This document shows, one piece after another, positions 1 through 64,000 of a stretch of 64,000 nucleotides of DNA (position 1 is the first letter of the stretch; the number at the start of each line of letters is the position of its first letter). A program made the position numbers and the translations under genes. Source of the stretch: Candidatus Thorarchaeota archaeon SMTZ1-45 (lineage in GTDB: Archaea; Asgardarchaeota; Thorarchaeia; Thorarchaeales; Thorarchaeaceae); NCBI GenBank assembly GCA_001563335.1, contig LRSL01000109.1, forward strand, positions 1 through 64,000. Direction: 5' to 3'. The notes beneath the pieces were generated by a model. The model ran no database searches. It saw only the letters and a program-made list of their open reading frames with translations, and was not told the origin of the DNA.

Positions 1-4
1 TGCA

Positions 5-1042
5 TCAAGTAAGTTCAATGTATGACATCTCACCCACATAGTTGATTCTCATCATCTCTTGAACTCTATCTGGCTCACTTGTATGTCCAAGAACCCATGC
101 GAGTTTAACAAGAGCTGCTTCAGAACTCATGTCGTAAGCGCTCATTGCTCCAACTTCCATGGCGGCACGACCAACTTCATAGATTGACAAATCAACCTGT
201 CCAAAAGCACACTGCGAACTCACCACAACAAAGCAGCCTTGATCTATAGCCTGGAGGATCCCTCCTGTTAGGGCATTCTCATCAGTTGGAACATTTCCAG
301 ATCCAAACCCTTCAATGATGATCCCATGATAGCCCATGTCAACTATTCTTCCCAAAATCTGTGGGGGGAGTCCAGGAAATACCTTGAGGAGAAAGACATG
401 ATCGTCTAGGCGATTATCGAATCTGGGCAAAAGACTATGATCACGTTTTTTTCTATTATCATAGAGAATAATGTCACGAGCCAAGATGCCAATTGAGGAT
501 GGATCCATTGAGTCAAATGCATCATATGAGTTCACTCGTACCTTCTTGGTTCTTGTTGCACGATGGATTTCTCCATTGAACACGATGCAGGTTTCCCCTA
601 GGTCACCAAAAGCAGCAACTCGAAATGCATCGAGAAGATTCCTGGGTCCATCGCTCCAAGGAACAGATGCAGGAATCTGTGCTCCTGTAAACACAATCGG
701 TCTGCCAAAGTCTTGTATCATGAAACTCACAGCGGCAGCTGAGTAAGTCATTGTGTCAGTTCCATGAGACACAACAATACCTTGAAGGTCTGGTATCTCT
801 TCGTTTATGTCCTTTATAGCACTGGCAAGTTCTTGCCAATGGTGGGGTTGAGCGTTTGCTGAATCTAATTGGAAGAGCTCTCTCTTGATGACTTCGATGT
901 TGCTCATGCCCTTTGGAAGTCTCTCAAGTAGCTCTTCAACTGATAGGCCTGGTCGAAGTGCTTGGGTGCTAGAGTCGTAGATGCTTGAGATAGTGCCACC
1001 TGTTGTAATAAGACAAATCTTGATGTTTTCTTCGGAAACCAT
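5..1042 (-). CDS. L-asparaginase, type I / GatD-like
   Basis: Hydrolyses asparagine to aspartate and ammonia in the cytosol (family knowledge). The N-terminus carries TTGGTISS with the nucleophilic threonine, and the second catalytic block SHGTDTMTYSA follows near residue 90. At about 345 residues it matches stand-alone type I asparaginases. It lacks the extra N-terminal domain of archaeal GatD, although GatD shares this catalytic domain and no gatE is beside it. An open frame runs upstream of the chosen ATG at 1042, but only the ATG gives the normal family N-terminus. It diverges from the reductase gene at 1114, so the 71-nt gap should hold both promoters. The stop codon lies at the window edge. 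Confidence 0.85.
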   Translation of the reverse strand: MVSEENIKICLITTGGTISSIYDSSTQALRPGLSVEELLERLPKGMSNIEVIKRELFQLDSANAQPHHWQELASAIKDINEEIPDLQGIVVSHGTDTMTYSAAAVSFMIQDFGRPIVFTGAQIPASVPWSDGPRNLLDAFRVAAFGDLGETCIVFNGEIHRATRTKKVRVNSYDAFDSMDPSSIGILARDIILYDNRKKRDHSLLPRFDNRLDDHVFLLKVFPGLPPQILGRIVDMGYHGIIIEGFGSGNVPTDENALTGGILQAIDQGCFVVVSSQCAFGQVDLSIYEVGRAAMEVGAMSAYDMSSEAALVKLAWVLGHTSEPDRVQEMMRINYVGEMSYIELT

Positions 1043-1113
1043 TGTGTTGTACCCAAAGTTGTGTCGTGAAAGGAGATTTATCCATGTTGTGATAAGTGGA
1101 TTTGAAATGGTGA

Positions 1114-2328
1114 TTGAAGTTGTATGACCTGGCTGTGATTGGTGGAGGTCCAGCAGGTGCAATATGTGCACGAGATGCGGCTGAGGCAGGGTTGGACGTG
1201 GTTCTGCTCGAGAAGGCGCATCACCCTAGAGAGAAACCATGCGGAGGAGCCCTCGGACCTAGGGCGATTCGAAGCATTGACTTTGATATTTCGAATGTGA
1301 TTGAACGTACTTTCCATGCAGCTTTGGTATATACACCATCTATGAGAAAGGTGATTTTGACCAGTGAAGAACTAATAGGATATCTGGTGACTCGTAGTAA
1401 GTTGGACCTCTTTCTTCTTCAGAAAGCAGAAGAGGCTGGCGCTGAAGTAGTCCAAGGCACACAGGTGGTTGGAATAGAACAAACGCGTACTGGAATCAGA
1501 GCACTATCAGTCGGAGACTCATACAAATCGCATCTTCTTGTAGGAGCAGACGGAGTAAATGGCATTATCGCAAGAGAGCTTGGAATTCGTTCAAAATGGG
1601 CTCCTGATCAAGTAGCGCTTTGCATTTCTGCAGAAGTCCCAGTGAGCCAAAGTGATTTGAAATCAGCAATGATTACGCATGAGTCCAATGGATCACCAGT
1701 AATTGAAATGTATTTTAATCTACTATCTTGGGGATATGGTTGGTGCTTTCCTAAGAAGAACGGATTCAGTATTGGAATAGGCTGTCGCATGGATAAACAA
1801 GAGAATCTCCAACAAAGTTGGGAGAGATTAATAGAATTAATCGAAGTAGAGAAAGAGATAGAGATTGATACCTCAAACAAAGTGTCATATAGAGTTCCAC
1901 TCGGAGGGAAATTAAATCGATATATCGCGAGAAGGAGTATGCTAGTTGGAGATGCTGCGGGTTTAGTTTCTCCACTCACGGGAGAGGGAATATCCTATGC
2001 AATCCAGTCTGGAAAACTTGCTGCAAAAATAGCTTCGGAAGCAGTTGAGATGAGGGCGCCTCTTCATGTTGCAGAGTACGAAAATCAACTGAAAAAGACT
2101 GTTGAACGAGAACTTGTGGACACTAGGTGGATTTCGGAGGTTTTACACAAATCGAAAAGACATACAGATCTACTTTTTGAGATAGTTGATGAGGATCCTT
2201 TGATGAGGAAGTATATGACTAATATAGTGTCACGAATCACTACTTTTTCAGATATAAGAGGCAAGGTCGGAAAACGGATGCTCTCAAAACATCCTCTAAA
2301 GTCCATTAGATTGGGATTGAAGGGTTAG
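1114..2328 (+). CDS. Geranylgeranyl reductase family flavoprotein
   Basis: FAD-dependent reductase of the digeranylgeranylglycerophospholipid reductase family, which saturates the isoprenoid chains of archaeal ether lipids at the membrane. The N-terminal Rossmann motif is GGGPAGA followed by an acidic strand end (VVLLEK), then the family PCGGAL block near residue 43. The second FAD-binding block, LVGDAAGLVSPLTGEGI, is near residue 280. The 404-residue length is typical. The start is TTG, chosen because the next residues (KLYDLAVIGGG) begin the flavin-binding strand at once. Some family members act on chlorophyll or other prenyl substrates, so lipid reduction is inferred from the archaeal context. 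Confidence 0.85.
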   Translation: MKLYDLAVIGGGPAGAICARDAAEAGLDVVLLEKAHHPREKPCGGALGPRAIRSIDFDISNVIERTFHAALVYTPSMRKVILTSEELIGYLVTRSKLDLFLLQKAEEAGAEVVQGTQVVGIEQTRTGIRALSVGDSYKSHLLVGADGVNGIIARELGIRSKWAPDQVALCISAEVPVSQSDLKSAMITHESNGSPVIEMYFNLLSWGYGWCFPKKNGFSIGIGCRMDKQENLQQSWERLIELIEVEKEIEIDTSNKVSYRVPLGGKLNRYIARRSMLVGDAAGLVSPLTGEGISYAIQSGKLAAKIASEAVEMRAPLHVAEYENQLKKTVERELVDTRWISEVLHKSKRHTDLLFEIVDEDPLMRKYMTNIVSRITTFSDIRGKVGKRMLSKHPLKSIRLGLKG

Positions 2329-2329
2329 T

Positions 2330-3274
2330 TCAATGATCGATTGGACTCATGATAACAGCTGAACCGTCCTTGCTTAGATGTATCCGCATGAAGTCGCACG
2401 CTAGGACTGAGTTTGAAAAGACTGGGATTGCTTCTCCAATAACATCCTCTCCATCATAATATCTGGGACTATAATGCGTCAGAACCAGTAATTTCACATC
2501 TGATTCTTTTGCCAGATTTGCTGCTGCCGCAGCAGTTGAATGGCCTCGTTCTTCAGCAAGATCGGCATGCTCTGATGTATACATAGCCTCGCATATCAGA
2601 ATGTTAGCTCCACTTGCGGCTTTCTTAAGTTCATCACATGGCCTTGTGTCTCCAGAGTATACAATCTTCAAAGGATTCGGACTGGGTTCAGTCACATCTT
2701 TTGAAGAGATTCTTGTTCCATCTTCAAGTTCTACTGATTCACCAGATGCCAATGCCTTCCAAAGAGGACCCTGAGGAACACCAAGCTCTTTGGCTTTTGA
2801 TGGTAAAAATTTCCCTGTTGTACGAGTCCATATGATCTCATATCCAAGTGCATAGCCCCTGTGGTCAACTTCGAATGCGCGAACTGAAAGATCCTGATGA
2901 TGGAAGATTTCACCAGGACCGATTGCATGAACAGTCGTTTCAAAAGTAGTCCCAAGGTTGATTGTAGATTGACTGACCTTGACATATTCGATCAGCTCTT
3001 TAGGCCCATAGATGTTCAATGGTTTTGTCCTACCAAGAAGAGAAAATCTCAACAGGAGACCTGGCAAACCAAGTACATGGTCAGCATGAACATGTGTCAC
3101 AAAGATTGCCATCTTTTTGTTCAGCCCTAGCTGTGCTTTCTCGTATTGCCTTTGGACATCTTCGCCCGCATCAAAAAGAAGTACCCATCCTTCATAACGA
3201 ATCGCGATAGCTGGATGGTTTCTTTTTTCTGTTGGAATTGACCCACCAGACCCTAAGAAGACTATCTCAATCAT
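2330..3274 (-). CDS. rnz: Ribonuclease Z (tRNA 3' processing endonuclease)
   Basis: Metallo-beta-lactamase fold endonuclease that removes the 3' trailer of tRNA precursors. The zinc-binding motif THVHADHVLGLPG sits near residue 60. Further metal ligands are visible in YSGDTRP (around 210), in EERGHST, and in the LTHYSPRY block near the C-terminus. The start MIEIVFLGSGGSIPT and the 314-residue length are those of short RNase Z. The stop codon almost touches the stop of the convergent geranylgeranyl reductase, leaving essentially no intergenic DNA there. Confidence 0.92.
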   Translation of the reverse strand: MIEIVFLGSGGSIPTEKRNHPAIAIRYEGWVLLFDAGEDVQRQYEKAQLGLNKKMAIFVTHVHADHVLGLPGLLLRFSLLGRTKPLNIYGPKELIEYVKVSQSTINLGTTFETTVHAIGPGEIFHHQDLSVRAFEVDHRGYALGYEIIWTRTTGKFLPSKAKELGVPQGPLWKALASGESVELEDGTRISSKDVTEPSPNPLKIVYSGDTRPCDELKKAASGANILICEAMYTSEHADLAEERGHSTAAAAANLAKESDVKLLVLTHYSPRYYDGEDVIGEAIPVFSNSVLACDFMRIHLSKDGSAVIMSPIDH

Positions 3275-3331
3275 GAGTCACTCACTAAAAAGACTAACAC
3301 CGTACAAGATTAGGGTTGTGTCACTCAGGAC

Positions 3332-4744
3332 TCATGCTAGGTCAAGAGGAATATCATTGGGCGTGGCCTCCCTTCTTACTACACTATAGGTCAATGCATC
3401 GAAGTATTTCGACACATCCCATTTCCAGCTGTCATTTCTTCGATCATACATACTTGCCACTTTCGTTGATTGACCTGTACCTGCTGCAACAACATGGGCA
3501 CTGTAATCATGGATTTTAGAGGTTTCATCATTGAGCACCTTTATTAAATCACGACCAGAGCCAACAGGTAAAGCAGATACAAGCAAGACTTTCTTCTCTG
3601 ATGAATCCTCGATATTCTGAATCCTACTTTGATATGTAATTGGTAGATGATTCCATGCAGAAATTATATCACCGGCGCATTCAGGACTTAGAAGACAAAC
3701 CACTCTGTCACTTAGACGAGGGATATTGACTCTAGCCCTTGGCAATACTACTCGCTTCTTGATTAATTGAGCCCGTCTTCTAAATGCTGTAGAAGCTGAT
3801 AACCCTGTCGAAGTCACAATATCATTTCCAGTGCTATCATATTCATCAACAAGAGCATCAATTATCTTAACATCAGCATAGGTAAAACGGTTTGGTGTTC
3901 CAGGAGAAGGAGTGGCAACGTCAGCCAATAGTAGTGGATCACCACCTTTCCGTAACATTAGACGAAAGTGAAGCAGGTCAAGATTCCAACCATCTTGAGA
4001 ATTGAAGTATCGTCCACTAAAGAATGGTCTTCCATCTGAAAGCGACCAGACAGAAACGCTACCTGTACTCCCTCGGAAAGACCGTATTGTATCCAGAAGT
4101 TCAGTTCTTTTCTTATGAGGGATTGTAGCAACAACCAGGACTAAGGGAGAATAACCATCAACCATGAGGGTCTTTTGTACATAAGGACCAGAGAGGACCA
4201 AAGAGGGAGATTCGAAAATAATAAGCACACGTTCAAGTCCAAGTTTGTATGTGTTCAACATACCAACTGTTCTCAAAACCCCAGATTCACTAAGTCGTTT
4301 TTGAGCTCGTCTTGTCTGAGCATAACTCAACCCGGAGTCTTTGGCTAACTCATTCAAAGCCACGCCAGGATTCTTTATAGCTGTTTCAAGAAATGGAAGC
4401 TCCGTCTTCGATAAACGGGATATATTATCTTCCCAAAGATGTACAATAAGACTCATGACATCCCTTTGAGAGATGATTGAAACATCACCAAGATTTACCA
4501 CTTCTTCTAATCGTCGTGTCAAGAGGGAATATAGACTTCCTCTGTAGGACGTCACCATTGAACGTATTAGTTCAAATTCTGCATCGGTTTGAAATACTTG
4601 GAGTTGACCACCCTCTTCAAAAGTCCTCACAAGACGTAAAATCGCAATTGCACTAGGTGAAAGTTTGTTCTCAAAAGTTGGACCTTCGTCCTTACTCATT
4701 ACTGTTTCATCCTGATCGTGGGTGTCGATATCTGGCTGAGTCAC
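3332..4744 (-). CDS. Putative regulator with two Lrp-like winged-helix segments
   Basis: No named family recognised. Two helix-turn-helix-like segments are visible. One, near residue 130, reads LNELAKDSGLSYAQTRRAQK and is followed by an Lrp-like wing (SGVLRTVGML). The second, near residue 300, contains IVTSTGLSASTAFRRRAQLI. Segments such as LVLVVATIPHKKRTELLDTI resemble a small-molecule-binding Lrp/AsnC-type sheet but do not match clearly. The GTG start is preceded by a GAGGG Shine-Dalgarno sequence 7 nt away. It lies next to, and is co-oriented with, a TrmB regulator. A tandem Lrp-type transcription factor is the most likely role. Confidence 0.6.
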   Translation of the reverse strand: MTQPDIDTHDQDETVMSKDEGPTFENKLSPSAIAILRLVRTFEEGGQLQVFQTDAEFELIRSMVTSYRGSLYSLLTRRLEEVVNLGDVSIISQRDVMSLIVHLWEDNISRLSKTELPFLETAIKNPGVALNELAKDSGLSYAQTRRAQKRLSESGVLRTVGMLNTYKLGLERVLIIFESPSLVLSGPYVQKTLMVDGYSPLVLVVATIPHKKRTELLDTIRSFRGSTGSVSVWSLSDGRPFFSGRYFNSQDGWNLDLLHFRLMLRKGGDPLLLADVATPSPGTPNRFTYADVKIIDALVDEYDSTGNDIVTSTGLSASTAFRRRAQLIKKRVVLPRARVNIPRLSDRVVCLLSPECAGDIISAWNHLPITYQSRIQNIEDSSEKKVLLVSALPVGSGRDLIKVLNDETSKIHDYSAHVVAAGTGQSTKVASMYDRRNDSWKWDVSKYFDALTYSVVRREATPNDIPLDLA

Positions 4745-4821
4745 AATAAACCCTCACAGACTCTATTCTAAAGGCGAGTAATACCTTTGATAGAAAGTCT
4801 TCAGGATAGCATAAAAGGCCG

Positions 4822-5574
4822 TCAAAGCGGCTTACTGTCTTTCCAGAGGGACTCAAAGTAGCTACTACTCATCGCCGCGAAGATGGCATGGGAGGAGTAT
4901 ATCCCAAGGAATTCATCACTCTCTTCACCACCAGCTAACATAATCAATGTGTCTTTCTGATCTACCACAAGACCAGCTCCAAAAACACGGTCTCTAGTTC
5001 GAATTTCAAACTTCTCTGGAATACGCTTTTTCAAAGCATTTGTGATTGATGATGTGAGGATTCGGACCTTTGCTTTCACAAATAGGACTCGTTCGACAAC
5101 CGTATCAACGTCTTCTGCTGATAAATCAAAAGATGGAAGAGAGAGAAGAACCTCCTCCTTTGCAGAGTCTAGCATCTCCATTGCCTTTGCAAGGATTGAA
5201 GCCCGACCATGAACGACCCAAACATCCCTTGGTGTTACTTTTGTTTCCTTTTCAAACAAAGGTTGGAGCTCTTCAACAACTACCCTACTAGATTCTCTCA
5301 GTCGTGCCTCCCAATCCAATCGAACTAGACGCATCACTTCTGTTGGAGCCTTTGCAATGTATATAGTAGGCTTTCCCTTCTTTATTTGGATGAACTGCTT
5401 TTCTTCAAGGCGACCTAGTACATCATAGATTCTTGAGTAAGGAACCTTGGATTTAGTGGACACATCTGATGCACCCATCTGCCCACCAGCAACAAGTGCA
5501 AGATAAGCTTGGGTTTCGTATTCTGTTAGACCAAGATGTTTCAGTGCCTTTAGGGTAGCCTCGCTAACTGACAT
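4822..5574 (-). CDS. TrmB family transcriptional regulator
   Basis: The N-terminal winged helix has the TrmB pattern: ALKHLGLTEYETQAYLAL, then SDVSTKSKVPYSRIYDVLGRL as the recognition region and a basic wing (KKGKPTIYIA). The C-terminal 130 residues resemble the phospholipase-D-like TrmB effector domain (EVLLSLPSFDLS, KVRILTSS). TrmB proteins control sugar uptake or central metabolism genes in archaea; the target here is unknown because no transporter operon adjoins. 250 residues is a normal length. Confidence 0.85.
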   Translation of the reverse strand: MSVSEATLKALKHLGLTEYETQAYLALVAGGQMGASDVSTKSKVPYSRIYDVLGRLEEKQFIQIKKGKPTIYIAKAPTEVMRLVRLDWEARLRESSRVVVEELQPLFEKETKVTPRDVWVVHGRASILAKAMEMLDSAKEEVLLSLPSFDLSAEDVDTVVERVLFVKAKVRILTSSITNALKKRIPEKFEIRTRDRVFGAGLVVDQKDTLIMLAGGEESDEFLGIYSSHAIFAAMSSSYFESLWKDSKPL

Positions 5575-5607
5575 TATTGTTCTTAGTAGAGGTCAATCTC
5601 TTCCGAC

Positions 5608-6180
5608 TTAAGGGTTGTCAAGCATAGAAGTATACCAACGCAGAAACCCCTCGAAGGCCCTTGTTCTATGGGAAATGCGGACTTTCTCCTCAAGAGTGAG
5701 CTCTGCATAGGTCTTCGTGAAACCTTCTGGCACAAAGATGGGGTCGTAACCAAAACCACTCTCTCCCGCAGGCGTACGTGCGACAGTTCCGGACATACTT
5801 CCTGAGAAGACCTTCAAGCGTTCACCATCACAGAACCCGACAGCTGTCTTGAACCTCGAGGTTCGTTCCGTTTTATCAGTCATAAGTCGGAGTATACCTT
5901 CATAGCCTATTGACTTCAGGACAATTGCGGCATATGACCCTGGAAAACCATTGAGAGAGTCAACAAAGAACCCTGTGTCATCTACCACAACTGGTTTTTG
6001 AAGAGTATCAAATGCAACTTTGGCCGCAACCCGTGCAATCTCCTCTACGCGCTCAGAGCGAATCTCATGTTTCTCAACCGATGTTGTATTGAATTCCACG
6101 TTGTATTTTCTGAAGAGAGGAGTAAGCTCCTGGAGTTTGTGTTTGTTCTGTGTGATTAGGACTAGCCTATCCTTTGACAT
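5608..6180 (-). CDS. XTP/dITP pyrophosphatase (Ham1/RdgB family)
   Basis: House-cleaning nucleotide phosphatase that hydrolyses dITP and XTP to monophosphates. Family landmarks are LITQNKHKLQEL at the N-terminus, VVVDDTGFFVDSLNGFPGSYAA near residue 65 (acidic metal ligands) and the GESGFGYDPIFVPEG block near 140, followed by SHRTRAF. The length of 190 is typical. Its start overlaps the end of the upstream flavin-dependent oxidoreductase gene by 14 nt, indicating cotranscription. Confidence 0.93.
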   Translation of the reverse strand: MSKDRLVLITQNKHKLQELTPLFRKYNVEFNTTSVEKHEIRSERVEEIARVAAKVAFDTLQKPVVVDDTGFFVDSLNGFPGSYAAIVLKSIGYEGILRLMTDKTERTSRFKTAVGFCDGERLKVFSGSMSGTVARTPAGESGFGYDPIFVPEGFTKTYAELTLEEKVRISHRTRAFEGFLRWYTSMLDNP

Positions 6181-7291
6181 ATTCCAGGATCTCCTTAATC
6201 ATCTTGTAAGATGACCGGGTCTTCTCAAGATCAAACATACCCGTAGCGTTCCAGAGAATGACATGTGCGAGCCCTTGTTTCACATAGTCTTCAAGTATTC
6301 CAATGAGGGTTTCTTTATCGCCAGTCATATAGAACTCCTGTAAAACTTCTAGCGGCACCTTTTCGATCGCATCTAATGTGGTCTTTCGATCATATCGCAT
6401 CGGAATGTAGTTGGTGAGTCCATGAAAATCATCACCAAAAGGATGTGAATATCCCAAACGTGTCCAGTTACTTGCTGAATGCATTAGAGCAAATGCTCTG
6501 GCAAGAGGGGTTTTCATCAGCCTCTCACATTCCGCGGGATCATCATCAATAATGCACCACTTCCAAAAGGCGGCTGTGAAAGGTCCGGTGCGATCTAATT
6601 TCTTTCTGTGATCCTGAATGATTTTTAGACCCTCCCCGTATTGCTTTGGTTTTGCGGTATGTGGAACCCATCCATCTCCATATTCAGCTGCGAGTTTGAG
6701 CATCTTGGGGCCCACGGCTGCAATCCAGATTGGCGGTGGCTTTCCATCCACGGCAGGCCTCAGAGACATGACTGCGTCCTTGAGTTTCCAATAGCGGCCA
6801 TCATAGCTAAATGGTTCATGCGTATTCCAAACCATTTTGATAATCTCAAGAGCCTCACGAAGTTTTCCTACCTGGCCAGAGTAGTTCAACCCATATGGTT
6901 CGATATTCTCAAGCTCTCCAGCTCCAATGCCAAGTACTGTTCTTCCTCTACTGATATGATCCAGTGTGAGAAAGGTTTGAGCAATAAGGATTGGATGTCG
7001 TCTGATTGGTTCAGTAACTGAAGAAATCAGTTGTACATTCTCAGTAACCGACGCGCAGGCACTCATGATGCTAGATAACTCGTAGTATGTGTGAGGCGAA
7101 TGTTGGAAAACAGCTAAGGGTGTAATGTCAGGAGTCCAGATGCTTTCAGGAATAAATCCAGCAAAATGGTCTGGAAAAGCCATACTATCGTAGCCTAAGG
7201 AGTCAATAGTTTTTGCATTCTTCATCGCATTGTCCCAGGGTGGAAGAAAGGGGCCAGGAGCTCCAATCTTCAAATCATGTATGTCAGCCAT
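6167..7291 (-). CDS. LLM-class (F420- or FMN-dependent) oxidoreductase
   Basis: TIM-barrel oxidoreductase of the luciferase-like monooxygenase family; archaeal members usually use coenzyme F420. Visible landmarks are the SMAFPDHF segment near residue 38, RTVLGIGAGELENIEPYG near 135 and PPIWIAAVGPKMLKLAAEYGDGW near 200, all typical of F420-dependent methylene-tetrahydromethanopterin reductase-like enzymes. The substrate cannot be predicted. It ends inside the start of the ITP pyrophosphatase gene and begins one base after the stop of the M20 peptidase gene, so the three form one transcription unit. Confidence 0.85.
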   Translation of the reverse strand: MADIHDLKIGAPGPFLPPWDNAMKNAKTIDSLGYDSMAFPDHFAGFIPESIWTPDITPLAVFQHSPHTYYELSSIMSACASVTENVQLISSVTEPIRRHPILIAQTFLTLDHISRGRTVLGIGAGELENIEPYGLNYSGQVGKLREALEIIKMVWNTHEPFSYDGRYWKLKDAVMSLRPAVDGKPPPIWIAAVGPKMLKLAAEYGDGWVPHTAKPKQYGEGLKIIQDHRKKLDRTGPFTAAFWKWCIIDDDPAECERLMKTPLARAFALMHSASNWTRLGYSHPFGDDFHGLTNYIPMRYDRKTTLDAIEKVPLEVLQEFYMTGDKETLIGILEDYVKQGLAHVILWNATGMFDLEKTRSSYKMIKEILEYVKG

Positions 7292-8473
7292 TTATTCGCA
7301 TGTCTCCGCAAAGTGAATGAGGACTTTCTTGACTTTCTCAAAGTCAGTTAGATGCATGAACTCGTCTACCCCGTGATAATTGTTGTCATCCGCAAGTGTT
7401 CCGTAACAAACTGTTGGTATTCCGTGAGATGTGAAATAGTGACCGTCATTTCCTCCCAAGTCCGCTGCGATGGTAATGTCTGGGTCATCAACCTCTTTAA
7501 CTGCCTCGTGAAATGCAACAATGTATTTGTTCGTAGGGTCAGAACCCCAACCAGCATGTTTAGTCTTGAACTCAAGAGTTGCCTCAACACCAGTTTCCTC
7601 CTTGGCCTTCTCGAAGAAGTCTTCGATGTCCTTGACAACATCTTCCACTCTCTCTTCAGGGATTGTCCTACAATCAAAGGAGATCTCAGCCTTCCCAGGA
7701 ATCGTATTCGTCTTGCTCCCTGCATTGTAGACGGTCATTGAGAACCGACCCCATAGTGTCATGTGAGGACTGCCTGGTGGTGCAAGAAGTTCAGATTCGA
7801 CCTTTCGACGGACGTCTGCAAAGTCTAGCATGACCTGCATTAATGGTATCGAGAGATGAATCGCATTGGCAAACTTGAATGGGTAACCAGCATGACCCTG
7901 TGTGCCTCTCACAGTCATGGTGCCTGAGATGACACCACTTGCCCCATGGCTAACATATTCGGGTCCTGAGTCAACAACTATTCCAAAGTCACCACGAATC
8001 TTTGGAGGTCCGTTCATCAGGTAATCTATACCCCAAACCCCACCGATTTCTTCATTTGGTGAGATGAGTATTTTCCAGTTGACCTTTGAGCTGCCCTTCT
8101 TGATCAATTCTTTTGCAGCACTTACTGAAGCGACGATGTTACCCTTGTTGTCACTGACACCTCGACCATAGGCCTTGTCCTTTTCTACTGTGAGTTCAAA
8201 CGGAGGTCTCGTCCACTCATCTACCTCTCCGGCAGGCACCACATCATAATGTGTGCAGAGCAAGATTGTTGTCTTTGCTCCTACATCCATAGTTGCTACA
8301 ATATTCGGTTGAGGAATACCATCATGCATGGAATCATAGACATCAACCTTGAGTCCTGCGTCTTCACAGTATCTCTTGATTACTTCAGCGCAGACGGCGT
8401 AGTTCTTCTTCTCATCACTGTTTGTATCCAGCTCAACAATCTCTCTAAGGAATTGCTCTTCCCATTTATCCAT
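7292..8473 (-). CDS. M20 family metallopeptidase (ArgE/DapE type)
   Basis: Zinc-dependent amidohydrolase or peptidase. The metal-binding histidine and aspartate are in LLCTHYDVVP near residue 75. The bridging aspartate is in GRGVSDNKGN, the catalytic glutamate pair is in SPNEEIGG, and the last metal histidine is in NYHGVDEF near the C-terminus. The dimerisation lid lies between. An in-frame GTG sits 3 nt upstream, but the ATG at 8473 is better placed behind a GGAGATGAG Shine-Dalgarno sequence. Substrate unknown: acetylornithine, succinyl-diaminopimelate or a dipeptide are all possible for the family. Confidence 0.88.
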   Translation of the reverse strand: MDKWEEQFLREIVELDTNSDEKKNYAVCAEVIKRYCEDAGLKVDVYDSMHDGIPQPNIVATMDVGAKTTILLCTHYDVVPAGEVDEWTRPPFELTVEKDKAYGRGVSDNKGNIVASVSAAKELIKKGSSKVNWKILISPNEEIGGVWGIDYLMNGPPKIRGDFGIVVDSGPEYVSHGASGVISGTMTVRGTQGHAGYPFKFANAIHLSIPLMQVMLDFADVRRKVESELLAPPGSPHMTLWGRFSMTVYNAGSKTNTIPGKAEISFDCRTIPEERVEDVVKDIEDFFEKAKEETGVEATLEFKTKHAGWGSDPTNKYIVAFHEAVKEVDDPDITIAADLGGNDGHYFTSHGIPTVCYGTLADDNNYHGVDEFMHLTDFEKVKKVLIHFAETCE

Positions 8474-8522
8474 CACAGCTCATCTCCAATCCGTATTGCT
8501 GGTAGAGCTAATGTCACTCATA

Positions 8523-9326
8523 TTATTTCTGGCAGGTCTGGCAATAGTTGGTCCTGAACCGATTTGCAGTAACTTCAGAAACTCGACCACCACAGAGAGG
8601 ACAAATCTCACCACCTCTGTTATGAACCATTAGGAAATCCCTCTTCTCTGCTGCAATCTCGTCGAGAGATCTTTCAGCGAGAATGCCTCGAATTTGGACC
8701 AAGACTTTTTTCATTGCAATATAAAGGCTCTCGATTTCCTTGTCAGTCAGACTAGATCGTTTGCGAAAAGGCAAGATTCCAGCGTAAAGTAAAATCTCGT
8801 CAGCATAGGCATTCCCAATTCCTTTCACAAATCTTTGATTCCGTAATACATTCTTGATTTGCCCATTATGGCGTTTGAATCGCTCTTGGAACACATTAAG
8901 AGTTAGGGCAGGATCTAAGGCTGAGGGGCCTCTCCCCTCAAAGTCTGCAACTGCTGAATAATCTCCTTTGTCAACGAGATATATCCGCCCCATTTTCTTT
9001 GTGTCAGAATACCAAATATCCAAGTCTTTGGTGTGAATGGACACCATGTCATATTTTGTAGGCTTTTTGAACCTTGGAATCACCCTAATTTTTCCTGTTA
9101 ACATGAGATTCAGCACAAGATCATAATTGGTAAGTGAAAAAATCAAGAACTTGCCATCTGCGGTCACAACCTCAAAGGTTTCTCCGACTGATTTTTCCTC
9201 AAAGTGTTTAATTGGCAACCCATGGACTACTATATGATTATGAACCACAGTCTTCTTAATGGTCAGACCTGAAAGAAGACTTGTCAATTGTTTGGCAATA
9301 ATCTCTAGTTCTGGAAGTTCTGGCAT
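8523..9326 (-). CDS. mutM: Formamidopyrimidine-DNA glycosylase (Fpg/Nei family)
   Basis: Base-excision repair glycosylase/AP lyase acting on oxidised bases. The mature N-terminus MPELPELE provides the catalytic proline and glutamate, so the ATG at 9326 was chosen over an 18-residue upstream extension that would bury them. The helix-two-turn-helix reads VKGIGNAYADEIL near residue 165. The C-terminus has a CxxC...CxxC zinc finger with the DNA-contacting arginine (NRFRTNYC). A complete, 267-residue Fpg is not universal in archaea, and transfer from bacteria is a reasonable inference. Confidence 0.92.
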   Translation of the reverse strand: MPELPELEIIAKQLTSLLSGLTIKKTVVHNHIVVHGLPIKHFEEKSVGETFEVVTADGKFLIFSLTNYDLVLNLMLTGKIRVIPRFKKPTKYDMVSIHTKDLDIWYSDTKKMGRIYLVDKGDYSAVADFEGRGPSALDPALTLNVFQERFKRHNGQIKNVLRNQRFVKGIGNAYADEILLYAGILPFRKRSSLTDKEIESLYIAMKKVLVQIRGILAERSLDEIAAEKRDFLMVHNRGGEICPLCGGRVSEVTANRFRTNYCQTCQK

Positions 9327-9440
9327 CTGCTCACCAAAGTCCAGTTTGGATTGACGCTTGATGATAAGATAGTTTTGCATCCACTAATCGCAACGACCAA
9401 AAAGGGCTACTCGTATCGAGGATGACATAGAAAGTGGTGA

Positions 9441-10097
9441 ATGAACATGAACCATCGCCTGAGAATCATTGCGGCAGTTAGTTTCACATTTTTGATTACT
9501 CTTTCAATTGGATTTGTGACTGAATCTATTCGTCAGTCAATGACATTCTTCTGGATCATAGAGGAAGGTGATGAGTTCATTTTTGATGTTAAGGTCACTG
9601 GGAACATGATAGTCAATTCTACAGTTCTGCCCCCACCATTTATAAAAATGAACAACACGCAAATTCACGCGGAGGTTTTATCACTCCCGAATGTTTCTAT
9701 CATATTTTACGCGCAAACTTTTCTTGAAGACATAGTAGAACACATGAAGACTAGCACTACTTTTTCAAATGGAACCGCTTTGCCAACTGGGGTTGGTTTC
9801 ATAATCAATAGACTCATCTCACAATCTATACTCCCAATTGGAGGATGGACTCACCTTGATTCATTCTTTCCAAACCAAATAGATAAGCCTTCTATGGAGC
9901 ATGAGTCCTATCTCTCGAGATTTCAAAACAACCTCTTCTATTTTGGCTACAGCGCGAATGAAACTAATGAAACGCAAGAGTGGCATGGAATCATAGACCT
10001 GGAAACTGGAGTCCCCCAAGTGGTGTCATTCTGGTTTTTCCGAACGAGTCAAGCTCAGACATATTGGTACAATCTGACTATGAGTCTTTTCACATAG
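9441..10097 (+). CDS. Secreted or membrane-anchored protein of unknown function
   Basis: No family recognised. The N-terminus has a basic stretch (NHRLR) and a hydrophobic helix of about 18 residues (AAVSFTFLITLSIGFV), consistent with a signal peptide or membrane anchor. The rest is beta-rich and rich in N-x-S/T sites (NSTV, NNTQ, NVSI, NETN), as expected for an extracellular glycosylated archaeal protein. A second ATG at 9447 lies at better spacing from the GGTGA Shine-Dalgarno sequence. It stands directly before the gelsolin gene in the same direction, but that gene has its own TATA-like box. Confidence 0.6.
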   Translation: MNMNHRLRIIAAVSFTFLITLSIGFVTESIRQSMTFFWIIEEGDEFIFDVKVTGNMIVNSTVLPPPFIKMNNTQIHAEVLSLPNVSIIFYAQTFLEDIVEHMKTSTTFSNGTALPTGVGFIINRLISQSILPIGGWTHLDSFFPNQIDKPSMEHESYLSRFQNNLFYFGYSANETNETQEWHGIIDLETGVPQVVSFWFFRTSQAQTYWYNLTMSLFT

Positions 10098-10133
10098 AGT
10101 TGTTTCTGGAAATCAGTAATCCACTATATCGGA

Positions 10134-10179
10134 CTTTTATTTATACATGAAAATGAAACTACGACACATAGGAGAGGTG
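10134..10179 (+). promoter_or_regulatory. TATA-like box and Shine-Dalgarno sequence of the gelsolin gene
   Basis: A T/A-rich TATA-like element (TTTTATTTATA) occupies 10134-10146. About 25 nt downstream, the expected transcription start leaves a short leader. A strong Shine-Dalgarno sequence, AGGAGAGGTG at 10170-10179, lies 4 nt before the ATG at 10184. The assignment rests on motif and spacing only. Confidence 0.5.
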
Positions 10180-10183
10180 TATC

Positions 10184-10780
10184 ATGCGTGAACCAACTGT
10201 TTATCATATTCAAAAAGGCCGACTCGTCAAAATGAAGGATCCAGGAGCGTTTGGACGAGGTGACTGCTATCTTGTTGACGCCGGAATGAAGATCTACCTA
10301 TGGATTGGTCCGAAGTCCACAGTGGATGAGAAATTCCTTACAGCTGCAACAGCAGTCATGAGTGACCAATCACGAGAAGGAAAGGCAGACATCGACCGAA
10401 TTGATGGAGGAAATGAGCCTGCTGAATTTAAAGCGCTCTTTGACGACTTCTGCTTAACTGATGAAGACACCGAAGGCATCTTGAAAAAAGTCCAGATGGA
10501 AACACATGAGCATAGACTTTGGCGAGTTCATCGTGAGGGAGATGAAACTTTCTTTGCAGAAGTTGACTTAAACAAGAACTCTCTGAAGAGTGATGATGTT
10601 TATCTTCTTGATGCATGGGATGACATTTGGGTCTGGCGAGGGAAAGATGCAACAGCTCGCGAGAAATTCGATGGAAACATCCTAGCACGTAGATATGATG
10701 CTGAACGTGTCGGAGTACAAGAGATCGAGATAATTGAAGAAGGACAGGAACCAGAAGAGTTCTTCAAGTCTTTCCCGTAG
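10184..10780 (+). CDS. Two-domain gelsolin-like actin-binding protein
   Basis: Predicted actin-filament regulator of the gelsolin/villin superfamily, cytosolic. Two gelsolin repeats are visible. Repeat 1 (about 5-95) has GDCYLVDAGMKIYLWIGPKS and repeat 2 (about 108-198) has SDDVYLLDAWDDIWVWRGKDA; both show the D-x-Y/W-L-W-x-G core strand pattern, and each ends with an EPAEF or EPEEF segment before an F-K-x-F-like tail. Acidic residues in both repeats could bind calcium. Two-domain gelsolins of this size have been characterised in Thorarchaeota, where they modulate actin assembly (published family knowledge). The actin gene lies 19 kb away in this window. Confidence 0.88.
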   Translation: MREPTVYHIQKGRLVKMKDPGAFGRGDCYLVDAGMKIYLWIGPKSTVDEKFLTAATAVMSDQSREGKADIDRIDGGNEPAEFKALFDDFCLTDEDTEGILKKVQMETHEHRLWRVHREGDETFFAEVDLNKNSLKSDDVYLLDAWDDIWVWRGKDATAREKFDGNILARRYDAERVGVQEIEIIEEGQEPEEFFKSFP

Positions 10781-10786
10781 AAGAAA

Positions 10787-12226
10787 TCATACTAACCTGT
10801 AGTGACCCGGGCGAGGTTCATAGAGGACACCATTGTCCTTCATCCGCGCAAGGGTTTCTGCAGCAACATGATGCTCAACACCTGCTTCTTCTGCAATTTC
10901 GTTCAGGGTTGGTCCCAGATACCCCCTTTTCCCTGTATCTAATTTCTTGATTGCTTTCAATACACGAGTGTTGAATTTGTCAATGCGACTTCCTTTACCC
11001 CACTCCTTCTCAGCACTTTGTTTCAACTCTGTGAGTTCGATAAACTCCTTGAGGGCTGGTTCGAGGATTCGATCCCATGCGTGTTTTAGGTCATTGGTAT
11101 TCACCTTATCCTTCCAAAACGCCCGGGCTGATGAACGGGCAAGCCTTAGAGTACTTAGTGGTCGTCCAAGAGCGTCCGCGTCCAGCAGATGTCCTCGTGC
11201 CAGAACCCTCTCTTCAAAACCAAAGCTCTCACGGAGAACATCCAATCTTGCCAAGATATGTTCAGTACCAGCATCAATACTCCGCTTAGTAATCTCAGGA
11301 GTAAGCATTTGAAATGTTATTGCAGATTTGAGAATAGGTAATCGTAGATTCGAGGGATTTCCAGTTTCAACCCAAAAGTCTTCAGATGCCAAAGCTAGTG
11401 GAACATCCGGGAGGATTGCAGTTTCAGTTTTTGTGATTGCACCAAGAGAAACTTCTCTATATCCAGCAGGGTCCTTTCGTTGTACACAGATTTGTTGCAT
11501 CTTGTTTATTGAAAAAGATCCAACATCGAATCGCCAGAGGCGGGGAGATTTCACTTTAATACCCTGAGCATTCCTGAATGATGGATGTCGACCCTTCATC
11601 GCAGGAGGAACCACACTCTTGATGAATGACAATAAACGTCGAACTTGAGCCTTGGAAGCAATTGCTTGAATACCTGTGGTTAACCCTCCAATACATTCTT
11701 GATATGGCGGACTAGAAACAAATAGACGGGCAAATACCCTTTTACTTGCTTCACTCATTCCCACGTGCTCAAAGAGGATTTCAGAGATTTCATTAAGCCT
11801 CAGCGGAGGTCGAATATCTGAGATGAAGTCAATCGGTCTGGCACTCCAAGTTTCAGCTGCAATAGCACGAATTATTAAATTTGATTCTTGAAGTGGTCGT
11901 GGTGCCGCCACGCGAGAACCAACCACCTCTATAAAGGCTCCATCTGGAGGTAGCTCTTGATCTCTCTCAAAGAAGATGAATTCTCCATCCATCAGCCAAG
12001 GACTAGGTGTCAGAAGCACCAAGCTTGTGTCACGTGTGTGATGAACAAAGCCATGATATCTGTAAAGACGGGCTGTTTCTTTTTCCCGAAATTGCTTAAG
12101 TAATTGTGATTCCCATTGTGCTAGTTCAGTTCCATACTGTCGGGTATAGAGGTCACTGATACTTGTGGCATCTGCAAGCCTATCATGATTTGAACCATGA
12201 CGTCTAAATAACTCCTCTATATCCAT
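10787..12226 (-). CDS. Degenerate MCM-like protein lacking ATPase motifs
   Basis: Not a standard family member. The C-terminal end (KDNGVLYEPRPGHYRLV) matches the winged-helix end of archaeal MCM helicases. Residues around 385-425 (LSTLRLARSSARAFWKDKVN followed by a helical segment) resemble the MCM lid. The region near residues 50-125 resembles an OB-fold N-terminal domain (RYHGFVHHTRDTSLVLL). No Walker A (GxxGxGKS/T) or Walker B is present in the central part, so ATPase activity is not expected. The gene begins 5 nt after the stop of the methyltransferase gene, and a TTG alternative start would overlap it, so the two are coupled. Alternative: a restriction-type partner of the methyltransferase. 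The MCM relationship is my inference from sequence patterns. Confidence 0.55.
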   Translation of the reverse strand: MDIEELFRRHGSNHDRLADATSISDLYTRQYGTELAQWESQLLKQFREKETARLYRYHGFVHHTRDTSLVLLTPSPWLMDGEFIFFERDQELPPDGAFIEVVGSRVAAPRPLQESNLIIRAIAAETWSARPIDFISDIRPPLRLNEISEILFEHVGMSEASKRVFARLFVSSPPYQECIGGLTTGIQAIASKAQVRRLLSFIKSVVPPAMKGRHPSFRNAQGIKVKSPRLWRFDVGSFSINKMQQICVQRKDPAGYREVSLGAITKTETAILPDVPLALASEDFWVETGNPSNLRLPILKSAITFQMLTPEITKRSIDAGTEHILARLDVLRESFGFEERVLARGHLLDADALGRPLSTLRLARSSARAFWKDKVNTNDLKHAWDRILEPALKEFIELTELKQSAEKEWGKGSRIDKFNTRVLKAIKKLDTGKRGYLGPTLNEIAEEAGVEHHVAAETLARMKDNGVLYEPRPGHYRLV

Positions 12227-12231
12227 GTGAA

Positions 12232-13218
12232 TCAATCTCTCTTTGCTGCTCTTTTCTGTTTCTTCTCTCTGCGAACATATTCACGATATGCCTTAGGGTA
12301 TGTTTTTGCTAGCTCCTCTGCTGTTGGTAGGCGATCGCTGTAGGGGATATATGATCCTCCGAGTTTAGCCTTGGCGAGTTCCTTTTCTAAGAGAGGTCGA
12401 AGTTTTTTATTGATTTCAAAACCAAGGAAATGGCGGAAGTTCATTTTAGCAGCCACTGCAGTTGTGCCATTCCCCATGAATGGATCAAGTACAATATCAC
12501 CAGGTTTTGAGGAGAAATCTATGCATCTTGAAACCACCTCAAGTGGAAGGGTTGTGGCATTCTTAGTAAGACCTGTACGATACTGGCGCTTAACTGACCA
12601 GACATCCTCAGGATAGTTTTCAATCTTGTTGAAGAAGTACTTTTGTGAGTTCTTGACAAGAAGTACGATGTGGTAATGACTTGTAACAAATCGCCTCTTC
12701 GTATAGACTCCAAATGGATAGTGCCATATTAGATGATTCAGAGTCACAAGCCCAGCGTCACGGGCTCCTTGAAGCACAGCATCGAGGTTTGTCCAACCAC
12801 TGAAGACATAGGCGGATGATTCTGGCTTCATGATTCTAGGTAGTTTCGAAAGCCATCTTGATGTGAATTCTTGATAAGACTCACTTGTTTCCTCATACCC
12901 CTCAACAACTAAGCGCTCATCTCGATTGTACACACTACTCTTTCCATTAAAGGCAATCCCGAAGGGGGGATCTGCAATGACCATGTCTATTGACGCATCA
13001 GGAAGTCGCTTCATCCCAACGACACAGTCTTCGAAACTGATTGTATCCAACTCGAAATTAGGTGATGGTGACTTGGTTTCACTGTAGAGGTTTTCAGCCT
13101 CAGCTTTAGACCAATCGAATGCTGGTTTGAAGTAGAATTCAGCAAGGTTGGGGACATATCGTTTCGTTCGTCCCTTCCTTGTTTCATCCTTCTTTTTTGA
13201 ATCTGTGTTAGTGGTCAT
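12232..13218 (-). CDS. DNA methyltransferase, beta-class (N4-cytosine or N6-adenine)
   Basis: S-adenosylmethionine-dependent DNA amino-methyltransferase. The catalytic motif IADPPFGIAF (motif IV, DPPF) lies near residue 85 and the cofactor motif DPFMGNGTTAVAA (motif I) near 245, an order that defines the beta class. The basic C-terminal tail (RREKKQKRAAKRD) may contact DNA. The ATG at 13218 was chosen over an upstream GTG. No recognisable restriction endonuclease accompanies it; the coupled downstream gene is an MCM-like protein, so this may be a non-restriction epigenetic pair or an unusual defence pair. Confidence 0.88.
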   Translation of the reverse strand: MTTNTDSKKKDETRKGRTKRYVPNLAEFYFKPAFDWSKAEAENLYSETKSPSPNFELDTISFEDCVVGMKRLPDASIDMVIADPPFGIAFNGKSSVYNRDERLVVEGYEETSESYQEFTSRWLSKLPRIMKPESSAYVFSGWTNLDAVLQGARDAGLVTLNHLIWHYPFGVYTKRRFVTSHYHIVLLVKNSQKYFFNKIENYPEDVWSVKRQYRTGLTKNATTLPLEVVSRCIDFSSKPGDIVLDPFMGNGTTAVAAKMNFRHFLGFEINKKLRPLLEKELAKAKLGGSYIPYSDRLPTAEELAKTYPKAYREYVRREKKQKRAAKRD

Positions 13219-13267
13219 ATGCAGTTTCACAAAGATGTTCTAGTCGGTTCTTCTTAAGACTAGTCAT

Positions 13268-14356
13268 TCACATTATATCTGATGGATCGACCCCACGGGA
13301 CATTGCTCGTTTTGTCATCCAGTCCAGTTGGTTAGCTGGCTGTTCGGGTCTATCAGGAGATTCATCACGAACAAGCTCAAGCGCGCCTTCAGGGCAAACG
13401 ATCGCACAAACACCACACCCGATGCATCGCTTTGTGTCAACAACACAGACATCTTCAGGAACACTGAGTGCATCAAACTGGCATCGGTCAACACATGATT
13501 CACAGCCTGTGCAGAGGTCAACATTCACAGTCATTATGAAGTCGGTCTTTATGTATTCACGAGGATTCTCAAGTTTCTCTACACCTCTAAGGATACCACA
13601 GCAACACGTACAACAGTTGCAAATGAAGGTCCTTCCAGACTGAACATTGTAGGTGCAATGAATTAGACCTGCTTCTTCCGCTACTCTCAGAAGTCTGAGT
13701 GCCTCCTCTTTTGTGATTGGTTTTGTGAGCTCATCATCATCAAACGCATTCTCTTTGTTTGGAGCAAATGCAATACAGACTTCCCGCGGATAGTCACAAC
13801 CCTCGCCAATCAGATCTTTTTGCTTGCGACAAATACAGTCTCGAACACCCCATGAAGCAGATGACTCGATTATCGCTTCAGCCTTCTCAAGACTATGAAT
13901 CTCAAGCTCTGTACTCACGCTCTGATTGACAGGAATCACCTGAAAAATGACGGGTCTGGTTTCTACTAATTTTCTGAATCCATTCTTATGTGAAAAATAC
14001 TGTTCGAGGATTTGAGCAAACTCAGCATCCATTCTGTTGAGTTGCTCCTCATAGATACCAACTGCGAAAGGTAGCAGACCGTACTTTCTAGCACCTGCAC
14101 TCTTTGACACCCATGAGTTGATCTGACCCTTCTCACGCATCAGTTCAAGAGTTTTCTCTAGTTCTTCCTTTGGACGATTCAACCTGACAGATATTTCATC
14201 CAATGTTTCACCACTGAGCTTTAACTGGCTGGCAAGCTCAGCCTCCTCTGGTTTGAATATCCACTCGAGTACTCGGAGATGTGAGCCATCTTCAACTGGT
14301 GGAAACCCATTTGGAATAGTGTCTAAGACTTTAGCGAGTTTTTCATATGGATTCAT
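13268..14356 (-). CDS. Winged-helix 4Fe-4S ferredoxin-domain protein
   Basis: An N-terminal helix-turn-helix-like segment (residues about 30-85, LKLSGETLDEISVRLNRPKE) is joined to a cysteine-rich body. A CICRKQ...CDYP cluster near 180 and a NCCTCCCGIL run near 250 are followed by two classical ferredoxin 4Fe-4S motifs (CTGCESCVDRCQ and CIGCGVCAIVCPEGA) near 285-325. It probably carries two [4Fe-4S] clusters plus a further metal site. Proteins of this layout are found in anaerobes as electron carriers or redox-linked regulators; the exact role is not known. The ATG at 14356 is preferred over a GTG 9 nt upstream. Confidence 0.72.
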   Translation of the reverse strand: MNPYEKLAKVLDTIPNGFPPVEDGSHLRVLEWIFKPEEAELASQLKLSGETLDEISVRLNRPKEELEKTLELMREKGQINSWVSKSAGARKYGLLPFAVGIYEEQLNRMDAEFAQILEQYFSHKNGFRKLVETRPVIFQVIPVNQSVSTELEIHSLEKAEAIIESSASWGVRDCICRKQKDLIGEGCDYPREVCIAFAPNKENAFDDDELTKPITKEEALRLLRVAEEAGLIHCTYNVQSGRTFICNCCTCCCGILRGVEKLENPREYIKTDFIMTVNVDLCTGCESCVDRCQFDALSVPEDVCVVDTKRCIGCGVCAIVCPEGALELVRDESPDRPEQPANQLDWMTKRAMSRGVDPSDIM

Positions 14357-14405
14357 GACAATCACAACTCAGTCTTCATGTGAAGCGTTCAAGATAATCC
14401 TTCTG

Positions 14406-15740
14406 TTATGCTGGACACTGGAGCTTTATACCGAGTGGGCTGAGTTCCTCATTTACTTTCTCCACAATAGTATTGCACTCTAAACCCTTGCCAATCAGAA
14501 TATGAGCTAAAGATTGTTGGAAAGGTGGAAGAAATGGGATTTCACTAGCGGCAAGAATTTCAGTATAAACTTCTTTAACGCGGGGAGCTGTCAGATAGTT
14601 TTCAAGCTCATCGAGAGTCGTCTGTGTATCAAGGAGCATCAGTCCAATCTTCTTGAGAAATGCAGGTTTTGGAACATTAACAGAAGGACCGAATAAAAGA
14701 TCCACCTTCTCCTCGAACCAATCTTGCATCCGGTCTACAGTGTAAGCTGGAAGCACTATTGGTGAATCCCCATCTTTTACGGGAGCAATGATTCTAATTA
14801 GACCACGTTTTTCAGCTGAGAGCACAAAGTCTGAGAAGCGTCTATAGCCTATTTTATTGGTTTCAAGTCCACGCTCTCGAAGCTCAATTCCTAGCTCCAT
14901 AAGAGTAAAAGGAGGACCTTCATTGAAACGTTCTTCCACAACTTGTGTCATGAATGCGAATGCTTCATTCACTTCTTGTGATATCTTGACCGACTGTGGA
15001 GATATCTTATCGGGTAAGCTTAGAATTGTTCTTGGCATTTCACCCTCTCGGATAATGTAGTTTTGTGCTTCAGCCCAATCCAAGAAATCATTCCAATGAC
15101 CAAATCCCATTGTAGCTTCATCAAAATCAGGGTTCAATGACCTCATCACGTGTTTTGCGTGTCCTACACCAGGCATGTTACTTGTTTTAGTGATTACTCG
15201 AATCACTTCCTGTAGTTGAACAGCTGCGAGATGTCGCAGTTGCACAATACTTTGAACTGACTCGTCGCAGTCTTCTGGACGAACACAATCCAGAGCTGGT
15301 CTGAAGGAAAGGATATCGCTGTAGATTGTAGCAAGTTCAGGAAGTTCAGATGCAGTAATGATTGGATTACTGATCAACCACAATTCTACACCATGTTCAC
15401 GGAGTGCACCGGCAATAAGCTTGAAGTCACCATCTCCGGTGATTAGAACATAACGTGTAGTTTCAGGGTAGTGTACAAGATGGTCCAAGATATACGCAGC
15501 CATCTTATAGTCACTAGCATTATCGCGTTCGTCAGGGATGTGAATTAAGTCATAACCTAGAGCATAAAGTTCCTCAGCCATCCGTCGTCTTGCATCCCAA
15601 TCAGCAAAAGCATACGCACGAGTAATAGCCCCAGCTTGGCGTATCCTCTCAGTCATGGTTCTGTGGGTGGCTGATTCATCAGCGACGTTTTCAACGTCCC
15701 AAAAGATTGCCATATGAGGTGTGTTCTGTGGAAAGGCCAT
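14406..15740 (-). CDS. NYN-domain ribonuclease with LOTUS-like domains
   Basis: The N-terminal 150 residues are a NYN (PIN-like) nuclease domain: AIFWDVENVAD supplies the first catalytic aspartate, DERDNASDYKMAAYI the middle acidic residues and VLITGDGDFKLIAGALREHG the last (GDGDF). Two later segments resemble OST-HTH/LOTUS RNA-binding domains. One, near 205-245, contains FGHWNDFLDWAEAQNYI; the other, near 290-330, contains IGYRRFSDFVLSAEKRGLI. The same combination occurs in eukaryotic MARF1 and in bacterial NYN-OST-HTH proteins. It probably cleaves RNA in the cytosol. The ATG at 15740 is favoured because it precedes the first strand directly. Confidence 0.78.
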   Translation of the reverse strand: MAFPQNTPHMAIFWDVENVADESATHRTMTERIRQAGAITRAYAFADWDARRRMAEELYALGYDLIHIPDERDNASDYKMAAYILDHLVHYPETTRYVLITGDGDFKLIAGALREHGVELWLISNPIITASELPELATIYSDILSFRPALDCVRPEDCDESVQSIVQLRHLAAVQLQEVIRVITKTSNMPGVGHAKHVMRSLNPDFDEATMGFGHWNDFLDWAEAQNYIIREGEMPRTILSLPDKISPQSVKISQEVNEAFAFMTQVVEERFNEGPPFTLMELGIELRERGLETNKIGYRRFSDFVLSAEKRGLIRIIAPVKDGDSPIVLPAYTVDRMQDWFEEKVDLLFGPSVNVPKPAFLKKIGLMLLDTQTTLDELENYLTAPRVKEVYTEILAASEIPFLPPFQQSLAHILIGKGLECNTIVEKVNEELSPLGIKLQCPA

Positions 15741-15954
15741 TGAGAAACGCACTCCATTTCATTCACTCTTTGAAACCGGTGCTATATGAGCTTGCTGACA
15801 TTACGAGTTGGGTAATTACTAATACTATCACCCTTTGGTAAAGGGGATTCAACGACTAAGTGCTGTTGTGGATTTTATCTAAGCAGGAGAGTTGTGGAGG
15901 GTCTATTCATCTTGGAATAGTCAAGGAACTACTTATCGTATTCTGCTACAAGCT

Positions 15955-17001
15955 TCATGTAACTCCTTTAGGAAGATGAATCGCAAACTCACATGTATCA
16001 TCTCCCTTTGTCAGGGACTTTACAATTTCTATCTTCAGAGGGTGTTCAAGGATTCCCTCCCAAAGCTGTTTTGGCCAACCTGCAGAACAATAGCAGAAGA
16101 CCTCTGGGGTTTCATCAAGGCAATCTCTAATCAATGGACAGAAGCAGTAGGCTCTTCTTCTCTCAGCAGCATTTTTAGATTCCTTATACGCTGATGGATT
16201 GGCAGGGCTTTTCTCCGAATAGATGATGGAACCCTCACGTCTGAGTAATTTTGGATAGTATCCACCTTTAGATGTCATTGCTTCAATAACAATATCAACA
16301 CTTCTAGTAGATCTGAAGAGATCCCTCATTGGAGGTATGAGCTCTATAGGGTAAACATGTGCACAGTGTGATAAAATCTCGAATTGCTGTTCACCATTTG
16401 CCATATTTTCCAAGATGCCAAGAGATTCACAGAGAGCTTTCTGGCGAACATCTGCAGGAGAGTCGATACTGAGTTTACTTATTGGTGCCAAGATTTCATC
16501 TTTGGCTTCTAAGCCCAGCACAGCTTCTAACTTAGCCATGTATCTCTCGGTCCAATCATGAAGTATTGCTTGAATCTCAATCACAGTATTCTCAGGGTGC
16601 TCTATATCTAAGTTATAGTAGACTTCTCTTGTTGATTCAGCAATAGGATGACCTCTCTCGTAGGTGTGCCTAGATACCCTAGAGTAGGAGTGGTTTATCT
16701 CTGAATAAGGTCCTCTATGTATCATTGTCATTGCATCCTTTCTGGGGAGCTTTACTGAAGTTAGCTCATTCCCTTCAATCTCCTCTTTAATCGGAAGACA
16801 CACATCCATATCATGACCATCTGAATCACTTACGCCCCAATGATGAATTACGATAGGATTTCCAGCGACCAAATTTCCAGCAACTGCGTTAAGACTTGTA
16901 AAAACTTCTGGAAGATCAGCAACTGAGCCATGAATTCGATTCTGTGCTACAAGAGTTTCATCTAACACCTTATGGACTACTTTCTCCTCAATAGAGTGCA
17001 T
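15955..17001 (-). CDS. GyrI-like ligand-binding domain fused to a cysteine-containing domain
   Basis: The first 150 residues resemble the GyrI-like/AraC effector-binding fold (EEKVVHKVLDE, LPEVFTSLNAVAG, AMTMIHRGPYSEI, VYYNLDIEHPENTVIEI). Residues from about 190 to the end form a separate domain with cysteines (YCFCPLIRDC, FCYCSAGW) and a terminal GDDTCEFAIHLP block. That pattern is common in archaeal proteins related to 4-vinyl reductase/V4R or amino-thiazoline hydrolase-type domains. It could be a ligand-sensing or hydrolytic protein. The ATG at 17001 is preferred over a TTG 48 nt upstream, which lies in a TATA-like stretch. Confidence 0.55.
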   Translation of the reverse strand: MHSIEEKVVHKVLDETLVAQNRIHGSVADLPEVFTSLNAVAGNLVAGNPIVIHHWGVSDSDGHDMDVCLPIKEEIEGNELTSVKLPRKDAMTMIHRGPYSEINHSYSRVSRHTYERGHPIAESTREVYYNLDIEHPENTVIEIQAILHDWTERYMAKLEAVLGLEAKDEILAPISKLSIDSPADVRQKALCESLGILENMANGEQQFEILSHCAHVYPIELIPPMRDLFRSTRSVDIVIEAMTSKGGYYPKLLRREGSIIYSEKSPANPSAYKESKNAAERRRAYCFCPLIRDCLDETPEVFCYCSAGWPKQLWEGILEHPLKIEIVKSLTKGDDTCEFAIHLPKGVT

Positions 17002-17138
17002 CTCTGAATCACTCTGGAGTACATCATTGAAATCATATATCAATAACAAGTTCGTAGCAAGATTTCAGCATTTAGATAGATGCTCACATCAGGTCAGTTT
17101 TAAGAGCATGTCATCTAAACGACGGATGGGTCTTGAGT

Positions 17139-18575
17139 ATGAAGAAAGACGCTTGGGATTGGATTTTAGCAAACGAGAGTATGATTATCGAAGCAAGTGA
17201 TAAAGTATGGAGACTCGCAGAACTTGGACTCGTGGAGGAGAAGTCCTCAAAGTTTCTGGCTGAGATTCTGGAGGACCATGGTTTTATCATAGAGATGGGA
17301 GTTGCAGATATGCCAACGGCGTTCATAGCAACATATGGCAAGGGCAATCCCACAATTGGGTTCATGGGAGAATATGATGCACTTCCAGGATTATCACAGA
17401 AGCCAGTTCCATATCAAGACCCTATAGAAGAAGGAGCACCAGGACATGGGTGTGGGCATAATATCCATGGTGTTACTGGTGTGATGGGAGCAATTGCTAC
17501 AAAGGTAGTGCTGGAAAAGCATGGTCTTGATGGTACTATCAAGTTCTTTGGTACTCCCGCTGAGGAAACATATAGTGGGAAGGTCTTCATGGTCAGAGCT
17601 GGTTGTTTTGATGGCATTGATGCAGTTTTCAGCCACCATCCTGGTCGGTTCAATGTTGCGGGATTGGGTAGCAGTCTTGCCATGAATTCAGCGAAGTTTC
17701 ACTTCTATGGCACTACCGCTCATGCAGCGGCTACTCCCTATGTTGGTAGAAGTGCCCTCGATGCAGTTGAGCTCATGAATATCGGTGTGAACTTCATGCG
17801 TGAGCATGTTGTTCAGGAGGCTCGTGTTCACTATGTAATCGAAGAGGGAGGTTTACAGCCAAATGTCGTACCCGATTATGCTCGTACTTGGTATTATATT
17901 CGAGCACCAGAACGTGAACAGGTTGACCAAATCTATGACTGGGTATTGAAAATTGCTGAGGGGGCTGCATTGATGACTCAGACCAAACTCAAGATTGAGT
18001 TTATCGAAGGATTATCCAATGAACTTCCGAGTAAAGGTCTGAGTAAGCTCGTCATTGCTAACATGAGAGAGATTGGTGCTCCTGAGTATACAGAAGACGA
18101 GATGAAATTCGCAACTGAGATGGCCAAGACTGTTTCAAAAGAGGTAAAGATTGAGCAACTAAGGGCCTCTAAACGACCTGGATGGGAGCAATTGGTTGAG
18201 GATGATGTTCATATCGATAGGGAGATACATGACCCTTGGGATGAGGGAATTGTATGGCCAGGTTCCACCGATACTGGCGATGTCAGCTGGATTACGCCAA
18301 CCATGGAATTCCAAACTGCTACAGCCACCCTTGAGGCGGCAGGTCACGATTGGCAATGGACAGCTTGTTGTGGAATGAGTATTGGTCACAAGTCACTCAT
18401 TTTGGCAACCAAGGTTATAGCAGGATCGGCAATAGAACTTTTCACAAAACCAGATTTGCTCAAGAAAATTAAGGATGAACATGTCGAGAAAATGGTGGGT
18501 AGGAAGTACAAGTGTCCAATTCCAAAGGATGTAAGACCACCATTGGAAATTGCTAAAAAACGGGCCTTGAAATGA
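17139..18575 (+). CDS. M20 family amidohydrolase (AbgB-like)
   Basis: Metal-dependent amidohydrolase related to p-aminobenzoyl-glutamate hydrolase subunit B. It shows GEYDALPGL near residue 78, the GHGCGHNIHGV metal motif near 108, the catalytic GTPAEE near 145 and a late TDTGDVSWITPTM block near 390. The 479-residue length matches AbgB-type enzymes rather than ArgE. The ATG at 17139, 8 nt from GGATGGG, was chosen over a TTG two codons upstream. Physiological substrate unknown; N-acyl amino acids or folate catabolites are typical for the family. Confidence 0.85.
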   Translation: MKKDAWDWILANESMIIEASDKVWRLAELGLVEEKSSKFLAEILEDHGFIIEMGVADMPTAFIATYGKGNPTIGFMGEYDALPGLSQKPVPYQDPIEEGAPGHGCGHNIHGVTGVMGAIATKVVLEKHGLDGTIKFFGTPAEETYSGKVFMVRAGCFDGIDAVFSHHPGRFNVAGLGSSLAMNSAKFHFYGTTAHAAATPYVGRSALDAVELMNIGVNFMREHVVQEARVHYVIEEGGLQPNVVPDYARTWYYIRAPEREQVDQIYDWVLKIAEGAALMTQTKLKIEFIEGLSNELPSKGLSKLVIANMREIGAPEYTEDEMKFATEMAKTVSKEVKIEQLRASKRPGWEQLVEDDVHIDREIHDPWDEGIVWPGSTDTGDVSWITPTMEFQTATATLEAAGHDWQWTACCGMSIGHKSLILATKVIAGSAIELFTKPDLLKKIKDEHVEKMVGRKYKCPIPKDVRPPLEIAKKRALK

Positions 18576-18670
18576 CCAATTTTAAGTTTGGCTATGGCAA
18601 CGTCTTCTACAGCTTGTGACTAAACACTACGCAAAGAAATGATTGAACGTCTTTGATATATCTATTCGAA

Positions 18671-19186
18671 TCAGTGGAATGATGCGATAATGCTTCTTGC
18701 AATCATCTCAAATGCTTTGTTGACATTCATATCGAGGCGAACAGATGTTTCAATATGGTCTATACCGAGCTGAGCAGCTATATTCTGGCCTTCCTCCGTA
18801 GAAACAACCCGATCCATTGCGAGGTCTGTTTTGTTGCCAACAAGAATGGCTCTGTAATCGTCTAGATTTCTATCAACCTCATTCTTCCATTCAAGGACTT
18901 CGTTAAGTGATTCCCAAGATGTAACATCGTACATGAAAATTACTCCTTGAGCCCCTAAGTAGTAGTTCGCACGTGTTCGTTCAAGAAAGTCTTGAGAGCC
19001 TAGATCCCAGATTTGTAAGTTCACAGAGTCCTCATCAACATCCATTTTCTTGTAGGCAAATCCTACTCCAAGTGTTGGGGAATAATGTTCACGGAATGTT
19101 CCAGTTGAATACCTAATTATGATGCTGGTCTTTCCTACTGATGCTGATCCAACTGTAACTATCTTCAATAGATAGGAGGGACTCAT
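18671..19186 (-). CDS. Ras-like small GTPase
   Basis: A 171-residue single-domain GTPase of the Ras/Rab/Arf type, the class of eukaryotic-signature proteins expanded in Asgard archaea. G1 is GSASVGKTS and G2 is the threonine in YSPTLGVGF. G3 is altered (WDLGSQ instead of WDTAGQ, keeping the glutamine), G4 is GNKTDL and G5 is ETSVR. No C-terminal cysteine motif for prenylation is present, so membrane attachment would need a partner. It lies 76 nt downstream of a longin-like-domain protein on the same strand, suggesting a GTPase/platform pair. Confidence 0.92.
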   Translation of the reverse strand: MSPSYLLKIVTVGSASVGKTSIIIRYSTGTFREHYSPTLGVGFAYKKMDVDEDSVNLQIWDLGSQDFLERTRANYYLGAQGVIFMYDVTSWESLNEVLEWKNEVDRNLDDYRAILVGNKTDLAMDRVVSTEEGQNIAAQLGIDHIETSVRLDMNVNKAFEMIARSIIASFH

Positions 19187-19261
19187 GCACTGTCACCATC
19201 AATCTTTCTTCAACATTCTTAGATAATAGTTGCTCAGATGAAAGCAACTCTGATTTAACCA

Positions 19262-20845
19262 TTAGATTATGATTTCTTTTGGTATTAATATGCCACGTTG
19301 AGTTGCGAGAATTAGAAGAGTCAATTTAGCAGCAGGACCAAGGTTCGCATATTCCACCATTATACGTTCGAAGGTCTCAACGCGATCTCTTCCTACCCAT
19401 TCAGTAGGAAGAAGATCAATTAATGGAGTTCCTGAAGCTGAGCGGATCTGCGTAATACTCTCAGATTTGTAAATAATATGACCTCTGGTTACAAGAATAT
19501 ATGCAAGTTCCTCTAAGGCACTGGACCAGACAATTTGCAACCGACTTGTTTCAATTGGTCCGACATGCGGCTTTGTAGGAGTACTCAAAATCTCTAGCCA
19601 GTATGCAAATTCTTCAAAGCCTCTAAGGTCGAATGCCGAATAGCGTCTTATGATTCGTTGTGAAAAGACTGTTGTCAAGTTTCCTATAAACCGTTCAATT
19701 TTTGTGGGATTTAATGCATTCACAAATTGAGCAAGTATTTTCATCCATTCTCCAAAGAGCATCATTAGCCTTCTTTGATTCAATCCTTCAAGGACCTTGA
19801 AATCAAAATCAACAGACCATTTACCATCTTTCAGTACTAACTGACTGAGAGCTTCTGGTGCTTTGGAGGTCTTCATGACGAATTGTAACCCATTTGTCGC
19901 TTCAGTCACATTGTAGGTCCCTTCAGCCACGCGAATCGCAAGCTCAAGTGCTTCTTTCGCTAGTAGAATGCGCCTTTTTTCTGGTGTAAGCGCTTCGATG
20001 ACTCCAACTTCAATAAGGAAATCTAAAGATCTCAGGAGTTCACTTTCATCATAGCGAGCACCAAGCTCAGCAAGTATCTCCCTCACCGTCCGACGGCCGT
20101 CTATTAGCCCTGCGAGATGTGGTATTACGTCAGCCATATCAGGATGTAGAGTGCGGAGGTCTTGTGTTTCTGCTGATGTGGCTTGAGCATATCTCACAAA
20201 CTGAGTCCCGGTCGTCATAAAGTCATTGAAATTAAACATATTTCGAAACCGTATGACTCGATGTGCCCAAAGTTTTGAAAGATCAAGGACAACTTCGCGA
20301 CGTGACAGACCACTGACCTCGATTATCTCATTTACATTTCTAGTTCCATTTATGTAGTTCATCAAAAGACTAGGAATTGCTTCACGTGATTGTGACTTAG
20401 TTGTGAAATATGGAACCCAAGTTTCACCTAGAAGCCGGAGGGATAGCTTCTCCATAACACGCTCTCCAAATGCCTCCAAGTAGACATCCACAAATGAAGT
20501 TTCGAAGCTGTAGTCAAAAGGATCGACCACTTCAAGCCAGTCAAGTTCAAACTCAGCAAGAAGTGAGTCCAAGATATCGAGAGACTCCTGAGTCAAGCGT
20601 TGAACACTGACTGCAATCATGTTTGTATTGACACCGTTGATTAATGTAAACAATCGAGCACCATAATCAACTTGGACTATAGGAGATTTCTCATCAAAGA
20701 CTTCCTTCGAGAACATGTCGATAGCAGCAAAAAAACTTGAAGCCATAACTGGGTCCATATTGAGTGCCTTTGGATCAAGCTGCATATAGAATCTAGGTGC
20801 ACCACCCTTGTCAGTTATCAGGAGAGCTTCGATTGCATGACTCAT
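19262..20845 (-). CDS. Longin-like domain protein, probable GTPase partner
   Basis: The first 105 residues (IEALLITDKGGAPRFYMQL, ASSFFAAIDMFSKEVF, VQVDYGARLFTLIN) have the strand-helix pattern of Asgard longin/roadblock-type domains that act as GTPase platforms. The remaining 420 residues contain repeated short helical segments resembling winged-helix folds (INGTRNVNEIIEVSGLSRRE near 180; DGRRTVREILAELGARYDE near 250), and no enzyme motif. It is cytosolic, with no signal or membrane span. The ATG at 20845 follows a TTG in frame and sits 8 nt from GGTGAT. It is transcribed with the Ras-like GTPase downstream. The longin assignment is by pattern and needs a structure prediction. Confidence 0.62.
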   Translation of the reverse strand: MSHAIEALLITDKGGAPRFYMQLDPKALNMDPVMASSFFAAIDMFSKEVFDEKSPIVQVDYGARLFTLINGVNTNMIAVSVQRLTQESLDILDSLLAEFELDWLEVVDPFDYSFETSFVDVYLEAFGERVMEKLSLRLLGETWVPYFTTKSQSREAIPSLLMNYINGTRNVNEIIEVSGLSRREVVLDLSKLWAHRVIRFRNMFNFNDFMTTGTQFVRYAQATSAETQDLRTLHPDMADVIPHLAGLIDGRRTVREILAELGARYDESELLRSLDFLIEVGVIEALTPEKRRILLAKEALELAIRVAEGTYNVTEATNGLQFVMKTSKAPEALSQLVLKDGKWSVDFDFKVLEGLNQRRLMMLFGEWMKILAQFVNALNPTKIERFIGNLTTVFSQRIIRRYSAFDLRGFEEFAYWLEILSTPTKPHVGPIETSRLQIVWSSALEELAYILVTRGHIIYKSESITQIRSASGTPLIDLLPTEWVGRDRVETFERIMVEYANLGPAAKLTLLILATQRGILIPKEIII

Positions 20846-20993
20846 CAAGTCATATCACCGGTAGATAACCTCCAGCGTCAATTCATATTAGCTTACCTTG
20901 GCTATAGAATTGACATTGTTTTTATCTCAGAAAACCTTTACAGCATAGATGTGCCTATTTTTAGCTGATTCGCTTGACGGGGTTGATGAATCT

Positions 20994-22130
20994 ATGAAAA
21001 ATTGTCCCAAATGCGGTAGAGCAAACCAGCCTACTAGAAAGTATTGCATTCGTTGCGGAGGACTTCTTCTCTCAGTAGAAAAGAAACCAAAGACCATTGC
21101 TGCCGCGCCTGAGCCAGAAGTAGTACCTGAAGTAAGAGATGCACAACCCCCAACACCGCCACCAAGCGAAGCAAGAGTAACAACAGATGATCAATGGGTA
21201 AAACCAAGCTCAATATCTCGAGACCGAGTTCGAACTGGTTCAGGATTGTCCAAGCCTAAGTCTGAGATGGAAAAAGCCAAGGAGGCATTTGCCAGAGCTG
21301 AGCAAGTCGGCATTGAAGAAAAAGGTGAGGGAATTATTGAAACACGAATGCTTCGTGCTAGTGAGGTTCAGGAATTGATGGGGGATTTAGAGAGTCAACG
21401 ACAGGCAATGGAACCACAACCAACTGCTCCACCTTCAACAGTCCAGCCCGCAGCTAGTGTGCCTCCTGGAGCGATGGGAACGCCCCCTGGATCAGTTCAG
21501 CCAGCACAGTCTTCAACCCCTCCAGGAGCATCACCAATGGCACCTCAACCAACGCCTGTTCAACAGCCAACACCTGGGTCTCTGGAAAAACCTAAACCAC
21601 CACCTGGTCTTGCACCTGCACCAGAACTAAAACCTACAGTACTTACTCCGCCATCATCACAACCTTCACCAGCACCATCTCCACCTAAACATGACCTACC
21701 ATCGAAAAAGCGTATTCCTCAAGTCGATGCAATTATGTCAGAGATACCAGACTCAGATTTTCTAAAGGACACCATTATCAAAGACACGTTCAACGACTTG
21801 ACAAATCAATACACAGAACTATCACAATTCAATTCTGATCTTGATTCAGTCCGTGGTAGACTTGAGTCAGAGGTGCGAGACTATTGGAACCTTGCGGAGG
21901 TTAAGAGAATAAATTTCGAGAGTCTAGAGGAACAAATGCGACTAGCAAAGCAAGAGTGGACTGATGCCACCAAGGTGTTTCAAACTGCTGAGAAGCGCAT
22001 GAAGAATGAGTTATCTTCAAGGGAAAAGCGTATCAAAGAAATTGAGAAGCGAATCGAAAAGACTGAGGACACCATTAGGAAACGCATAAAGGAGCTGGAG
22101 AAAGAAAAGGAGAAAGAAACTCAGTCCTAG
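20994..22130 (+). CDS. Zinc-ribbon protein with proline-rich linker and coiled coil
   Basis: No specific function recognised. An N-terminal zinc ribbon (CPKCGRAN...CIRCGG, residues 4-24) is followed by about 220 residues of low-complexity, Pro/Gln/Ser-rich linker. The C-terminal 110 residues are heptad-rich and highly charged (EKRIKEIEKRIEKTEDTI), consistent with a long coiled coil. The chosen ATG at 20994 begins right before the zinc ribbon and follows a GGGGTTGATGA Shine-Dalgarno region. Such zinc-ribbon/disordered/coiled-coil scaffolds are frequent in Asgard genomes; a scaffolding role is inference. Confidence 0.65.
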   Translation: MKNCPKCGRANQPTRKYCIRCGGLLLSVEKKPKTIAAAPEPEVVPEVRDAQPPTPPPSEARVTTDDQWVKPSSISRDRVRTGSGLSKPKSEMEKAKEAFARAEQVGIEEKGEGIIETRMLRASEVQELMGDLESQRQAMEPQPTAPPSTVQPAASVPPGAMGTPPGSVQPAQSSTPPGASPMAPQPTPVQQPTPGSLEKPKPPPGLAPAPELKPTVLTPPSSQPSPAPSPPKHDLPSKKRIPQVDAIMSEIPDSDFLKDTIIKDTFNDLTNQYTELSQFNSDLDSVRGRLESEVRDYWNLAEVKRINFESLEEQMRLAKQEWTDATKVFQTAEKRMKNELSSREKRIKEIEKRIEKTEDTIRKRIKELEKEKEKETQS

Positions 22131-22259
22131 AATAAGTTGTTAGGGTCACATCGACCTCAAAAGAGTTTCAGAAGTGTCCTGCAAAATTACTCACTTCACA
22201 ATTACCTTATGTGAGTAATATTTCGAAGAGTATCTGAATCAAGTGAGGTGTGATGATGC

Positions 22260-23282
22260 TTGTCTGTTAGTTATCGAGCTTTTCTACTAAGGTTACGGAA
22301 ACTTGCTAAGATTGCACTTAGTGAGTATGGCTTGGAGCGAGCAAAGCTTAGGTTCATCACCTACACTGGAAATGGGTTGTATCAGGTCACTGTTCCTCCA
22401 GGTAACCCTATTATTCCTGGGAAGTACACATTACGATTACATCAACCAGATTACATGACACCTCAGTTCATTATTTCTGAGATGGAATGGTTGTCTGCTC
22501 TATATCAAGAGGGAATAATGGTTCCAAGACCTGTTCGAAGCCTGAAGGAGGATTGGTTGACGAAGGCTGATGGAGGATATGATGTTCCACAAACGAGAGA
22601 GTGCACTCTCATTGGATGGACTGAGGGCAGATTATTGAATAAGAGAATAAGACCCAAGCACTTCAAAGCTCTTGGAAGAGTAATAGGCAGAATGCATGAA
22701 CAGTCTAGAAGGTGGAAGCGTCCAAAAAGATTTGCACGTCCTCACTGGGATTGGGAGGGCCTCTATGGAGATGGGTTCAGTTATGGTGTTCCTGCTACAG
22801 ACGCACGTGAAGCCATTCCAAAGGCTCATCAAGTCGCGTTTAATGATGTATTGAATCGAATACGTGAGGTCAGTGAGCAGATGGGTAAGAAGAAGATTGT
22901 TTATGGGTTGATTCATGCAGATCTTGGATTAACTGACAATGTAGCGTTTCATGCTGGGGAGGCGCGACCTTTCGACTTTGATGACTGTGGTTTTGGATAC
23001 TGGGTGTTTGATTTTGGAGTTGTACTTGGGCAGTATTTCATTGATACTAATGATGCATCACGAACAATACAAGATGCACTGATTTCAGGATATGAGGAAA
23101 CAGCTGACCCAGAGGATATTGGCATTGAGTATCTCAATCTGTTCATGGCGGCACGCATCGCTCAACTCATGTTCTTCTACCAAGCGAGTGGAATGGCTCA
23201 CCCTCAGCATATGGAAGAGTCCAAACAGGGAGTCAACGAACACGCAAAGTATCTGAAGAAAATTCTCAAGAGAATTAGCTAA
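22260..23282 (+). CDS. Aminoglycoside phosphotransferase / homoserine kinase-like kinase
   Basis: Protein-kinase-like fold small-molecule kinase. The catalytic loop is LIHADLGLTDN near residue 215 (HxD...N pattern) and the metal-binding segment is PFDFDDCGFGYWVFDFG near 240. The N-lobe strand YTLRLHQPDY would place the ATP-binding region. It resembles SrkA/YihE-type and type II homoserine kinase-like enzymes, so the substrate could be a small alcohol, a choline-like compound or a protein serine. The start is TTG behind a GAGGTG Shine-Dalgarno sequence. A short copy of its C-terminal end persists near 25.15 kb. Confidence 0.78.
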   Translation: MSVSYRAFLLRLRKLAKIALSEYGLERAKLRFITYTGNGLYQVTVPPGNPIIPGKYTLRLHQPDYMTPQFIISEMEWLSALYQEGIMVPRPVRSLKEDWLTKADGGYDVPQTRECTLIGWTEGRLLNKRIRPKHFKALGRVIGRMHEQSRRWKRPKRFARPHWDWEGLYGDGFSYGVPATDAREAIPKAHQVAFNDVLNRIREVSEQMGKKKIVYGLIHADLGLTDNVAFHAGEARPFDFDDCGFGYWVFDFGVVLGQYFIDTNDASRTIQDALISGYEETADPEDIGIEYLNLFMAARIAQLMFFYQASGMAHPQHMEESKQGVNEHAKYLKKILKRIS

Positions 23283-23341
23283 AGAGCTCGTAACAAACCT
23301 ATTGTCACAAATTCTTAATAACTGCGAGGTGATAAGGTAGG

Positions 23342-24949
23342 TTGGTGGTTATCTTGAAGAGGCGATTGTATGTATTCCTACTATTGGCATTGTTTGCAAG
23401 CCCGATTCTAACTGCCTTTTTGAGTAACACATCTACAGTAACGTACTCAATAATCGAAAGAAAAGTTCTTTCCAATGCGGTTAGCCCGTTTCCAAGAGGG
23501 CCAACTGTAAACATGGTGACTCAAGACTCGGCTGTGATTTTCTGGCGTACGGAGGACTTAACAAACGCTACGGTCAGATACGGGTTGAATGAATCGGTGA
23601 TGGAGATTGTGACAAATTCCACACTTGATAAAGATCATTATGTCAGCTTGAATGAACTTAACATGGATGAGAAATATTACTATCGCGTTATTTCAAACGG
23701 AACAACAAGTCCGCTTTACCACTTCCTTACCGCTCCAGCTGATGGTGACGAATTCAAGATGATTATCATTGGAGATAATCGACCTAGTACAACCGACCCA
23801 GTACAACCTGCCGAATTTGCACAGATGGCTCAGATGATTGTTGCAGAACAGCCACACATTGTCATAATGTCTGGTGATTTTGTTCTGGACGTGTCTGAAA
23901 ATCACGCAGACAATCTCTTGAGATGGGAGCATTTTACTAACATCAGTGATAGTATCGGACACTATGCACCAATCTATGCAGTATTAGGTAATCACGACAC
24001 CGGAGCCAAAACAGGATCACTTAGGTTGGAGTACTACTTCGACTCATTTGTACTATATGATGAGCCATCTACCTATTATTCATTTGACTATGCTGGTGTA
24101 CACTTCACAATGTTGGATTCAGAGCAGTTAGGCTTTGAAGCAAGAATAATCGGCGATCAATTTACCTGGCTTGAGAACGACTTGGAAACAACTTCTAGTG
24201 AGATGAAATTCGTTGTTATTCATCGTCCTCTGTATCCAGTTATACATATCCAAGATGCATACAATGATGTTCCTGCAGCAGAAAGAGAAGCAGTTCAAGC
24301 ATTGTACGAAGAACACAATGTTTCACTATTAATTACTGGACACGATCACTGTTTCAACAGACTCACAGTGAATGGAATTGTCCAAATCATCTCTGGAGGT
24401 GGTGGAGCCCCGTTATACAACCATCCCACTTGGAAAGGCGGATATTACCATTACGTACGTACAAATGTGAGTGCTAGCCACGTCAACATCACAGCAATCA
24501 AGTTGGATGATTCTGTGGGTTACAACTACCAATTACCTTACACAGGACCAATTGAGATCGAGCATCGAATCATTCCAAGTGGTAGTACAAACCCAGTAGG
24601 TACTCTTCCGGTGATTCTCTTCAGTGAGGTGCCAGCAGAGAAGTACTTCTCATGGGACTCGGATGAGAACCAGACTGAATTGACTGGACTTCCCAATTCT
24701 AATGGCGAACACACTCTTGATGTATACGCCTGCAATTCTGATAGTGTTTGGAGTCACGAGTCATTCATGTTCATAGCCACTGGAGGACCTACTACTCCTA
24801 CTACTACTACTACTCCTACTACTACTACTCCTACTACTACTCCCACGGGTGATGGAGCCATTGATCCACTAATTCTCTTTGGTTCCCTTTCAATAGCAGG
24901 AGTAGTCATTGTTGTGGTTGCGGTGATTTGGTTCCGTAGAAAATCATAG
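23342..24949 (+). CDS. Secreted purple-acid-type metallophosphoesterase
   Basis: Cell-surface phosphatase. A signal peptide or anchor occupies residues 6-26 (RRLYVFLLLALF...). A fibronectin-like domain of the purple acid phosphatase N-terminus follows (about 50-125, AVIFWRTEDLTNATVRYG). The calcineurin-like catalytic domain has its metal ligands in IIGDNRP, MSGDFV, LGNHDTG, VVIHRPLYP and TGHDHCFNR. A threonine/proline linker near residue 490 precedes a C-terminal transmembrane helix and a basic tail (RRKS), so the enzyme is likely tethered outside the cell. The start is TTG, with a GTG directly after. Confidence 0.88.
   Translation: MVVILKRRLYVFLLLALFASPILTAFLSNTSTVTYSIIERKVLSNAVSPFPRGPTVNMVTQDSAVIFWRTEDLTNATVRYGLNESVMEIVTNSTLDKDHYVSLNELNMDEKYYYRVISNGTTSPLYHFLTAPADGDEFKMIIIGDNRPSTTDPVQPAEFAQMAQMIVAEQPHIVIMSGDFVLDVSENHADNLLRWEHFTNISDSIGHYAPIYAVLGNHDTGAKTGSLRLEYYFDSFVLYDEPSTYYSFDYAGVHFTMLDSEQLGFEARIIGDQFTWLENDLETTSSEMKFVVIHRPLYPVIHIQDAYNDVPAAEREAVQALYEEHNVSLLITGHDHCFNRLTVNGIVQIISGGGGAPLYNHPTWKGGYYHYVRTNVSASHVNITAIKLDDSVGYNYQLPYTGPIEIEHRIIPSGSTNPVGTLPVILFSEVPAEKYFSWDSDENQTELTGLPNSNGEHTLDVYACNSDSVWSHESFMFIATGGPTTPTTTTTPTTTTPTTTPTGDGAIDPLILFGSLSIAGVVIVVVAVIWFRRKS
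24787..24846 (+). repeat. ACT/CCT triplet microsatellite encoding a Thr/Pro linker
   Basis: About 60 nt consist almost only of ACT triplets interrupted by CCT, which encode runs of threonine with periodic prolines between the phosphatase domain and its membrane anchor. The exact triplet repetition, rather than mixed threonine codons, suggests slippage-prone DNA that may vary in length between strains. Confidence 0.85.
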
Positions 24950-25151
24950 ATGCTTGAAATCATAGAAGATGTGTACTCTTGCACCAAGGGTTCACAAGGG
25001 CTAAGGCGACACAGAGTATTGCAAAACTATGATAGACTCCAAACTACAACCCTATCACACCAACGATTCTTGGTGCGTAGTAGGAAGTATTCATAATTCT
25101 AAATGGTAAATTTTGATTCTCAACGAGCACTTAGACGAAGTTATAAGAGAA

Positions 25152-25208
25152 GTCAATCACCATGCAAAGTATCTGAAACGTATTTTAAAGATCATTAGAA
25201 GAGAATAA
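25152..25208 (+). pseudogene. Relic of the kinase C-terminus
   Basis: A short open stretch ending in TAA encodes VNHHAKYLKRILKIIRRE. It aligns with the last residues of the kinase ending at 23282 (VNEHAKYLKKILKRIS), about 12 of 16 positions identical. No domain precedes it: an in-frame stop lies about 45 nt upstream. It is best read as the leftover of a duplicated or deleted second copy of that kinase. The remainder of the gap 24950-25212 shows no other gene. Confidence 0.55.
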
Positions 25209-25212
25209 GTGA

Positions 25213-26466
25213 TCAGGGTACCAGAAGAAGAAAAGTGAGATACACAATAGTCTGAACTGATGTCAGCGGAATACCTATTTTCGCAAACTCGAGAAATTCT
25301 ATTGTTTCGCCTTGTTTTTCTGCATTCTGAATAATTATTACATTACTTGCAGCACCAAGCACCAGCATATTACCTGCAATTGTACTTCCGGCAGCGAGTG
25401 TCATTAGTTGAACAATTGAAGCCCCATTCGATGAGAATATTGGGACAAACAGCGCAACCAATGGCACATTGGAAATAAATTGGCTCAGAAGAATCCCAAC
25501 GGTAATTATTGTAGGAACAGATGTGAGGTCAAGATTCATGGCTGAGATGAGTTCTTGGAACACTCCACTTTGCCAAACACTTGCCATCAATACAAACATT
25601 GAAACAAAGAATAGCAGGGTTGTCCAATCAATATTCTTCACAATCTCAACTCTTTGCCTACTTAGTAGTAATATTGGTAATGATGCAGCGATTGCGATGT
25701 GCGACAGTTTCATTTCAATCGAAGGAGCGACAACAACAAGTATGACCTTAACTGCAATCAACAGAATGGTCAGCATCAATGCAAGTTTCGATATCTGAAC
25801 TAGTTGATTGTCCGTCTGTATCCCTTCATTTTGATTCTCAACAAGGGATATGTGAAACTCTGATCTAAAGAATATCCGTAACATGATGAATGTTACAAAT
25901 AGACATAGAATTGTTGGTAGCGCAAGATATTGAATGAAAGTAATGAACGGACTAGCAATACTTCCTGAAGAAGCTATGAGAAGGTTCTGAGGGTTACCGA
26001 TTGGACTCATAACACTGCCAGTAGTGACAGCAAATGCCAAAGTCAGCAGAAGCAGCTTGGGAGAAATACCATGCTTCTTTGAAAGCCCAAGAACAAGTGG
26101 CGTACCTATGATTGCCAATGTATCGTTCATGAGAAGTGCAGAAAGTAGTCCTATTGGGAATAGGATTAGAAGAATAAGCTGGTTCGTATCTGTAGCCCGA
26201 TGAAAAATCCTTTGGGCAAGCATATTGAGATATCCACTACGATACATTGACTCTCCCACTACAAACATTCCAAACAAGAAGACAATCACATCAATGTTTA
26301 CGGAATAGATTGCATCCAATGGACTGATTTGGCCCAATAGTAGTACAGCTGCTGCACCCAAGGTCATTGCATGCCAGATTTTAATCCGGATATTTCCAAT
26401 CTTTCTTACAGCAATAAGGAAAAAGACAATTGACAGAATCAGAAGTGAGATGTACTCTGTGGCCAT
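25213..26466 (-). CDS. ArsB/NhaD/SLC13-type ion transporter
   Basis: Polytopic membrane protein of 417 residues with about 10-12 hydrophobic helices. Family landmarks of the ion-transporter superfamily are ALLMNDTLAIIGTPLVLGL near residue 115 and the re-entrant TTGSVMSPIGNPQNLLIA near 150, with the internal repeat FISNVPLVALFVP near 325 and MLVLGAASNVIIIQNA near 375. It probably exports or cotransports anions (arsenite, dicarboxylate) or Na+/H+. Substrate not resolvable from sequence. It is monocistronic, and its 3' end adjoins the kinase relic. Confidence 0.82.
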   Translation of the reverse strand: MATEYISLLILSIVFFLIAVRKIGNIRIKIWHAMTLGAAAVLLLGQISPLDAIYSVNIDVIVFLFGMFVVGESMYRSGYLNMLAQRIFHRATDTNQLILLILFPIGLLSALLMNDTLAIIGTPLVLGLSKKHGISPKLLLLTLAFAVTTGSVMSPIGNPQNLLIASSGSIASPFITFIQYLALPTILCLFVTFIMLRIFFRSEFHISLVENQNEGIQTDNQLVQISKLALMLTILLIAVKVILVVVAPSIEMKLSHIAIAASLPILLLSRQRVEIVKNIDWTTLLFFVSMFVLMASVWQSGVFQELISAMNLDLTSVPTIITVGILLSQFISNVPLVALFVPIFSSNGASIVQLMTLAAGSTIAGNMLVLGAASNVIIIQNAEKQGETIEFLEFAKIGIPLTSVQTIVYLTFLLLVP

Positions 26467-26594
26467 GGAATTCTCAACCTACCGTGGAGCATTTTACGGG
26501 AATACATTTTCTCATAGACTCAAGTATAAGCAATCCTTGAACGGAGATCATGTCTATTAATATTATAACGGGAAAAGAAGGGAATTATCTATCA

Positions 26595-26786
26595 CTAACT
26601 TCTGAAAAGAGCTGTTCCGATTAAATAGAAACCTATGAAACCAATCACCACACCAGTTAAACCAAAATTGACTATCAATCCAGGATTTAGTGTTGGAAAA
26701 TTCCCAAGAAGCGCAATTCCAATTGGAATTATGCTAGCGAGAACAAATGCTCCACCAATACCAAATTCAGTTTCCCTAGATACCAC
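26595..26786 (-). CDS. Small two-helix membrane protein
   Basis: A 63-residue protein with two hydrophobic segments (GGAFVLASIIPIGIALLG and GLTGVVIGFIGFYLIGTAL) joined by a short Asn/Pro-containing loop; the N-terminus is charged (MVSRETEF). The start is GTG. No family recognised. Small two-span proteins of this type are common in Asgard genomes, and the reading frame is clean, but it stands alone between unrelated genes. Confidence 0.5.
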   Translation of the reverse strand: MVSRETEFGIGGAFVLASIIPIGIALLGNFPTLNPGLIVNFGLTGVVIGFIGFYLIGTALFRS

Positions 26787-26976
26787 GTTAGCAGTTCACC
26801 TGGAAAATTGTGGTCTTTGAAAGAATTTGAACTTATTCAACTATTTAATTGGATTCTAGACCCTCCCAAAGCTTGATAGATGCGTTACCACGTTTTTTCG
26901 TGCAGTACAAAGTACTAATAATCCAGAGCAGATGAGTCCTGAAATACATCTAAAAAATAAAGGGAAGCGCTAGTTC

Positions 26977-27930
26977 ATGGTTCAAATAGTATCTAGAAGA
27001 CTCAATTCAGAAGACTACAAAATACTGGCAAAAATCACCAAATCAGCAAGAAAAGATACGCCTGTGGAATCAGAAAAGACGCTTGAGGAGATTCAACAAA
27101 ATATTGAGAAATTATGCACAGATGAGAAATTTCGGAAAATGATCGCTTTCAACGAAGCGGAAAATATAGTCGGTTGGATATACTACTATGTTGGGTTTCC
27201 TCTGATGGCTTTCATTAGTGGATTTCAGCCAATCCTTGATAAAACAGATGAAGCCGACGAGATTGCGTTAGCCCTAATCGAAGCAGCAAAGAAAGATATT
27301 GTGCAACATGGGTTCAGCAGACTGGAGATTGAATTAGTGTTCCCAACTAAGGCACACAGAACATACTCAGAGAGATTTGTTGATCTATATAGAAAGTGTG
27401 GTTTCAAATTTGCTGCGGAAGAAGTGCATATGAAGACGGACCTCACCATCCTTGAATTGCCTAAGATTGATTTGCCTCAGGGATATGTACTGAGGAAGTT
27501 CTCGGAAGTATCTTACGATCAGCTAGAGGGTCCCGGATTCCAATCTTTAAAAGATAGTATGGAGGGTTTGTTTCTCTCCATGAGTCATGCTGAACAAAAA
27601 GTGACTCTAGATTACTTCTTTGACAAGTCTACGAATTACATAGAAGATGCATCATTGATTCTTGAACGTGAAGGCGAGGTCATCGGGTTTATTATCACGC
27701 GTCTAAGAGAGGATGAACCTGAAATTGGACCAATTGGTCTTGTGCCCGAAGCTAGAGGACAAGGACTTGCTAGTTACTTACTTGTTCGTGTGTTAGAGAA
27801 TTTGAAAAATATTGGTTCAACCAGCGTGTATCTTGATACGACAATAACAAATCTTCCAGCTCAAAAGCTCTACAGAAAATATGGCTTCGAAGATGTATAT
27901 TATAAGCAGTTCTACTATTGGTCACCTTAA
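26977..27930 (+). CDS. GNAT family N-acetyltransferase, two domains
   Basis: Acetyl-CoA-dependent acyltransferase. The C-terminal half has the acetyl-CoA motif LVPEARGQGLASYLLVRVLENL (Q/RxxGxG/A variant RGQGLA) near residue 258, followed by LYRKYGFEDVYYKQFY typical of the GNAT end. The N-terminal half has a similar but degenerate layout (ENIVGWIYYYVGFPLM ... YRKCGFKFAAEEVHMKTDL), so this is a tandem GNAT of 317 residues with one probably active domain. The ATG follows AAGGGAAG at good spacing. Substrate unknown. Confidence 0.82.
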   Translation: MVQIVSRRLNSEDYKILAKITKSARKDTPVESEKTLEEIQQNIEKLCTDEKFRKMIAFNEAENIVGWIYYYVGFPLMAFISGFQPILDKTDEADEIALALIEAAKKDIVQHGFSRLEIELVFPTKAHRTYSERFVDLYRKCGFKFAAEEVHMKTDLTILELPKIDLPQGYVLRKFSEVSYDQLEGPGFQSLKDSMEGLFLSMSHAEQKVTLDYFFDKSTNYIEDASLILEREGEVIGFIITRLREDEPEIGPIGLVPEARGQGLASYLLVRVLENLKNIGSTSVYLDTTITNLPAQKLYRKYGFEDVYYKQFYYWSP

Positions 27931-28039
27931 TCAACAATGTGCTATGCTGTGAGTTAGTTTGCGGCACAGACCTCGACATAATTCAAAGTTTGTCCACTTC
28001 TTATATTCATTCCATCTATATTCAAACTGGTGATTCATA

Positions 28040-28690
28040 ATGAGGAAATCTGAAATCACAGAAAACACACAAACAAAAAGTTTCGAGTCAACAAGACTCG
28101 ATAAAGCAACACTTGGAGGCACTCTTCTCTATATAGGAAGCATTCAATGGTTTTTGGGCTTGCTTCTTGCAGAGGCGTGGTATCCGGGGTACAGTAGTAG
28201 GATTGACTATGTTAGTGATCTAGGAGTTGGACCCACTGCACTGATTTACAATGTGTCAGTGTTTCTCTTGGGACTCTGCATGTTTCTGAGTGCTTATTTC
28301 ATGATGCAGTCAATCGGCGGTAGAGTCCAATCAATTCTTCTTGCCATCTCAGGGATTGGAGCTATGGGAGTAGGAGTATTTCCTTATCCCCTACAACCAT
28401 GGCATAGTATCTTCACCCTTATTGCCATCCTGTTTGGTGCTTTTGCTGCAATATCTTCGTATCAGAAACAAAAACCACCAATCTCCTATATCTCGGTGGT
28501 TCTTGGATTATTCTCCTTAATTGCAGCAATCATATTCTTTCCCTATCTAGGGCTCCCAGTTGGTGCAACTGATACATTTCTAGGAATGGCAAAGGGTTCA
28601 ATGGAACGATGGGCAATCTATCCAATTCTCTCGTGGGCAATTGGACATGGGAGTCACATCGCTCGGACTCAAAGTGATGAATACATCTGA
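28040..28690 (+). CDS. DUF998-like integral membrane protein
   Basis: A 216-residue protein with about six transmembrane helices. The segment YPGYSSRIDYVSDLGVGPTA after the first helix is the hallmark of the DUF998/FRRS1-like family (YS...N.ISDLG pattern), and a conserved FPYPLQPWHSIF segment follows near residue 115. The function of the family is unknown. It is followed within 40 nt by a hairpin and T-run. Confidence 0.75.
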   Translation: MRKSEITENTQTKSFESTRLDKATLGGTLLYIGSIQWFLGLLLAEAWYPGYSSRIDYVSDLGVGPTALIYNVSVFLLGLCMFLSAYFMMQSIGGRVQSILLAISGIGAMGVGVFPYPLQPWHSIFTLIAILFGAFAAISSYQKQKPPISYISVVLGLFSLIAAIIFFPYLGLPVGATDTFLGMAKGSMERWAIYPILSWAIGHGSHIARTQSDEYI

Positions 28691-28729
28691 GTGACAAATC
28701 GATTATATTTGATAAAGAAAAGAAGAGAA

Positions 28730-28761
28730 AGGACGGAGCAAAGCGCAGTCCTCTTTTTTTT
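28730..28761 (+). terminator. Hairpin plus T8 terminator
   Basis: An inverted repeat AGGAC (28730-28734) / GTCCT (28748-28752) with a 13-nt loop is followed directly by eight T residues (28754-28761). It lies 40 nt after the DUF998 gene and before the convergent small gene, where a terminator is expected. Confidence 0.6.
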
Positions 28762-28841
28762 CTAACCAGCTATAGAAAATAACATGTAAACTAGATACAC
28801 CAATCAATTGTCTAGAGTGTTACTTCCTCGTATTCCCTTGA

Positions 28842-29114
28842 CTATTTATGATACCCTGGCATCTTTGCTATCTTGAGTTGAAGCACCAAAGTAGGTCCAG
28901 AAACATCTACGAATAGGATATCAGTTGCATTAAAAATGAGAGCAGTATCTTCACTCTCGTAAACTGCGAATTGGTCATAAGATTCTTTCCATCTTTGAAT
29001 CTTAGATATCTCGCAGATCGTGCTCTCCAATGCTTTGATTCGTACACCTTTCTCACCAAGCTCAGCCTTGGATAAAGCGGCTTTCAGCACTTCAAACTGT
29101 GGATATGAAACCAT
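28842..29114 (-). CDS. Small protein of unknown function
   Basis: A 90-residue soluble protein with an alternating helix/strand pattern. It has a charged helical start (VLKAALSKAELGEKGVRIKALESTI), then YDQFAVYESEDTALIF and DILFVDVSGPTLVLQLKIA, reminiscent of a small roadblock-like or heat-repeat-free alpha/beta domain, but no family is recognised. It begins about 60 nt from the actin terminator and is transcribed in the same direction as actin. Confidence 0.5.
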   Translation of the reverse strand: MVSYPQFEVLKAALSKAELGEKGVRIKALESTICEISKIQRWKESYDQFAVYESEDTALIFNATDILFVDVSGPTLVLQLKIAKMPGYHK

Positions 29115-29176
29115 CTAACCACCAAGTCACTTCACTAACTAATCATAATGAAAGTATTGGTGAAAAGAAAGAGATA

Positions 29177-29204
29177 CGAAGGGGGGCTTTGCAGCCCTCC
29201 TTCG
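29177..29204 (-). terminator. Strong hairpin downstream of actin
   Basis: A 12-pair stem (29177-29188 with 29193-29204, one G-T pair) with a 4-nt loop begins about 15 nt after the actin stop codon. On the minus strand it is followed by a T-rich tract (TATCTCTTTCTTTTC). It is one of the most stable stems in the window and fits a transcription terminator or mRNA 3'-end stabiliser for a highly expressed gene. Confidence 0.65.
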
Positions 29205-29218
29205 GAAACTAAAGCACA

Positions 29219-30358
29219 CTAGATACAGCGGTGAATGACCTCTGGTCCGACTTCCTCGAACTCCTTTCGTGAAACCCACATCTTCTGGAAGGTCTTCAGC
29301 GAACCGAGAATGCTTCCACCAATCCAGACAGAGTACTGTCTCTCTGGAGGAGCAATAATTCGGACCTCGATGTTCTCTGGGACCAGCTCGGTGATCTCCT
29401 TGTGGAGTCTCTCCTTGAGTCCTGGGAACATGGTTGAGCCACCTGAGAGTACGATGTTGGCGTATAGGTCACGCCTCAAGTCGACGTCGCAGGCTTTAAT
29501 CGACTCGACAATGTGGTCGTCGAGTGGCATTGTATCTAGACCAATGGCACTTGGGTTGAAGAACAGTTCGGGTGCTTGGAACCTCTCTGCACCAACAGTG
29601 ATCACCTCACCGTCTGGTAGCATGTAAGGCTTGTCAACACCGGCTTTGTCAGCGACGGTCCTCTCCCTTTCGGGATCGAGGGCTACATAACATAGCTTCT
29701 CCTTGATATCTCTGACAATCTCTTTCTCTGCACCACTCACGAAGGAGTAACCCCTCTGACGGAGGAGTCTGCGCAGATACTCGGTGATGTCCCTACCAGC
29801 AAGGTCAATTCTTCGGATGGCGTGGTTGATTGAGAAACCCTCATAGATTGGTACTATGTGGGTGACACCATCGCCAGAGTCAATGACCAGACCAGTAGTT
29901 CGACCGGATGCATACAATGAGAGTACTGCCTGTGTGGCAACGTACACTGCGGGTACCCCGAAGTTATCAAACATGACTGATGCCATGCGCTCTCTGTTTT
30001 CTCTAGGGTTGAATGGTGCCTCTGTGAGGAGCACCGGGTTCTCACTTGGGTCTACTTTCAGGTCGTTATAGAACGTATAGCTCCATATCTTCTCGATAGC
30101 ATCCCAGTCTTCTACGATTCCGTGAGAGATTGGATAGACCAGACGGAGTACACCACGAAGGTTGATAGCCTCTTCACCAATGTAGTAGTCACGTGTATAG
30201 TGGTCCACGTCAGTCATGATTGACTCGTAGCGTGGATAACCAATCAGTGTAGGCCAGACGCTGCGTGGCTGATCTTCGCCGGCGTAACCGTTCTTGCTCA
30301 AACCAGTACCATTGTCGATGACAATTGGTTTTGCGCCAAGAAACTCGTCTTCAGCCAT
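29219..30358 (-). CDS. Actin (Asgard actin, lokiactin type)
   Basis: Filament-forming ATPase close to eukaryotic actin: 379 residues, compared with 375 in conserved actins. Phosphate 1 is [16 protein letters not shown] near residue 14, phosphate 2 is [16 protein letters not shown] near 155, and the adenosine region is [14 protein letters not shown] near 300. The motifs [34 protein letters not shown] and [14 protein letters not shown] are near-eukaryotic, and the C-terminus (GPEVIHRCI) resembles the actin tail GPSIVHRKCF. Codon use and GC look higher than in neighbours by eye, consistent with high expression. It has its own TATA-like box and a strong terminator. A gelsolin partner is encoded at 10.2 kb. 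Confidence 0.97.
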
Positions 30359-30464
30359 TTTTTATCGGTCCTCGTTTAATGATTTGTTCGGACAAATCCA
30401 AAGAAAGATTCGTCAAGTTCAGAGCTTTTTGATACTCTGTTCTAACAATTCGTTCATTCAAATT

Positions 30465-30473
30465 CTATTTAAG
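30465..30473 (-). promoter_or_regulatory. TATA-like box of the actin gene
   Basis: On the minus strand the sequence CTTAAATAG lies about 107 nt upstream of the actin ATG. It would place transcription start near 30440 and give a leader of roughly 80 nt. No strong Shine-Dalgarno is seen immediately before the ATG (a GAGGACCGAT stretch is the nearest). The prediction is by motif only. Confidence 0.35.
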
Positions 30474-30633
30474 GGTACGTCCGACAGGTAGGTAAATAAT
30501 TTTAATGTTCATCTATTAGATTCACAATGTATACAATTTATGTATTTTGAGATATATATATCTGGCTATTTATTGCATTATTTTGAGTCAAGAAGCCATT
30601 CTAGTAAAGACTCCAATAATATCTTCGATAAGT

Positions 30634-30643
30634 ATAAAAATAA
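30634..30643 (+). promoter_or_regulatory. TATA-like box of the CARF-like/RNase III-like operon
   Basis: TATAAAAATA lies about 50 nt before the GTG start at 30690. This would put the transcription start near 30668 and leave a leader of about 20 nt with only a weak Shine-Dalgarno sequence. Confidence 0.4.
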
Positions 30644-30689
30644 ACTACATCCAATTACTAGATAATATATCCGCAAATGGTGTGTACTG

Positions 30690-31472
30690 GTGCTTCGAAA
30701 ACCAATAGAAGACATCATCCGTGAAGAGATTAAAACAGTGAGAGCTAGACGAGTCATCCTCGACCATCTTGAAAATGGACTGAAGACAGGCACTGAGCTT
30801 CGTGAAGCAATTAGAAGAGATATGCAATCTCAAGAGGTGAAAAGAAAGGGGAAGACTCTTACAAAGAGAGAGGCAGAGAGAATTGAAGTTACCAGTCCAA
30901 AACTCTACCATAACACTAGCAAGCTTGAAGAGCTTGGAATTATAATTAGTTGGAAACAATCTCAATACCGCCTTTTTGAATTAGACCCACGAGCAATTCA
31001 TCCTGTCCGCAGAGCACTAGGTATTTCAAAACCGTTATTGTATGTTACTTCATTGAGTAGACCTGAAGATCAATGGCCTTTTGTGCAGTGGCTATCCAAT
31101 ACAACGCTTTTCAATCCGAGGAATCTACTAGTCTTTGTTGAAGCTCTGCATTGGAGTCGTGGGGTTTCACGTATAGGCGGCAGATTTGTACCTGATGACG
31201 CATTCCGAACGCTAACGACTGAGTGGATTCAGGTGCCAGATGGCATTACCGGGTCTGATGAAGAGAGAGAGTATGGAAATCTTCAGGAAACCTATGAATT
31301 CATAGAAAATGTAATTCTAAACTACATTCAGAAGTTTAGCATCGTTTTTGACCTCACTTTGGGACCAACCCTCATAACTCTCGCAATGGCTAAACTGGCA
31401 AATGAATACTCAACCACTGCATTCCGTGTTTCAAAATACGATGTGAATGATGCTGAAGTCAGCTATTACTAA
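30690..31472 (+). CDS. Winged-helix protein with CARF-like C-terminal domain
   Basis: Residues 15-105 are a winged helix: VILDHLENGLKTGTELREAI, then a basic insertion, then LYHNTSKLEELGIIISWKQ and a wing ending in RLFELD. From about residue 115 a Rossmann-like domain follows: KPLLYVTSLSRPEDQWPFVQ, NPRNLLVFVEALHWSRG, and a late IVFDLTLGPTLITLAMAKLA. The last resembles the D-x-T-x-G...M..A motif of CARF ligand-binding domains, which sense cyclic oligonucleotides in CRISPR systems. The order is reversed relative to Csa3-type proteins. The start is GTG. It lies 12 nt before an RNase III-like gene. The CARF call is an inference from this pattern. Confidence 0.55.
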   Translation: MLRKPIEDIIREEIKTVRARRVILDHLENGLKTGTELREAIRRDMQSQEVKRKGKTLTKREAERIEVTSPKLYHNTSKLEELGIIISWKQSQYRLFELDPRAIHPVRRALGISKPLLYVTSLSRPEDQWPFVQWLSNTTLFNPRNLLVFVEALHWSRGVSRIGGRFVPDDAFRTLTTEWIQVPDGITGSDEEREYGNLQETYEFIENVILNYIQKFSIVFDLTLGPTLITLAMAKLANEYSTTAFRVSKYDVNDAEVSYY

Positions 31473-31484
31473 GGAAGTGATTCT

Positions 31485-32183
31485 TTGACGCATAGTAATC
31501 CAATTCCTGCACTCTCTTGGAAGCCAATTCAAATTGAGGAGAAAATGAATCTCCTTTTCGATAGAGTTCGGACAACCCAGAGGGTGACTCCTGAAAACAA
31601 TACAAAGCTCCTGACTAAGATAGATAGATGGTTTCAAGATATGGAATACATCCAAAATTGTCTGGAGAAAATAAGAGAGGAGCTTGTTCCAGACTTAGAG
31701 AGAACACTCGGTTTGAATTTTATGAATGATGAACTTGTACAAGTTGCAATGTTTCAACCGAGTACGAAAAATATCTTCATGGAACTGGAAACACAGTATG
31801 GAGGAGATGAGGATAACCCTCTTGGAGAAGAAGGGTTTGCAATGATGACCAATTTGAGCGAGATGGCAAAAGTCATAGCACTAGTAGGTGATGCAGTGAT
31901 ATCATCAGCTGTCATCCAATATCTGTGGAAGCCACATCTTAGTAACGCCGGCCAAATTACTCAGAGAAGGGCGGAAATAGTGAGCAATGAGAGCATGGCC
32001 AAGCTCTGTGACAATTGGAATCTATATAAGTATCGCATTCATTTTGATCCAGACACACCAAGCAAGTCAGAGATTGAACATGACAAGGGAACACTTGTAG
32101 AGGCTATCTATGGTATTATTTACATTGAATATGAATACAAGCGTGTAGTGGGTCTGGTCAAGCATCTAGTCAATATTCAGTGA
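31485..32183 (+). CDS. RNase III-like domain protein
   Basis: Most of the 232-residue protein aligns with an RNase III fold. It shows LERTLGLNFMNDELVQVAMF, then MAKVIALVGDAVISSAVIQYL (signature region, GDAV retained), RAEIVSNESMAKLCDNWNLY, and KGTLVEAIYGIIYIEYEYK. The acidic residues matching E. coli RNase III D45 and E117 are kept, but those matching E38 and D114 are replaced (lysine and threonine by my alignment), so catalysis may be altered. No dsRNA-binding domain follows. RNase III is uncommon in archaea. The start is TTG with GGAAGTGAT upstream. It is coupled to the CARF-like gene and converges with the HD gene, overlapping its end by 14 nt. Confidence 0.6.
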   Translation: MTHSNPIPALSWKPIQIEEKMNLLFDRVRTTQRVTPENNTKLLTKIDRWFQDMEYIQNCLEKIREELVPDLERTLGLNFMNDELVQVAMFQPSTKNIFMELETQYGGDEDNPLGEEGFAMMTNLSEMAKVIALVGDAVISSAVIQYLWKPHLSNAGQITQRRAEIVSNESMAKLCDNWNLYKYRIHFDPDTPSKSEIEHDKGTLVEAIYGIIYIEYEYKRVVGLVKHLVNIQ

Positions 32184-33678
32184 GATCGTACTCGTCTTCT
32201 CGGTGTGTAGGAGCGTCAGTAACAGGGAAGGTATTGTCGAATCGCTTACGCACCTTTTCTGCGATTTTGGAATCAGCATATACACGAACTGATGGAATAG
32301 TGCTTGCTTGTTGTTTCAAGATGTGCATTAGAGGTCGACCTTCCTTAGTTTCGTCAAGACTGACAATATCAAAACCCTTCTCACCACCTACTAACAATGG
32401 GATTTTCCCAAGTGTCTTCTCACCTAGAGGCGGAGAAACTACGTCTATTACAACACTTCCCTCTTCGTCAGAGATTTCATTCTCTGCATCAACTAATTTT
32501 TTGATGTCATGAAGCATATCATGGAACAATTTTTGCGCGGTATTCTCAAATGAGGTTAATGGTCGAGAGAGTACTACTTTGAAGAGTTTGCGATATCTTA
32601 TACGTGCTGCATACTCTCTCACAAAATCAATCTCGGACTCTTCTAGCCATCGGAAAAGGTCCCCATCAGTCATCCGTGTGAAAAGAGCAATACATTCGTT
32701 CTTCGAGAAATCATCTTCTCGCATTCTGAAGTAAGCTGCTTTAGATATCATTGCTTCAGCAAGTTTGACAGCATGATGAAGATAAAGGTCGGAAAACATC
32801 CAGTTCCTACTTAGTATCAGTGCCTCCAGTGAGTGGATTGCTTTCAACATGAAAGCGCGGATGTATTTACCGTTTCGGGTCCTCACAACACGATTGGTTA
32901 ACATAACTCTCTCAGCTGGAAATATTCCGAGTTGAACTCCACTAAAGTGGGCATCTCTGATGAGGTAGTCAGTCTTGTCTATGTCCAGGGGATGATCAAG
33001 AAAATCGGAGAGAAGACCCATGATAGGATTATTTGTGCGTCTCCGAAAAATACTCACAACATCATTTGGTTCGATGTCATTTTGTGTGAGGACATCAGTG
33101 AGACTACTGTTTAGTATAAGATACTCTCCAAGATCAAGGTGATCGAGACCCACCCATGAATTGAGCGCGTACTCGATAGTATGACTAGTAGGAGGGTGCC
33201 CAACGTCGTGTAATAATGCGGCTGCTCTGAATAATTTTTGATGATACTCATCAAGCAGACGTGAGAAGGGTACAAAACATGCGGTATCCAAGTCATCACA
33301 ATAATTTACTACGCGAATTGATTTCTGTGCAAGAAAATTTGTACCTATACAGTGCTCAAACCGAGTATGTGTAGCTCCTGGATAGACAAGGTGAGCAGGT
33401 CCAAGTTGGCGAACATATCTAAGACGAAGCATTTCCCAAGTCGATATGATGTCAAGTTCCCAAGGTTCTAGGAGGACAGCACCATACACGGGATCTTGAA
33501 CAGCTTTCTGTCGTGTGTGTTTCTCGCCCATTCTAATGAAACGGTTGTGCTCTGAAATAGCTTTCTGGATTATCTCCCAGGATTCTCCCTTTTGTCTACG
33601 AGCTGAATCTATCTCAGACTCCCTAATTCCAGTCAAGCGGATGAGCGTAATCATATCGATATTGAGATCATCGGACAT
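32170..33678 (-). CDS. HD-domain phosphohydrolase (SAMHD1/dGTPase-like)
   Basis: Metal-dependent phosphohydrolase. The HD-domain ligands are visible in ATHTRFEHCIG near residue 82, AALLHDVGHPPTSHTIEY near 132 and DKTDYLIRDAHFSGV near 235, the order and spacing of SAMHD1 and archaeal dNTPase-like HD proteins. The N-terminal DPVYGAVLLEPWELDII is the family entry. Length 502. The likely reaction is hydrolysis of deoxynucleoside triphosphates. An HD phosphohydrolase next to a CARF-like/RNase III-like pair may be coincidence, since the genes converge. Confidence 0.85.
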   Translation of the reverse strand: MSDDLNIDMITLIRLTGIRESEIDSARRQKGESWEIIQKAISEHNRFIRMGEKHTRQKAVQDPVYGAVLLEPWELDIISTWEMLRLRYVRQLGPAHLVYPGATHTRFEHCIGTNFLAQKSIRVVNYCDDLDTACFVPFSRLLDEYHQKLFRAAALLHDVGHPPTSHTIEYALNSWVGLDHLDLGEYLILNSSLTDVLTQNDIEPNDVVSIFRRRTNNPIMGLLSDFLDHPLDIDKTDYLIRDAHFSGVQLGIFPAERVMLTNRVVRTRNGKYIRAFMLKAIHSLEALILSRNWMFSDLYLHHAVKLAEAMISKAAYFRMREDDFSKNECIALFTRMTDGDLFRWLEESEIDFVREYAARIRYRKLFKVVLSRPLTSFENTAQKLFHDMLHDIKKLVDAENEISDEEGSVVIDVVSPPLGEKTLGKIPLLVGGEKGFDIVSLDETKEGRPLMHILKQQASTIPSVRVYADSKIAEKVRKRFDNTFPVTDAPTHREDEYDLTEY

Positions 33679-33738
33679 AAGCTAGAAGCCTCATTTGATT
33701 GATTCCGAGCCCGTATTTAAGCCATCACAATTTCGGAA

Positions 33739-34320
33739 CTAACTCAATTCTCTTGACCTCTTCACACGTTCTCGTGCCGCATTGTACTCTAGGGTATTCT
33801 CGGACTCCATTGCCCGGCAGTATTCATTTGGTTGGCAATATCCCCAGCGGCGCATCAAATTACAGGATGTGGATCCTCTCGCTCTGTAAAAGGGAGTATC
33901 AATGAGATTTGTTTTAGTCAGATAGTTTGCTACTGTCTTAATGCTTTTCTTGGCAAAGGCTAGCCGTATACATGGGGGTGCTCTCTCTACTGTCTTCCAT
34001 TTTATCATTTTGAACAGTCGGTACCAGAGAAGACACTTCTTTGCTTCATAAAGTAAATCACATTTTGAACAGGTCTTGCAATGAATTGAGAGTTCGCATA
34101 GTTCATCACGACTCTGTTTTGTGAAACCTGATCCTCTCAGAAGATGGAACTTGATTTGTGTGAACAGTTCAGGAGTAAAAGAACCAAACTCCTCAGCGAA
34201 TTGCCGAAGTTCCTGAGCAACAATTTCTGAACTTGCAGCCCAAAGCGCAACATCAAGCTTAGGATAGTCCATTTGCTCTTTCATAGCAATATTACATTTG
34301 GTAAAGGTGGTCTTAAGCAC
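33739..34320 (-). CDS. Cysteine-rich protein, possibly PriL C-terminal-like Fe-S domain
   Basis: Unrecognised as a whole. The first 100 residues are helical, with a HCKTCSKCDLL cysteine group. The C-terminal part has a PPC motif followed by PFYRARGSTSCNLMRRWGYC and a nearby NEYC. The spacing and context resemble the Fe-S domain of archaeal/eukaryotic primase large subunit (PPC...Y..PSC..M...G.C....C), although the PPC-to-SC interval is shorter than usual. It may bind an Fe-S cluster or zinc and nucleic acid. The start is probably GTG at 34320 or ATG at 34284. Confidence 0.45.
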   Translation of the reverse strand: MLKTTFTKCNIAMKEQMDYPKLDVALWAASSEIVAQELRQFAEEFGSFTPELFTQIKFHLLRGSGFTKQSRDELCELSIHCKTCSKCDLLYEAKKCLLWYRLFKMIKWKTVERAPPCIRLAFAKKSIKTVANYLTKTNLIDTPFYRARGSTSCNLMRRWGYCQPNEYCRAMESENTLEYNAARERVKRSRELS

Positions 34321-34425
34321 ATCAGTTCATAATCTCAGATTTCAATATCTGAGAGATTGACCTTGCTGGAACAAATTTTAATTGTCACGAATTCTCCAGC
34401 TTCTTTAACCTAGAGGACGCCCCAC

Positions 34426-35433
34426 ATGACCAAGCTTGAAGTTATTTCAAAGGTAACCTTCAAAGAGGTCATCACGTCTGTTGAACTTGTCGATTTTTTG
34501 TCTAATGGACGAGCAAACCCAGTTGTTTCTACACTAAACGGGGATGTGATAGTTTATGAAATTGAGAAGAGTGGTGGTGACCAAGTTAATGAAATTGGTC
34601 GTGTTAGTGGACTGCCTCCATTAGCCGCTATGGGGATTGGGGATGTCATTGGAAACGGCACACCAGATTTTGTCATCGGAGGACTAGATAATATACTGCG
34701 AGTCCTTGTGAATATGGATGGTAATCTGAGTGTCGAGGCAGCAACACCACTAGGAAGTCTACCGACTGCTGTGGTTGTACTGAATGTTCTAAGCGATGAT
34801 AGGTCTGAGGTTGTCGTTGCTACTACTGATGGACACCTACGATGCTATGGATGGTATGATGTAGCTTTGGACAAGCTTGCTGATAAGGTCTTAGAGAGAC
34901 CCATTTTCTCGATACAACCAATACATAGCAGAGGGCTTCCATACAGTCGTTTTGTCTTTGGTGATGATACTGGTCATCTATTTGTGTATCAATATGCGGA
35001 TGACAGACTCCATGAAAGAGCAAAAATCAGCGCTGGAGGAGAGATTAGTCTAGTAGCTACAGGAGATATGACTCAGGATGGCAACTCTGAGATTCTGACA
35101 GTGTCTGATGGACGCAATCTTAGTCTGTTTGGTGTAGTGAAAGGAGCCTTGGAGAAGTTTGATTCAGTAAAAGCTCCAAAACCTGTTACTTCAGTCAAGA
35201 TAGGAAAGTTCTGGGACAACGGAATTGGTCAGATAGTTTCAAGCCACTCAAACTCAACGATAACTGTTCTTGGATTTGTGGGAAATAGAATAGTTGAAGA
35301 TACATCACTTAAGACCTCCAAAAAGTCAACCGAGTCGCACATAGCTATTGGGGATATTGATGGCGACTCACGTCCAGAACTTGTTCAAGCTGTTAGCACT
35401 GATCTTTATTTGATAGATGTTCTGGATGAGTGA
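34426..35433 (+). CDS. Cytosolic FG-GAP/VCBS-type beta-propeller
   Basis: The sequence is a series of about seven beta-blade repeats with acidic Ca-binding-like loops of FG-GAP type: GIGDVIGNGTPDFVIGG (around 75), NVLSDDRSEVVVAT (around 120), TGDMTQDGNSEILTV (around 215) and IAIGDIDGDSRPELVQA (around 310). There is no signal peptide or membrane span, so it should be intracellular, unlike most FG-GAP proteins. Possible scaffold role; in eukaryotes related propellers occur in coat and BBS-type proteins, but nothing specific is shown here. The ATG at 34426 has little Shine-Dalgarno. Confidence 0.65.
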   Translation: MTKLEVISKVTFKEVITSVELVDFLSNGRANPVVSTLNGDVIVYEIEKSGGDQVNEIGRVSGLPPLAAMGIGDVIGNGTPDFVIGGLDNILRVLVNMDGNLSVEAATPLGSLPTAVVVLNVLSDDRSEVVVATTDGHLRCYGWYDVALDKLADKVLERPIFSIQPIHSRGLPYSRFVFGDDTGHLFVYQYADDRLHERAKISAGGEISLVATGDMTQDGNSEILTVSDGRNLSLFGVVKGALEKFDSVKAPKPVTSVKIGKFWDNGIGQIVSSHSNSTITVLGFVGNRIVEDTSLKTSKKSTESHIAIGDIDGDSRPELVQAVSTDLYLIDVLDE

Positions 35434-35439
35434 TTCGTT

Positions 35440-35859
35440 CTAATCAAGAGTAGGCTTAAAGACTTCGTCTGGTTGGAGAACTTTCACTGTCTTTAGATTT
35501 GTTTTTGCTTCAATCTTAGGAACTACATTTTCCTCAATCCATGCTTTCACAATCGAGCGAGCATCCTCTATTGTTTCCCCCTCCGCATTCATGTCGAATC
35601 TAATGAAGAGATGATAGGGCTCCCTTTCTGTGAGACCCTTCTTAATCATAGCCCAGAATGCTTTTGATCCTGCAGGAACGTCAATCCTACCCAAAATTTC
35701 AGTCCAAAACTTGCCCTCCATCCGTTTTGAAGTAATTGCTAGGTCTTTCAATTCAGGGAGTTCTTTCAAGGCGCCTAAGACTTTTTCACCTGTTTCTTTT
35801 GTATCAGTAACTTTTTCGAACTCTGCGATGAGGTAATGATCTGCTCTGAAATTGGCCAT
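35440..35859 (-). CDS. Conserved small alpha/beta protein of unknown function
   Basis: A 139-residue soluble protein with a ferredoxin-like alternation of strands and helices (HYLIAEFEKVTDT, GEKVLGALKELPEL, HLFIRFDMNAEGET, IVKAWIEENVVPKI). No family recognised. The ATG at 35859 follows GAGGT at 7-nt spacing. It converges on the propeller gene with a 6-nt gap. Confidence 0.55.
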   Translation of the reverse strand: MANFRADHYLIAEFEKVTDTKETGEKVLGALKELPELKDLAITSKRMEGKFWTEILGRIDVPAGSKAFWAMIKKGLTEREPYHLFIRFDMNAEGETIEDARSIVKAWIEENVVPKIEAKTNLKTVKVLQPDEVFKPTLD

Positions 35860-35929
35860 GATTGAAACCTCAATTCATTGACTCATGGGCGGCCTAATTG
35901 ACTTGACTCTTAAGTATAATGGTCCATAG

Positions 35930-36538
35930 TTAGTCCAACATTTTCTTGTGAGCGAGTTCATCTCGATATTTGTGGATTCTATACATGGCTGTGAGAATAC
36001 CCATCATGCTGACCACCACAAGACCCCAGAGAAGCTGATCGAGAACAGAAAATACTACTAGGGTGAACAATCTCTCGGAACGACCTCCTAGCCCAATGTC
36101 AAGATTAGAAACACCCAAACTTGATGCACGGGAACGTGTATAGCTCGTAAGTAACCAACCAGAGATTGATATGATTACCCAAAGTTCCACATGTAGGCTG
36201 AGAAACAGCGTACCAGAATACTCTACAGCAATGGATCCTAGAATCATAATTTCTGAAGCCTTATCTGTAACTGAGTCTGTAAAAGCACCAATATCAGATG
36301 CAAGATTCCTCTCACGAGCCACAGCACCGTCGACTCCGTCAAATAGGCCTGATAAGAATACAAGAATTCCAAAAACGATAGAGGACCCTGTTAGATTAAG
36401 AGCAATTGCAGCAAGCAGAGCTAGTAATAGACTAAAGTAGGTTACTGTAAGAGGTCGAGTTCCTGCTCTAGCTAGTGGTCGAGCAATCCATAGTACAACG
36501 CCCTTGAAGATACGTCTGACTCTAAAATTGCTGGGCAA
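35930..36538 (-). CDS. CDP-alcohol phosphatidyltransferase
   Basis: Membrane enzyme that exchanges CMP on a CDP-lipid for an alcohol head group. The signature D..DG..AR........G...D...D is complete (from FDGVDGAVARE to GAFTDSVTD, residues about 65-90). About six hydrophobic helices surround it. It resembles archaetidylinositol-phosphate-synthase-type enzymes. The start TTG follows a GGAGG Shine-Dalgarno sequence that lies inside the end of the upstream nucleotidyltransferase gene, so the two are translationally coupled. Coupling to a nucleotidyltransferase suggests a shared head-group pathway (for example CDP- or inositol-phosphate-linked), which is an inference. Confidence 0.88.
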   Translation of the reverse strand: MPSNFRVRRIFKGVVLWIARPLARAGTRPLTVTYFSLLLALLAAIALNLTGSSIVFGILVFLSGLFDGVDGAVARERNLASDIGAFTDSVTDKASEIMILGSIAVEYSGTLFLSLHVELWVIISISGWLLTSYTRSRASSLGVSNLDIGLGGRSERLFTLVVFSVLDQLLWGLVVVSMMGILTAMYRIHKYRDELAHKKMLD

Positions 36539-36541
36539 GTA

Positions 36542-37558
36542 TCATACCTCCACATTATACTCAATGGAGTCATAGATGACGCTCTTATGCACTCGGCTCC
36601 GAGGTGAAAGCTTCGACTCACCAAATAATATTGTATCAGTGAGTTCACAACCAATTGACATTGTAGAGTTTGAGCCAATTGTCACATTGGGTCCAATCTT
36701 GCAGTAATCGCCAATCTCACAGTTTGGAAATATCAAAACTGGACCTTGTAGATAGATTCCTTTACCAAGTGTAATTCTCGACTTTAACGATAAGGTATCT
36801 CCAATCTCAATACTATCATCATAAGGAATCAAAACGGATTCCGAGTTTCCGATGGCTCCGCGTCTGAGTATATGGTGATTCGTATCTAGGAGGTCAGACA
36901 ATGTGTCAATATCAAACCAGGGTTGAGTTACATCAAAGTACTGAACATGATCGCCATTCTTGAGTAATTCCTCCAACAGGTGAGTAACTCGTTCATTACC
37001 GCTGTCAATTATAGATTTACAAAGACCTCTAACACGAGTATGACCAATAAGCATCATTGCACTTCTCGCAACATTCTTGGGATTATCACCAGCTTCACCA
37101 ATTCCTAATACTAGTCCATCATCACCAAGCTCAACGAGAGTCCCAAATTTCGCATTGGAGCTTACTGCGAGCATTATACTTTCAGGAGTGCCAAACTTAG
37201 ATTTGTGCTCCAGTAATCCTATAACACTAGATGGTTCTATCATCGCATCTACGGGAGAAAGGAGAAAATCTCCATCAAAGGTTTCGATTGCTGAGAGCAA
37301 GGTCTGAAGAGGGCCTGTTTCGTAATTGTGTACATGAACGACATTAACATTGAGCTTCGAGTCTTTTACAAAATCCTCAATCATGGCTCCTTTCCATCCA
37401 ACAGATATCACAATATCATCAATTCCAGAACTAGTATATCGCTCAATCGCCCACTCTAAGAGCGTCTTTCCTGCAACTTCGACGAGCGCTTTGGGTATTT
37501 TTTTGGTCAAAGGTTTCATTCGTTCGCCTTTGCCAGCTGCAAGAATGACTCCGTGAAT
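36542..37558 (-). CDS. Sugar/inositol-phosphate nucleotidyltransferase, apparent ATT start
   Basis: NTP-transferase domain (residues 1-240) with the essential glycine-rich LAAGKGERMKPLT loop, then LSPVDAMIEPSS, followed by left-handed beta-helix repeats (NCEIGDYCKIGPNVTIG) to residue 338. Starting at the first ATG (37519) would remove the GAGKG-type loop. The frame is closed by TGA at 37571-37573, and the only codons between are non-standard. A GGAGG at 37566-37570 lies 7 nt before ATT at 37558, giving an N-terminus I/M-H-G-V-I-L-A-A-G-K-G. It most likely makes an activated head group for the neighbouring phosphatidyltransferase. Confidence 0.75.
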   Translation of the reverse strand: MHGVILAAGKGERMKPLTKKIPKALVEVAGKTLLEWAIERYTSSGIDDIVISVGWKGAMIEDFVKDSKLNVNVVHVHNYETGPLQTLLSAIETFDGDFLLSPVDAMIEPSSVIGLLEHKSKFGTPESIMLAVSSNAKFGTLVELGDDGLVLGIGEAGDNPKNVARSAMMLIGHTRVRGLCKSIIDSGNERVTHLLEELLKNGDHVQYFDVTQPWFDIDTLSDLLDTNHHILRRGAIGNSESVLIPYDDSIEIGDTLSLKSRITLGKGIYLQGPVLIFPNCEIGDYCKIGPNVTIGSNSTMSIGCELTDTILFGESKLSPRSRVHKSVIYDSIEYNVEV

Positions 37559-37564
37559 TTGGAT

Positions 37565-37572
37565 TCCTCCTC
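37565..37572 (-). promoter_or_regulatory. Shine-Dalgarno sequence that decides the ATT start
   Basis: GAGGAGGA on the minus strand lies 6-7 nt upstream of ATT at 37558 and immediately downstream of an in-frame TGA (37571-37573). No ATG, GTG or TTG lies between this site and ATG 37519 in frame. It therefore supports initiation at a near-cognate codon, with the ATC at 37564 and ATT at 37546 as weaker alternatives. Confidence 0.6.
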
Positions 37573-37648
37573 AAAAACACCTTCAAACGGAAGGGCCATA
37601 TGTATGTTTGCAGGGATGGATTTGGGAACATCATTGAGTGCCGAGATT

Positions 37649-38341
37649 ATGAGAGTTGAGGACATGGAGAAATGCGATAATGTTATCGATAGAGCTGCAG
37701 AGGTCATTACAGCTGGTGGAATTGTCGCATATCCAACTGATACAAGTTATGGACTCGGATGTGATCCTAGAAACCGTGATGCTTTGGAACGACTTATTGC
37801 AGTAAAAAGACGTGATCGAAGACTTGGGTTTCCTTTATTATTTGCAGATGAGGCTCAGTGTGAGTTATATCATGATTTTCAAAGTCTGGAGAGAATAATC
37901 GTGAGAATATTCTGGCCTGGTGCACTCACCATAATTGTTGAGGCACGACCAGATGTTCCAGCACATATCACTGCTGGAAGGAGCACTATAGCTATCAGAG
38001 TACCAAATCATATAATCCCAAGAGGAATAGCTAGGAAGATCAGCGGCCCAATTATAGGCACAAGTGCAAATCGAAGTGGTGGACCAAACCCTTTCGAATT
38101 ATCAGTAGCTTTAGAGCAACTTGGTGATGAAGTTGATCTGTATATTGATGGAGGAGCTTCATCTGCTCAGGACAATTCCACAATAATAGGAGTTGAAGCT
38201 GCTGAAGCAGAAGGAGAGCCTCGCAACATTAAAATCTACAGAGAGGGTGCATTACCAATTTCACAAATTGAGGCAAGCTTGAAAGTGGATACGGACGCGT
38301 TGAGATTATGGAGCACACGAATCATTGATGCTGATATGTGA
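37649..38341 (+). CDS. Threonylcarbamoyl-AMP synthase (Sua5/YrdC)
   Basis: First enzyme of tRNA t6A modification: makes threonylcarbamoyl-AMP from threonine, bicarbonate and ATP. The hallmark block VAYPTDTSYGLGCDPRN lies about 30 residues in, followed by KRRDRRLGFPLLF, FWPGALTIIVEA, TIAIRVPNH and GTSANRSGGPNPF. Only the YrdC domain is present (about 230 residues). Upstream ATGs at 37604 and 37616 are possible; 37649 gives the normal family N-terminus. It overlaps the next gene (THUMP protein) by 4 nt and lies near Cgi121 of the same pathway. Confidence 0.88.
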   Translation: MRVEDMEKCDNVIDRAAEVITAGGIVAYPTDTSYGLGCDPRNRDALERLIAVKRRDRRLGFPLLFADEAQCELYHDFQSLERIIVRIFWPGALTIIVEARPDVPAHITAGRSTIAIRVPNHIIPRGIARKISGPIIGTSANRSGGPNPFELSVALEQLGDEVDLYIDGGASSAQDNSTIIGVEAAEAEGEPRNIKIYREGALPISQIEASLKVDTDALRLWSTRIIDADM

Positions 38342-38886
38342 GGCGAGCCATACTGCGAAACTACAATTTACTTGTATCATGTCCGAGAGAGCGTGAACGA
38401 GCTGCAACATCTGAGATAAGATACTTCATCGGAGATTTGTTAGGGGACACAGAATTAAAGATATCTCGAACTCCTGTTTCTGGACTCCTTGCCTGCAAGA
38501 CATCGCTCGATCCCTTTGAGGTCATTAATCGTCTTAAAGAGTATGCGACAGAAAATCCATACCAGTTTCGCTTTGCCATCCGCTTTACTCCTCTGGAGGA
38601 ATGTGTTGATTCAGAGATTACCAAAATTGTAGAAGCAACACAGAAACTACTACCAAAAATTGGCGAGGAAGAGAGTTTTCGTGTGACTGTCAGACGGAGG
38701 CATACTGAGCTTGAGAATATGGAGGTAGTAACAGCTGTCGCACATGTTATCCCTAGGAACGTCAATTTGGATGCACCAGATAAGACCGTATTAGTAGAAA
38801 TTGTTGGAAACTGGACTGGGATTTCGGTTCTTAATGAGAAAGCTGACATTTTGTCAATAATGACTATGCGTGATGATATGTACTAG
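38338..38886 (+). CDS. THUMP-domain protein (Tan1/THUMPD1-like)
   Basis: tRNA-binding adaptor. The 182-residue protein opens with LVSCPRERERAATSEIRYFIG and continues with LLACKTSLDPFEVINRLKEY, FRFAIRFTPLEE and SFRVTVRRRHTELENMEVVTAVAHVI, the order of Tan1/THUMPD1 proteins that support ac4C formation on tRNA. No methyltransferase domain is attached. The GTG start overlaps the Sua5 stop by 4 nt, so the two are translationally coupled. Assignment by domain pattern; a role with tRNA acetyltransferase is from family knowledge. Confidence 0.8.
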   Translation: MRRAILRNYNLLVSCPRERERAATSEIRYFIGDLLGDTELKISRTPVSGLLACKTSLDPFEVINRLKEYATENPYQFRFAIRFTPLEECVDSEITKIVEATQKLLPKIGEEESFRVTVRRRHTELENMEVVTAVAHVIPRNVNLDAPDKTVLVEIVGNWTGISVLNEKADILSIMTMRDDMY

Positions 38887-38897
38887 TGATGATCTTT

Positions 38898-39479
38898 TCA
38901 GCTATCAAATGCCACAAGAGAAACCCTACTCACTATACAACGAGAAAGAGCCAATAGCTTTGATTCTAACCCATCTGAGTCTGAAATTGTATTGATTTCC
39001 TTGTCACTGATGTCATAGTGGCTCTTTATTCGTGCTATTCGTTCTTTTGAACTTGGAAATGATGGGATGATCTCTGCCCCTATTCTTCTGGTTAACTCTC
39101 GAATGACCTTTTCTACAGAGTCTACATCAGGCCCAATTACAACAACTGCAATCTCGTCAAGGCCATCAAATACACCTAAGGCATCAATAGCCTTTCCTAT
39201 TTGTCGTTGTGCAGAAGCAAAAACAATGATTTCCACATCTAAACTCCGAGAGAGCATATATTCTCCTTGCTGCGCATTGAGCGCATTCTGTGCTGCTGAG
39301 AGTAAATGAATCTCATCTGCAATCAACAATCCATTGAGAAGTTGAACTGTGAGAACATCGCTTGATAGAGATGCAGCAATCTGTATCAATTCTTTCTGTT
39401 CCAGGTCATTTGAGTTATGAAGATCTGTAATTCCAATGATTTTCCCGGTGGTTTCATTCCCAAGTTGCTCAATTCGCAA
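38898..39479 (-). CDS. KEOPS complex subunit Cgi121
   Basis: Accessory subunit of the KEOPS t6A-tRNA complex that recruits tRNA. Family features are visible: VLTVQLLNGLLIADEIHLLSA, ALNAQQGEYMLSRSLDVEIIVFASAQRQIGKAI near residues 45-105, and a following strand (DEIAVVVIG). The C-terminal 70 residues are a divergent extension. The start is TTG behind GAGGT, just after the stop of the phosphoribosyltransferase gene, so the pair forms an operon. Its pathway partners Sua5 (37.6 kb) and Pcc1 (62.3 kb) are also in the window. Confidence 0.8.
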   Translation of the reverse strand: MRIEQLGNETTGKIIGITDLHNSNDLEQKELIQIAASLSSDVLTVQLLNGLLIADEIHLLSAAQNALNAQQGEYMLSRSLDVEIIVFASAQRQIGKAIDALGVFDGLDEIAVVVIGPDVDSVEKVIRELTRRIGAEIIPSFPSSKERIARIKSHYDISDKEINTISDSDGLESKLLALSRCIVSRVSLVAFDS

Positions 39480-39494
39480 TGAGTTGACCTCACA

Positions 39495-40076
39495 TCAAAG
39501 ACGACTGATGAAATAATCAGCAACAGTTGGTTCAAATCCGACATCAAAAACAAGCTTGTCCCTAATCTCTTTCATTGTGAGTGACTCATCTTCAGATTTG
39601 AAAATCTTGACTAAAGCAATGATTGACTCACGGTTCTCCCAAGGATATACTGTCCAACTAGAAGTTTTGACCATGAAATAGTCAGGTTTTACTATAGATG
39701 TTGGCTTGTAGTGCAACACAGCTGAACGAACAGAAGCTGCACCAAGCTCCTTTACATGATTGATTGCATGCTGTAATGTGTCACCAGTATCTGCAACCTC
39801 ATCAACCAAGAGTACGTTCTTCTTCTCCATCGACCCTGTCAAAGGTTGAGTGATTTGAGGTGCCTTTCCTTTAATCCCAACATCGGTGTAGTATTCAATG
39901 CGGACATTCTGCAAAGCACTTGCATAAAGTACGTCAGAGAGAATTCGCGCTGGAATCCACCCACCTCTTGCAATCCCGACAATGACATCTGGTACAAATC
40001 CACTGTTTACAATTCGTTCAGATAATTGAAGAGTAAGATTATACACATCTTGCCAGCTAAGAATCAGATAATCCAT
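39495..40076 (-). CDS. Purine-type phosphoribosyltransferase
   Basis: PRPP-dependent transferase; the PRPP-binding motif is NVLLVDEVADTGDTLQ near residue 92, and an entry strand VIVGIARGGWIPARIL lies near 36. The hood region is short, as in hypoxanthine/xanthine or archaeal Gpt-like enzymes (193 residues). It converts a purine base to its nucleotide for salvage. Upstream of and cotranscribed with Cgi121. The exact base (guanine, xanthine, hypoxanthine) cannot be fixed from the sequence. Confidence 0.85.
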   Translation of the reverse strand: MDYLILSWQDVYNLTLQLSERIVNSGFVPDVIVGIARGGWIPARILSDVLYASALQNVRIEYYTDVGIKGKAPQITQPLTGSMEKKNVLLVDEVADTGDTLQHAINHVKELGAASVRSAVLHYKPTSIVKPDYFMVKTSSWTVYPWENRESIIALVKIFKSEDESLTMKEIRDKLVFDVGFEPTVADYFISRL

Positions 40077-40195
40077 GATCAGGTACTCCAGTTCTGCCTT
40101 GAGGGTTTCGAACGCCCCTCCTTAATTAATCCGTCTGATTTATTGCTGGACAATCCAAATCAGAGAACCTGTATCTTTAAGGTAGAGTGGAAACA

Positions 40196-41461
40196 ATGAA
40201 ACCAGACCTTCTCCTTACAAATATTGGACAGGTTGCTACACTAGCAGGACACAGTGACTCTCCAAAGACTGGAGTACAGATGAATGAGCTATCTATAATT
40301 GAGAACGGCGCTATAGCAATCAGAGATGGTAAAATCATCGCTGTTGGACCTACAAAAGAAGTTCTTTCACAATTGACTGAAGAGCCAAAACTTCCCGCAA
40401 TTGAATTCCCCGGAATGCTTGCTACACCAGGTTTCATAGATAGTCATACTCACCTTATTTTCGGAGGATCAAGAGAGCACGATTTTGCTATGAAACTTGC
40501 AGGGAAGTCGTATCTTGAGATCCTTGAAGCTGGTGGTGGGATTCTGAATACTCTTCGATCTACGAGAGCGGCAAGCCAAAGCGAGTTGGTTAGGAACTCA
40601 TTCTCTTATGCCGAGAGTATGTTGAGTATGGGATGTACTACAATTGAAGCAAAGAGTGGATACGGGCTTGATACAGAGAATGAGCTTAAGATGCTTAGAG
40701 CTGCGGAGAGTTTAAGGAAAAAGCTACCAATCAATCTAGTTTCAACCTTTATTGGAGCACATGCTGTTCCTCCGGAATATGAGGAGAGGACCGAAGAATA
40801 TGTGGACCTTGTCGTTGATGAAATGATTCCAGCTGTAGCTGAAAACAAGCTGGCAGAGTTTTGCGACGTTTTCTGTGAAGAAGGTGTTTTTGACATTGAC
40901 CAATCAAGGAGGATTCTTCTTGCGGCAAAAGGTAAGGGGATGAAGCTCAAAATTCATGCTGATGAAATCGTACAGCTCGGTGGAGCGTTTCTAGCTGCTG
41001 AAGTTGGAGCAGTCTCAGCAGACCACTTATTGATGGCATCGGATGATGGTCTTGAGGCGATGCTTAGAGCAGGTACAATTGCGACCCTCTTGCCTGCAAC
41101 AGCATTCAGCCTTGATACGAGTTATGCAGATGCGCGCAAGATGATAGAGATGGGATTACCTGTATCTCTTGCGACTGACTTTAATCCAAATTGCGCAAAT
41201 GAGTCTCTGTTCTTCACCATCGCGTTGTCGTGCTACAAGATGAAGATGACGCCCAGAGAGGCGCTCTCCGCAGTCACCATCAATGCGGCCCATGCCCTAG
41301 ACATAGGAGCAACCCACGGGAGCATTGAGGTGGGAAAAGCAGCTGATATCCTCGTACTTGACTGTCCCAATCCAGAGTACCTAACTTGGAGGTTCGGTGT
41401 CAATTTGGTTCACACTGTCATCTCAGATGGACAAGTAATTCATACAAAGCTGGGACCCTAG
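40196..41461 (+). CDS. hutI: Imidazolonepropionase (HutI)
   Basis: Third enzyme of histidine degradation: converts 4-imidazolone-5-propionate to N-formimino-L-glutamate. TIM-barrel amidohydrolase with the metal-binding FIDSHTHLIFGG near residue 80, FIGAHAVPPEYEE near 185, KIHADEIVQLGGAFLAAE near 250 and the late DFNPN near 325. The ATG at 40196 is preferred; an in-frame GTG three codons earlier is possible. It converges with hutH and overlaps its end by 4 nt. Confidence 0.94.
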   Translation: MKPDLLLTNIGQVATLAGHSDSPKTGVQMNELSIIENGAIAIRDGKIIAVGPTKEVLSQLTEEPKLPAIEFPGMLATPGFIDSHTHLIFGGSREHDFAMKLAGKSYLEILEAGGGILNTLRSTRAASQSELVRNSFSYAESMLSMGCTTIEAKSGYGLDTENELKMLRAAESLRKKLPINLVSTFIGAHAVPPEYEERTEEYVDLVVDEMIPAVAENKLAEFCDVFCEEGVFDIDQSRRILLAAKGKGMKLKIHADEIVQLGGAFLAAEVGAVSADHLLMASDDGLEAMLRAGTIATLLPATAFSLDTSYADARKMIEMGLPVSLATDFNPNCANESLFFTIALSCYKMKMTPREALSAVTINAAHALDIGATHGSIEVGKAADILVLDCPNPEYLTWRFGVNLVHTVISDGQVIHTKLGP

Positions 41462-42990
41462 CTCTCATAGAGAGGACCTGTGACTGACTCAACCGAAGCT
41501 ATAATATCACCAGACTTCATGAGTTCACGGATTTTCTTTATGTCTGGAGAAAGTGGTCGATCATTCTCCAGTTTGGAAACCCCGCTTCTTATGGTCTTGT
41601 GAGCCTCCTGCAGGGGATCTGACGGTTTCAGGGGAGCAAGATAATCAATGCCTTGAGCAGCACACATGTACTCAATCGCAACAACATTTTGTGAGTTCTC
41701 AAGAATATTTGCCGCCTTTCGTGCAGCTATTGTGCCCATACTAACATGATCTTCTTGGTCTGCACTTGTAGGAATTGAGTCGACACTCGCTGGATGCGCT
41801 AACACTTTATTCTCTGAAACGAGCCCTGCGGCAGTATACTGTGCAATCATCATCCCTGACTCAAGTCCCCCCTCAGTTGTTAGAAATGCTGGTAATTCGC
41901 TCAAATTTGGATTGACCAATCGATTGATTCGTCTCTCAGAGATATTTGCAATCTCAGATAATGCAATTCCAAGAAAATCCATTGCGAGCGCAACAGGTTG
42001 TCCGTGGAAATTACCTCCAGATATCACAATTCCGTCATCACCAAAAACCAGTGGATTATCAGTAGCGGAGTTGATTTCTGTTTCGAGAACACTATAGACA
42101 TATCGGATTGTATCCAATGATGCTCCCAATACCTGAGGAATACATCTTAGTGAGTAGGCATCTTGTACTTTCCCACAGTCAGCATGAGACTGGTTGATTT
42201 CACTATCTAGCAGGATCTTTCTTTGAGCTGAAGCTACATCTATTTGTCCTTCATGCGGGCGAAGAGAGTGAATCCTTTCGTCTGATGCCATCCTTGTTCC
42301 ACGTAATGCTTCAAGACTCATTGAGGAAGCAATGGTTGTATCGTAGATTAATCGAAGTGCATCATAGACTGTGATAACACCAACTGCAGTCATTGGTTGA
42401 GTTCCATTGATCAATGCGACTCCCTCCTTAGCTTGTAGCACAATTGGTTTGATTCCAGCCTTACGTAAGGCTTCTCCACCACTAACTAATTTGTCCGATT
42501 TGAAAGCTTCACCCTCACCAATGAGAACCAACGCTATATGAGCTAGAGGAGCCAAATCGCCACTAGATCCTACTGATCCCTGCTGTGGAACAACAGGAAG
42601 TACATCCTTGTTCAACATCTCAATCAGGGTTTCAATGACTTCTAGACGAACTCCAGAGTAGCCTTTCGCAAGTGCATTGACTCTGAGTAACATCATTCCC
42701 CGTACAATTTCTTTTGAGAATGGAGGACCCACTCCTGCACTATGGCTACGGATTAAGTTAACCTGAAGACGAGCTAAATCATCCTTGTTAATGGATACAT
42801 CTGCGAGATCTCCAAAACCAGTGTTTACTCCATATACAACAGCTCCCTCTTTGATTGCTTTTTCCACAACATCTCGACTACTTCTAATTCGCGGGATTGT
42901 TGATTCATGTAGGATTACTGGCTCTTTGTGCCGTGCCACTTGTACGACATCTTCTATAGTGAGACTCTCACCATCAACCATCACAGGCAT
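41458..42990 (-). CDS. hutH: Histidine ammonia-lyase (HutH)
   Basis: Converts histidine to urocanate. The prosthetic group MIO forms from a tripeptide, here in GSVGSSGDLAPLAH near residue 150. The first residue is serine rather than the usual alanine (Ala-Ser-Gly to Ser-Ser-Gly). The conserved ALINGTQPMTAVG and the HNFHGQ-type block (GGNFHGQPVALAMD) are present. The ATG at 42990 was chosen over a TTG four codons upstream. Length about 510, normal. It follows hutU on the same strand with a 113-nt gap. Confidence 0.95.
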   Translation of the reverse strand: MPVMVDGESLTIEDVVQVARHKEPVILHESTIPRIRSSRDVVEKAIKEGAVVYGVNTGFGDLADVSINKDDLARLQVNLIRSHSAGVGPPFSKEIVRGMMLLRVNALAKGYSGVRLEVIETLIEMLNKDVLPVVPQQGSVGSSGDLAPLAHIALVLIGEGEAFKSDKLVSGGEALRKAGIKPIVLQAKEGVALINGTQPMTAVGVITVYDALRLIYDTTIASSMSLEALRGTRMASDERIHSLRPHEGQIDVASAQRKILLDSEINQSHADCGKVQDAYSLRCIPQVLGASLDTIRYVYSVLETEINSATDNPLVFGDDGIVISGGNFHGQPVALAMDFLGIALSEIANISERRINRLVNPNLSELPAFLTTEGGLESGMMIAQYTAAGLVSENKVLAHPASVDSIPTSADQEDHVSMGTIAARKAANILENSQNVVAIEYMCAAQGIDYLAPLKPSDPLQEAHKTIRSGVSKLENDRPLSPDIKKIRELMKSGDIIASVESVTGPLYES

Positions 42991-43103
42991 TGTGTCCACC
43001 AAAGCCTTGGAAACACAGCAACAAGTGTGAACTAGTTACTGTCTGATGAGGTTCGTAGAAGCTCTCTTTAGTAGTTATCGTTAAATTTGAAAAATCCAAA
43101 AAG

Positions 43104-44735
43104 TCATGTCTCACCAAGAGTTTTTTGGACTAACTCTTCTATCAGCCCCTCCTTTGGAATAAATGGAAGAGAAATATGACCTTTGTTTCCTAATCTCTTA
43201 TTCCATTCAATCGTTGTTTCAATAGCATGATTATTTCTTGCCCAAGCACGACGTGCAACACCACCCATTACATCCCAATCGAGAGCTAAACGAATAATAG
43301 TATCAACACGTTCAGTGCCATCTAGAACCAGACCAAATCCACTATTGATTGCTTTTCCAGTACCCACACCACCACCGTTTGACAAAACACAGAGTGTCAT
43401 TCCACGAGCTACATTACCAGCCCAACATTGGTGCGCCATGTCACTCATAACATTGCTACCATCACGAATGTTTGCTGTTTCTCTGAATGGCGAGTCTGTC
43501 CCACCAGTATCATGGTGGTCACGTCCCAACATGATAGGGCCAACCCTTTTTTCACGAACCATCTTGTTGAAAGCTAGAGCAATGTCAACTCGACCAAGAG
43601 CATCTGCATACAAAATTCGTGCTTGAGATCCAACGACAAGTGCATTCTTCTCAGCATCTCGAATCCAAATGTAATTATCTCGGTCTTGCCCACGACGCTC
43701 AGGACTGATGCGTGACATTGCCATCTTGTCTGTTGCTGCAAGGTCTTCATGGCTTCCGCTTAGACAGACCCATCGGAACGGACCATAACCATAGTCAAAG
43801 CAGATTGGTCCCATGATGTCTTCAACATATGAAGGGAAGATGAAACCATCTGACTCGTTTTCACCATTCTTTGCAATTCTCCTGACACCAGCATCAAAAA
43901 CAGCCTTCATGAAGCTGTTACCATAGTCCCAGAAGTGGGACCCCCGTTTTGTCATAATCTCAATAAGTTCAAACTGTTTGCGGAGGGATTTGTCAACCAT
44001 CTCGTTGAACTTTTTTCGGTCTGACCGGAGGAGCTCACGTCCCTCTTCAAAGGTAACTCCCTGAGGTGTATATCCACCACCATATACGTCATGACATGAG
44101 GTCTGATCTGATGCAAGCTCAATCTTAATGTCATTTTGAACAACATAGTCCCAAAGATCAACAACATTCCCATAGTAACCTATTGAAACAGATTTACCAT
44201 TGGAACGATGATCTTCAACCCAATGGAAAATCTCATCAAGATTCGAAGAGTATCTGCTTAGCCAACCTTGTTCACTACGTGTTTCAATACGGCTTTTATC
44301 AACCTCAGCAATAATTCCAATTCCACCAGCAATCTCGATTGCCTTAGCCTGAGCGCCACTCATTCCGCCAAGTCCTGATGTCAAGAAGACTTTCCCACTT
44401 AGGTCACCATCATCAGGGATTCCTAGGTATAATCGTCCAGCATTCAAGAGTGTGATGTAGGTCCCATGGACAATCCCTTGAGGTCCTATATACATCCAAC
44501 CACCAGCTGTCATCTGACCATAGTTTGCAACACCCATGGCTGCAGCTTGATGAAATCCATCAAGCGTGTCAAACATTCCTACCATGAGACCATTGGTAGT
44601 GATTGCTCGAGGCGCATTCTTGTGGGAAGGGAACAGACCAATAGGATGTCCTGAATTGACGACAAGTGTTTGCTCATCTGTCATTACTTCAAGATACTTC
44701 TTGATTAATTGATACTGCATCCAGTTCTGGCACAC
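43104..44735 (-). CDS. hutU: Urocanate hydratase, main part (broken from its N-terminus)
   Basis: Carries the NAD-binding core and catalytic regions of urocanase. Landmarks include LVVNSGHPIGLFPSH, MTAGGWMYIGPQGIVHGT, FLTSGLGGMSGAQAKA, GRDHHDTGGTDSPFRET and SNGGGVGTGKAINSGFG. It resembles the UROC1-type enzymes. It starts mid-domain: family members continue upstream through ELVTYG, which is found in the preceding frame at 44767-45153, but a 31-nt insertion shifts the frame and adds a stop. A GTG at 44735 with GGAGAGAG 7 nt upstream could allow separate initiation. If translated alone, about 140 N-terminal residues would be missing. Confidence 0.85.
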   Translation of the reverse strand: MCQNWMQYQLIKKYLEVMTDEQTLVVNSGHPIGLFPSHKNAPRAITTNGLMVGMFDTLDGFHQAAAMGVANYGQMTAGGWMYIGPQGIVHGTYITLLNAGRLYLGIPDDGDLSGKVFLTSGLGGMSGAQAKAIEIAGGIGIIAEVDKSRIETRSEQGWLSRYSSNLDEIFHWVEDHRSNGKSVSIGYYGNVVDLWDYVVQNDIKIELASDQTSCHDVYGGGYTPQGVTFEEGRELLRSDRKKFNEMVDKSLRKQFELIEIMTKRGSHFWDYGNSFMKAVFDAGVRRIAKNGENESDGFIFPSYVEDIMGPICFDYGYGPFRWVCLSGSHEDLAATDKMAMSRISPERRGQDRDNYIWIRDAEKNALVVGSQARILYADALGRVDIALAFNKMVREKRVGPIMLGRDHHDTGGTDSPFRETANIRDGSNVMSDMAHQCWAGNVARGMTLCVLSNGGGVGTGKAINSGFGLVLDGTERVDTIIRLALDWDVMGGVARRAWARNNHAIETTIEWNKRLGNKGHISLPFIPKEGLIEELVQKTLGET

Positions 44736-44746
44736 CTGACCACTCT

Positions 44747-44777
44747 CTCCGGTAAGTTTAGGAAATCTAACAATTTA
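44747..44777 (-). other. 31-nt out-of-frame insertion within hutU
   Basis: Removing exactly these 31 nt would join the N-terminal frame (ELVTYG) to the downstream frame (ESGQVCQNW) and restore an unbroken urocanase. The insert contains TAG in the upstream frame. It ends with an imperfect copy of the preceding ACTTACGGAG (ACTTACCGGAG). The flanks can pair: CTGGTCACTT (44793-44784) with GAGTGGTCAG (44745-44736), 10 pairs including G-U. Confidence 0.8.
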
Positions 44778-45153
44778 CTCCGTAAGTGACCAGTTCATAT
44801 GGATACAAGGCTACATCAAAGTCCAGATTGTTGTCAATCATCAATTGTATTGCTCTTGCTTCAAGAATACCTTTGTACTCAGTGATTGGCTTGGCTTTTA
44901 TCTCACCAGGGGGTCTGTATCTGTATCCATAAATTCTTCCTCTGGATAACAGCTCAGCCAAAAATTCTGGAGCTAGGTGATTGTGCAGTTCTGAGGGCAC
45001 ATATCGAAGAGCGTTTTTGATTGAAATGATTGTGTCATGTTTATTGAGGTTATATCCTCTATCTGGAGCTCGTCTAATTCTAGGATCAAAAACTGGTTCT
45101 GGAGGAAGCTCTCCAGACAGTTTAATATGCATTGCTTTTGAAGGATCAGTCAT
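44767..45153 (-). CDS. Urocanate hydratase, N-terminal fragment
   Basis: A 128-residue open frame that matches the N-terminal region of UROC1-type urocanases: IRRAPDRGYNLNKHDT, KNALRYVPSELHNHLAPEFL, GRIYGYRYRP, IDNNLDFDVALYPYELVTYG. It ends at a TAG inside the 31-nt insertion, after which the rest of the enzyme is found 1 frame away at 44735. It has an ATG at 45153. Either hutU is now a pseudogene, or it is expressed as two polypeptides. The 62 nt upstream separate it from the large LAGLIDADG gene. Confidence 0.8.
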   Translation of the reverse strand: MTDPSKAMHIKLSGELPPEPVFDPRIRRAPDRGYNLNKHDTIISIKNALRYVPSELHNHLAPEFLAELLSRGRIYGYRYRPPGEIKAKPITEYKGILEARAIQLMIDNNLDFDVALYPYELVTYGVNC

Positions 45154-45214
45154 ACAATAACCACATCCTATTAAGTTTCAATAACATCAGGTTAGTCACG
45201 TCTTATACAGGTTT

Positions 45215-48200
45215 TCATGAATTTGTTTTGTATTTCCTTGCAATCCTACCAATTGTCGCAATACTCCTTGAGATTTTGTGTTCTCTCCAGAGTTGTAGAC
45301 TAATTTCCCCGTATGTCAATCCTTTCTGTCTAAGCCTCGATATTTCTGAGATTTCAAAGGAGGTTACTCGTTTCCTCTTTGGTCTTGCGTCAATCATTTC
45401 ACATAGTTCAGATAGATTTTCAAGACGACTAGTAGCATTCTTGAAAAGAGGAAGATTATGTAAATTGCGAATAGATGCATGATGTACTATTTCAATCCCT
45501 TTTTTCTGTAACAGTGATTCGATATTGAAAGATTCCAGGATTTTTTTGATATGCCGCTTATTAGCTAAAGATCCAATTCCAACACGTTGACTAATTAATG
45601 AAGCATAACCATCACCATCTGCTATCCCTTGAAGAAATGGAATCTGAAAGTCCTGGGGGATTCTATGAATCCAATCAGCTTTTAGAGTGCTGTAGGTTTT
45701 TTTATCATTCGGACCTAGATTGAATATCACCTCTCTCATCCAAACAAAAAAAGGGCTGTCAATGCAAAGTTCACAAATTGAATCAAGTTCTCTTTCCAAA
45801 TACGAAATTCTTGAAGGACTCAGCATTGAGAATGAATTAGAAACATCTTCAAGGATTTTTTTCGACCATTCATATTTCTGACTGAGTAAAATCCTTAATG
45901 AATAAGAAGTCTTACTTGTAGGTTGGATGTACCCATCAGCAAGAATCATACCAAGAATATACATGAATTCTTGAAAAGGTAGTTTCAATTGCTTACAAAC
46001 TTCCAGTATTGATGAAAAATCAATATTCTTGATTGGAACTTCGATATAATCATAGTATACATTTTCTTCTACACGCAGTGGTAGCCATTTCCAGCCATTG
46101 CGAGGAGGATTTGTTGGAATCTCCTTAAGTATCTGCAAACCTCGGGGTAGGATTCCTTTAGTCCACGATAATATGGCGGTTTCGTGGACTTCAAGTAAAC
46201 TTGCTATGATATTTAATGGGTATCCTGTTTCAAACAAGTCTAAGAATCTGAAGTAGGCTTTTGTGTACTTGGTCATATCCTCAATGTTTTTCCATTGGTT
46301 CAGATATGGTTCAATATAGAGGTTCCTTCTTAAAGTGGAGAGATGATCAAATGAGTTTGCAAACAAAGAAGTTCTAAGCTTGTTTGCCTTGATTTTGTTT
46401 TTGATTGCTTGTTCAATATAGACTAGCAGTTGAGGTCTATTTGCTTCAAGTGTCCATCGCCTTGCCTTGGTTGGAGCTATTCCGATTCTGTCAGAGATTG
46501 TTAGAAGTTCGCTGTTCCTGATATTTTGTCTGCCCTTGAAATTTTCTTTCAATGTGAAGTATAGAATAGCATCAGATTTAAGCGACTTAAAATTGCTCAA
46601 AGTTGTTAAACCTGGATACTCTTTGAGCTTGACATTCAGTTGCTGCTGTGATATGACTCCGATATTTTCTAGAGATTCATAGAGTCTTATCGGTGAATGT
46701 TCTGTCTGGATTTTACTCCTTATTGAGTGAGGATTGACAACAATTCGAATGGGCCAAGGAGTAACACCGTCAATAATAGCTTTTGTTCTAGTAGAGCCTA
46801 ATTTCAACTTGCGATCGACATCACATTGTAACATCCCCTTTTCTAATAACTCTAGTATCTGATAGTATAATTCTAGATGTTTCCATTGTTTATCAGCTGT
46901 TGGCCAAGAATCGATTGACTCATCCATTTCTAAGTCTACTAGTTTTTGTTTGATAGTATCAGCATCTTGGAATTTGCCAAGCCGCTTGCGTATGGATTTC
47001 ACTCGAATTTGATTTTGGAGAACATTATTAATCATTCTAAATATAGTAGGATGAGAGTGTAGTTTTTGTGGATTCGATTTCTTAAAATATTTCTTAGCTT
47101 GAGTCATCCATTTAGTATAGGATTTATTCTCTTTTAGTCCTGGAAATTTCTGCTCAACAATTACTTCAAGTTTCCTCAAAGAATCAATTTGTTCATCCCC
47201 GATTTTGGGATAGTTACATGTTTGTACGGGTCCACCTTGAGAGTCAACGAGTTTACGCTTGGACTTCGTTTTTTTGGATTTAGCGTTCAATCTCTCCATG
47301 AGAAACCTTTCAAAAGAACGGCGTATGGATTCACCTACAACCTTTGTCCACTCTCGTTCCACCTCGAGTGCCCACAGTTCTCTAACAAGCTTTGGTGCTG
47401 GACCTTTCTTCATCCCCCTCACAAAAGAACGGGCATCCTTCAGTTTCTGCTTGTAGTCAGAGCTGAGCTTGACAGAGGGATGACGTGCAATGAGTTCCTC
47501 TAGGTCCTCCTCTGATTTTAATCTTGACCTGATAATCTCCTTGAGACGCTCACGCTCCTCCTCTGAGAGTTCACTGAAGAGCTCACGGAATCTTCTCCGG
47601 ATATCCTCCTCTTCAGAGGTCTCCTCATCCTCCCCAAAGAATGACCGGGGCTTGAGGGTCCTGTCGACCACACGTTCTCCTGTCAGAGCCTCAACAATGA
47701 CTCTCTCCTCAGACTCAGATTCCGACTCCTCAAGGCGTTCCACTAACTCTTCTACTCGACTGATGAACTCCTCTGGAATGTCGTCATCAAGTTCACTCTC
47801 AAAGGCCTCTTGTTCGTGAGAGGACTCTTCCTGTTCAATGAATTCAGAGAGCTCAAGCTCAGACATATCAGAATCAATCTCAGGTTCAATGACCTCGTTC
47901 GAGTCTTCAGAGGACTTCTCCACCTCTTGGGCGGCTTTAGCTCCAAGGTCCACGTCGAATTCTTCAACAGAGTCTACATCATCCTCAATTCTGGATTCCT
48001 TGGTGTCTTCATGCCTGAGTTCAGACTGGTCATCATGCTGAGGTTCTATCTTGGAGGACTCAGGCTCAGGTAACTCTGGAGTTTCGTTAGACTCGATTTG
48101 CTGGACTCCTTGGTTCTCTATCTCTTCTACCGGGTTAGAGGACGAGGTTTCCCCGTGCTCGATCTCTGGTGCTTCCTGTCTTGAGATCTTGTTCCTGAAG

Positions 48201-48811
48201 CCATCATCAAGTGATTCCACCTCATCATCAGCTGGCTCATGAGTTTCTGTGTTTTCAAGTTCTTCTTTCTCACACTCAACCTCGGACTGTGTTTCCCCCT
48301 CAGACTCGCTCCTAGTTTCCATTGCATAGACCATTCCAGTGCCTACATCCTCGTAAGACTCACTGGCTTCTGTTGCCTCCGAGGTTACTCCGTCATCACT
48401 TCCTTCTTCCACTTCACTGTCCTTTCTCGAAACCCCCTCCAGCTGATGGCTCAAATCATTGACATATTCGTCATGGAGTTCATCTCGTACTTCGTCAAGG
48501 TCATTCTCCAGATCATCCTCGAAGGACTCCTTAGCCTCCATATCTTTCTCCCGTTGAAGGTCATCGAATTCCTTCGCAGCTACCTCAGCAAGGTCTTCTA
48601 TCTCCTTGATCTTCGATCTGAGCTCATCAAACTCCTTAGCAGCCTCATTGGCTATCCACTCAATCTCCTCCTGACGATCAAAGTCCTCCGCTTCCTCCGT
48701 TGCATCCTTCTCTACCTCATCATGAACCTCTCTACTCTCTGGTTCGTCGGGAGTTTCCTCGCACTCTATCTCTGAATACCAGTCTGCACCGTCTGTTCGT
48801 TCATGCGGCAA
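45215..48811 (-). CDS. Very long acidic protein with C-terminal LAGLIDADG domain
   Basis: About 1,200 residues. Residues up to about 410 are extremely rich in Glu and Asp and probably disordered or coiled coil; the next 150 are helical and charged (SEEERERLKEIIRSRL). From about residue 530 the DNA turns AT-rich and the protein basic, with several helix-turn-helix-like segments (LELLEKGMLQCDVDRKLKLG). Near residues 955 and 1060 are the two LAGLIDADG motifs (YILGMILADGYI and FLQGIADGDGYAS), then a terminal helix-turn-helix (EISEISRLRQKGLTYGEISL). It may be a homing endonuclease or a DNA-binding protein. The start is uncertain: TTG at 48811 follows a GGGG and overlaps the ATPase stop. Confidence 0.7.
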   Translation of the reverse strand: MPHERTDGADWYSEIECEETPDEPESREVHDEVEKDATEEAEDFDRQEEIEWIANEAAKEFDELRSKIKEIEDLAEVAAKEFDDLQREKDMEAKESFEDDLENDLDEVRDELHDEYVNDLSHQLEGVSRKDSEVEEGSDDGVTSEATEASESYEDVGTGMVYAMETRSESEGETQSEVECEKEELENTETHEPADDEVESLDDGFRNKISRQEAPEIEHGETSSSNPVEEIENQGVQQIESNETPELPEPESSKIEPQHDDQSELRHEDTKESRIEDDVDSVEEFDVDLGAKAAQEVEKSSEDSNEVIEPEIDSDMSELELSEFIEQEESSHEQEAFESELDDDIPEEFISRVEELVERLEESESESEERVIVEALTGERVVDRTLKPRSFFGEDEETSEEEDIRRRFRELFSELSEEERERLKEIIRSRLKSEEDLEELIARHPSVKLSSDYKQKLKDARSFVRGMKKGPAPKLVRELWALEVEREWTKVVGESIRRSFERFLMERLNAKSKKTKSKRKLVDSQGGPVQTCNYPKIGDEQIDSLRKLEVIVEQKFPGLKENKSYTKWMTQAKKYFKKSNPQKLHSHPTIFRMINNVLQNQIRVKSIRKRLGKFQDADTIKQKLVDLEMDESIDSWPTADKQWKHLELYYQILELLEKGMLQCDVDRKLKLGSTRTKAIIDGVTPWPIRIVVNPHSIRSKIQTEHSPIRLYESLENIGVISQQQLNVKLKEYPGLTTLSNFKSLKSDAILYFTLKENFKGRQNIRNSELLTISDRIGIAPTKARRWTLEANRPQLLVYIEQAIKNKIKANKLRTSLFANSFDHLSTLRRNLYIEPYLNQWKNIEDMTKYTKAYFRFLDLFETGYPLNIIASLLEVHETAILSWTKGILPRGLQILKEIPTNPPRNGWKWLPLRVEENVYYDYIEVPIKNIDFSSILEVCKQLKLPFQEFMYILGMILADGYIQPTSKTSYSLRILLSQKYEWSKKILEDVSNSFSMLSPSRISYLERELDSICELCIDSPFFVWMREVIFNLGPNDKKTYSTLKADWIHRIPQDFQIPFLQGIADGDGYASLISQRVGIGSLANKRHIKKILESFNIESLLQKKGIEIVHHASIRNLHNLPLFKNATSRLENLSELCEMIDARPKRKRVTSFEISEISRLRQKGLTYGEISLQLWREHKISRSIATIGRIARKYKTNS

Positions 48812-51800
48812 CTTCAGACCCCGAGTTGTTGATTTCCGATTGGACCATATCATGCACAGCGGCCCAAAGTGCATCATTGACTGGAGAGTCCAGAGTTGCC
48901 CTTGCCTCATTCAGTAACAAAATCACTACTTCGGTGATGTCGAAACCATCTCCAGCAATCATTCTGGAGAATGTCGTCAATAGAAGTACGAGTGGCTCAT
49001 AGTTGCCATCCGCAGCCATCTGAGCTAGTGGTTGGTATCTGCTGACAAACTGGTTAGTACACACAATGGATCTCACCTTCTCTTCGAGCTCTCCATCAGG
49101 CTCTACTCCATGATTGTCTGATTGATCTGTACTCTGTAGCTTCTTAATCTCGTCAAGTGCCATTCTCACCGCGGACATCACATCAGATGCTGTTACCTTA
49201 GCATCATGCTTGAATGAGCTGACCCTCCACTCAAGTTCCGAATTGAGCCGTGAGTGATAACGCTCAAGATGGTTGCTTGGCAATTCGCTGAGTGACAGGA
49301 GCAGTTTCAACTCCTCCACTATTTTTCCAAGAAATGACGGATTGAACTCTTTCATCTTTGAGATACACCAGATCAGATGATGAGCATCGAATGATACATG
49401 TGTATCATCTGGTCCTGCGAGCCTCGCAATATTACGAGTGATTAGAGCCCCAAGCCTTGATTTTTTGGTTTCAATGAGAGTCTTCAAGACCTTCTTGAAG
49501 AATGCACTATCCAACATTGTATAGAGTCTGAGTGCTCTAGGAATGTCTATCTTAATGGTTGCTAACCTAAGAGATAGTTCTCCTGATTTCAATGATTTAA
49601 GAGCGTGTGCAGACTTGGTCTGAAAATGAGGGTTCTGTGTGAAGAAAGGGCTCATGTGCTGAATAATCTCCTCATCAGTCACTGGTTTCCCAAGAGCAAG
49701 TTCTGGATGCAACACTACAATGTCATTGACCCGCACCCGCACTGGTCTGCTGATACTGGCAGTTCGAATCACAGCCTCACCGACTGGTAAGGATCCCATC
49801 ATCCGAATCTGGTCCTCGGTACAGTTCATCTGATCGCCGATGAGTTTTCGATCTGATCCCGTACCTCTACCGTGCATGATTATGTTCAGGGCTATTGTGT
49901 ATGCACTGCTTGTGAGTTCTGAGAACCCCGGTGCGATTAGAGTGAAGCCCACTCCTGCACTCCTCGACTCTTTCATAGTGGTGGTGATTGTTTCCACAGC
50001 TGCCTGTTTTGCACCATGCTCCTCATCCACCTTGACCCCAGTTTCAACTTTGAGAATCCTGTGAGACTCCTCAATGACCACGTTATACTTCAGCCCTTTC
50101 TTGTACACCTTCTCAGTCTTCTTCTTTGCCTCAAAGTAGCGAGCCACTCTGGATACGAACCAGAAGACAAAGAACGACTGCTCATCCTTGGATAGTGCAT
50201 ATAGTAGTATAAGACTAGGTTTCTTAGTCAGTTCTTTCATGGTGATACCAGAGGTCGTTCCAAAGACACTGTTGAGTGCACTACTACATAACTTGTTGAA
50301 CCTGATATAGAGTGCTCCCCACACATCCTCGTTTCCTCGTGTACTGTACTGGACCTCCTCCTTGATGAGCGGCAAGGTTTCAAGAAAGTCTGAGAGAACA
50401 ATAGCCAACCCAGGAGTGTTGGTTTCGCGGTCCCAGCCCAATCTCTCGAAGGTCAGTTCGATGACCAGCTCCATATACTCCTTGATGATTCCATGCGCAG
50501 GCATCGCAGCAATGATGATAGCCTTCATGTCATTGATAACTGAGTTGACATGCATGCCCTCACAAAACTCACTGAGAGAGAACCTTACAGGAGTGACAGT
50601 TTCATCACCTGGGGTGAGGACAAGAATGTCCTTCACCTTCCGGAGAAACCGAAGATGGTCCTCATTCTTTGAGAGTAACAGCTTGGTGAAGTTGATCCCC
50701 AGCCGATATAATTCTAGGGTGATGTTCGACTCAGTCACAGTTTTTCCGTTCCCAATGTCGCCGCCAATCACGCTGTGTGATGTCAGATCATTGGTTGGAA
50801 TCACGAAATCATCAGCGGGAGTTCCTGAGTCATCCAAGACCTTCCCAAGTCGGATACCATTAGTCTTGTTTCGTTCCTTCTGATCGCCCCTTCGGGTTGT
50901 GGGATTTGTACGAAATGAAGCATGGTCTGCAACTGAGATACCGAGATCGTTTCGTGCTAAGGAGAAGTAGACACTTGCCTCCTCAAGTGACAGAAGCGTT
51001 GTCCTACCAACTATCTCACCCTCAATCAGTCTGTTGGCTTCTTGAGGACTCTTCTGGGTTTCAATAGAGAGATGGTTCTGGGGATCAGCTGGGATGAGAG
51101 TGCCCCTTAATACTCCCGCTAGCTTCCTTGAGTATTTCTCAGCAATCGCTGCGTCTCGGTCCCAGCAGGTCGCGGAAACCTCAACCTCACACAGATGACT
51201 GTTGCTCAGTCTATCAATCTGTATCTGTAGAGACTCAGCCTTTTTGACAGCCTCCATGTCTGTCCTTGTCTTGGACTCCTGAACCTCACCAGAAAGCAGT
51301 ATTGACCTTGGCTTCGATATGGTCAGCTGTGCCCGTTCACTCTCAGTCTTGTACTGTTTCCCCAGTGACTGGACTGCCCGATTACTAGAGCGTTTTGGAA
51401 TGGCCCAGAACTGCACAATTCCGTTCTGTAGGCCAAGAAGAACCTCCATCATGACAGTGATTGCATCAATCCTCTGTCGTGGGTCGTCCACTGTAAGTGG
51501 TTCACCCAAGAGATATGTCGTCACAGACGTAGCAAATGGACTAATAGTTGGTGCATAAAACCTCGCGTGTACCTTTCGTTTGAAGCCCGAGAGGTTTCCT
51601 TTTACAGTGTCAGCGAGTGTTTCGAGACTCTCCGACAGTTCAGCATCTTTCCTTGCCCAGGTCAGATACAACACACGCATCTTGTTCCTCACACGTTCGT
51701 ACCGGAGCCCCACTGGAAAGTTAGATAGGACCATGACGCGTAGGATGTTGAAGAGAGGTTGATACTTGGACTGATCGGGGTCCTTGTTCAGCAGATGTTC

Positions 51801-52289
51801 TTCTGGGAACTCAGTCAGTTCGACAGCCCCAACCAGACAATCCTTTTTGATCACTCTCTGAGAGATTGCGATTCCAACACTTTGGGGAATGCTTGGGCTT
51901 TCTGGAGGTGATGATGGCACCCTTTGACCATACCACAGCAAGAGTAATGCGGTCACAATTCCAGCAATCATTATGGTTTCAAAGGGGTAGAGGAGTGCGA
52001 TCTGGATGAGAAGCAGGACTCCTCCGACAATGATCGCACCAATTGTGATGACGAATCCACTCAGCCAGAGAATAATTTTGTACTTTGATATCTGTGAAAA
52101 TGCAAGTGTACAAGATCCCAGAAAAAAAATGACACCTGAGAGGAGAAAAGCTTGGAGTTTTAGTTGGGCAGGTCCAAAGGGTACTATCGTTAATAACCAA
52201 AGGCTGATGTATGATGGCAGGAGAGTTGCCATTAAGACTAAACAGAGCTTTGTGATGACTGATCCAGCCCCAGACTTCTCTTCTGACAT
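48801..52289 (-). CDS. Membrane-anchored HerA/VirB4-type ATPase
   Basis: A 1,162-residue protein. The first 120 residues hold about four transmembrane helices. A long middle part precedes the ATPase core with Walker A in GGDIGNGKTV near residue 508 and Walker B in VVIEESHRIL near 737. A glutamine/arginine-containing strand (TLIAPGFSELTSSAYTIALN) follows. The 300-residue C-terminus is helical and unrecognised. Similar membrane-linked HerA/VirB4 proteins power DNA transfer in conjugation or in the archaeal Ced system. The ATG follows GGAGGT at 6 nt. It overlaps the start of the acidic protein gene, so they form an operon. Confidence 0.78.
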   Translation of the reverse strand: MSEEKSGAGSVITKLCLVLMATLLPSYISLWLLTIVPFGPAQLKLQAFLLSGVIFFLGSCTLAFSQISKYKIILWLSGFVITIGAIIVGGVLLLIQIALLYPFETIMIAGIVTALLLLWYGQRVPSSPPESPSIPQSVGIAISQRVIKKDCLVGAVELTEFPEEHLLNKDPDQSKYQPLFNILRVMVLSNFPVGLRYERVRNKMRVLYLTWARKDAELSESLETLADTVKGNLSGFKRKVHARFYAPTISPFATSVTTYLLGEPLTVDDPRQRIDAITVMMEVLLGLQNGIVQFWAIPKRSSNRAVQSLGKQYKTESERAQLTISKPRSILLSGEVQESKTRTDMEAVKKAESLQIQIDRLSNSHLCEVEVSATCWDRDAAIAEKYSRKLAGVLRGTLIPADPQNHLSIETQKSPQEANRLIEGEIVGRTTLLSLEEASVYFSLARNDLGISVADHASFRTNPTTRRGDQKERNKTNGIRLGKVLDDSGTPADDFVIPTNDLTSHSVIGGDIGNGKTVTESNITLELYRLGINFTKLLLSKNEDHLRFLRKVKDILVLTPGDETVTPVRFSLSEFCEGMHVNSVINDMKAIIIAAMPAHGIIKEYMELVIELTFERLGWDRETNTPGLAIVLSDFLETLPLIKEEVQYSTRGNEDVWGALYIRFNKLCSSALNSVFGTTSGITMKELTKKPSLILLYALSKDEQSFFVFWFVSRVARYFEAKKKTEKVYKKGLKYNVVIEESHRILKVETGVKVDEEHGAKQAAVETITTTMKESRSAGVGFTLIAPGFSELTSSAYTIALNIIMHGRGTGSDRKLIGDQMNCTEDQIRMMGSLPVGEAVIRTASISRPVRVRVNDIVVLHPELALGKPVTDEEIIQHMSPFFTQNPHFQTKSAHALKSLKSGELSLRLATIKIDIPRALRLYTMLDSAFFKKVLKTLIETKKSRLGALITRNIARLAGPDDTHVSFDAHHLIWCISKMKEFNPSFLGKIVEELKLLLSLSELPSNHLERYHSRLNSELEWRVSSFKHDAKVTASDVMSAVRMALDEIKKLQSTDQSDNHGVEPDGELEEKVRSIVCTNQFVSRYQPLAQMAADGNYEPLVLLLTTFSRMIAGDGFDITEVVILLLNEARATLDSPVNDALWAAVHDMVQSEINNSGSEVAA

Positions 52290-52572
52290 GAATGACCTCC
52301 AACCTAGTTACTTGTACTCGTTTATCATCTCATATTTAGAAGATAGAAGACATTTCAGCGTTCGGTGGAATATAATTAAGGAATTATAGGGAAGAATTGC
52401 TGCTCTATGTGTTTTAGAATCATCCCGATTGCTAAATTTCGATTATGGGGTTTTATTTTATAAGAAAAAGGCTTATTCCGTGTATTTGATATATGCCAAG
52501 GTCCAAAAGTGCATATTAAAGGTCGGTTTTTCACAGTTTTTCATGTGGTTCGAGCATCTGTCATAAAAAAGG
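52290..52572. other. AT-rich intergenic region at the element's left side
   Basis: A 283-nt stretch with no convincing gene. It is very A/T-rich from 52390 to 52560 (for example the TATA-like ATTTTATAAGAAAA near 52450). It may contain promoters of the divergent ATPase gene and small ORF. No inverted or direct repeat matching the other end was recognised. Confidence 0.5.
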
Positions 52573-52815
52573 GTGAGTGAGAGAGCTAGATTGATTAGGT
52601 TTCATGCAGGTGAGTTCCTAGTTGAGGCATACCAGATGGTAGGAATACATGAAACAGGTGACGAACTCCTAGAGATCTTACAGAAGAATGGGCATCATAA
52701 GACAAAGAAACTTGTTAAGGAACTTCAGTGGGGGTTAGATCGTATCCCCTGTTGGGTGCTCGTCTATACTGTATATCAAAAGCTGGATCAGGAGGCAACT
52801 CAGAAGAAAGTTTGA
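52573..52815 (+). CDS. Small ORF crossing the element/hutU-relic border
   Basis: The 80-residue frame starts with a GTG and a plausible helical protein (MSERARLIRFHAGEFLVEAY, then LEILQKNGHHKTKKLVKEL). Its last 30 residues are read antisense through the hutU 5' fragment, so the natural C-terminus has probably been lost or replaced at the junction near 52722. No family is recognised. It may be the truncated last gene of the inserted element. Confidence 0.35.
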   Translation: MSERARLIRFHAGEFLVEAYQMVGIHETGDELLEILQKNGHHKTKKLVKELQWGLDRIPCWVLVYTVYQKLDQEATQKKV

Positions 52816-52846
52816 TTGTCATTGCCTTGCTAATATCGAAACTCAT
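52722..52846 (-). pseudogene. 5' fragment of a second urocanate hydratase copy
   Basis: On the minus strand, ATG at 52846 opens a reading frame (MSFDISKAMTIKLSSELPP, then RRAPNRGYDLTPTEVP) that matches codons 1-40 of the hutU fragment at 45153, including KAM-IKLS-ELPP-P-FD and RRAP-RGY-L. The homology ends at about 52722 in LTPTE, which is the normal continuation of other urocanases. The nucleotide identity to the 45.1-kb copy is only about 70 percent. It is a remnant with no downstream domain, best explained as the old 5' end of hutU separated from its body by the insertion. Confidence 0.7.
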
Positions 52847-52923
52847 GGAAACACATCCATTGGTTGTATTTTCTATGAGTACTCCCTTCATAAAAGACTC
52901 GCTAGACAAAATGCTGAGGAGTA

Positions 52924-53349
52924 TTATGAGGGAGGTATGAGCACTTTGAATAAGCTATCTTGGGGTAAATCATCAATATCTAGAGAAGCAGTCCACAGAC
53001 CATCTTGTGACATGACTCCTATTGTTAATCCTTCATCATCAAGTCGAAGCAGATACTCAAGATGTTTGATGAGATTATTAATGGATTGTTTAACGTCTTT
53101 TCGAGTGTTAGGACATGGTTGCCTCGGAAGAGACACCTCAACTTCAATTCTCCAATTTTCTGAGGTTTCAGCATCACGAACAGTGAGAATTCGAACCCAA
53201 TCACTCTGATATAGCACTAATGCGGACTCTTCATTCTCGCTCAAAGACAGCTTGTTCAATGCAAGCATACACTTTGATTTCAACTCAGAATAAGTCAGCA
53301 ATAGATAATCACTCCAAGTAAGGATTCTACCTAACAATCGAGCCATATT
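52924..53349 (-). CDS. Protein of unknown function beside a winged-helix gene
   Basis: From ATG at 53349 a soluble protein of about 141 residues: MARLLGRILTWSDYLLL, then alternating strands and helices (SALVLYQSDWVRILTVRDA, WRIEVEVSLPRQPC, NNLIKHLEYLLRLDDEGLTIG). No family is recognised. Its start overlaps the end of the winged-helix gene at 53327-53587, so the two form a coupled pair, perhaps a regulator and effector. An upstream in-frame extension exists but overlaps the other gene extensively. Confidence 0.5.
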   Translation of the reverse strand, partial: NMARLLGRILTWSDYLLLTYSELKSKCMLALNKLSLSENEESALVLYQSDWVRILTVRDAETSENWRIEVEVSLPRQPCPNTRKDVKQSINNLIKHLEYLLRLDDEGLTIGVMSQDGLWTASLDIDDLPQDSLFKVLIPPS

Positions 53350-53587
53350 TGGCAAAGATTGCCCTTGCCTTTTCTTGGTTGACAACATAGAGTGTACTCC
53401 GCATGTCACCAAGATTGGGAATTTTTTCACAAAGGTCTGAACCAACCAAGCGGTCTAACGCAAAAGTTACTGTACGAAGTGGAACATTTGCTTCCTTGCT
53501 AATTACTCTTGGAGGTAGAGGACCTCTGGTTGTTAAATGCTGTAGAACACGAAGTGCACTTTTTGGTAATCTTATCAAGTGTCGCAA
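53327..53587 (-). CDS. Small winged-helix (MarR/TrmB-like) regulator, copy 1
   Basis: An 86-residue winged helix: RVLQHLTTRGPLPPRVISKE as the first helices, NVPLRTVTFALDRLVGSDL as recognition, and a wing ending in IPNLGDMRSTLYVVNQEKAR. The last motif recurs in the gene at 54931-55233 (IPNLHDMRRPKYHVNMDQAR), so the two are paralogues. The start is TTG behind GGTGGTGATC. A transcriptional role is likely; its target is unknown. Confidence 0.7.
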   Translation of the reverse strand: MRHLIRLPKSALRVLQHLTTRGPLPPRVISKEANVPLRTVTFALDRLVGSDLCEKIPNLGDMRSTLYVVNQEKARAIFAKYGSIVR

Positions 53588-53798
53588 AGATGATCACCAC
53601 CATAATGTACAATTGAAATTCTGGTTTTGTATTCATGTCACGTCCTTAGTTCAGAATTCGACATAATTGGCTCAGTTTGACTGTAGTTTTATGAAGCGAT
53701 AGCTTCCGAAATGGAACACATGGAAGATGGCCTAAGACATTGTGTTTTTTAGGTGAAATTGGAGGTTTCTACAATGGTTTGCTAGAGGTTTGTAACTA

Positions 53799-54929
53799 AT
53801 GAGTAGTGTCTGGACCAAGGCTAGGAAGAACACACCAGAGATTGATTGTGGTCTATGTGGTTTCACTACCTGTGGAGCTTTTGCACGATCAGTTGTCGTT
53901 GGAAGCGTGGAGATATCAGCTTGTCCTATTCTCGGTCTAGAGCGCTTTAGAGTAGAGAGAGAGGAGCTAAAAACCCTTTCAAGAGATGTGAAAAATACCG
54001 AAAAACCAGCTCCTGAGCAACCAGAAAGAGGTGTTCTTCTTTCAAAGCCTTGTACAGATTCTCCAGATCTACTCATGGCAGAGATGAGGATCTTCAATGG
54101 AGTATCTCCAGGAGATCCAATGAAATACGGAGTCCTTGATCCTTCAATACTCTGCTGGTTTTTAGACTGTGTTTCATCAAGATATGAAGACATGCGCTGT
54201 AGTAAAGAGCTTGCTTATGCATGGGGAAATATGGAGGAAATCAAAGTTCACATACTTAGAGATGGTCGAGTGAGAATGCGTAGAGCAAGAGGAGCGGATC
54301 ATGCGCTTGACTCGTTCAAAATTATCGAACGCACAGTTATGGGTGCGATAATTTGTAACTGTTGTGGGCAGGATCTTCTATCAGTTCTAGCTGGTCTTGT
54401 AAAGTCAACAGAAGAATATCATACCGTACTTAGAGCCGGGAGTACAGTGTTCCTGAACCGAGAGTTTGTTCAATGGATACCAAGCAATCAAATTCCAGAT
54501 ATAAAACCGGTTGCAGAGATGAGTAATCTGATTGATGAGCTCTACTCAGACATGACAAAGCGTGTTGATCAATTGATATCAGGAAACTATTCGAATGAAA
54601 GAACAAACGAAACACGCAGCAAGATATGCAAAATCATAAGTCTAATGGTCGATCCTCTAATGCGAGGAAACGAAACCATATTCCTAAGAGGGTTGGCACT
54701 TGCCTTCTTCATAGATAATGCGGTCATTGGTCTGAATTCTTTACATCAGCTATCAACTGAAGGACAGGTTGATCAAAAGTACGTTGTCAAACTCATGAGA
54801 ATAACAAAGAATTTGGATATGCAAGAGTATAAACCTGATACAATGAATGGCTCAGAGATTCTTGCATTTGCACACTGTAATAGAGTTGGTAGAGCATTCC
54901 AACTCTATGATAAATGGAAGAGAAATTGA
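53799..54929 (+). CDS. 4Fe-4S-domain protein (CdhE/RnfB-like N-terminus)
   Basis: The N-terminus has the 4Fe-4S layout EIDCGLCGFTTCGAFARSVV...ACPIL (C-x2-C-x4-C and a later C), found in corrinoid Fe-S proteins, RnfB and HgdC-like activators. A following domain (about 150-230) contains LAYAWGNMEEIKVHILRDGRV and an EICNCC-like motif (IICNCCGQDLL), which may bind another metal. The rest is helical. No enzymatic name is justified. It lies between two paralogous winged-helix genes on the opposite strand and may be their partner or target. Confidence 0.6.
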   Translation: MSSVWTKARKNTPEIDCGLCGFTTCGAFARSVVVGSVEISACPILGLERFRVEREELKTLSRDVKNTEKPAPEQPERGVLLSKPCTDSPDLLMAEMRIFNGVSPGDPMKYGVLDPSILCWFLDCVSSRYEDMRCSKELAYAWGNMEEIKVHILRDGRVRMRRARGADHALDSFKIIERTVMGAIICNCCGQDLLSVLAGLVKSTEEYHTVLRAGSTVFLNREFVQWIPSNQIPDIKPVAEMSNLIDELYSDMTKRVDQLISGNYSNERTNETRSKICKIISLMVDPLMRGNETIFLRGLALAFFIDNAVIGLNSLHQLSTEGQVDQKYVVKLMRITKNLDMQEYKPDTMNGSEILAFAHCNRVGRAFQLYDKWKRN

Positions 54930-54930
54930 A

Positions 54931-55233
54931 TTACATCATTTTGTGCCAAGCCATGGGTGGAATGCTTGACACATATGGGGTGTCTTTGTATCTCTCCAAC
55001 AGACTCCTTGCTTGATCCATATTCACATGGTATTTTGGTCGACGCATATCATGCAGGTTTGGAATTCGACGCAGAATCTTCTTGCTCAATAATTGCTTGA
55101 GTGCAAAACTAACAGTACGGGGAGCCATATCTAATTTGACACTGAGTTCCTTTGGACACATGGGCCCATCAATAATCAACGCACTCAAGATTGTGAAGGT
55201 GCTTCGGGGAGTTCTACCAGCTCTTATCGCCAC
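54931..55233 (-). CDS. Small winged-helix (MarR/TrmB-like) regulator, copy 2
   Basis: A 100-residue winged helix: TILSALIIDGPMCPKELSVK, DMAPRTVSFALKQLLSKKIL and a wing with IPNLHDMRRPKYHVN. It is a paralogue of the gene at 53327-53587, sharing the wing and the ensuing helix. The start is GTG behind GGAGGAACTG. It converges on the Fe-S gene with a 1-nt gap (stop to stop). The 200 nt upstream (55234-55434) appear to be noncoding. Confidence 0.7.
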   Translation of the reverse strand: MAIRAGRTPRSTFTILSALIIDGPMCPKELSVKLDMAPRTVSFALKQLLSKKILRRIPNLHDMRRPKYHVNMDQARSLLERYKDTPYVSSIPPMAWHKMM

Positions 55234-55434
55234 CTTTCAGTTCCTCCAAGATTCTTTTCAACATTTTTGAGTTATAGAATTAGAATATCTATTTGTGTGA
55301 AATCAATGGGTTTGAAATATACAGGACAACCTATGAAAGGAGCTAAAAACCGAAACAACTGTTGCGGATTTGAGACGTAAAGTGTAGGATTGAGATTCTC
55401 CTAAAACATATCAGGAACGTTGTAGCAATTAGCA

Positions 55435-55803
55435 GTGGTGCATGGATTGGCAGGGATTGTGTTCTTCAAAACAACGATGCTCCAAGAAATAGTTGAATTC
55501 TATGTGAGCGATGTGGGAATGTATGTGTGGTTAGAGCAAGAGGATTGCATCATTCTTAGTCATGGAAATCTTCTCCTGGGATTCTGCCATCGTGAGTCTT
55601 CAGATGTGGAGGGATTAATTACATTCTTTTATCCCACAAGAGAGGATGTTGACGCAATGTATGAAATGCTAAGCTATATCGCCACCTCTCAACCCGTGGA
55701 GAATGAGAAGTATCAGATTTACCAGTTCTTCGCTCAAGATCCAGAAGGAAGAATATTAGAGTTTCAGACGTTCTTGCATCCAATTGAACCAATTGGTTTC
55801 TAA
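55435..55803 (+). CDS. VOC-superfamily (glyoxalase/bleomycin resistance-like) protein
   Basis: A 122-residue single VOC domain. It shows VFFKTTMLQEIVEFYVSDVGM at the start (the first bab-bb unit), DCIILSHGNLLLGFCHRES and the typical final block FFAQDPEGRILEFQTFL with the metal-binding glutamate. It could act on an electrophile or sequester a drug, but the substrate is unknown. Two tandem GTG codons are possible starts (55435, 55438). Confidence 0.78.
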   Translation: MVHGLAGIVFFKTTMLQEIVEFYVSDVGMYVWLEQEDCIILSHGNLLLGFCHRESSDVEGLITFFYPTREDVDAMYEMLSYIATSQPVENEKYQIYQFFAQDPEGRILEFQTFLHPIEPIGF

Positions 55804-55997
55804 GCTTCAATATTAAACTTCAAAAAAGGACTGAACCATTAGAGCATCCTAAGTAGATAGGATGTTCGTATTCTCTCATTATGTCAATCCTCATCGAATC
55901 TACTAATTGTAGTTACTCTTTGTTTAGTGATCATCCAACTCCCTAAGAGGACGAACTCAAGTTGTTTATGCATTTTGTTAGAGTATGTGGCTGAAAA

Positions 55998-56570
55998 TCA
56001 AATGGCAACGAGGGTACTGCTCTCTGCCGACCACCCAAGTTCCTTTGCAGTTTTGAATGCTTCACTAGACTCAGAATATTTTCCTAAAATCCATAGTAAA
56101 AGTCGAAGTTTATTCCAGAGATCAGGATTCTTGCTGTCAGCCTTTATTTCAGCACGTACACTCTTCTCGAGTTTTTTATACCGCTTTTTCTCTTCACGCC
56201 TAGATTCGTCTGCTCTCTTGAGAACCTCCTGAATCTGTTCGCTTAGAATTCCAATAGGATGTGTTAGGAATTCCTCAGGTCTATCACGCATGAATGTGTT
56301 GATTGCAGATTTAGGCGTATCCTTTACTCGCCATAATTCTGCGGTGAGTAATTGATTTTCATAATCGTACTGCATGAATTCCATCAAAGCCATCAAATTC
56401 TTGGTTACAAGATGGTCATCCCCAAGAGTCTTCTTGCACCAATCTAGCTCTCGATATACAAGCTCAGACCCAACATCATAGAGAACGCTAGGAGTAGCAT
56501 CAAGCTTCTTCAAATCGTTCATTAGGTCTTTTATTGTGTATAATTTTCTATCAGGCAATTTAGGAGACAC
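55998..56570 (-). CDS. TPR-like helical protein of unknown function
   Basis: A 190-residue soluble helical protein. The last 60 residues (KLEKSVRAEIKADSKNPDLW followed by WILGKYSESSEAFKTAKELGW) match tetratricopeptide spacing. The first 120 residues are helical and charged. No enzymatic feature. The start is GTG behind GGTGGTGAC. It stands alone between the VOC gene and the photolyase gene. Confidence 0.55.
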   Translation of the reverse strand: MSPKLPDRKLYTIKDLMNDLKKLDATPSVLYDVGSELVYRELDWCKKTLGDDHLVTKNLMALMEFMQYDYENQLLTAELWRVKDTPKSAINTFMRDRPEEFLTHPIGILSEQIQEVLKRADESRREEKKRYKKLEKSVRAEIKADSKNPDLWNKLRLLLWILGKYSESSEAFKTAKELGWSAESSTLVAI

Positions 56571-56657
56571 TGCAGCGTCACCACCAATAATGTTTCGTAA
56601 ATGTAATTAATAGTTGATAAATTAACTCAGCGTGTAGCTCCAAAATGAACCAATGAG

Positions 56658-58010
56658 TTATTCAGAGATTCGTTTGACATACATTTCAATATCGAACTTC
56701 CTTCTGAGACCATTAGCATTCATATACCGTACTTTACCAAAGATTTCTCGCTCTTTCCAAGCTCGGTCATGTTTTCCAAAACACCAAGCTATACCTGCGT
56801 AACCATTTGAGTCTCGACCATCAAGTTCGTATTTGTCATTCAGAGTGATACAAGTATTGTAAGCCTCCTCAGGAGAGTCGCTCCACTCAATGATCTTCTT
56901 GCCCCAGTACATCCTCATGTATCCATGCATCTTTCCGTATACGGTCATTTCCTTCTGAGCAGCATTCCAGTAGGAGTCATGAGTTTTCGCTCTTTCCAAA
57001 TCATTAAGTTTGTAAGTATACTCTCGTAGGTCCATTGAATGCAGATCTAGAGTTTCCTTTGCCCAATTCGGGAGACATTCTATGTTATCATAATTCTCGT
57101 TGAAGAAGACGAAGTTCATACTCAGTTCCCTTCGGACTATTAGTTCCTCAAGATAGCTCTCTGAGCCAGGGCTATTTGAGTTCAAGATTTCAAGAGCTAT
57201 TTCCAATGGAGAGATTTGTCCAAAATGGAGAAAAGGACTCATATTTGAAAGACGGTCCTCGGCAGGGTCATTCCGCAACGTTTCAAAAACGACTAAGTCA
57301 TTGCATATGAAGTTTCTCAATAGTTGTCTTGCAGAGGTTAGCCCGCCTTGGAACCGAATCTTCTGAGGTTTCTGATTCTTAATTCGAAGTTTCATTAGCA
57401 CATCTTCAACATCTGTGAATTGAATACCATCAAGACCAATGTCCTCATAGACATTTTTGACTCGTCGTTTTTGTAAGGGCGTCAAGTATTTGTCAAGAAC
57501 CTTACTTATTTTTGGACGAATCGTTCCTGCTGAATATTCTTCTTTTTGGGATACTGTTTCAATTGGAACAATCACATTCGACTCAACCTGTATTAGAGGA
57601 CACTCAAGCGATTGAGCCACTTTCCGCCGCCAGTTTCTCTGATTCTGTTGATAGTCTCTATCAACTACAACCAATGATGCATCTGTACTAAGGGACGGGA
57701 TGATCTTCTTCGGGTCCCCATGATGAATTGCGAAACCAATTCCTCTTTTTTTCAACGATTCTTTTACCTCATATAGACCCTGAAGCATGAATCGATAATG
57801 TGAGATGTTGGCACGGGGATAGTTATCAACTAGGCAAAATACAGCTAAGAGCGGTTGATTGTATTTGTTTGACTGCTCAATGGCATATTCTAAAGCATGA
57901 TTGAATTCAGTCCTCTGAGATGACTGCATCCAATAAAGGACATAATTCCCGGTCTTTACCGCATTGGAGTTTAAGAAGCGAATCCGGTCTTTATTGATCA
58001 ATTCAGGCAC
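56658..58010 (-). CDS. phr: Class II CPD photolyase
   Basis: DNA repair enzyme that reverses cyclobutane pyrimidine dimers using FADH- and light. Class II landmarks are GNYVLYWMQSSQRTEFNHAL near residue 16, DRLSNMSPFLHFGQISP near 260, and the FAD/DNA region MRMYWGKKIIEW, then TLNDKYELDGRDSNGYAGIAWCFGKHDRAW near 370-425. The length of 450 is typical for class II. It implies the lineage meets light or carries the gene by transfer; class II enzymes are patchy in archaea. The start is GTG. The gene is downstream of the ECF transporter genes on the same strand. Confidence 0.92.
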   Translation of the reverse strand: MPELINKDRIRFLNSNAVKTGNYVLYWMQSSQRTEFNHALEYAIEQSNKYNQPLLAVFCLVDNYPRANISHYRFMLQGLYEVKESLKKRGIGFAIHHGDPKKIIPSLSTDASLVVVDRDYQQNQRNWRRKVAQSLECPLIQVESNVIVPIETVSQKEEYSAGTIRPKISKVLDKYLTPLQKRRVKNVYEDIGLDGIQFTDVEDVLMKLRIKNQKPQKIRFQGGLTSARQLLRNFICNDLVVFETLRNDPAEDRLSNMSPFLHFGQISPLEIALEILNSNSPGSESYLEELIVRRELSMNFVFFNENYDNIECLPNWAKETLDLHSMDLREYTYKLNDLERAKTHDSYWNAAQKEMTVYGKMHGYMRMYWGKKIIEWSDSPEEAYNTCITLNDKYELDGRDSNGYAGIAWCFGKHDRAWKEREIFGKVRYMNANGLRRKFDIEMYVKRISE

Positions 58011-58046
58011 TCTCTTTAAAATAGACCTTTTGAAGAATTAGTTCTT

Positions 58047-58817
58047 CTAGAAAGGTATTTCCCAAAGCATCCATGGTGGCAGTGGTATAAAGAATCTCAC
58101 ATAAACAACAAAAACTAGTACAAACAGTGAAATCATGACAACTGCCCACTCACGTCTTCTGAATTTAAGGACAGTCATGTAAGTTCTATTCTCACTAAAG
58201 CCAAATCCTCTGGATTCCATACTCTCTGCAATTGATAATGCTCTTCTGATTGACACAATTATCAATGGAACGATAATGGGCACAATGTTGCGAATTCGCT
58301 TGAGTAGATTTCCTTTGTCAAGCTCTACTCCTCTCGCTTTCTGAGCGTCCATTATTGCATAGGCTTCTTGTCCAAGCGTTGGAACATATCTCATCGCCAT
58401 ACTCATTGCGAAAGCGAACTCAAATCTAACACGCATCTGAATCAATGCTTGTGAAAGCTCATCAGGATGTACAGTCAGAAAGAAGACCGAAAATGAAGTC
58501 ATCAAAGCTACAAGTCGAAGAGTCAGTGCTATCGAGTGCGAGAAAGGATTAGGCTGAGTAGATAACAAAGTATTGAATATGATGATGAAAATAAGCAAAA
58601 TGGATAACCCTCTCATGCTACGAGTCCATCTGCCAATTGATTTTGCAGCAGCAATGATAGGAATTAGAAACGAGAATATGATTAGGAGCGGTATTATCGA
58701 TAGGAATAGAAGTGACACCACTGCAAGCACAATAGACAAGAACAGCTTTGCACGGGGGTCTAATCTGTGAATCACAGAGTCTTGACGAGTATATTGAAAG
58801 ATTTCAAGGAATGACAG
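58047..58817 (-). CDS. ecfT: ECF transporter transmembrane subunit EcfT
   Basis: Transmembrane coupling subunit of an energy-coupling factor vitamin transporter, with about five hydrophobic helices. The signature arginine motifs are present: HRLDPRAKL near the N-terminus, and MDAQKARGVELD and SMESRGFGFS further on, which contact the ATPases. An upstream ATG (58862) would overlap EcfA by 44 nt without a Shine-Dalgarno sequence. A CTG at 58817 sits 7 nt behind GGGAGGT and gives the normal family start (SFLEIFQY...), so a CTG start is possible. No EcfS gene adjoins. Confidence 0.85.
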   Translation of the reverse strand: MSFLEIFQYTRQDSVIHRLDPRAKLFLSIVLAVVSLLFLSIIPLLIIFSFLIPIIAAAKSIGRWTRSMRGLSILLIFIIIFNTLLSTQPNPFSHSIALTLRLVALMTSFSVFFLTVHPDELSQALIQMRVRFEFAFAMSMAMRYVPTLGQEAYAIMDAQKARGVELDKGNLLKRIRNIVPIIVPLIIVSIRRALSIAESMESRGFGFSENRTYMTVLKFRRREWAVVMISLFVLVFVVYVRFFIPLPPWMLWEIPF

Positions 58818-58818
58818 T

Positions 58819-59643
58819 TTATATACCTCCCAAGATTTTGACCACGATCTCTTCGAGGTCATCCATTAGCGTTAATCTTTCTGGAACATCTGGAAACACA
58901 TTATGCAGACATCTGGCGGTTTCTGTTAGCTGCGGTCTCGTAAGAGAGCACATCTCAATTACTTCATTATTACTTAGAACTGAGTTTGTAGGACCATCAG
59001 CTATTATTCTCCCATTGGCCATCGCAACAGTGCGAGGAAAGTTTTCAATAACAAACTCGATATCATGAGTGACTACAATAACTGCTTTGCCTTTCTCATT
59101 AAGCTCATTCAACATCATAGCAAGGGTCTCTTTTTGTCTTGCATCTTGCCCAATCGTGGGTTCATCAAGTGATAGAACTCTTGGTTGTGTGGCAAGTACT
59201 GAAGCAAGAGCTACTCGCTTTCGTTCGCCCCCAGACAACGTGAATGGAGACCGATCTGAGAGAGCTTCGAGGCCCAGATGATTTAGTGTCTGTTTACATC
59301 GTATCTTAGATTCTTCTTTTGAATATCCGAGGTTCTCCAGACTAAATAAGACCTCACGTTCTACACTGTCTAGGAAGAGTTGGTGGTCAGGGTTTTGCAT
59401 CACAAGCCCAATCTCACGAGCAAGTTCTGCGACAGAGTAGTGTTTTGTATCTACACCATCTAAGATTACACGACCCTTATCAGGACGAAGCAGACCATTT
59501 AGATGCTTCACTAATGTGGTTTTTCCAGCACCATTACTTCCCATTATTGCAACACTTTCACCTTCATCAATTTGGAGAGAGACTCCACGAAGTGCTGTGT
59601 ATAAGCCATCATAAGCAAAATGCACATCTTCCAGGATTATCAT
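58819..59643 (-). CDS. ECF transporter ATPase EcfA (first copy)
   Basis: ABC-type ATPase of an energy-coupling factor transporter. Walker A GSNGAGKTTLVKHL near residue 38, signature LSGGERKRVALA near 140, Walker B VLSLDEP(TIG) near 160, and H-loop VIVVTHDIE near 190. An in-frame upstream extension exists but the ATG at 59643 (MIILEDVHFAYDG) is the normal ABC N-terminus and overlaps the stop of the next ATPase by 4 nt. Functions as a heterodimer with the second copy and EcfT. Confidence 0.92.
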   Translation of the reverse strand: MIILEDVHFAYDGLYTALRGVSLQIDEGESVAIMGSNGAGKTTLVKHLNGLLRPDKGRVILDGVDTKHYSVAELAREIGLVMQNPDHQLFLDSVEREVLFSLENLGYSKEESKIRCKQTLNHLGLEALSDRSPFTLSGGERKRVALASVLATQPRVLSLDEPTIGQDARQKETLAMMLNELNEKGKAVIVVTHDIEFVIENFPRTVAMANGRIIADGPTNSVLSNNEVIEMCSLTRPQLTETARCLHNVFPDVPERLTLMDDLEEIVVKILGGI

Positions 59644-60482
59644 CCGTTTTTGACCTCCTGGACAATTGTTGCCAGTTCTGCGCCTGTGAGCGGTACTTTG
59701 TTGAGAACAATCCCCCGGTCTTTCAATCGTTTGTATAGTTGTGTTGCCTTCGGAATTCCAACACCAATCTCTTGGCAAAGGTCCATTGTCAAAATTTCAC
59801 GAGGTTCACCATCAGCTACGATACTGCCTTTGTCCATCAATATTACTCGAGATGCATCTTTTGAAACCAAATCTAATCTATGTTCAACAAGTACTACAGT
59901 CATATCGCGGTGGTTTAGCTCTGCTATCAAATCAAGAATAGTTGCAGCACTCTGAGGATCTAGATTTGAAGTGGGTTCGTCAGCCACAAGTATCTTTGGT
60001 TTAAGCGCCAACGTTGCAGCCATTGCTACTCTCTGTTGTTCTCCTCCTGACATTTCGTGAGGGTGTTTCTCCCGTAGATGCTCAAGGTCCAACATCTCAA
60101 TAAGTTCCTCGACTCTTCGACGCACTTCATTTGGTTCAACGCCAAGATTCTCAGGACCGAAAGCAATCTCACGTTCTACGTTCAATGTGACAAGCTGATT
60201 CTCTGGTTGTTGAAATACTAACCCAGCGATTGTAGCAAGTTCAGCAACACTACAATCTCTCGTGCTTTTCCCATCAATTATTACATTACCAGCAATGTAG
60301 CCACGATGAAATTGTGGTACAAGACCATTGATAGCTCGACATAGAGTAGTCTTTCCGCAGCCACTGGGACCAGTAAGAACAACATATTCACCCTCCTCTA
60401 TGCGGAGGTTTATTTTCCGAAGTGCTAGAGTTTCTGCTCCTAGATACTTGAAACTGAAGTCTGCAAACTCTATCAGGGGCAC
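59640..60482 (-). CDS. ECF transporter ATPase EcfA (second copy)
   Basis: Second ABC ATPase. Walker A GPSGCGKTTLCRAI near residue 40, signature MSGGEQQRVAMA near 143, Walker B ILVADEPTSNLD near 163 and H-loop VVLVEHRLD near 195. The start was set to GTG at 60482, preceded by AGGAGG at 9 nt, so that the product begins with the usual strand (PLIEFADFSFKYLG); the longer frame would overlap the DHH gene. Forms the heterodimeric motor with the downstream copy (4-nt overlap). Confidence 0.9.
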   Translation of the reverse strand: MPLIEFADFSFKYLGAETLALRKINLRIEEGEYVVLTGPSGCGKTTLCRAINGLVPQFHRGYIAGNVIIDGKSTRDCSVAELATIAGLVFQQPENQLVTLNVEREIAFGPENLGVEPNEVRRRVEELIEMLDLEHLREKHPHEMSGGEQQRVAMAATLALKPKILVADEPTSNLDPQSAATILDLIAELNHRDMTVVLVEHRLDLVSKDASRVILMDKGSIVADGEPREILTMDLCQEIGVGIPKATQLYKRLKDRGIVLNKVPLTGAELATIVQEVKNG

Positions 60483-60495
60483 TCTAGGGTTCCTC

Positions 60496-61503
60496 CTATA
60501 CTGGACTATCTTCGTTCGAATCAGTTGTTTTTTCAACAATCCTCCTAATGAGCTCTACCGAAGTGACAAGCGCCTTATCGAGGTTTGACTTTCCATTGGC
60601 TCCGGCGGCATTTGCATGTCCACCACCCTCACCCTCTATAATTTGACCGACTGGTTCCATTACATCAGAACCAAGACTGACTCCTGTCTTTTCGTAGAAT
60701 TCTCTTCTACTACGTGAGCTGAGTCTCACAACATCTTTAGATGGACTACCACCAACAATGGCAACATCAGCGCCTAACTCAATGAGTCCTCGACATGCAC
60801 TTGCTTCGAATGCATTGACTTTTGAAATAGCTACAATCCAATCACCAATTGTATGTACTTTAACTCGTCCGGCTGCCTTTAAGCGAGCAATTCTTTCAGA
60901 TTTGTCAGGCTTGATTAATAGAGATTTCATGCATTCTTGATAATTAGCTCCTGCAACAATCAGTTCAATAGCTGTGGATAGTGTTTCATAGCCTGCGAAG
61001 AAAAACCGGCGTGTGTCAAAAATCATACCTGTGAGCAATAGGTCAGCAGTGTTAGCATCAATTTGAACTCCTAAGTCAGAATATAGTTTCACCATAATCT
61101 CACATGTAGATGACATCTCATCATGTAATATTTGGTGCTCAGCAATCAGATTGATCTCGGGGTTCCGTTCATGATGATCAATCACTATCGTCTTTTTGGG
61201 ATTTTCTAGAATGTTTTTCAGTGAAGGTCCAAGTTGGAATCTGCTGTTTGTATCAAGTAAAACAAATAAGTCGTGGTTCGAGCCGGCAGTATTTGAAACC
61301 TGTACCTTGGGTGCGAATGTCTGTAAAACCTGATTCGATAGTCGACTAATGTCGTCTGCTGCAAGGTGGAGGTTACCATTAGGATTTAGTGTTTTATAGA
61401 GCCTAGCAAATGCAATCATTGAACAGACTGCATCAGGATCAGCGTTTTGATGTCCAAGAATGAGGAGGTTCTTTGAGTCCTTTAGGAGACTCTCTAGACT
61501 CAC
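60496..61503 (-). CDS. DHH family phosphoesterase (NrnA/RecJ-like)
   Basis: Phosphodiesterase of the DHH/DHHA1 superfamily. The motifs are complete: HQNADPDAVCSMIAF (near residue 18), LLDTNSR (near 88), VIDHHERNP (near 113) and the C-terminal GGGHANAAG near 300. Archaeal members of this group degrade short oligonucleotides or cyclic dinucleotides, or contribute to replication. The ATG overlaps the DUF3194 stop by 4 nt, so it is the last gene of the conserved cluster, followed by the ECF genes. Confidence 0.9.
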   Translation of the reverse strand: MSLESLLKDSKNLLILGHQNADPDAVCSMIAFARLYKTLNPNGNLHLAADDISRLSNQVLQTFAPKVQVSNTAGSNHDLFVLLDTNSRFQLGPSLKNILENPKKTIVIDHHERNPEINLIAEHQILHDEMSSTCEIMVKLYSDLGVQIDANTADLLLTGMIFDTRRFFFAGYETLSTAIELIVAGANYQECMKSLLIKPDKSERIARLKAAGRVKVHTIGDWIVAISKVNAFEASACRGLIELGADVAIVGGSPSKDVVRLSSRSRREFYEKTGVSLGSDVMEPVGQIIEGEGGGHANAAGANGKSNLDKALVTSVELIRRIVEKTTDSNEDSPV

Positions 61504-61811
61504 TTTTTCTTCATCTCCGTCAGCCGATTCTCAAGCCACTTCACTCCAAAATCAGTTGCATCTTGTAGCAGGTCATCAAGGGGTTGACTTGTACCGAACA
61601 GTTGATCTATCTCTATCTCAACATCGAGGTCAAGCTGACCATCAATTAGTTCCAAAGCACAGCTAACGAATAAAGTATCAATACTCTTCTCAGGAATCTT
61701 CTTCAGAATGAATTTGCTAATTTGTGATTCGCAATCTTCTGCAAGTTGCTCTAGAACATCCTCAGTCATATCTGGAAGTCCTAGTGTAATTATGGGACTC
61801 ATCTTTCTCAC
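61500..61811 (-). CDS. DUF3194 family protein
   Basis: A 103-residue acidic protein in the position always held by DUF3194 in archaea: between prefoldin beta and a DHH phosphoesterase. Internal pattern LFVSCALELIDGQLDLDVEIEIDQLF and a helical C-terminus match the family. Function unknown; it may accompany KEOPS or prefoldin. The GTG at 61811 overlaps the prefoldin stop by 4 nt; ATG at 61802 is also possible. Confidence 0.78.
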   Translation of the reverse strand: MRKMSPIITLGLPDMTEDVLEQLAEDCESQISKFILKKIPEKSIDTLFVSCALELIDGQLDLDVEIEIDQLFGTSQPLDDLLQDATDFGVKWLENRLTEMKKK

Positions 61812-62170
61812 TGAAGACGTAGGTTACGCTTGGAAAGCTCAAGCTGAATCTTATTATCAAGTTCTGTGAGCTCAGGGGTAAGTGTTGCGAGCTTGGTTTC
61901 AGCTTGCTTTATGCTCTTCTCAAGACCCTTTGCTTCAGTTTCAAGTTCGCTAACCATTGCAGGTTTTTCGACTCGGAACATGACCTGTCCCACAGCCTTG
62001 TAGGTAACCGTGTCATCAGGTTGTTTCCTTAAATTTTCAAGTGTTTCATTCAGCTGCTTAACCCGTTCCTTATAGGTTTCAACCATGTTAGTAAATGCGT
62101 CATGCTGACGTTTTAGATTATACAACTTCCGAATGTCAGAGTCCAATTCTGGAGGAATATTCTGAGCCAT
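61808..62170 (-). CDS. pfdB: Prefoldin subunit beta
   Basis: Subunit of the hexameric prefoldin chaperone that delivers unfolded proteins to the group II chaperonin. The 120 residues are two long coiled-coil helices joined by a short hairpin strand region (DDTVTYKAVGQVMFRVEKPA), the prefoldin beta layout; start MAQNIPPELDSDIRKLYNLKRQ. It is cotranscribed with DUF3194 and lies next to Pcc1 as in many archaea. Confidence 0.93.
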   Translation of the reverse strand: MAQNIPPELDSDIRKLYNLKRQHDAFTNMVETYKERVKQLNETLENLRKQPDDTVTYKAVGQVMFRVEKPAMVSELETEAKGLEKSIKQAETKLATLTPELTELDNKIQLELSKRNLRLQ

Positions 62171-62254
62171 AGTTAGTGCACTCCTGTTTTCTCAAAAAGC
62201 TCCTTTCAAACTGCGCCTTATTAGTTGGGACTTAAGCATTTTGATTGGTCGATT

Positions 62255-62524
62255 TCAGCCTACTTGCTCAATTGATTTGATGCAGGCGGAAACCCATGCA
62301 ATATAGGAGTTCATTGCAGCACGCAATGAGGTTATGTCGCTAGCCTCGATTTCGATGATCAGAACTTTATCTCGAACAGATACTTGAGTTGTTGCTCTTT
62401 CAGATGGACTCGACCGAGTTTCAGGTTTGAGAGCAGCAAGGAGTATTTCTGCTGTTTGTTTTGAGTCGACTGGAATCTCAATCACTGATTTTCCTGAAAC
62501 AATACTTGAACCCATCCTACACAT
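62255..62524 (-). CDS. KEOPS complex subunit Pcc1
   Basis: Dimerisation subunit of the KEOPS t6A-tRNA complex. The 89-residue protein has the Pcc1 fold pattern: SVIEIPVDSKQTAEILLAAL (strand and helix), QVSVRDKVLIIEIEASDITS (the central strand) and LRAAMNSYIAWVSACIKSIE (last helix). The ATG at 62524 overlaps the Brix gene stop by 8 nt. It completes, with Cgi121 (38.9 kb) and Sua5 (37.6 kb), three t6A components in the window. Confidence 0.88.
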   Translation of the reverse strand: MCRMGSSIVSGKSVIEIPVDSKQTAEILLAALKPETRSSPSERATTQVSVRDKVLIIEIEASDITSLRAAMNSYIAWVSACIKSIEQVG

Positions 62525-63074
62525 TACTCCTGATTGATGTTACCTTGATTCTTGGACCTATTTCGATTCTTTCTGTAGAATGATAATGTGTCCAAAGAAT
62601 CTTTCCAGAAGGCTGGTCTTCTAACCAAATTAGTGACAAATTTTCCTCTATCAGAGCATCTTTGGGATGAGCTATCTCAACCATAGCAATACCAAGAAAT
62701 GATGATAATATCAATCCAAGTTCTCTAGTTTTGATATGGCTTCCTGATTTTATGAAGACTCCAGCAGTTCCGACGAGTCTTGTTTTCTTGTTCGCATTAA
62801 CCTCACGTCTGAGTTTTGCACTCTCAATCTTTATTGTAACAAGTTCTTCTCCTTTAGAAGATTTGAAACTAAGTATACTTGGATTTCCTTTCCACATCGA
62901 AATAACAAGCGCAGCCTTGGCACCAGACTGCGCTACACGAGCAGCTAGTTCAGTTAAACCCATTCCACCCCGGTTGAATCGTTCAGTTCCAGGAAGGACT
63001 GCCCATAGATCACGTGAAAAAGAGCGCACTCGGTTGCTTGTCTTCCGTGAGGTTGTAATAAGCAGATTGGGCAA
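62517..63074 (-). CDS. Brix domain ribosomal biogenesis protein (Imp4-like)
   Basis: Archaeal Brix-domain protein involved in ribosome assembly. Family landmarks LITTSRKTSNRVRSFSRDL near the start and ERFNRGGMGLTELAARVAQSGAKAALVISMWKGNP in the middle match single-domain archaeal Brix/Imp4 proteins of about 180 residues. It sits between eL43 (17 nt upstream) and Pcc1 (overlap), the usual archaeal order, except that rpoP is absent. Confidence 0.9.
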   Translation of the reverse strand: MPNLLITTSRKTSNRVRSFSRDLWAVLPGTERFNRGGMGLTELAARVAQSGAKAALVISMWKGNPSILSFKSSKGEELVTIKIESAKLRREVNANKKTRLVGTAGVFIKSGSHIKTRELGLILSSFLGIAMVEIAHPKDALIEENLSLIWLEDQPSGKILWTHYHSTERIEIGPRIKVTSIRSNV

Positions 63075-63091
63075 GATATTTCGGCCTGAAG

Positions 63092-63493
63092 TTACTCTAC
63101 ATCATTAAGAGTTTCTGTATCATCAGTGGTGACTGCTTCAGTGTCGATTTCGACCTTTTCCGTTTCAACATTAGGAAGGAAATCAACTACTTCTTCAATG
63201 TCTTCATCTTCTCGAAGTGAAAGAAAATCACCTGAAACCCTCTGAGCAATAGCTCTCTTTGCAGCTTTTCCAGCCTCAGTAAATGGTACATATGCACCAC
63301 CAGCAAAGAGCAGGTCGCATTTACTGCACTCCCAAAGGCCAACAGCTTTTCTCTTCAACGCTTTCGTAGCACATGAAGGACAACGTGTTGGTTCCTTCCT
63401 TCGGCTGTCGATATCAAGGGCTCTACGCCGCAGCTTGGCACCATACCTTGATCCATATCTTCCTGTGCTACCAACCTTCTTAGTTCGTGCCAT
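63092..63493 (-). CDS. Ribosomal protein eL43 (L37Ae) with acidic C-terminal extension
   Basis: Large-subunit ribosomal protein. The zinc-binding core is present: GRYGSRYGAKLRRRALDIDS at the start, then CPSCATKALKRKAVGLWECSKC and FAGGAYVP. The normal archaeal protein ends around residue 90; here about 45 additional, highly acidic residues follow (EDEDIEEVVDFLPNVETEKVE...). RNA polymerase subunit P, normally next, is not found in the 17-nt gap before the Brix gene. The tail may be host-specific. Confidence 0.9.
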   Translation of the reverse strand: MARTKKVGSTGRYGSRYGAKLRRRALDIDSRRKEPTRCPSCATKALKRKAVGLWECSKCDLLFAGGAYVPFTEAGKAAKRAIAQRVSGDFLSLREDEDIEEVVDFLPNVETEKVEIDTEAVTTDDTETLNDVE

Positions 63494-63544
63494 TTCTTGG
63501 ACTCCTTTGCTGTTTACTTTACTCTCATGAAAAGAGTGGTTAGG

Positions 63545-63572
63545 CTGCTGGAACCTATCAGTCGCCCAGCAG
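63545..63572 (-). terminator. Hairpin between Rrp42 and eL43
   Basis: A 7-pair perfect stem, CTGCTGG (63545-63551) with CCAGCAG (63566-63572), lies in the 154-nt gap after the Rrp42 stop. It is about 75 nt from the Rrp42 stop. On the minus strand T-rich sequence follows only weakly, so it may be a terminator or part of the eL43 mRNA leader. Confidence 0.4.
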
Positions 63573-63647
63573 TTCCTCTTATTATCTTATCTATCGGTAA
63601 ATAGAAGTTGGATGATTGGGAACTAGTCCAAATCATCTACATTTAAA

Positions 63648-64000
63648 CTATTCAACTGATTTTACAGCCTCGTCAATGACTTTATGAAGGTCCTTGTTTG
63701 CCTCCTGAGCAATGTCCATAGCTTGATCAATAAGCTCAAGGGACATTGGTCCGGATCCGCCACCTTTTTGCATGGCTGTGAAGTTATTATTCCTATCAAC
63801 TGCCATGGTCAATCTACAATCTTGAACGAACTCTTCCTTTAGAATTGTATCAAGGATTAGAATGTCATCAATCTTCGCGACTGTTACCTCAACAGCGACA
63901 TTCTTTATCGGAAGAGACAGTAGTTCTCCGGTTTCTATGAGTTTACCATCTTCAACCTTCATTTCAGGATACTTTGTTGTGAGGAGCGCTGCATTGACAG
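63648..64000 (-). CDS. Exosome subunit Rrp42, C-terminal part (cut by window)
   Basis: The reading frame continues beyond 64000, so the N-terminus is missing. The visible end carries NAALLTTKYP, LLSLPIKNVAVEVTVAKIDD (the RNase PH fold second half) and MAVDRNNNFTAMQKGGGSGPMS, typical of archaeal Rrp42, the non-catalytic partner of Rrp41 in the RNA exosome. An ATG at 63962 is internal and not the start. It belongs with the downstream ribosomal genes. Confidence 0.9.
   Translation of the reverse strand, partial: VNAALLTTKYPEMKVEDGKLIETGELLSLPIKNVAVEVTVAKIDDILILDTILKEEFVQDCRLTMAVDRNNNFTAMQKGGGSGPMSLELIDQAMDIAQEANKDLHKVIDEAVKSVE

What the first reader, a model, noticed from the sequence alone, without database searches (positions are those of the whole stretch)
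30690..32183. Candidate new two-gene system: winged-helix/CARF-like sensor with an RNase III-like effector
The C-terminal domain of the first gene has a Rossmann pattern and DLTLGPTLITLAMA like CARF motifs; the second gene has RNase III signature blocks with only part of the catalytic acids. They are 12 nt apart. CARF sensors signal foreign nucleic acid, and RNase III is rare in archaea, so a non-CRISPR RNA-defence or RNA-control pair is plausible. This is my inference.
Basis: inference. Interest (0 to 1): 0.65.

Follow-up and report, generated by a model that had tools for sequence, protein, structure and literature searches.

The report
CARF regulator–RNase III pair beside actin
In Thorarchaeota (Asgard archaea), a DNA-binding regulator with a messenger-sensing (CARF) domain is joined to the lineage's only RNase III-type RNA-cutting enzyme and sits back to back with the actin gene; it looks like a core regulatory unit rather than the defence cassette first proposed, but its function is untested.

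Summary
Window 30690-31472 encodes a winged helix plus a CARF domain (PADLOC CARF_m5, E 3.4e-20; AlphaFold2 pLDDT 88.6; Foldseek best matches Cam1, Csm6, Card1). Window 31485-32183 encodes an RNase III domain (PF00636, E 2.1e-13; pLDDT 92.6), 12 nt downstream. The genes are adjacent in all 42 Thorarchaeota genomes where both can be seen.

The defence/cyclic-oligoadenylate reading is not supported. Gene 1 is divergent from lokiactin in nine Asgard families, mostly without gene 2. Only 9 of 47 Thorarchaeota genomes match a Cas10-palm model. The motif-2 Arg/Lys that cA4 binding needs in Csa3 is present in 18/18 other Asgard CARF_m5 proteins but 1/24 Thorarchaeota proteins (Thr227 here).

Gene 2 is probably active: it keeps Asp136 and Glu206, and its two 'missing' acids are also missing in bacterial Mini-III. 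It lacks a dsRBD and is the only RNase III match in nearly every Thorarchaeota genome.

Best reading: an auto-regulating, ligand-responsive wHTH-CARF repressor, possibly also acting on lokiactin, co-expressed with a Mini-III-like dsRNA nuclease. Both parts belong to known superfamilies; the fixed pairing, actin linkage and loss of the messenger-binding residue appear unreported.

The parts
30690..31472 (+). Gene 1: N-terminal winged helix (about residues 6-98) and C-terminal CARF domain (about 116-247); CARF_m5 family
   Evidence: PADLOC CARF_m5 E 3.4e-20, 39/39 homologues; AlphaFold2 pLDDT 88.6; Foldseek PDB best matches are CARF proteins and ArsR-type winged helices
31485..32183 (+). Gene 2: RNase III-domain protein with Mini-III-like active site, N-terminal two-helix extension, no dsRBD
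   Evidence: PF00636 E 2.1e-13; AlphaFold2 pLDDT 92.6; Foldseek T. maritima and E. coli RNase III; Asp136 and Glu206 invariant
31350..31370 (+). Codons of the CARF motif-2 loop D221-L-T-L-G225-P-T227; the Arg/Lys position is Thr here
   Evidence: Residue 227 is R/K in 18/18 non-Thorarchaeota and 1/24 Thorarchaeota homologues; role of the Arg from PMC8844856
30654..30674 (+). Conserved 21-bp block ATTACTAGATAATATATCCGC just upstream of gene 1; candidate start region/operator
   Evidence: More conserved in the genus than the start of gene 1; no second good match in the genome; sits 30 nt downstream of the TATA-like element in 13/13 genomes
30624..30639 (+). TATA/BRE-like element TTCGATAAGTATAAAA, candidate promoter of gene 1
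   Evidence: Present upstream of gene 1 in 13/13 genus genomes, with a second copy further upstream in most
29219..30358 (-). Divergent neighbour: lokiactin (eukaryote-like actin), conserved partner of gene 1 across Asgard families
   Evidence: Best PDB matches HC1 actin and eukaryotic actins, E down to 5.3e-187; adjacency

Best explanation
A two-gene core operon of Thorarchaeota. Shown by computation: gene 1 is a wHTH-CARF protein, gene 2 is an RNase III-fold protein, they are always adjacent, and they lie divergently from lokiactin. Inferred mechanism: gene 1 works as a dimer whose CARF domains form a ligand pocket and whose winged helices bind the gene 1-lokiactin intergenic region. The conserved 21-bp block at 30654-30674, placed where transcription should start, would be its main operator, so that gene 1 represses its own operon, and perhaps lokiactin, until a ligand binds. 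The ligand is probably not a cyclic oligoadenylate, because the phosphate-binding Arg/Lys is gone. Gene 2 is co-expressed, forms the usual RNase III dimer and cuts double-stranded or structured RNA with a two-acid (Asp136, Glu206) metal site like that of Mini-III. The net effect would be ligand-controlled expression of the lineage's main RNase III activity.
For: Folds. Adjacency in 42/42 informative genomes, short gaps or 4-nt overlaps. Divergent placement from lokiactin in nine Asgard families, the usual layout of a local regulator. Conserved promoter/start block unique in the genome. Mini-III pattern of active-site residues. Missing motif-2 Arg and rarity of Cas10.
Against: No DNA-binding, ligand or RNase data exist. 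The conserved block could simply be a core promoter or 5' leader. Conserved synteny can persist without shared function. The block is found only in the window's genus; other Thorarchaeota genera have different sequences there. CARF-wHTH proteins such as Csa3 can be activators rather than repressors.
Confidence: 0.45

Rival explanations
1. A non-CRISPR defence or stress module: gene 1 senses a nucleotide messenger made on infection and controls or directly activates gene 2, which degrades RNA.
For: CARF domains are classic immune sensors and PADLOC files this family among defence proteins. A SAMHD1/dGTPase-like HD gene lies next door. Cas10-like genes exist in 9 of 47 Thorarchaeota genomes.
Against: The locus is fixed and syntenic across a whole family, unlike a patchy mobile defence island. 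The Arg needed for cA4 binding is absent in 23/24 Thorarchaeota proteins. Cas10 is absent from most genomes. Homologues without any RNase keep the same place beside actin. No viral copies.
Confidence: 0.15
2. Gene 2 is an unrelated housekeeping RNase (for example in rRNA maturation, like Mini-III) that happened to settle downstream of an ancestral actin-linked regulator; the two share a promoter but no function.
For: Gene 2 is the only RNase III match in nearly every Thorarchaeota genome. Mini-III is a 23S rRNA maturation enzyme (established knowledge). Loki-type relatives of gene 2 stand alone in varied contexts. Gene 1 exists without gene 2 elsewhere.
Against: No loss or separation of the pair was seen in 42 genomes of 13 genera, and in several genera the stop and start codons overlap by 4 nt, which argues for coupled expression.
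Confidence: 0.27
3. Gene 2 is a catalytically dead RNase III fold used as an RNA-binding or scaffold subunit.
For: Two of the four canonical acids are replaced; mitoribosomal RNase III-fold proteins appear among the fold matches.
Against: Asp136 and Glu206, the pair kept by Mini-III, are invariant in 31 homologues; the replacements match those of Mini-III, described as a dsRNA-cleaving enzyme (PMC4357697).
Confidence: 0.13

Closest known systems
CARF_m5 family (PADLOC-DB PDLC01987, a minor CARF clade)
   Same: Gene 1 and all 39 homologues match it over most of their length
   Different: The Thorarchaeota branch has lost the motif-2 Arg/Lys, carries insertions in the wHTH and CARF parts, and is paired with an RNase III. 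What the original paper says about m5 could not be read
Csa3 (CARF-wHTH transcription factor of CRISPR loci)
   Same: CARF plus winged helix in one protein; Foldseek finds Csa3 2wte and 6w11
   Different: Domain order reversed (wHTH first here), no Csa3-type cA4-binding motifs, not in a CRISPR locus (PMC8844856)
Bacterial Mini-III (MrnC)
   Same: No dsRBD; same residues at the E41 (Ala) and D114 (Thr) positions; same retained Asp and Glu
   Different: Gene 2 has the canonical RNase III first helix and a further N-terminal two-helix extension; Mini-III sits on a long branch and its kinship is unresolved
Canonical RNase III (Rnc), including the dsRBD-bearing Asgard enzymes
   Same: Same catalytic fold; Foldseek best matches T. 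maritima and E. coli RNase III
   Different: Those keep ERLEFLGD and, in Asgards, mostly a C-terminal dsRBD; a branch with 100/98 support separates them from gene 2

Membership tests
CARF superfamily (CARF_m5 clade) | Profile match to the family | tested here: met
   E 3.4e-20 for the window protein; 39/39 homologues; 0 of 14 control genomes
CARF superfamily (CARF_m5 clade) | Rossmann fold closest to CARF structures | tested here: met
   25 PDB matches at E <= 0.001, the listed ones being CARF proteins
CARF superfamily (CARF_m5 clade) | Motif-2 Arg/Lys for cyclic oligoadenylate binding | tested here: not met
   Thr227 here; R/K in 1/24 Thorarchaeota against 18/18 other homologues. This lowers the claim of cOA sensing, not fold membership
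CARF superfamily (CARF_m5 clade) | Binds a cyclic oligonucleotide | not testable with these tools
   Needs a binding experiment
Type III CRISPR ancillary CARF effector | Co-occurrence with Cas10 and linkage to a CRISPR locus | tested here: not met
   Cas10-palm match in 9/47 family genomes and none in this one; no cas genes beside the pair
RNase III superfamily | RNase III domain by profile and fold | tested here: met
Canonical (class 1) RNase III | ExxExxGD signature, four catalytic acids and C-terminal dsRBD | tested here: not met
   AxxGD; E41 and D114 equivalents replaced; protein ends after the nuclease domain
Mini-III | RNase III domain without dsRBD, retained Asp/Glu pair, replaced E41 and D114 | tested here: met
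   Alignment with PDB-verified B. subtilis Mini-III
Mini-III | Groups with bacterial Mini-III in a tree | tested here: inconclusive
   Mini-III branch very long; rooting unknown; only three references
Dedicated anti-virus defence system | Patchy, mobile distribution and clustering with defence genes | tested here: not met
   Fixed, syntenic core locus in the family
Dedicated anti-virus defence system | Protects a host against virus or plasmid | not testable with these tools
   Needs experiment

The most novel reading that the evidence does not exclude
A CARF regulator ancestrally tied to the actin gene of Asgard archaea was repurposed in Thorarchaeota: it lost cyclic-oligoadenylate binding, took a new cellular ligand, and gained a Mini-III-like RNase as a partner. 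This would be a messenger-controlled transcription-plus-RNA-decay switch on the actin locus, and a non-immune use of CARF.
Probability: 0.17. Interest if true: 0.8.

Novelty: new variant of a known kind. Interest (0 to 1): 0.5.

Why it matters
CARF domains are known almost only as immune sensors of cyclic oligoadenylates. A CARF regulator that is core, unlinked to CRISPR, has lost the phosphate-binding Arg and lies beside lokiactin suggests a housekeeping role, and gives a concrete candidate regulator for Asgard actin, for which I found none described. The survey also shows RNase III in 151 of 228 Asgard genomes, against a recent statement that all archaea lack it (PMC12669027), and separates two Asgard classes (canonical, dsRBD-bearing, and Mini-III-like), which bears on the origin of eukaryotic RNase III enzymes.

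Tried and rejected
Searches of gene 1 alone against Pfam, NCBIfam and PDB sequences gave nothing usable; only PADLOC and structure settled it. I considered gene 2 inactive because of its missing acids and dropped that as the main view after the Mini-III comparison. Viral contigs hold neither gene. Neighbours of the stand-alone Loki-type relatives of gene 2 (thiolase, MFS transporter, formate-THF ligase, AAA ATPase) give no common functional hint. The 21-bp block was tested as a regulon marker: it has no second good match in the genome, so there is no evidence for a regulon. The Makarova 2020 CARF classification paper is not held, so what it says about the m5 clade could not be read. Literature searches for the pair found nothing, which is weak evidence because many journals are missing.

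Full report
What is there. The window is from a Thorarchaeota genome: the genomes of its family match records titled Candidatus Thorarchaeota. Gene 1 (30690-31472, GTG start, 260 aa) and gene 2 (31485-32183, TTG start, 232 aa) are real, co-directional and 12 nt apart.

Gene 1. By itself it has no usable Pfam, NCBIfam or PDB sequence match. All 39 homologues tested match PADLOC's CARF_m5 model, the window protein at E 3.4e-20 and the best at 2.4e-80; weaker N-terminal matches are to PadR, HTH_20 and similar winged helices. AlphaFold2 on an alignment of 46 sequences gives pLDDT 88.6, with a winged helix followed by a Rossmann domain. The best solved structures are CARF proteins (Cam1, Csm6, Card1, Cdn1; E 8e-5 to 1e-3, probability 1.00), then ArsR/PadR-type winged helices.

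Gene 2. Pfam RNase III at E 2.1e-13, profile-to-PDB Drosha at E 4.6e-13, AlphaFold2 pLDDT 92.6, Foldseek best matches bacterial RNase III. There is no dsRBD, and residues 1-75 hold two extra helices. Asp136 and Glu206 are invariant; the E41 and D114 equivalents are Ala132 and Thr203. Those two replacements are the ones found in B. subtilis Mini-III. I therefore infer that gene 2 is active. A tree separates these long forms from the other Asgard RNase III proteins and the E. coli enzyme with 100/98 support; the Thorarchaeota proteins form one group (100/99); the placement of Mini-III is unsure.

Distribution. In the 47 genomes of the window's family, gene 1 was found in 43 and gene 2 in 43 (two of them, and one seen only in the fetched DNA, as pieces cut by a contig end). 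In 39 genomes both are present on one contig as neighbours, and in three more a contig end cuts gene 2 right after gene 1; no counter-example was seen. Most gaps run from 13 nt to a 4-nt stop-start overlap; a few larger values depend on which start codon is chosen. Thorarchaeota genomes with a PF00636 match carry one, except one genome with two, the second near a contig end. In other Asgards gene 1 occurs without gene 2, and long gene 2 relatives in Loki-type families stand alone.

Setting. Gene 1 is divergent from the lokiactin gene throughout Thorarchaeota and in families f3, f5, f6, f9, f11, f12, f16 and f29; family f4 lacks the actin there but keeps another syntenic gene. The actin protein is 92-100% identical across Thorarchaeota, and its best PDB matches are 'HC1 actin' and eukaryotic actins. 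Beyond gene 2 lie an HD (SAMHD1/dGTPase-like) gene, an FG-GAP protein, an archaetidylinositol-phosphate-synthase-like gene and a GlmU-like gene. This is stable core synteny, not a defence island.

Control region. Within the genus the intergenic region is mostly diverged except for promoter-like blocks. A 21-mer at 30654-30674 is more conserved than the start of gene 1, and its only other match in the genome has three mismatches. A TTCGAWAAGTAT element lies exactly 30 nt upstream of it in all 13 genomes compared, with a second copy further upstream in most; 21 copies were seen against 0.005 expected in shuffled sequence, though the sequences are related, so this is not 21 independent events. 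I read this as promoter plus transcription-start block, a natural site for an autorepressor; that is inference. Other Thorarchaeota genera lack this sequence.

The ligand. In Csa3 the motif-2 Arg98 (L-x-x-G-x-R) binds the cA4 phosphates and R98A abolishes binding (PMC8844856). The same spacing is seen here (L222-T-L-G225-P-T227). The residue is Arg or Lys in 18 of 18 non-Thorarchaeota homologues, but Pro, Ser, Thr or Ala in 23 of 24 Thorarchaeota proteins. Cas10-palm matches are found in 9 of 47 Thorarchaeota genomes, none in this one, with a model that also rings in E. coli; these genomes are incomplete, so absence in any one is soft. So sensing of cyclic oligoadenylate by this protein is unlikely, whereas its non-Thorarchaeota relatives may still bind it. 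The equivalence of the motif rests on sequence spacing and fold, not on a superposition that I could inspect.

Verdict. The most likely function is a ligand-responsive local regulator co-expressed with a Mini-III-like RNase. The pairing, the actin linkage and the lineage-specific loss of the messenger-binding residue seem undescribed, as far as the searchable literature shows.

Noticed in passing
window 32170-33678 (-): HD-domain protein of SAMHD1/dGTPase type (PF01966 plus PF19276), convergent with gene 2 and conserved next to it in all Thorarchaeota loci examined; weak match to PADLOC dGTPase.
   Followed up: partly
window 33739-34320 (-): 193-aa protein without any Pfam, NCBIfam or PADLOC match, conserved in the same place across Thorarchaeota.
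   Followed up: no
L065, L066, L071, L072, L076, L077 and others: RNase III (PF00636) is present in 151 of 228 Asgard genomes, often as canonical dsRBD-bearing enzymes, contrary to the statement that all archaea lack RNase III (PMC12669027). An Asgard rnc beside Argonaute was already reported (PMC11217426).
   Followed up: partly
G221:C116, G146:C79, G095:C47 and C11: Extra CARF_m5 copies, some as close pairs on one contig or two matches within one long frame; perhaps accessory or immune paralogues of the actin-linked gene.
   Followed up: no
L101 (G005) gene 1, position equivalent to 227: The window's close relative G005 has Arg at the otherwise lost motif-2 position (DLTLGPR), the only one of 24 Thorarchaeota proteins to do so.
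   Followed up: no
window 35930-37519 (-): Archaetidylinositol-phosphate-synthase-like and GlmU-like genes stay linked to the CARF-actin locus across most Asgard families.
   Followed up: partly
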